From an uncultured Actinomycetes bacterium (GTDB taxonomy: Bacteria > Actinomycetota > Actinomycetes > Nanopelagicales > Nanopelagicaceae), in contig CAIUHB010000230.1 of assembly GCA_903898855.1 (NCBI GenBank), positions 1 to 12,010 on the forward strand: a stretch of 12,010 nucleotides of DNA, given 5' to 3'. The stretch's first letter is position 1. Every line of letters starts with the position of its first letter. The notes below the pieces were generated by a model. That model was not told the DNA's origin. It did not search any database and worked only from the letters and a program-made list of their open reading frames with translations. Position numbers and translations under genes: made by a program. Shown here one piece after another: positions 1-12,010 of the stretch.

Positions 1-1908
1 CGCGTTGCGACGCTAAAGCGCAAACTCGATAATGGCGTGACTCAACAGAACACGGCTGGATTTACTCCGCAACAATTAATGGCGGAAATTTCGCGCAAGA
101 GCCAAGAGTTGATCGACCGCCAGACTAAATGTTTCCACGAGCGGATCTATCCGCAACTTACCTCCGCAGGTATCTCGATTGTTAAGTGGGATGTGCTCAG
201 CGAATCTGAAATAAATTTTGTTAACCAAATATTCCAAGAGAAAATTTTCCCGGTTCTCACCCCACTGGCAGTCGATCCATCCCACCCATTTCCCTATATC
301 TCGGGGTTGTCACTCAATCTTGCGGTTGTAGTAAAGAAGAGTGATGATGGGGAAGAGCTCTTTGCCAGAGTGAAAGTTCCCTCAAACTTGCCACGTTTTG
401 TTGAAACTCAAAAGGGCGAGAGCAAGCGCTTTATTCCGCTCGAGCAAGTAATCGTTGCCAATCTCGCGCATCTATTTCCGGGCATGGAAATCGTCAATAA
501 CTTCACCTTCAGGCTAACTCGAAATGCAGATTTGGAGATAGAAGAGGAAGAGAGCGAAGATTTGCTCGCTTCCATGGAGCAGGAGCTCTTGCGCCGTAAA
601 TTTGGTCCACCAGTACGTTTGGAAATTGATCGCGATATTGAGGGCGAATTACTTCATACCTTGATGGAAGAGTTGGGCGTAAAAGAGCAGGACATCAGTC
701 GTTATCAGGAGCCACTCGACCTTACCGGTCTCAACCGAATTGCTGATTTGGATTATCCCGAGCTTAAATTTCCGGCTTTTCGCAATCAAGTGCATAGAGA
801 TTTACGAGAAATTGATCCCGATTCCACAGATGCCTTCTTTGATGCGATTAAGCGACATGAAATTTTGCTGCACCATCCATATGAATCTTTTAACTCATCG
901 GTTGTTCGCTTCCTAGAATCTGCCGCTACTGATCCTCACGTACTTGCAATAAAGCAGACTTTGTACCGAACTTCAGGTGATTCACCGATTGTTCAGGCGC
1001 TGATTGAAGCTGCCGAAGCTGGCAAGCAGGTGCTAGCAGTAATTGAAATTCGGGCACGATTTGATGAACAAGCCAATGTGCGTTGGGCCAGAAAGTTAGA
1101 AGATGCTGGCGTGCACGTTGTTTACGGACTTGTCGGATTTAAGACTCATGCCAAGTTATCGCTAGTTGTGCGTGATGAAATGGGCGCAATTCGTCGCTAC
1201 GTTCATATGGGAACAGGTAACTACAACCCAAAGACCGCCCGTTTGTATGAGGACTTCGGATTACTCAGTGCAGACCCCGAACTCGGCGATGACGTGAATA
1301 AGCTCTTCAACCAACTCTCTGGCTTTGCGCCTCAAACCTCATTTTCAAGATTGCTCGTGGCACCTAGAACGCTTCGATCTGGACTTCTTGATCGAATTAA
1401 CCGTGAGGTGGAAAACCATAAAGCCGGTAAGCCTGCTGGCATTCGAATGAAGCTCAACTCAATCCTCGACGAGGAGTTTATCGAAGCGCTCTATCGAGCA
1501 TCGCAAGCTGGAGTGAAAATTGAATTAGTGGTTCGAGGCATCTGCGCAATTCGTGCTGGTGTGCCAGGGCTATCTGAAAATATTTTCGTTCGCTCCATTC
1601 TTGGTCGATTCCTTGAGCACTCTCGTATCTTCCATTTCGTCAATGGCGGACAGGATGAGCTGTGGATTGGTAGCGCAGACCTTATGCATCGAAACCTTGA
1701 TCGTCGTGTTGAGAGCATGGTTCGAATTACAGCCGCGGACCACAAGCGAATGTTGCTGCGCGCTTTAGATCATTACCTTTCACCTAACTCACCATGCTGG
1801 GTAATGCGAGCAGATGGCGGCTGGGCACACATCACCACATCTGATTCAGGCGAACCTTTAACCGACTTCCATGCACAAGTTATCGATTGGTACCGTGGCC
1901 GCGAATGA
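1..1908 (+). CDS. ppk1: Polyphosphate kinase 1, 5'-truncated by window edge
   Basis: PPK1 reversibly transfers the terminal phosphate of ATP to a growing polyphosphate chain. The frame is open from base 1, so about 635 C-terminal residues are seen; the family is usually near 700, so some 60-80 N-terminal residues lie outside. The visible part contains the N/head-domain region (FPVLTPLAVDPSHPFPYISGLSLNLAVVV begins near base 250) and both catalytic phospholipase-D-like domains. The two conserved histidines are present: FKTHAKL (His codon 1147-1149, counterpart of the E. coli phospho-His) and FLEHSRIFHF (His codon 1618-1620). GTGNYNPKTARLYEDFGL and GSADLMHRNLDRRVE are further family signatures. 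The start codon is not in the window; the GTG at 37 is internal. The stop TGA overlaps the mutT1 ATG. The enzyme is intact as far as visible and would store phosphate won by the downstream phosphonate cassette. Confidence 0.96.
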   Translation, partial: RVATLKRKLDNGVTQQNTAGFTPQQLMAEISRKSQELIDRQTKCFHERIYPQLTSAGISIVKWDVLSESEINFVNQIFQEKIFPVLTPLAVDPSHPFPYISGLSLNLAVVVKKSDDGEELFARVKVPSNLPRFVETQKGESKRFIPLEQVIVANLAHLFPGMEIVNNFTFRLTRNADLEIEEEESEDLLASMEQELLRRKFGPPVRLEIDRDIEGELLHTLMEELGVKEQDISRYQEPLDLTGLNRIADLDYPELKFPAFRNQVHRDLREIDPDSTDAFFDAIKRHEILLHHPYESFNSSVVRFLESAATDPHVLAIKQTLYRTSGDSPIVQALIEAAEAGKQVLAVIEIRARFDEQANVRWARKLEDAGVHVVYGLVGFKTHAKLSLVVRDEMGAIRRYVHMGTGNYNPKTARLYEDFGLLSADPELGDDVNKLFNQLSGFAPQTSFSRLLVAPRTLRSGLLDRINREVENHKAGKPAGIRMKLNSILDEEFIEALYRASQAGVKIELVVRGICAIRAGVPGLSENIFVRSILGRFLEHSRIFHFVNGGQDELWIGSADLMHRNLDRRVESMVRITAADHKRMLLRALDHYLSPNSPCWVMRADGGWAHITTSDSGEPLTDFHAQVIDWYRGRE

Positions 1909-2810
1909 GTTACTCAGTAATTGCAGCAGGTGCCGTCATTTGGCGTCGCAACTCCGATAAAGATATTGAAGTAGCCGTGGTGCATAGACCTCGATACGAC
2001 GACTGGTCTATCCCAAAGGGGAAACTAGAAGAAGGCGAATCACTTGTCTCTTGTGCTTTTCGGGAAGGACAAGAGGAGACCGGACTTAACTTCTCATTTG
2101 GTCCCTACATTGGCGACGTGGAATATCCAACCGTCGATGGGTTAAAGCGAGTCAGCTATTGGTCGGCGCGTTATATTCACAAAGATCGAGAATTTCAACC
2201 AAATATTGAGGTAGATCGACTTGAGTGGTGGCCGATCCAAATCGCGTTGGAAAGATTATCGCGCGAAAGTGATGTAGAAATTTTGGCAAGGTTTTTAGAT
2301 ACTCCTTTTGAAGCAACTCCACTTATATTACTTCGACATGCCAAGGCGCTTAACCGCGAGGAATGGCAGGGCGAAGATGAAGATCGACCACTCGATAACA
2401 CTGGTCAGATTCAAGCCAAGCGTATGCATTCCGTTTATCAAGTCTTTAACATTCAAAAAATCGTAACCTCTGATGCGGTTCGTTGCTATGACACAGTCAC
2501 AAACATGGCTCGTATCTTTGGTGTTGAACCAGTAATTACAAGTGCGGTCAGCGAATACGTTTATAAAAAGAATAAGGATAAATGCCTCGACTTTGTCCGC
2601 GAACTAGCCGATGAAGTAGGCGAGCTCAAAGCCCCAACAATCCTGTGCAGCCATAATCCAGTGTTACCAAAGATGCTCGGCAAATTACTCAAGAAATCTA
2701 AGTTAAAAGATGAGTCCTTGCCTGCCGGCAAGCTCAATCCAGGTGATGCTTGGGTCGTCTATCTCAAAAAGCGCAAAGTTGTTGCTGTGGAGTACATACC
2801 CGCTCCTTGA
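1905..2810 (+). CDS. mutT1: MutT1-like Nudix hydrolase fused to a SixA-type histidine phosphatase
   Basis: This is a two-domain protein of 301 residues, close to M. tuberculosis MutT1 (317). The Nudix domain spans about 1-130, with the box at 39-61 (G39, E45, R53-E54, E57-E58, G60). The histidine-phosphatase domain begins with ILLRHAKA (R144-H145) and has a second histidine in CSHNP near the C-terminus. MutT1 proteins hydrolyse 8-oxo-dGTP and dinucleoside polyphosphates; that activity is inferred here. I chose ATG 1905 because it overlaps the ppk1 stop as ATGA and begins the conserved MSYSVIAAGAV; a TTG at 1887 would add six unconserved residues. The ppk-mutT1 order matches mycobacteria, supporting translational coupling and orthology. 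Oddity: Gly55 sits where the Nudix consensus has a bulky aliphatic (REUxEExGU). The gene ends exactly where the convergent ppx gene ends. Confidence 0.9.
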   Translation: MSYSVIAAGAVIWRRNSDKDIEVAVVHRPRYDDWSIPKGKLEEGESLVSCAFREGQEETGLNFSFGPYIGDVEYPTVDGLKRVSYWSARYIHKDREFQPNIEVDRLEWWPIQIALERLSRESDVEILARFLDTPFEATPLILLRHAKALNREEWQGEDEDRPLDNTGQIQAKRMHSVYQVFNIQKIVTSDAVRCYDTVTNMARIFGVEPVITSAVSEYVYKKNKDKCLDFVRELADEVGELKAPTILCSHNPVLPKMLGKLLKKSKLKDESLPAGKLNPGDAWVVYLKKRKVVAVEYIPAP

Positions 2811-3728
2811 TTACTTCTCGGTCCAGTCCATCCACTTAAGGACTACGCCCTCTCGCAGCGCCCACGGGCAAATTTCGAGGGTCTCTAAATCTAGATTGCG
2901 CATCACGCTCTCAGTTACAAATGCACCGGCCACAATTTGGCTGGCTCGGTTTGCTGAAACTCCTGGCAGTTGAATTCGCTCGTCTAAATCCATGCCGGAA
3001 AGTTTGGCTGAAATCTTCCTGATGACATCGGCTTTTATCACTTTGCCATTTCCGCCAAACCAATCACCACAAAGTCGAGCCAATGTTCGAAGCGTTTTGC
3101 TAGTTGCAATTGCACGATCTGAATCCTGATGATGAACCATCGCTGGCAATATCGATTCAAGTTGGCTCTCGATGTACTCGCGTAAGTTGCGAATACTCTT
3201 TTCGGTGTAAGGATCACCTTGTAAATGATTCTTAGTAAGTCGAGCCGCACCCAATGGAAGTGAGACTGCAACTTCTGGCGCCTCATCCACTCCAGCGGCA
3301 ATCTCAAGTGAGCCGCCACCAATATCAATTACTAGCAACCGTCCACTTGACCAACCAAACCAACGGCGAGCTGCAAGGAAGGTAAGTCGCGCTTCATCTT
3401 CACCAGAGAGAACTTGTAAATCAATGTCAAAGTCGCGATTTAAATTAGCGATAATTTCAGATCCATTGGCTGATTCTCGAAGTGCGGAGGTAGCAAATGG
3501 AAGTAGCTCCTCAACTCCAGCTTTTTTAGATTGCGCGACAGCTTCTTTAATGCTTGTACGAAGTTTCTCAATGCCTTCGGCGGTGATCTCATTTTCCGGC
3601 GATAGATATTCCGTCAGCCGCAGTTCTTCTTTAAAGTTAAAGGTTGGATTAGGGCGTGCTCCAGGGTGGGTGTCGACGACTTGAAGATGGATGGTGTTAG
3701 ATCCAACGTCGAGGACACCTAGTCGCAT
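2811..3728 (-). CDS. ppx: Ppx/GppA-family exopolyphosphatase
   Basis: This 305-residue protein is of the short actinobacterial Ppx/GppA type (ASKHA fold without the extra C-terminal domains of E. coli PPX). Visible motifs are the first phosphate loop DVGSNTIHL (7-15), ATSALRESANG (79-89), the acidic catalytic region SGEDEARL (108-115), and the second phosphate loop LLVIDIGGGSLEI (131-143). The family hydrolyses terminal phosphates from polyphosphate and/or pppGpp; which of these this protein prefers cannot be read from sequence. Its TAA directly abuts the mutT1 TGA with no base between, so the 3' ends must overlap in transcription. ATG 3728 starts right at the conserved N-terminus. Upstream on the minus strand only a weak TTGAGC/TAGTAA pair is seen, with a short 15-base spacer. 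Position next to ppk1 places polyphosphate synthesis and breakdown together. Confidence 0.9.
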   Translation of the reverse strand: MRLGVLDVGSNTIHLQVVDTHPGARPNPTFNFKEELRLTEYLSPENEITAEGIEKLRTSIKEAVAQSKKAGVEELLPFATSALRESANGSEIIANLNRDFDIDLQVLSGEDEARLTFLAARRWFGWSSGRLLVIDIGGGSLEIAAGVDEAPEVAVSLPLGAARLTKNHLQGDPYTEKSIRNLREYIESQLESILPAMVHHQDSDRAIATSKTLRTLARLCGDWFGGNGKVIKADVIRKISAKLSGMDLDERIQLPGVSANRASQIVAGAFVTESVMRNLDLETLEICPWALREGVVLKWMDWTEK

Positions 3729-3808
3729 GCCTTGAACTTACTATCCCCACCGGTGCTTGCTCAATTTTGCGCTAAATGCTGGATTTCGCGTCTCCCTTTT
3801 CCCCATGC

Positions 3809-3814
3809 CATAAT
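3809..3814 (+). promoter_or_regulatory. Candidate -10 element of the tRNA-Thr promoter
   Basis: CATAAT matches five of six bases of TATAAT and lies about 38 bases upstream of the mature tRNA 5' end, giving a leader of roughly 30 bases. The best -35 match is poor: TTCGCG at 3785-3790 with an 18-base spacer. The intergenic region 3729-3851 between the divergent ppx gene and the tRNA has no other convincing promoter. Confidence 0.35.
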
Positions 3815-3824
3815 TACGCCCTGC

Positions 3825-3845
3825 CCAAGTGAAGTTTTGACTTGG
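3825..3845 (+). repeat. Perfect 6-bp inverted repeat in the tRNA leader
   Basis: CCAAGT (3825-3830) and ACTTGG (3840-3845) are exact inverted copies around a 9-base loop, just before the tRNA starts at 3852. The left arm can instead pair with the tRNA trailer at 3928-3940, so two structures compete. It may be a processing element for RNase cleavage of the tRNA 5' end. No T-run follows, so it is not a typical terminator. Confidence 0.45.
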
Positions 3846-3851
3846 AAGCAG

Positions 3852-3926
3852 GCCTCCCTAGCTCAGTGGTAGAGCATCCGCCTTGTAAGCGGAAGGTCGT
3901 CAGTTCAATCCTGACGGGGGGCTCCA
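3852..3926 (+). tRNA. tRNA-Thr (anticodon UGU), CCA encoded
   Basis: A full cloverleaf folds by eye. The acceptor arm is GCCTCCC (3852-3858) with GGGGGGC (3916-3922), including one G-U pair. The D stem is GCTC/GAGC. The anticodon stem TCCGC/GCGGA encloses the loop CTTGTAA with anticodon TGT at 3884-3886. The variable loop AGGTC is followed by the T stem GTCAG/CTGAC around TTCAATC. The discriminator is U (3923) and CCA (3924-3926) is encoded. UGU reads ACA and, by wobble, ACG threonine codons. The gene sits between the divergent ppx and the phosphonate cassette, which begins 75 bases downstream. tRNA 3' ends are common island insertion points, but I found no downstream copy of this 3' end. Confidence 0.97.
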
Positions 3927-4001
3927 GAAATTCACTTTGGCATTACCTATTTGTTGCATTGCTTTATCTGCCTCAACATCTTTCCCTGATTAAATGGAGA
4001 A

Positions 4002-5138
4002 ATGTTTAGTAAGCGAAAAGTAAAAACTGTCGTGATTGTGGGCGGCGGAATTATCGGAACTATGCACGCGTGGCTAGCCTTAGAAGCTGGACATAAAGTA
4101 ATTCATTGTGAGCGAGATTTGGCTCCGCAATCCGCTTCTATCCGAAATTTTGGTTTGATATGGGTTAGCGGGCGTGAAGCCGGCACCGAGCTCGCATTAG
4201 GCCTACGTGCCCGCCAATTATGGGAAGAGATTGGCAGTAAAGCGGCAATTGGATTTAGAGCGAATGGATCTTTGACCATTGCACAAAATGAAGCAGAGCT
4301 AGGAATTTTACGTGAAGCAGTAACGATGAGCGATGCTCATGAACGTGGATTTGAATTACTAAATAGCGCAGATGTAAAAAAATTAGAGCCAGTTTTAGCC
4401 GGAAATCATTTAGGCGCACTCCGATGCTCCACTGACGCAGCAGTCGAACCCTCACTACTTCTAAATGGATTACGAGCAAATATGTTAGGTAATGAGAAAT
4501 ACTCTTGGTTGCCGTACTTCGATGTCGTTAAATACAAGCGAACAGATTATGGACATACAATAAAAAGCTCTGAAGGATTGAAAGTCTCTGGGGATTTTAT
4601 TGCCTTTATTCCAGGGGCCGTCCATAAAGGATTTCTCTCAGAGTACTTTGAAGGCGCACCATTACGGCGAGTCCGCCTTCAGATGGCAGCAACCACCCCA
4701 TTCCCAAATAAGTTACACCACTCAGTAGCCGATGGTGACTCCTTACGATATTACCCTGCCTTTAAAAATCTCTCATTATCCACTTTACCTCCACAATCAG
4801 GAGTGGCAGCTGATCGAAAAATGCAACTTCTTCTTGTTCAGCGATTAGATGGCTCTCTTACTATCGGAGATACTCATGAATATATTGAGCCATTTGATCA
4901 TGAGATTCGAGAAGAGCCTTATGAGCACTTATCTCATGTCATATCTAATCTTTTCGGCACACCTGCCCCAAAGATTCTCAGAAGATGGGATGGGGTTTAT
5001 AGCCAATCTACAAATTCAGATATTTATTTCAGAAAAGAAATCGAAAAAGGCGCCGTAATTGTCACGGGAGGTGGCGGAAGAGGAAATTCTCTAGCACCCG
5101 CCATTGCAGAGGAGACGATGAACAAGTGGGGGATATAA
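4002..5138 (+). CDS. FAD-dependent aminophosphonate oxidoreductase (TIGR03364-like)
   Basis: This 378-residue DAO-fold (pfam01266) flavoprotein has an N-terminal ADP-binding loop VVIVGGGIIG (G14-x-G16-x-x-G19). It also has the SIRNFGLIWVSGR stretch near 46-58, and a C-terminal GGGGRGNSLAPAIAEE segment that closes the FAD site. No signal peptide or membrane segment is seen, so it is cytosolic. TIGR03364 proteins are known neighbours of PhnX-like phosphonatases, and members of this group have been shown to oxidise 2-aminoethylphosphonate and/or its N-methyl form to phosphonoacetaldehyde. That role fits here because no PhnW transaminase is in the window. Exact substrate (plain, N-methylated or 1-hydroxylated) is inference. 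ATG 4002 has GGAGA only one base upstream, an unusually tight ribosome-binding site, but no better in-frame start exists. It overlaps the next gene by 13 bases. Confidence 0.85.
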   Translation: MFSKRKVKTVVIVGGGIIGTMHAWLALEAGHKVIHCERDLAPQSASIRNFGLIWVSGREAGTELALGLRARQLWEEIGSKAAIGFRANGSLTIAQNEAELGILREAVTMSDAHERGFELLNSADVKKLEPVLAGNHLGALRCSTDAAVEPSLLLNGLRANMLGNEKYSWLPYFDVVKYKRTDYGHTIKSSEGLKVSGDFIAFIPGAVHKGFLSEYFEGAPLRRVRLQMAATTPFPNKLHHSVADGDSLRYYPAFKNLSLSTLPPQSGVAADRKMQLLLVQRLDGSLTIGDTHEYIEPFDHEIREEPYEHLSHVISNLFGTPAPKILRRWDGVYSQSTNSDIYFRKEIEKGAVIVTGGGGRGNSLAPAIAEETMNKWGI

Positions 5139-5824
5139 AGCTCGCGGTTTTCGACGTTGCTGGTACAACTGCAAAGGACGACGGATTAGTAGTAAAAGCT
5201 TTTGTGAGCGCCGCGATTAGTCAAGGGATAGCCTGTAACTCTGAGCCGATGCATAACGCAATCGAATATGTTGAAAAGACGATGGGACAACGCAAGATAG
5301 ACGTCTTTAAGCACATTTTTGAAGGCGACCTAGCCAAGGCAGAGGCAGCACATGAAAGATTCATCACTGCCTATTTAGAATTAATTCAACAGGGAGAATT
5401 GGAAGAGTTCTCTGGCATAAGCGATCTATTTTCCACACTTAAATTGAGAGGAATTGGTGTTGCAATTACCACTGGATTTCCCCGTGAAATTCTCGACTTG
5501 ATCATCGAAAGCCTCAACTGGAGCAATCTTGTTGATTATTCTGTCGCGGCTTCTGAGGTAAGCAATGGTCGACCTGATCCAGAGATGATTCTGCGCTGTA
5601 TTGACCAATATAACTTTTCCAATGGGACAAGTATTGTGGCTGGTGATATTGCGGTTATTGGCGATACGGTTTCTGATATACAGAGTGGTATTAATGCCGG
5701 TGCAAGGTTTGTCGTCGGAATTAATTCCGGTACACATACCTCTCAAGCGTTAATCGGTGCGGGCGCCACGCATATTTTAGCCGCTACTACCGAGTTGTTA
5801 ACCTCCGTTAACTTTTTAGATTAA
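5126..5824 (+). CDS. PhnX-like phosphonatase (HAD superfamily, TIGR03351-like)
   Basis: This 232-residue HAD hydrolase should split the C-P bond of phosphonoacetaldehyde or a close analogue, giving phosphate and an aldehyde. Motif I is FDVAGTT (9-15), the phosphonatase-specific DxAGT form with nucleophile D10. Cap-domain MGQRKID (53-59) aligns with the PhnX MGLLKID segment, so K57 is the expected Schiff-base lysine. Motif II is TTGF (115-118). GRPDP (148-152) carries Arg149 where typical HADs have Lys. The acidic motif is GDTVSDI (179-185). These features match the family description of TIGR03351, which pairs with FAD oxidoreductases rather than PhnW. The start is GTG 5126, inside the previous gene, with GAGGAG at 5109-5114; no upstream in-frame start is available. 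The 13-base overlap implies translational coupling to the flavoenzyme. Confidence 0.92.
   Translation: MGDIKLAVFDVAGTTAKDDGLVVKAFVSAAISQGIACNSEPMHNAIEYVEKTMGQRKIDVFKHIFEGDLAKAEAAHERFITAYLELIQQGELEEFSGISDLFSTLKLRGIGVAITTGFPREILDLIIESLNWSNLVDYSVAASEVSNGRPDPEMILRCIDQYNFSNGTSIVAGDIAVIGDTVSDIQSGINAGARFVVGINSGTHTSQALIGAGATHILAATTELLTSVNFLD
5797..5817 (+). terminator. Possible weak intrinsic terminator or attenuator at the end of the phosphonatase gene
   Basis: GTTAAC (5797-5802) and GTTAAC (5807-5812) can form a 6-bp stem with a 4-base CTCC loop, followed directly by TTTTT (5813-5817). The stem is A/T-rich, and the element overlaps the last codons of the phosphonatase gene. It could reduce read-through into the transporter genes. 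Alternatively the two identical palindromes are regulator sites. Confidence 0.3.
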
Positions 5825-5954
5825 TTAAGTTATCAAGGTATTTGGTTACTAGTTTCATACTATTTACTGAATCAACATCAACTGGATTCCCGCCCAACAC
5901 TCATTAGATACTTATTGGGAGTTGGCTAGCCCCACAAGTCCTTAAGGGGGAAAT
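5825..5954 (+). promoter_or_regulatory. Leader region of the transporter operon
   Basis: This 130-base gap is the only sizeable break within the cassette, so it is the natural place for a second promoter. It holds GTTATC (5829) and GTTACT (5845), near-copies of the GTTAAC pair just upstream. It also holds a bulged stem from CCAAC-AC-TC (5894-5902) to GAGTTGG (5919-5925), and two 8-base palindromes, GGCTAGCC (5924-5931) and CCTTAAGG (5940-5947). CCCC at 5930-5933 can pair with the ribosome-binding GGGG at 5946-5949. I could not identify a convincing -35/-10 pair or a known riboswitch. Confidence 0.35.
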
Positions 5955-7148
5955 ATGCGCAAGCATTTACTTGCTGCATTGGTCGCAACCACAATGGTCG
6001 CCTCTGCAGTTGTAGCAACATCTTCAGCACAAGCAGCATCAATTGACTACTCAAAGTGCGCCGATATCAAGGCATGCGGTGGTATGGATGCTCTTGTGAA
6101 AGCAGCTCAAAAAGAGGGCAAGCTCAATGTCATTACTCTTCCACGTGACTGGGCTAACTATGGCGAAGCCATGGATCTCTTTACTAAGGCATTCGGAATT
6201 AAAATCACAGATGATAACCCAGATGGCTCATCTGCCTATGAAATTCAGACAATGAAGACCGCACCTGCATCAAAGGTCCCAGATGCTGTCGACGTTGGTA
6301 TTACCTACATTCCAGATAACTTGAATCTTTTTGCTCCTTATAAGGTTCAGACCTGGAATGACATTGCTTCTCAGTGGAAGGATCCAAACGGCCGCTGGGC
6401 TGGCGATTACTACGGTCAAATCGCGCTTGCCTACGATTCATCAATATCGAAAGCGCCAACATCCTTCGCTGATCTTAAGGATCCAGCATTTAAGAACATG
6501 GTCGCAATCGGTGGAGACCCAACTGGTGCACAAGAGGCACTTATGTCGGTCTTTGCAGCTAATCTCTCGTCAGGTGGTACACCAGATAACGTCCAACCAG
6601 GAATTGATTATTTCAAGTCACTCAAGACTTCTGGAAATTTTGTAACAGCTCTTGCAAATGGACAAAATCTTCTTGCTGGTGCCTACAAGGTTTCTTTCAG
6701 CTGGGACTTTAATGGCCCAGGTGCAATTGCAACCGCAGCAAAGGCGGGAATCAAGCTTAAGTATGTAATTCCGTCTGATGCCGTAATCAAGGGAACGCCT
6801 TATGTGACCGCGATTCCATTTAACGCCCCACACCCAGCAGCAGCTCGCCTATGGACCGAGTTCTTGTACTCACAGAACAAGGGCAAGCTCTCTGCAACCC
6901 TAGGTTCAGTTAAGGGCCTCTCAGGTTCAAAGATTTTCTCATCAATTATGGGAGGTCAAAACATTTGGATCTCAGGCGCCGCACATCCAATCACTGAAGA
7001 TGCAATGCGTACCAAGGGTCTTGCCATCAATCCTCCAGCAGGATTTGAAACTCCTAAGGGCGCAAAGGTTGTACTTCCTACACCTGCCCAACAAGATGCA
7101 GCTAAAACACTATTGAAGGCGCAATGGCCTGCAATAGCTGGAAACTAA
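5955..7148 (+). CDS. ABC transporter solute-binding protein, probable aminophosphonate binder
   Basis: This 397-residue exported binding protein is of the iron/polyamine/AEP-like class (SBP_bac_6/8 type). A Sec signal peptide is clear: MRKH, then a hydrophobic core (5-22) and an AQA-A cleavage site after residue 27. There is no lipobox cysteine, so the mature protein is not predicted to be a lipoprotein, which is unusual for a monoderm. Two cysteines, C35 and C41, may form a disulfide near the mature N-terminus. The body contains NVITLPRDWANYG, NPDGSS, YDSSISKAPTSFADLKDPAFK and NAPHPAAARLWTEFLYS, typical two-lobe binding-protein signatures. A strong AAGGGGG ribosome site lies 4 bases before ATG 5955. 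Lysine is mostly AAG and codons look more selected than in the permeases, suggesting high expression. The ligand is inferred from the adjacent flavoenzyme and phosphonatase. Confidence 0.85.
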   Translation: MRKHLLAALVATTMVASAVVATSSAQAASIDYSKCADIKACGGMDALVKAAQKEGKLNVITLPRDWANYGEAMDLFTKAFGIKITDDNPDGSSAYEIQTMKTAPASKVPDAVDVGITYIPDNLNLFAPYKVQTWNDIASQWKDPNGRWAGDYYGQIALAYDSSISKAPTSFADLKDPAFKNMVAIGGDPTGAQEALMSVFAANLSSGGTPDNVQPGIDYFKSLKTSGNFVTALANGQNLLAGAYKVSFSWDFNGPGAIATAAKAGIKLKYVIPSDAVIKGTPYVTAIPFNAPHPAAARLWTEFLYSQNKGKLSATLGSVKGLSGSKIFSSIMGGQNIWISGAAHPITEDAMRTKGLAINPPAGFETPKGAKVVLPTPAQQDAAKTLLKAQWPAIAGN

Positions 7149-7149
7149 G

Positions 7150-7170
7150 CGTCGATTTAATTAATCGATG
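7150..7170 (+). promoter_or_regulatory. Intercistronic stem-loop after the binding-protein gene
   Basis: CGTCGATT (7150-7157) pairs with AATCGATG (7163-7170), giving eight pairs with one G-U and a 5-base loop. It begins two bases after the binding-protein stop. Such hairpins often protect the upstream mRNA end, keeping binding protein in excess over permeases. There is no T-run, so full termination is unlikely. The hairpin contains the ATG at 7168, arguing against that ATG as the permease start. Confidence 0.45.
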
Positions 7171-7185
7171 AGGGAGACGAGCGCG

Positions 7186-8058
7186 ATGGGTTCCCGGACA
7201 GACCTTTCCCATCGCGTTCGTTTCACTGCAGCACCATTAATACCATTTCTTGCGTTTACTGGATTTTTTCTACTTTGGCCAATATGTGCCGTAACACTTA
7301 GAGCATTGAAAGGAAATGACGGGGCATGGACCTTTTCCAACTTTCACACCATTATGCATGGCTCTTACCTTCACGCGTTTATGACGAGCATCAAACTCGC
7401 TCTTACAACTGCGGCCATCGGTTCGATCATTGGAGCCTTCTTTGCATTTGTAATCGTGCGATACGCCGGGACTAAATTAACCGCCACTCTCGACAGTATC
7501 TCCGCAGTTTTCGCAAATTCAGGTGGCGTTCCTTTAGCCTTTATGTTTATTGCCTCTTTTGGAGTCCAAGGAATGGTCACCAAGTGGCTCAAGATCATTG
7601 GCTGGGATATTTATGCCGGACACTTCACCATATTTTCATATACCGGCGTCGTTATGGTCTACACATTCTTTCAAATACCCTTAATGTTTCTGGTCTTCAA
7701 ACCTGCTGTAGCAGGATTACGGAAAGAATGGTTTGAAGCAAGTAAGAGTCTAGGCGGAAGTCAGCTCATGTATTTCCGACGCATAGCAATTCCTGTACTG
7801 ACCCCATCCTTCCTGGGAGCGTTCTTTCTTCTCTTTTCAGGTGGATTTTCAGCTTATGCAACTGCTCGGGCTCTTACAGTTGGCACAGTTCCATTAGTTC
7901 CAATTGTTATAGGGACACTCGTCGATGGGAATGTCGTTTCAGATCAGGCGAATTTAGGCGATGCACTAGCCGTCGGCATGGTTGTAGTTGCAACTATTGG
8001 GATGTTTGGATATTTCTTGGCAGGTCGCAAATCAAGGAAATGGCAGAACTTTAAGTGA
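7186..8058 (+). CDS. ABC transporter permease (PhnU-like position)
   Basis: This 290-residue integral membrane protein of the binding-protein-dependent permease family has about six hydrophobic segments, the first at 15-38 and the second at 69-91. The EAA loop that docks on the ATPase is EASKSLGGSQLMYFRRIAIPVL, starting at E184. I prefer ATG 7186 over ATG 7168: AGGGAG at 7171-7176 lies 9 bases before 7186 and would be a proper ribosome site, while 7168 has none and sits in a hairpin. Transport of an aminophosphonate is inferred from neighbours; iron, thiamine and polyamine permeases share this architecture. Its stop overlaps the next GTG start by 4 bases. Confidence 0.87.
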   Translation: MGSRTDLSHRVRFTAAPLIPFLAFTGFFLLWPICAVTLRALKGNDGAWTFSNFHTIMHGSYLHAFMTSIKLALTTAAIGSIIGAFFAFVIVRYAGTKLTATLDSISAVFANSGGVPLAFMFIASFGVQGMVTKWLKIIGWDIYAGHFTIFSYTGVVMVYTFFQIPLMFLVFKPAVAGLRKEWFEASKSLGGSQLMYFRRIAIPVLTPSFLGAFFLLFSGGFSAYATARALTVGTVPLVPIVIGTLVDGNVVSDQANLGDALAVGMVVVATIGMFGYFLAGRKSRKWQNFK

Positions 8059-8828
8059 AAAATAGGAGCAAGATATTTTCACTTACAACTTTCACTAGTT
8101 TCTCGTTGGTTATCTTTATATTTCCGTTACTTGCTGCAACCATATTTTCTTTCAAGGGAGCAGGTGGTCGGGGATACTCGTTCGATAACTATTTGTGGCT
8201 CCTTCATCAAGATGGATTTTGGCCAAGCTTGGGTACGTCGGTAAAACTAGCCTTGTTGACGGGTGTACTCAATATTGTCTTAATGGTTCCAACAATGGTT
8301 TTTCTTAACTTAAAAGCCAATAATTGGAAACCGTTAGTTGATTTCATTTGTATTCTTCCATTGATTATCCCAGTCGTTTCACTAGCGATTGGCGCTCAAG
8401 TGGCAATGCCTAAATTTCTTCAAAACTCTCAATATGAACTAGTTTTCTTTTTTGTCATTATTTCCCTGCCTTACACCTTCCGTACTCTGGATACTGCACT
8501 TTCTGCTGTTTCGCTTCTCACTCTTGTTGAGGCTTCACGAAGTCTTGGTGCATCTTGGTTATCTACCATCCTGCGGGTAATTATTCCGAGCATCCGATCC
8601 GGAATCATCGGCACCCTCTTTCTCTCATTTGCTTTAGCAATTGGCGAATACACCATAACTTCACTTCTTCACTGGGACACCTTTCCTACTTGGACTGTTG
8701 TCGCTGCTCAACAAAATATCTTGGGGGCCGTAGCTATTTCAATCTTCTCTTTTATCGCGGCCATAACTCTAATGACCGGTGTAGCTCTAGTCCCACTTAA
8801 AAAGAAAAGAATAAAGGAATCAATATGA
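8055..8828 (+). CDS. ABC transporter permease (PhnV-like position)
   Basis: This is the second membrane subunit, 257 residues, with around six hydrophobic segments (first about 10-33, then 62-84, 95-118 and 128-140 onward). The EAA loop EASRSLGASWLSTILRVIIPSI starts at E159. It is distinct in sequence from the preceding permease, so the pair likely forms a heterodimeric channel. GTG 8055 overlaps the previous stop as GTGA. No clear ribosome site precedes it, so reinitiation by terminating ribosomes is likely. Its own stop overlaps the ATPase ATG as ATGA. It is shorter than the first permease, but both ends look complete. Confidence 0.87.
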   Translation: MKNRSKIFSLTTFTSFSLVIFIFPLLAATIFSFKGAGGRGYSFDNYLWLLHQDGFWPSLGTSVKLALLTGVLNIVLMVPTMVFLNLKANNWKPLVDFICILPLIIPVVSLAIGAQVAMPKFLQNSQYELVFFFVIISLPYTFRTLDTALSAVSLLTLVEASRSLGASWLSTILRVIIPSIRSGIIGTLFLSFALAIGEYTITSLLHWDTFPTWTVVAAQQNILGAVAISIFSFIAAITLMTGVALVPLKKKRIKESI

Positions 8829-9898
8829 GCAGTAAGAGTCGCAAGAGCAGCACTTTAGAGCTAAAAAAGATAACGCGTCACTTTGGCGATGTCCGTGCCT
8901 TAGATGGCTTTGATCTTGAGCTCGTGCCAGGTGAATTAGTTTCGCTCTTGGGTCCTTCTGGATGTGGAAAGACAACGGCACTTCGAATTGTGGCGGGATT
9001 AGAGGTGGCTGACTCCGGCCAACTACTGGTTAATGGTGAAAAATATCTAGAAGTACCAGCGAATCAAAGAGATATGGGAATGGTATTTCAGTCTTACTCA
9101 CTTTTCCCTAATATGACTGTTGCTCAAAATATCGAATATGGGCTTAGGGCCAGAAAAGTAGATAGCGCCAAGCGAGAGAAGCGAGTGAGAAAAATGTTGG
9201 AGCTAGTTGATTTAGCTTCAAAGTTTGGCTCATATCCGCATCAGCTCTCAGGTGGCCAACAACAGCGCGTTGCTTTGGCCAGAGCGCTTGCTATCGAGCC
9301 AACAGTCTTACTTCTCGATGAACCTCTTTCTGCATTAGATGCACAGGTTCGCGGCCAAATACGAGAGGAAATTCGGAGAATCCAATTGGATCTCGGCATT
9401 ACGACGCTATTCGTAACACACGATCAAGAAGAGGCCATGGCTATCTCTGATCGGGTGGGAGTAATGAATAAGGGCGTACTAGAGCAAATTGCCACCCCAA
9501 CGGCCTTGTACAACTCGCCCGAAACGCCATTTGTCGCCTCGTTTGTCGGGCAGGCTAATAGGTTGCCCGCTGAAGTCTCCGGCTCGGGAAATGTAAAAGT
9601 TCTAAATCAAAAGATTCCGCTCTCTCCGCTTTCTACCACACATGAGAAATCGAAAAATGTAGCTGCGCTAATTCGGCCGGAGGCCTTGGCGATAACAGAT
9701 TCTCAGGATCCTGATGGCTGGAGAGGAATAGTGGCGGTCAAGTCATTTCTTGGCCCGATGACTAAGTTAGGAATTTCTTCAGAAGGCTTACCACTTATAC
9801 ATATCAACCTCTCAAGTAAGGATGCTCGTAAGATTGAAATTGGCGACGTATTGACCTTCAAAATAATTGCCGAGGAAGTTATGGTGGAAAGTGCGTAA
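8825..9898 (+). CDS. ABC transporter ATP-binding protein (PhnT/PotA-type)
   Basis: This 357-residue ATPase energises the preceding permeases. All nucleotide-binding motifs are intact: Walker A GPSGCGKTT (43-51), Q-loop Gln89 in MVFQSYSLFPNMTV, signature LSGGQQQR (141-148), Walker B VLLLDE (161-166), SALD (169-172) and H-loop His199 in VTHDQEEAM. The C-terminal third (about 240-350, with ALIRPEALAI) is a regulatory TOBE-type extension, as in spermidine, iron and 2-aminoethylphosphonate importers. ATG 8825 overlaps the previous stop by 4 bases, with AAGGAAT just upstream at 8814-8820. The gene order here is binding protein, two permeases, ATPase; Salmonella phnSTUV has the same parts with the ATPase second. 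Its end overlaps the metallophosphoesterase start. Confidence 0.92.
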   Translation: MSSKSRKSSTLELKKITRHFGDVRALDGFDLELVPGELVSLLGPSGCGKTTALRIVAGLEVADSGQLLVNGEKYLEVPANQRDMGMVFQSYSLFPNMTVAQNIEYGLRARKVDSAKREKRVRKMLELVDLASKFGSYPHQLSGGQQQRVALARALAIEPTVLLLDEPLSALDAQVRGQIREEIRRIQLDLGITTLFVTHDQEEAMAISDRVGVMNKGVLEQIATPTALYNSPETPFVASFVGQANRLPAEVSGSGNVKVLNQKIPLSPLSTTHEKSKNVAALIRPEALAITDSQDPDGWRGIVAVKSFLGPMTKLGISSEGLPLIHINLSSKDARKIEIGDVLTFKIIAEEVMVESA

Positions 9899-11468
9899 TC
9901 CTGATACCCAACATCTCCGCATCCTTCGAGGCGAAGCTAATGAAAAGGGCTGGCGAAATTTAGAAATGGATTTAGGAGAGGAAATACTTGGGAATCCTCC
10001 CTCTTCTAATGCAAAGTCATTGCTGAGCTTGATTCATATCTCAGATTTACATATCTGTGACGCACAATCACCGGCCCGCATCGAACTTTTGGATCGTTTT
10101 GCCGATCCACATCATTCGATGTCTGAATTAGTGAAGCTCGTTGGTGTTTATCGTGCTCAAGAAATTTTGACAGCGCAGACTCTTGAAGCCATGGTTCAGA
10201 CTATTAATTTATTTAATAGTGGTCCGATTTCAACTCGGCCAATCGATGCCGTAGTAGTCACTGGAGACGTAACAGACAACGCCCAAAGTAATGAGCTTGC
10301 GTGGTACATGTCAATTATGGATGGCGGAGATGTTCATCCAGATAGCGGAGATCTTTCGCAATGGGAGGGAGTGGCTTCTACTGATCCGACTAAATATGAT
10401 CGTTCGTATTGGAACCCAGAAGGAACTCCTGAGGGATGTGAGGATGACTTTCCTCGCTCATATTATGGTTTTCCTATTATTAAGGGTCTAACTGATGCGG
10501 TGCGAAGGAAATTTAAAGCTACGGGTCTACGCCATAATTGGTATGCAACACATGGCAACCATGACGCCTTACTTCAGGGAACTGTGCCGAGCGATGAAAT
10601 ACTTCATGCAATCTCAACAGGTGATAAACGAGCTATCGAATTAGCTCCCGACCTTGATCTCTCTGAACTTTTTGCTAGTTTTAATCAAGTTGGACCGGCG
10701 AATTACCCGAAAGCTGAGTCTGCTATTTATAGAGAGACAACTTCTGATTCACGGCGAGCATTTAATCAATTATCGGATTGGGCAAGAATTCACAACGATT
10801 GTGGTCATGGTCATGGATTAAGTGTTTCGAATATTGCCGATGGCACGAAGTACTGGTTTAAAGATTTTGATGAAGTCCGTTTAATATCGTTAGATACAGT
10901 TAATATCAATGGAGGCTGGCAGGGCTCGCTTGATGAAACTCAATTTGATTGGCTTAAGAAGGTTCTATCGGATCCGATGCCGAGATATTTTGTCATACTT
11001 TCACACCATCCAGCTTCGACCCTATTCAATCTTTACGCAAAAGATGGCGCTGATCGCCGTATTGGTGAAGTAGAGCTCCTAGATATTTTGCACAAAGAAC
11101 CACGTGTAATTCTTTGGTTGGCTGGACATAATCACGAGCATAAAATTGAATTTTTAGGCCGAAATAATTTCGAAAAATCTGCGGGATTTTGGCATATTCA
11201 AACCGCTTCAAATATCGATTGGCCTCAACAAGGCCGTACTATTGAAATTCTTCAAGATGGAAACCGAGTTGTCATCGCTACCACCGTTTTTGATCATCAA
11301 AGTCCTATTCGAATCGACGAAGCAACTTCGGATTTGGAAAATCCGGTGGCATTGGCTGGAATTTCTCGAATTCTCTCAGCCAACCACTGGCAGCGTAGAT
11401 CTGGGGAGTTTGACCTTGCCCTCTCAGCCGGCACAATAAATGATCGAAACCGTTTTCTCTGGTTATAA
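9891..11468 (+). CDS. Calcineurin-like metallophosphoesterase (TIGR03767/PPA1498-like), no export signal
   Basis: This is a 525-residue phosphoesterase with every dimetal motif present: HISDLHICD (D52, H54), VVVTGDVTD (G125-D126), THGNHDAL (G222-N-H-D225), LSHHP (H372-H373) and AGHNHEH (G412-H413-N-H415). Long inserts separate them (about 95 and 145 residues), the hallmark I know for the PPA1498 family. Members of that family usually carry a Tat signal. Here the N-terminus (NPDTQHLRILRGEANEKGW) is polar, so the enzyme appears cytosolic. I chose GTG 9891, overlapping the ATPase stop by 8 bases, because the residues from there resemble the conserved family N-terminus; TTG 9867 and ATG 9966 are alternatives. 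The substrate is unknown. Position as last gene of an aminophosphonate operon suggests cleavage of a phosphonate or phosphate ester. It is A+T-rich like the cassette. Confidence 0.82.
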   Translation: MRNPDTQHLRILRGEANEKGWRNLEMDLGEEILGNPPSSNAKSLLSLIHISDLHICDAQSPARIELLDRFADPHHSMSELVKLVGVYRAQEILTAQTLEAMVQTINLFNSGPISTRPIDAVVVTGDVTDNAQSNELAWYMSIMDGGDVHPDSGDLSQWEGVASTDPTKYDRSYWNPEGTPEGCEDDFPRSYYGFPIIKGLTDAVRRKFKATGLRHNWYATHGNHDALLQGTVPSDEILHAISTGDKRAIELAPDLDLSELFASFNQVGPANYPKAESAIYRETTSDSRRAFNQLSDWARIHNDCGHGHGLSVSNIADGTKYWFKDFDEVRLISLDTVNINGGWQGSLDETQFDWLKKVLSDPMPRYFVILSHHPASTLFNLYAKDGADRRIGEVELLDILHKEPRVILWLAGHNHEHKIEFLGRNNFEKSAGFWHIQTASNIDWPQQGRTIEILQDGNRVVIATTVFDHQSPIRIDEATSDLENPVALAGISRILSANHWQRRSGEFDLALSAGTINDRNRFLWL

Positions 11469-11494
11469 AAGGCTACCTTTGGTATGAATAGGGC

Positions 11495-12010
11495 ATGGCA
11501 ACCCGTCGAGATTTTGATGTCCTGATTATTGGATCAGGTTTCGGTGGTTCGGTCTCTGCCTTACGGCTCCGGGAAAAAGGCTATGAAGTCGGAGTACTGG
11601 AAGCCGGTCGAAGATTTGACGATAAAGATTTCCCCAAGACCTCCTGGCGGCTCTCCAAGTTTCTCTTCTTTCCCCGCCTTGGACTTCGCGGCATTCAACG
11701 CATTCACGCGCTACCCGACGTCTTAGTACTTGCTGGCGCTGGAGTTGGTGGCGGCTCACTTGTCTACGCCAACACTTTGTACGAACCACCAGATTCATAT
11801 TTCAACGATAAGCAGTGGGCACACATCACCAATTGGAAGCGCGAGCTTGCACCTTGGTATGACCAAGCAAAGCGAATGCTAGGCGTTATTGATAATCCAT
11901 ATTTCTCACCAGCCGATGCGGCGATGAAGCAAGCAGCAGAAGAAATGGGCGTTGGCCACACCTTTAAGTTGGCGCCACTGGGAATCTATTTCGGCGAGCA
12001 CGAGAATCAG
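11495..12010 (+). CDS. GMC / cholesterol-oxidase-like flavoprotein, 3'-truncated by window edge
   Basis: The frame from ATG 11495 runs open to the last base, giving 172 N-terminal residues of a protein that should exceed 500. The FAD Rossmann loop is FDVLIIGSGFGGS (G13-x-G15-x-x-G18), followed by VLEAGRRF (34-41) and the GMC-type FAD contact GAGVGGGSLVYANT (81-94). These resemble actinobacterial ChoD-like cholesterol oxidases; the real substrate is unclear and the catalytic C-terminus is not visible. An in-frame TAG at 11489-11491 fixes the start at 11495. AGGG at 11490-11493 is very close to the start. The gene begins 26 bases after the metallophosphoesterase stop, with no strong terminator between. 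Its G+C is clearly higher than the cassette (71 of 120 bases in 11641-11760), suggesting it belongs to the chromosomal backbone. Confidence 0.85.
   Translation, partial: MATRRDFDVLIIGSGFGGSVSALRLREKGYEVGVLEAGRRFDDKDFPKTSWRLSKFLFFPRLGLRGIQRIHALPDVLVLAGAGVGGGSLVYANTLYEPPDSYFNDKQWAHITNWKRELAPWYDQAKRMLGVIDNPYFSPADAAMKQAAEEMGVGHTFKLAPLGIYFGEHENQ

Follow-up and report, generated by a model that had tools for sequence, protein, structure and literature searches.

Can seven neighbouring genes of an uncultured actinobacterium, probably from fresh water, serve to import and degrade an aminophosphonate without the transaminase PhnW? The question is raised by a window of 12,010 nucleotides (the whole stretch of DNA that was analysed), in which the following genes, all co-directional, occupy positions 4002–11468.

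4002..5138, plus strand: FAD-dependent oxidase of TIGR03364 type (HpnW/PbfD-like), 378 amino acids
5126..5824, plus strand: PhnX-like HAD hydrolase, 232 amino acids, GTG start, with nucleophile D10 in a DxA motif and K57 as candidate Schiff-base lysine
5955..7148, plus strand: solute-binding protein of an ABC importer (SBP_bac_6; PF13343, 57.4 bits)
7168..8058, plus strand: importer permease 1 (top NCBIfam match CysT, 66.8 bits)
8055..8828, plus strand: importer permease 2 (ModB 51.1 bits, PhnV 50.9 bits)
8825..9898, plus strand: importer ATPase (PhnT2, TIGR03265, 402.4 bits)
9891..11468, plus strand: TIGR03767 metallophosphoesterase (365.6 bits; inferred start)

On rechecking, the open reading frames lay where an earlier sequence-only reading had placed them, including the 13-base overlap between the oxidase and hydrolase frames. 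For the last gene, a GTG start at 9891, overlapping the stop codon of the ATPase gene, is more likely than the TTG at 9867 proposed by the ORF caller, since the resulting N-terminus is conserved in relatives (DNA inspected from 9840 to 9990). Matches to promoter and terminator consensus sequences were about as frequent as in shuffled DNA (14 versus 12.7 and 5 versus 6.7, respectively).

It is likely that these genes form a phosphorus- and nitrogen-scavenging operon for 2-aminoethylphosphonate (AEP)-type compounds, in which an FAD oxidase and C–P cleavage by a PhnX-like enzyme make PhnW dispensable and to which a cytoplasmic phosphoesterase belongs. The ABC importer would take up the substrate, most likely AEP or N-methyl-AEP. 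By analogy with the tested PbfD enzymes, the oxidase would use O2 to deaminate it, giving phosphonoacetaldehyde together with H2O2 and either ammonia or methylamine. K57 of the hydrolase would then form an imine with the aldehyde and D10 would attack the phosphorus, yielding acetaldehyde and phosphate; PhnW would be unnecessary in a route fed by the oxidase. The metallophosphoesterase may act on some phosphorus ester connected with this route, our first guess being the freeing of an aminophosphonate from an imported ester.

The best NCBIfam match of the oxidase is by far TIGR03364, at 268.1 bits and below the curated cut-off of 285.1. This cut-off is exceeded in seven of the 201 genomes of the order, and 26 contain a match at 1e-40. 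The window oxidase is about 26% identical to Acinetobacter baumannii homologues of PbfD1, a tested enzyme from that species, which is annotated as TIGR03364 and oxidizes N-methyl-AEP (M1AEP) and AEP to phosphonoacetaldehyde, according to the excerpted text of PMC10590968. One A. baumannii gene, taken as a PbfD1 homologue, reaches 297.1 bits against TIGR03364, and its locus also encodes a true phosphonatase (353.1 bits). Since PbfD1 is slow on AEP, with a kcat/KM of 130 per M per s where M1AEP gives 2300, and its genes are usually clustered with phnW (PMC10590968), kinship to PbfD1 is no proof of AEP use.

The hydrolase is best matched by the PhnX-like family TIGR03351 (183.4 bits; cut-off 218.9), a cut-off exceeded in none of the 201 genomes of the order and surpassed by a PhnX-like member from Tsukamurella (260.6 bits). 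Its score against PhnX itself (TIGR01422) is 72.5 bits, below the cut-off of 220. Nevertheless, D10, A12 and K57 are kept in all 80 aligned hydrolases, and a profile–profile alignment with hhalign places K57 on the Schiff-base lysine K53 of PhnX, where the motif MGxxK is present in all six PhnX sequences used; plain phmmer and hmmsearch alignments place the lysine otherwise, with K57 off K53. The conservation of the DxA motif and of the Schiff-base lysine of PhnX throughout the 80 sequences suggests that the enzyme probably works like a phosphonatase. Ordinary HAD phosphatases carry DxD, and assignment of the hydrolase to these was considered and ruled out by the DxA motif and lysine found in every row. 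The fold is not decisive in this respect, with several HAD phosphatases outscoring PhnX (28.8 versus 24.3). As true PhnX exceeds its cut-off in none of 39 genomes, their strongest candidate for a phosphonatase is the PhnX-like protein.

The distance of the hydrolase from PhnX, together with its retained aldehyde-binding lysine, would also suit the same chemistry on another substrate: the oxidase would act on 1-hydroxy-AEP, as suggested by the TIGR03364 description quoted in PMC10590968, or on another aminophosphonate, and the hydrolase would form a family apart from PhnX because its aldehyde is modified. The phosphonoacetaldehyde made by the tested TIGR03364 member PbfD1 from both M1AEP and AEP argues against this reading, which we regard as quite improbable.

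No match to a transaminase family was found among the 11 window products scanned, in agreement with the earlier remark that the window contains no PLP transaminase. PhnW did not exceed its cut-off in any of 37 related genomes, of which one is titled complete (acI-C1 IMCC26077) and the rest are mostly metagenome-assembled genomes of unstated completeness; the best score was 52.2 against a cut-off of 400.8 bits, in a search that lacked a positive control, as none of its 14 control genomes exceeded the cut-off either. Oxidase and hydrolase genes adjoin each other more often than by chance, in 78 of the 80 loci, the exceptions being one locus in which no hydrolase was seen (L026) and one with the hydrolase upstream (L040). 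Two genomes (L109 and L111) retain the phosphoesterase along with the hydrolase and importer but have no TIGR03364 gene next to them, and their best genome-wide matches to this model score 76.1 and 73.7 bits. Import, oxidative deamination and C–P cleavage without PhnW, as first proposed for this DNA, thus remain the best reading in view of the oxidase family, the hydrolase residues, the gene pairing and the lack of PhnW above cut-off in the 37 related genomes, with the amendment that the hydrolase is not PhnX proper.

The identity of the imported solute is less clear. Both NCBIfam matches of the binding protein are models of 2-AEP-binding proteins, at 30.8 and 28.5 bits and far under their cut-offs (310 and 395.3); PDB entry 5t1p is matched at 109.8 bits. 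Permease 1 scores 40–51 bits against PhnU-type models, which, like its CysT match, is under cut-off, as are both matches of permease 2. The ATPase is also under the PhnT2 cut-off (457.7 bits), its next match being PotA (327.5 bits). A binding protein 52% identical to that of the window adjoins, with its importer (L106), a sarcosine-oxidase-like gene in a place where the PhnX-like gene is absent. The occurrence of importer and binding-protein kin in other contexts leaves the substrate unsettled. The importer might carry another solute, such as an amine, polyamine or organic acid, as a replaceable neighbour of an enzyme pair that alone serves phosphonates. In line with this, the importer genes of 19 main-group cassettes co-vary with one another (Spearman 0.80–0.88) and little with the enzymes (0.06–0.29), and importer kin stand beside other enzymes. 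On the other hand, importer and enzymes do co-vary over all 27 cassettes (0.41–0.75), an ATPase is in line at all 27 loci with a downstream binding protein and sufficient room, and PhnT2 leads the ATPase matches by 75 bits, which makes transport of an unrelated solute unlikely. Among the relatives of the window, closely similar cassettes exchange their importers independently of the enzymes, a behaviour that is new.

Uptake of an AEP-type compound followed by oxidation and phosphonatase cleavage has precedents. An oxidase and PhnX route without PhnW was published by Zangelmi et al. in 2023 (PMC10590968), in accordance with the fit to known oxidase-based variants noted earlier for this locus. 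As in the PbfD2 and PhnX pair of Mariniblastus fucicola described there, an FAD oxidase takes the place of the transaminase and supplies a phosphonatase, with no PhnW in either cluster and, in M. fucicola, apparently none in the genome as a whole. M. fucicola has phnX, whereas the window encodes a separate PhnX-like family, and the excerpts of that paper mention no TIGR03767 phosphoesterase. The Achromobacter hpnW-phnSXUT operon similarly joins a TIGR03364 oxidase to a phosphonatase and the phnSTU importer genes without phnW; it differs in having phnX, a LysR regulator and the HD-domain protein PhnHD, with phnW elsewhere on the chromosome, and no metallophosphoesterase is mentioned in the excerpted account (PMC11203657).

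Plasmid 7 of Tsukamurella tyrosinosolvens (NZ_LR134449.1) carries a TIGR03364 oxidase, a PhnX-like hydrolase and a four-gene importer with two AEP-named genes, but in another order and with a GntR regulator between them. Its AEP-annotated binding protein gave no meaningful BLASTP match to that of the window, and the stretch examined contains no metallophosphoesterase, a TIGR03767 gene being found on another plasmid of the species. A TIGR03364 oxidase is also annotated beside an AEP-named importer in Gloeocapsa and beside an unnamed one in Pararhizobium. In AepXVW, an SBP_bac_6-type (pfam13343) binding protein is likewise co-located with AEP degradation genes; AepX binds AEP with a Kd of 23 nM (PMC8316502), while the window protein is a predicted one, far under the AEP model cut-offs. 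Given the 2023 publication and these annotations, the core and its importer are not new. Of the combination that the sequence-only reading had singled out as unusual, the importer pairing thus has counterparts and the metallophosphoesterase stands as new.

This enzyme, at the end of the cassette, is a new part that is nearly constant among the relatives of the window. It exceeds the TIGR03767 cut-off (365.6 against 330.75 bits), has near-invariant metal-ligand motifs (45 rows) and is without a clear signal peptide. It could be a general phosphoesterase that hitch-hikes with the cassette and is unrelated to aminophosphonates; TIGR03767 genes are indeed frequent in the order where the cassette is lacking, with clear matches in 85 of 201 genomes and a PhnX-like gene in 27 of these 85. 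Against such an origin, a TIGR03767 gene ends the cassette in 26 of the 27 loci where the importer lies downstream and there is sufficient room, and in none of the 38 loci without this importer downstream, and the cassette copies separate from 14 copies outside cassettes (branch support 100). Phosphoesterase identities moreover track those of the oxidase and hydrolase over 27 cassettes (0.82 and 0.81), though only weakly in the 19 of the main group (0.21 and 0.29). Hitch-hiking is accordingly the less probable explanation, although a serious one.

The ester-cleaving role could be extended to a cassette that scavenges esterified aminophosphonates, such as phosphonolipid head groups or phosphonate-decorated glycans: glyceryl- or sugar-linked AEP would be imported and its ester cut by the TIGR03767 enzyme before the oxidase and PhnX-like hydrolase complete the breakdown. 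This proposal is speculative and we give it a low probability; if true, it would provide a function for the TIGR03767 family in an intracellular phosphonate-ester step. In any case the cassette enzyme suggests a role that can be tested for this family, for which no function was found; the term TIGR03767 is absent from the 15 papers listed of the 58 matched in a literature search.

A lake study used the phnW and phnX markers K03430 and K05306 for AEP breakdown (PMC10734540, excerpts). As PhnW was not found here and the score of the hydrolase falls far short of PhnX, surveys keyed to these markers may overlook the oxidase route; its confirmation would mean that some of the phosphonate turnover in lakes has so far been missed.

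The notion that the phosphoesterase travels with the importer came from the pair L001 and L013, in which the importer is 88–95%, the phosphoesterase 88% and the enzymes 53–63% identical. It was rejected as a general rule on partial Mantel correlations in the 19 main-group cassettes, of 0.08 (p = 0.28) with the importer and 0.26 (p = 0.014) with the enzymes. A PDB sequence search with the phosphoesterase returned only matches at E values of 0.07–0.10, to Rv0805-type enzymes. For copies outside cassettes, 20 mostly high-scoring stretches were chosen, four of which hold a PhnX-like gene (L109, L111, L112 and L113, the last two repeating L008 and L035). No common neighbour theme was seen in the remaining 16. 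In several of them a nitroreductase, homocysteine methyltransferase or MoeA-like gene lies close by, or another importer runs convergently towards the phosphoesterase.

The cassette is a conserved operon whose content is mostly explained, a variant with one constant part, a metallophosphoesterase, that lacks an explanation. Its surroundings in the window (42-49% GC) are as follows.

Upstream, in order: polyphosphate kinase (PPK); NUDIX and histidine phosphatase protein; Ppx/GppA (minus strand)
3852-3926: tRNA-Thr, before the cassette
4002-11468, plus strand: the seven cassette genes (TIGR03364-type oxidase, PhnX-like hydrolase, binding protein, two permeases, ATPase, phosphoesterase)
11495-12010: cholesterol-oxidase-like flavoenzyme, start only, after the phosphoesterase

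The seven genes are spaced as tightly as in an operon, with overlaps of 13, 4, 4 and 8 bases (the last with an inferred GTG start) and gaps of 130 and 19 bases; the 13-base overlap of the oxidase and PhnX-like genes, noticed in the sequence-only reading, is borne out by the gene coordinates. These upstream genes (37-3926 in the window) recur at loci L001, L002, L004, L005, L009, L010, L012, L013, L016, L018 and L020, where Ppx, usually accompanied by ppk and the gene for the NUDIX and histidine phosphatase protein, and a tRNA-Thr (anticodon TGT) precede the cassette at varying distances; the arrangement resembles a variable island next to polyphosphate genes.

A scan of genome contigs with an oxidase alignment gave 487 relatives, of which the best 80 loci form the comparison set. 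The nearest are mostly metagenome-assembled genomes (MAGs) with actinobacterial record titles, several of which mention lakes, the habitat being otherwise inferred, while more distant cassettes are partly titled as other groups (L025, Microbacteriaceae; L036, Micrococcales). Locus L031 belongs to the complete genome of IMCC26077, assigned to acI-C1 in PMC5301498; the word 'phosphonate' does not occur in the main text of that paper. By its flanking genes, L001 (genome G001) is closest to the window (PPK 91%, Ppx 92%), and G001 and IMCC26077 fall in one order-level genome sample, so the window is probably from a member of this order as well. The window oxidase is 79% identical to that of L001 and the PhnX-like gene (5126-5824) 51%, the nearest locus to the latter being L020 (59%); judging from these identities, the cassette looks mosaic.

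The oxidase matches TIGR03364 best, with a lead of 193 bits over the next NCBIfam family. According to PMC10590968, Acinetobacter baumannii PbfD1 bears the same annotation, and PbfD enzymes use O2 to convert N-methyl-2-aminoethylphosphonate to phosphonoacetaldehyde and act likewise, more slowly, on 2-aminoethylphosphonate (AEP), with kcat/KM values on AEP of 130 (PbfD1) and 3400 (PbfD2) per M per s. The window oxidase shares only about 26% identity with three A. baumannii copies over 81% of the query, so the PbfD specificity cannot be transferred to it. An oxidase with a phosphonatase and without PhnW, the kind of AEP breakdown to which the sequence-only reading likened the cassette, is already described in that paper, which reports M. 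fucicola as apparently lacking PhnW and quotes a TIGR03364 description that already notes the link to phosphonatase-like enzymes. The importer combination, regarded earlier as part of the twist, is no novelty, as oxidase, hydrolase and importer occur together in annotated database records. Among the literature matches listed, none was found for the constant phosphoesterase, the importer-block exchange or the place in the acI lineage.

Genome-wide absence of phnW, suggested as a check in the sequence-only reading, was looked for in 37 genomes from among the 80 loci, a set without large-genome relatives of the Amycolatopsis and Kitasatospora kind, and PhnW (TIGR02326) exceeded the cut-off in none of them (best 52.2 bits versus 400.8). 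Weak matches occurred in 37/37 related and 14/14 control genomes, and no control passed the cut-off, so that the search has no positive control. True PhnX (TIGR01422) likewise exceeded its cut-off in 0/39 genomes (the 37 plus G060 and G151; best 81.8 bits versus 220), the matches including the PhnX-like genes themselves. Both absences are firm only for the complete genome, because most of the others are MAGs of which the completeness is not given.

The hydrolase is closest in NCBIfam to TIGR03351, with a score below the cut-off. Asp10, Ala12, Met53, Gly54 and Lys57 are invariant in 31 aligned sequences, the window one included, and these residues, together with Thr116, Gly117 and Gly148-Arg149-Pro150, are kept in all 80 rows comprising the window and the PhnX-like ORFs above 60 bits from the 80 loci (Thr15 in 76, Arg120 in 59). 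HMMER alignments to the solved Bacillus cereus enzyme displaced the lysine region by a shift; when the family was aligned with six true PhnX sequences by hhalign, the MGxxK motifs coincided, which places Lys57 on Lys53. The latter forms the imine in PhnX, and the title of structure 2iof (borohydride-reduced substrate intermediate) agrees. MGxxK is also present in Tsukamurella and Gloeocapsa members. A structure model (pLDDT 91) was no closer to PhnX than to HAD phosphatases, so the fold alone is not decisive. On fetched plasmid records, TIGR03364 oxidases of Acinetobacter (L088, by score), Asticcacaulis (L093) and Pararhizobium (L094, both by annotation) are paired with phnX, and those of Tsukamurella (L089) and Gloeocapsa (L090) with the PhnX-like family. 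At two loci (L109, 12386-13084; L111, 12128-12790) the TIGR03364 oxidase is missing from a set that otherwise has the PhnX-like gene, the importer and the phosphoesterase; the best TIGR03364 matches anywhere in these genomes reach 76.1 and 73.7 bits, respectively.

For the importer, PhnT2 is the family closest to the ATPase, and the two NCBIfam matches of the binding protein are both AEP models and both weak. In 19 main-group cassettes the pairwise identities of the importer genes co-vary mutually (Spearman 0.80-0.88) and little with those of the enzymes (0.06-0.29), compared with 0.43 between oxidase and hydrolase; across all 27 cassettes the importer-enzyme values are 0.41-0.75. Loci L015 and L018 share 99% identity in the oxidase and 94% in the hydrolase, but only 62% in the binding protein. 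From these values, the importer is exchanged as a block among close relatives. Importer kin are also found in the company of other enzymes, namely a sarcosine-oxidase-like gene at L106 (1305-7589; binding protein 52% identical to that of the window), and an alcohol dehydrogenase and enolase-type dehydratase at L097 (40%). Importer exchange and such kin weigh most heavily against the idea of a fixed phosphonate importer. At L106 a dihydrodipicolinate-synthase-like gene adjoins this group. The start of the window binding protein (5955-6050) resembles a signal peptide, with AQA before ASI and no obvious lipobox cysteine, which is unusual in actinobacterial ABC binding proteins.

The co-occurrence expected of the cassette families stood for the oxidase and PhnX-like genes, adjacent at 78 of the 80 loci (L026 has no visible PhnX-like gene; at L040 it lies upstream), and for the phosphoesterase only where the importer follows. 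This protein scores over the TIGR03767 cut-off. At 27 of the 80 loci a binding protein lies downstream on the same strand with at least 6.2 kb of room, and the phosphoesterase is present in 26 (exception L038), compared with 0/38 further loci with room but no such importer downstream, some of which (for example L055 and L071) have importer kin in opposite orientation. A count over 201 genomes of the order used 95 TIGR03767 places, the 98 listed less three whose E-values exceeded 1e-6; at 24 of 28 PhnX-like places the phosphoesterase lies no more than 5.5 kb away and on the same strand, the other four being on contigs (seen as L003, L027, L029 and L012) that end before its place. The family occurs in 27/27 genomes with a PhnX-like gene versus 58/174 others (Fisher p 5e-12, to be read with caution because the genomes are related). 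A quick tree of 45 sequences sets 29 cassette copies and the contig-end copy L102 apart from 14 non-cassette copies (branch 100), several of the latter facing an importer in convergent orientation; support for the join near the root is weak (62), and a long branch leads to L103. Asp27, His29, Asp101, Asn105, Asn198, His199, His347, His388 and His390 (numbered from the ATG at 9966) are near-invariant, and we take these motif residues to be metal ligands. The N-termini, from 38 of the 45 rows, are mostly polar with no clear signal peptide, the highest values, 2.27 (L023) and 1.65 (L109), coming from ORFs untrimmed to a start codon. In Streptomyces sp. NBC_01562 (L122, 8175-9761) a TIGR03767 gene adjoins a GMC oxidoreductase gene, comparable with the flavoenzyme after the window phosphoesterase.
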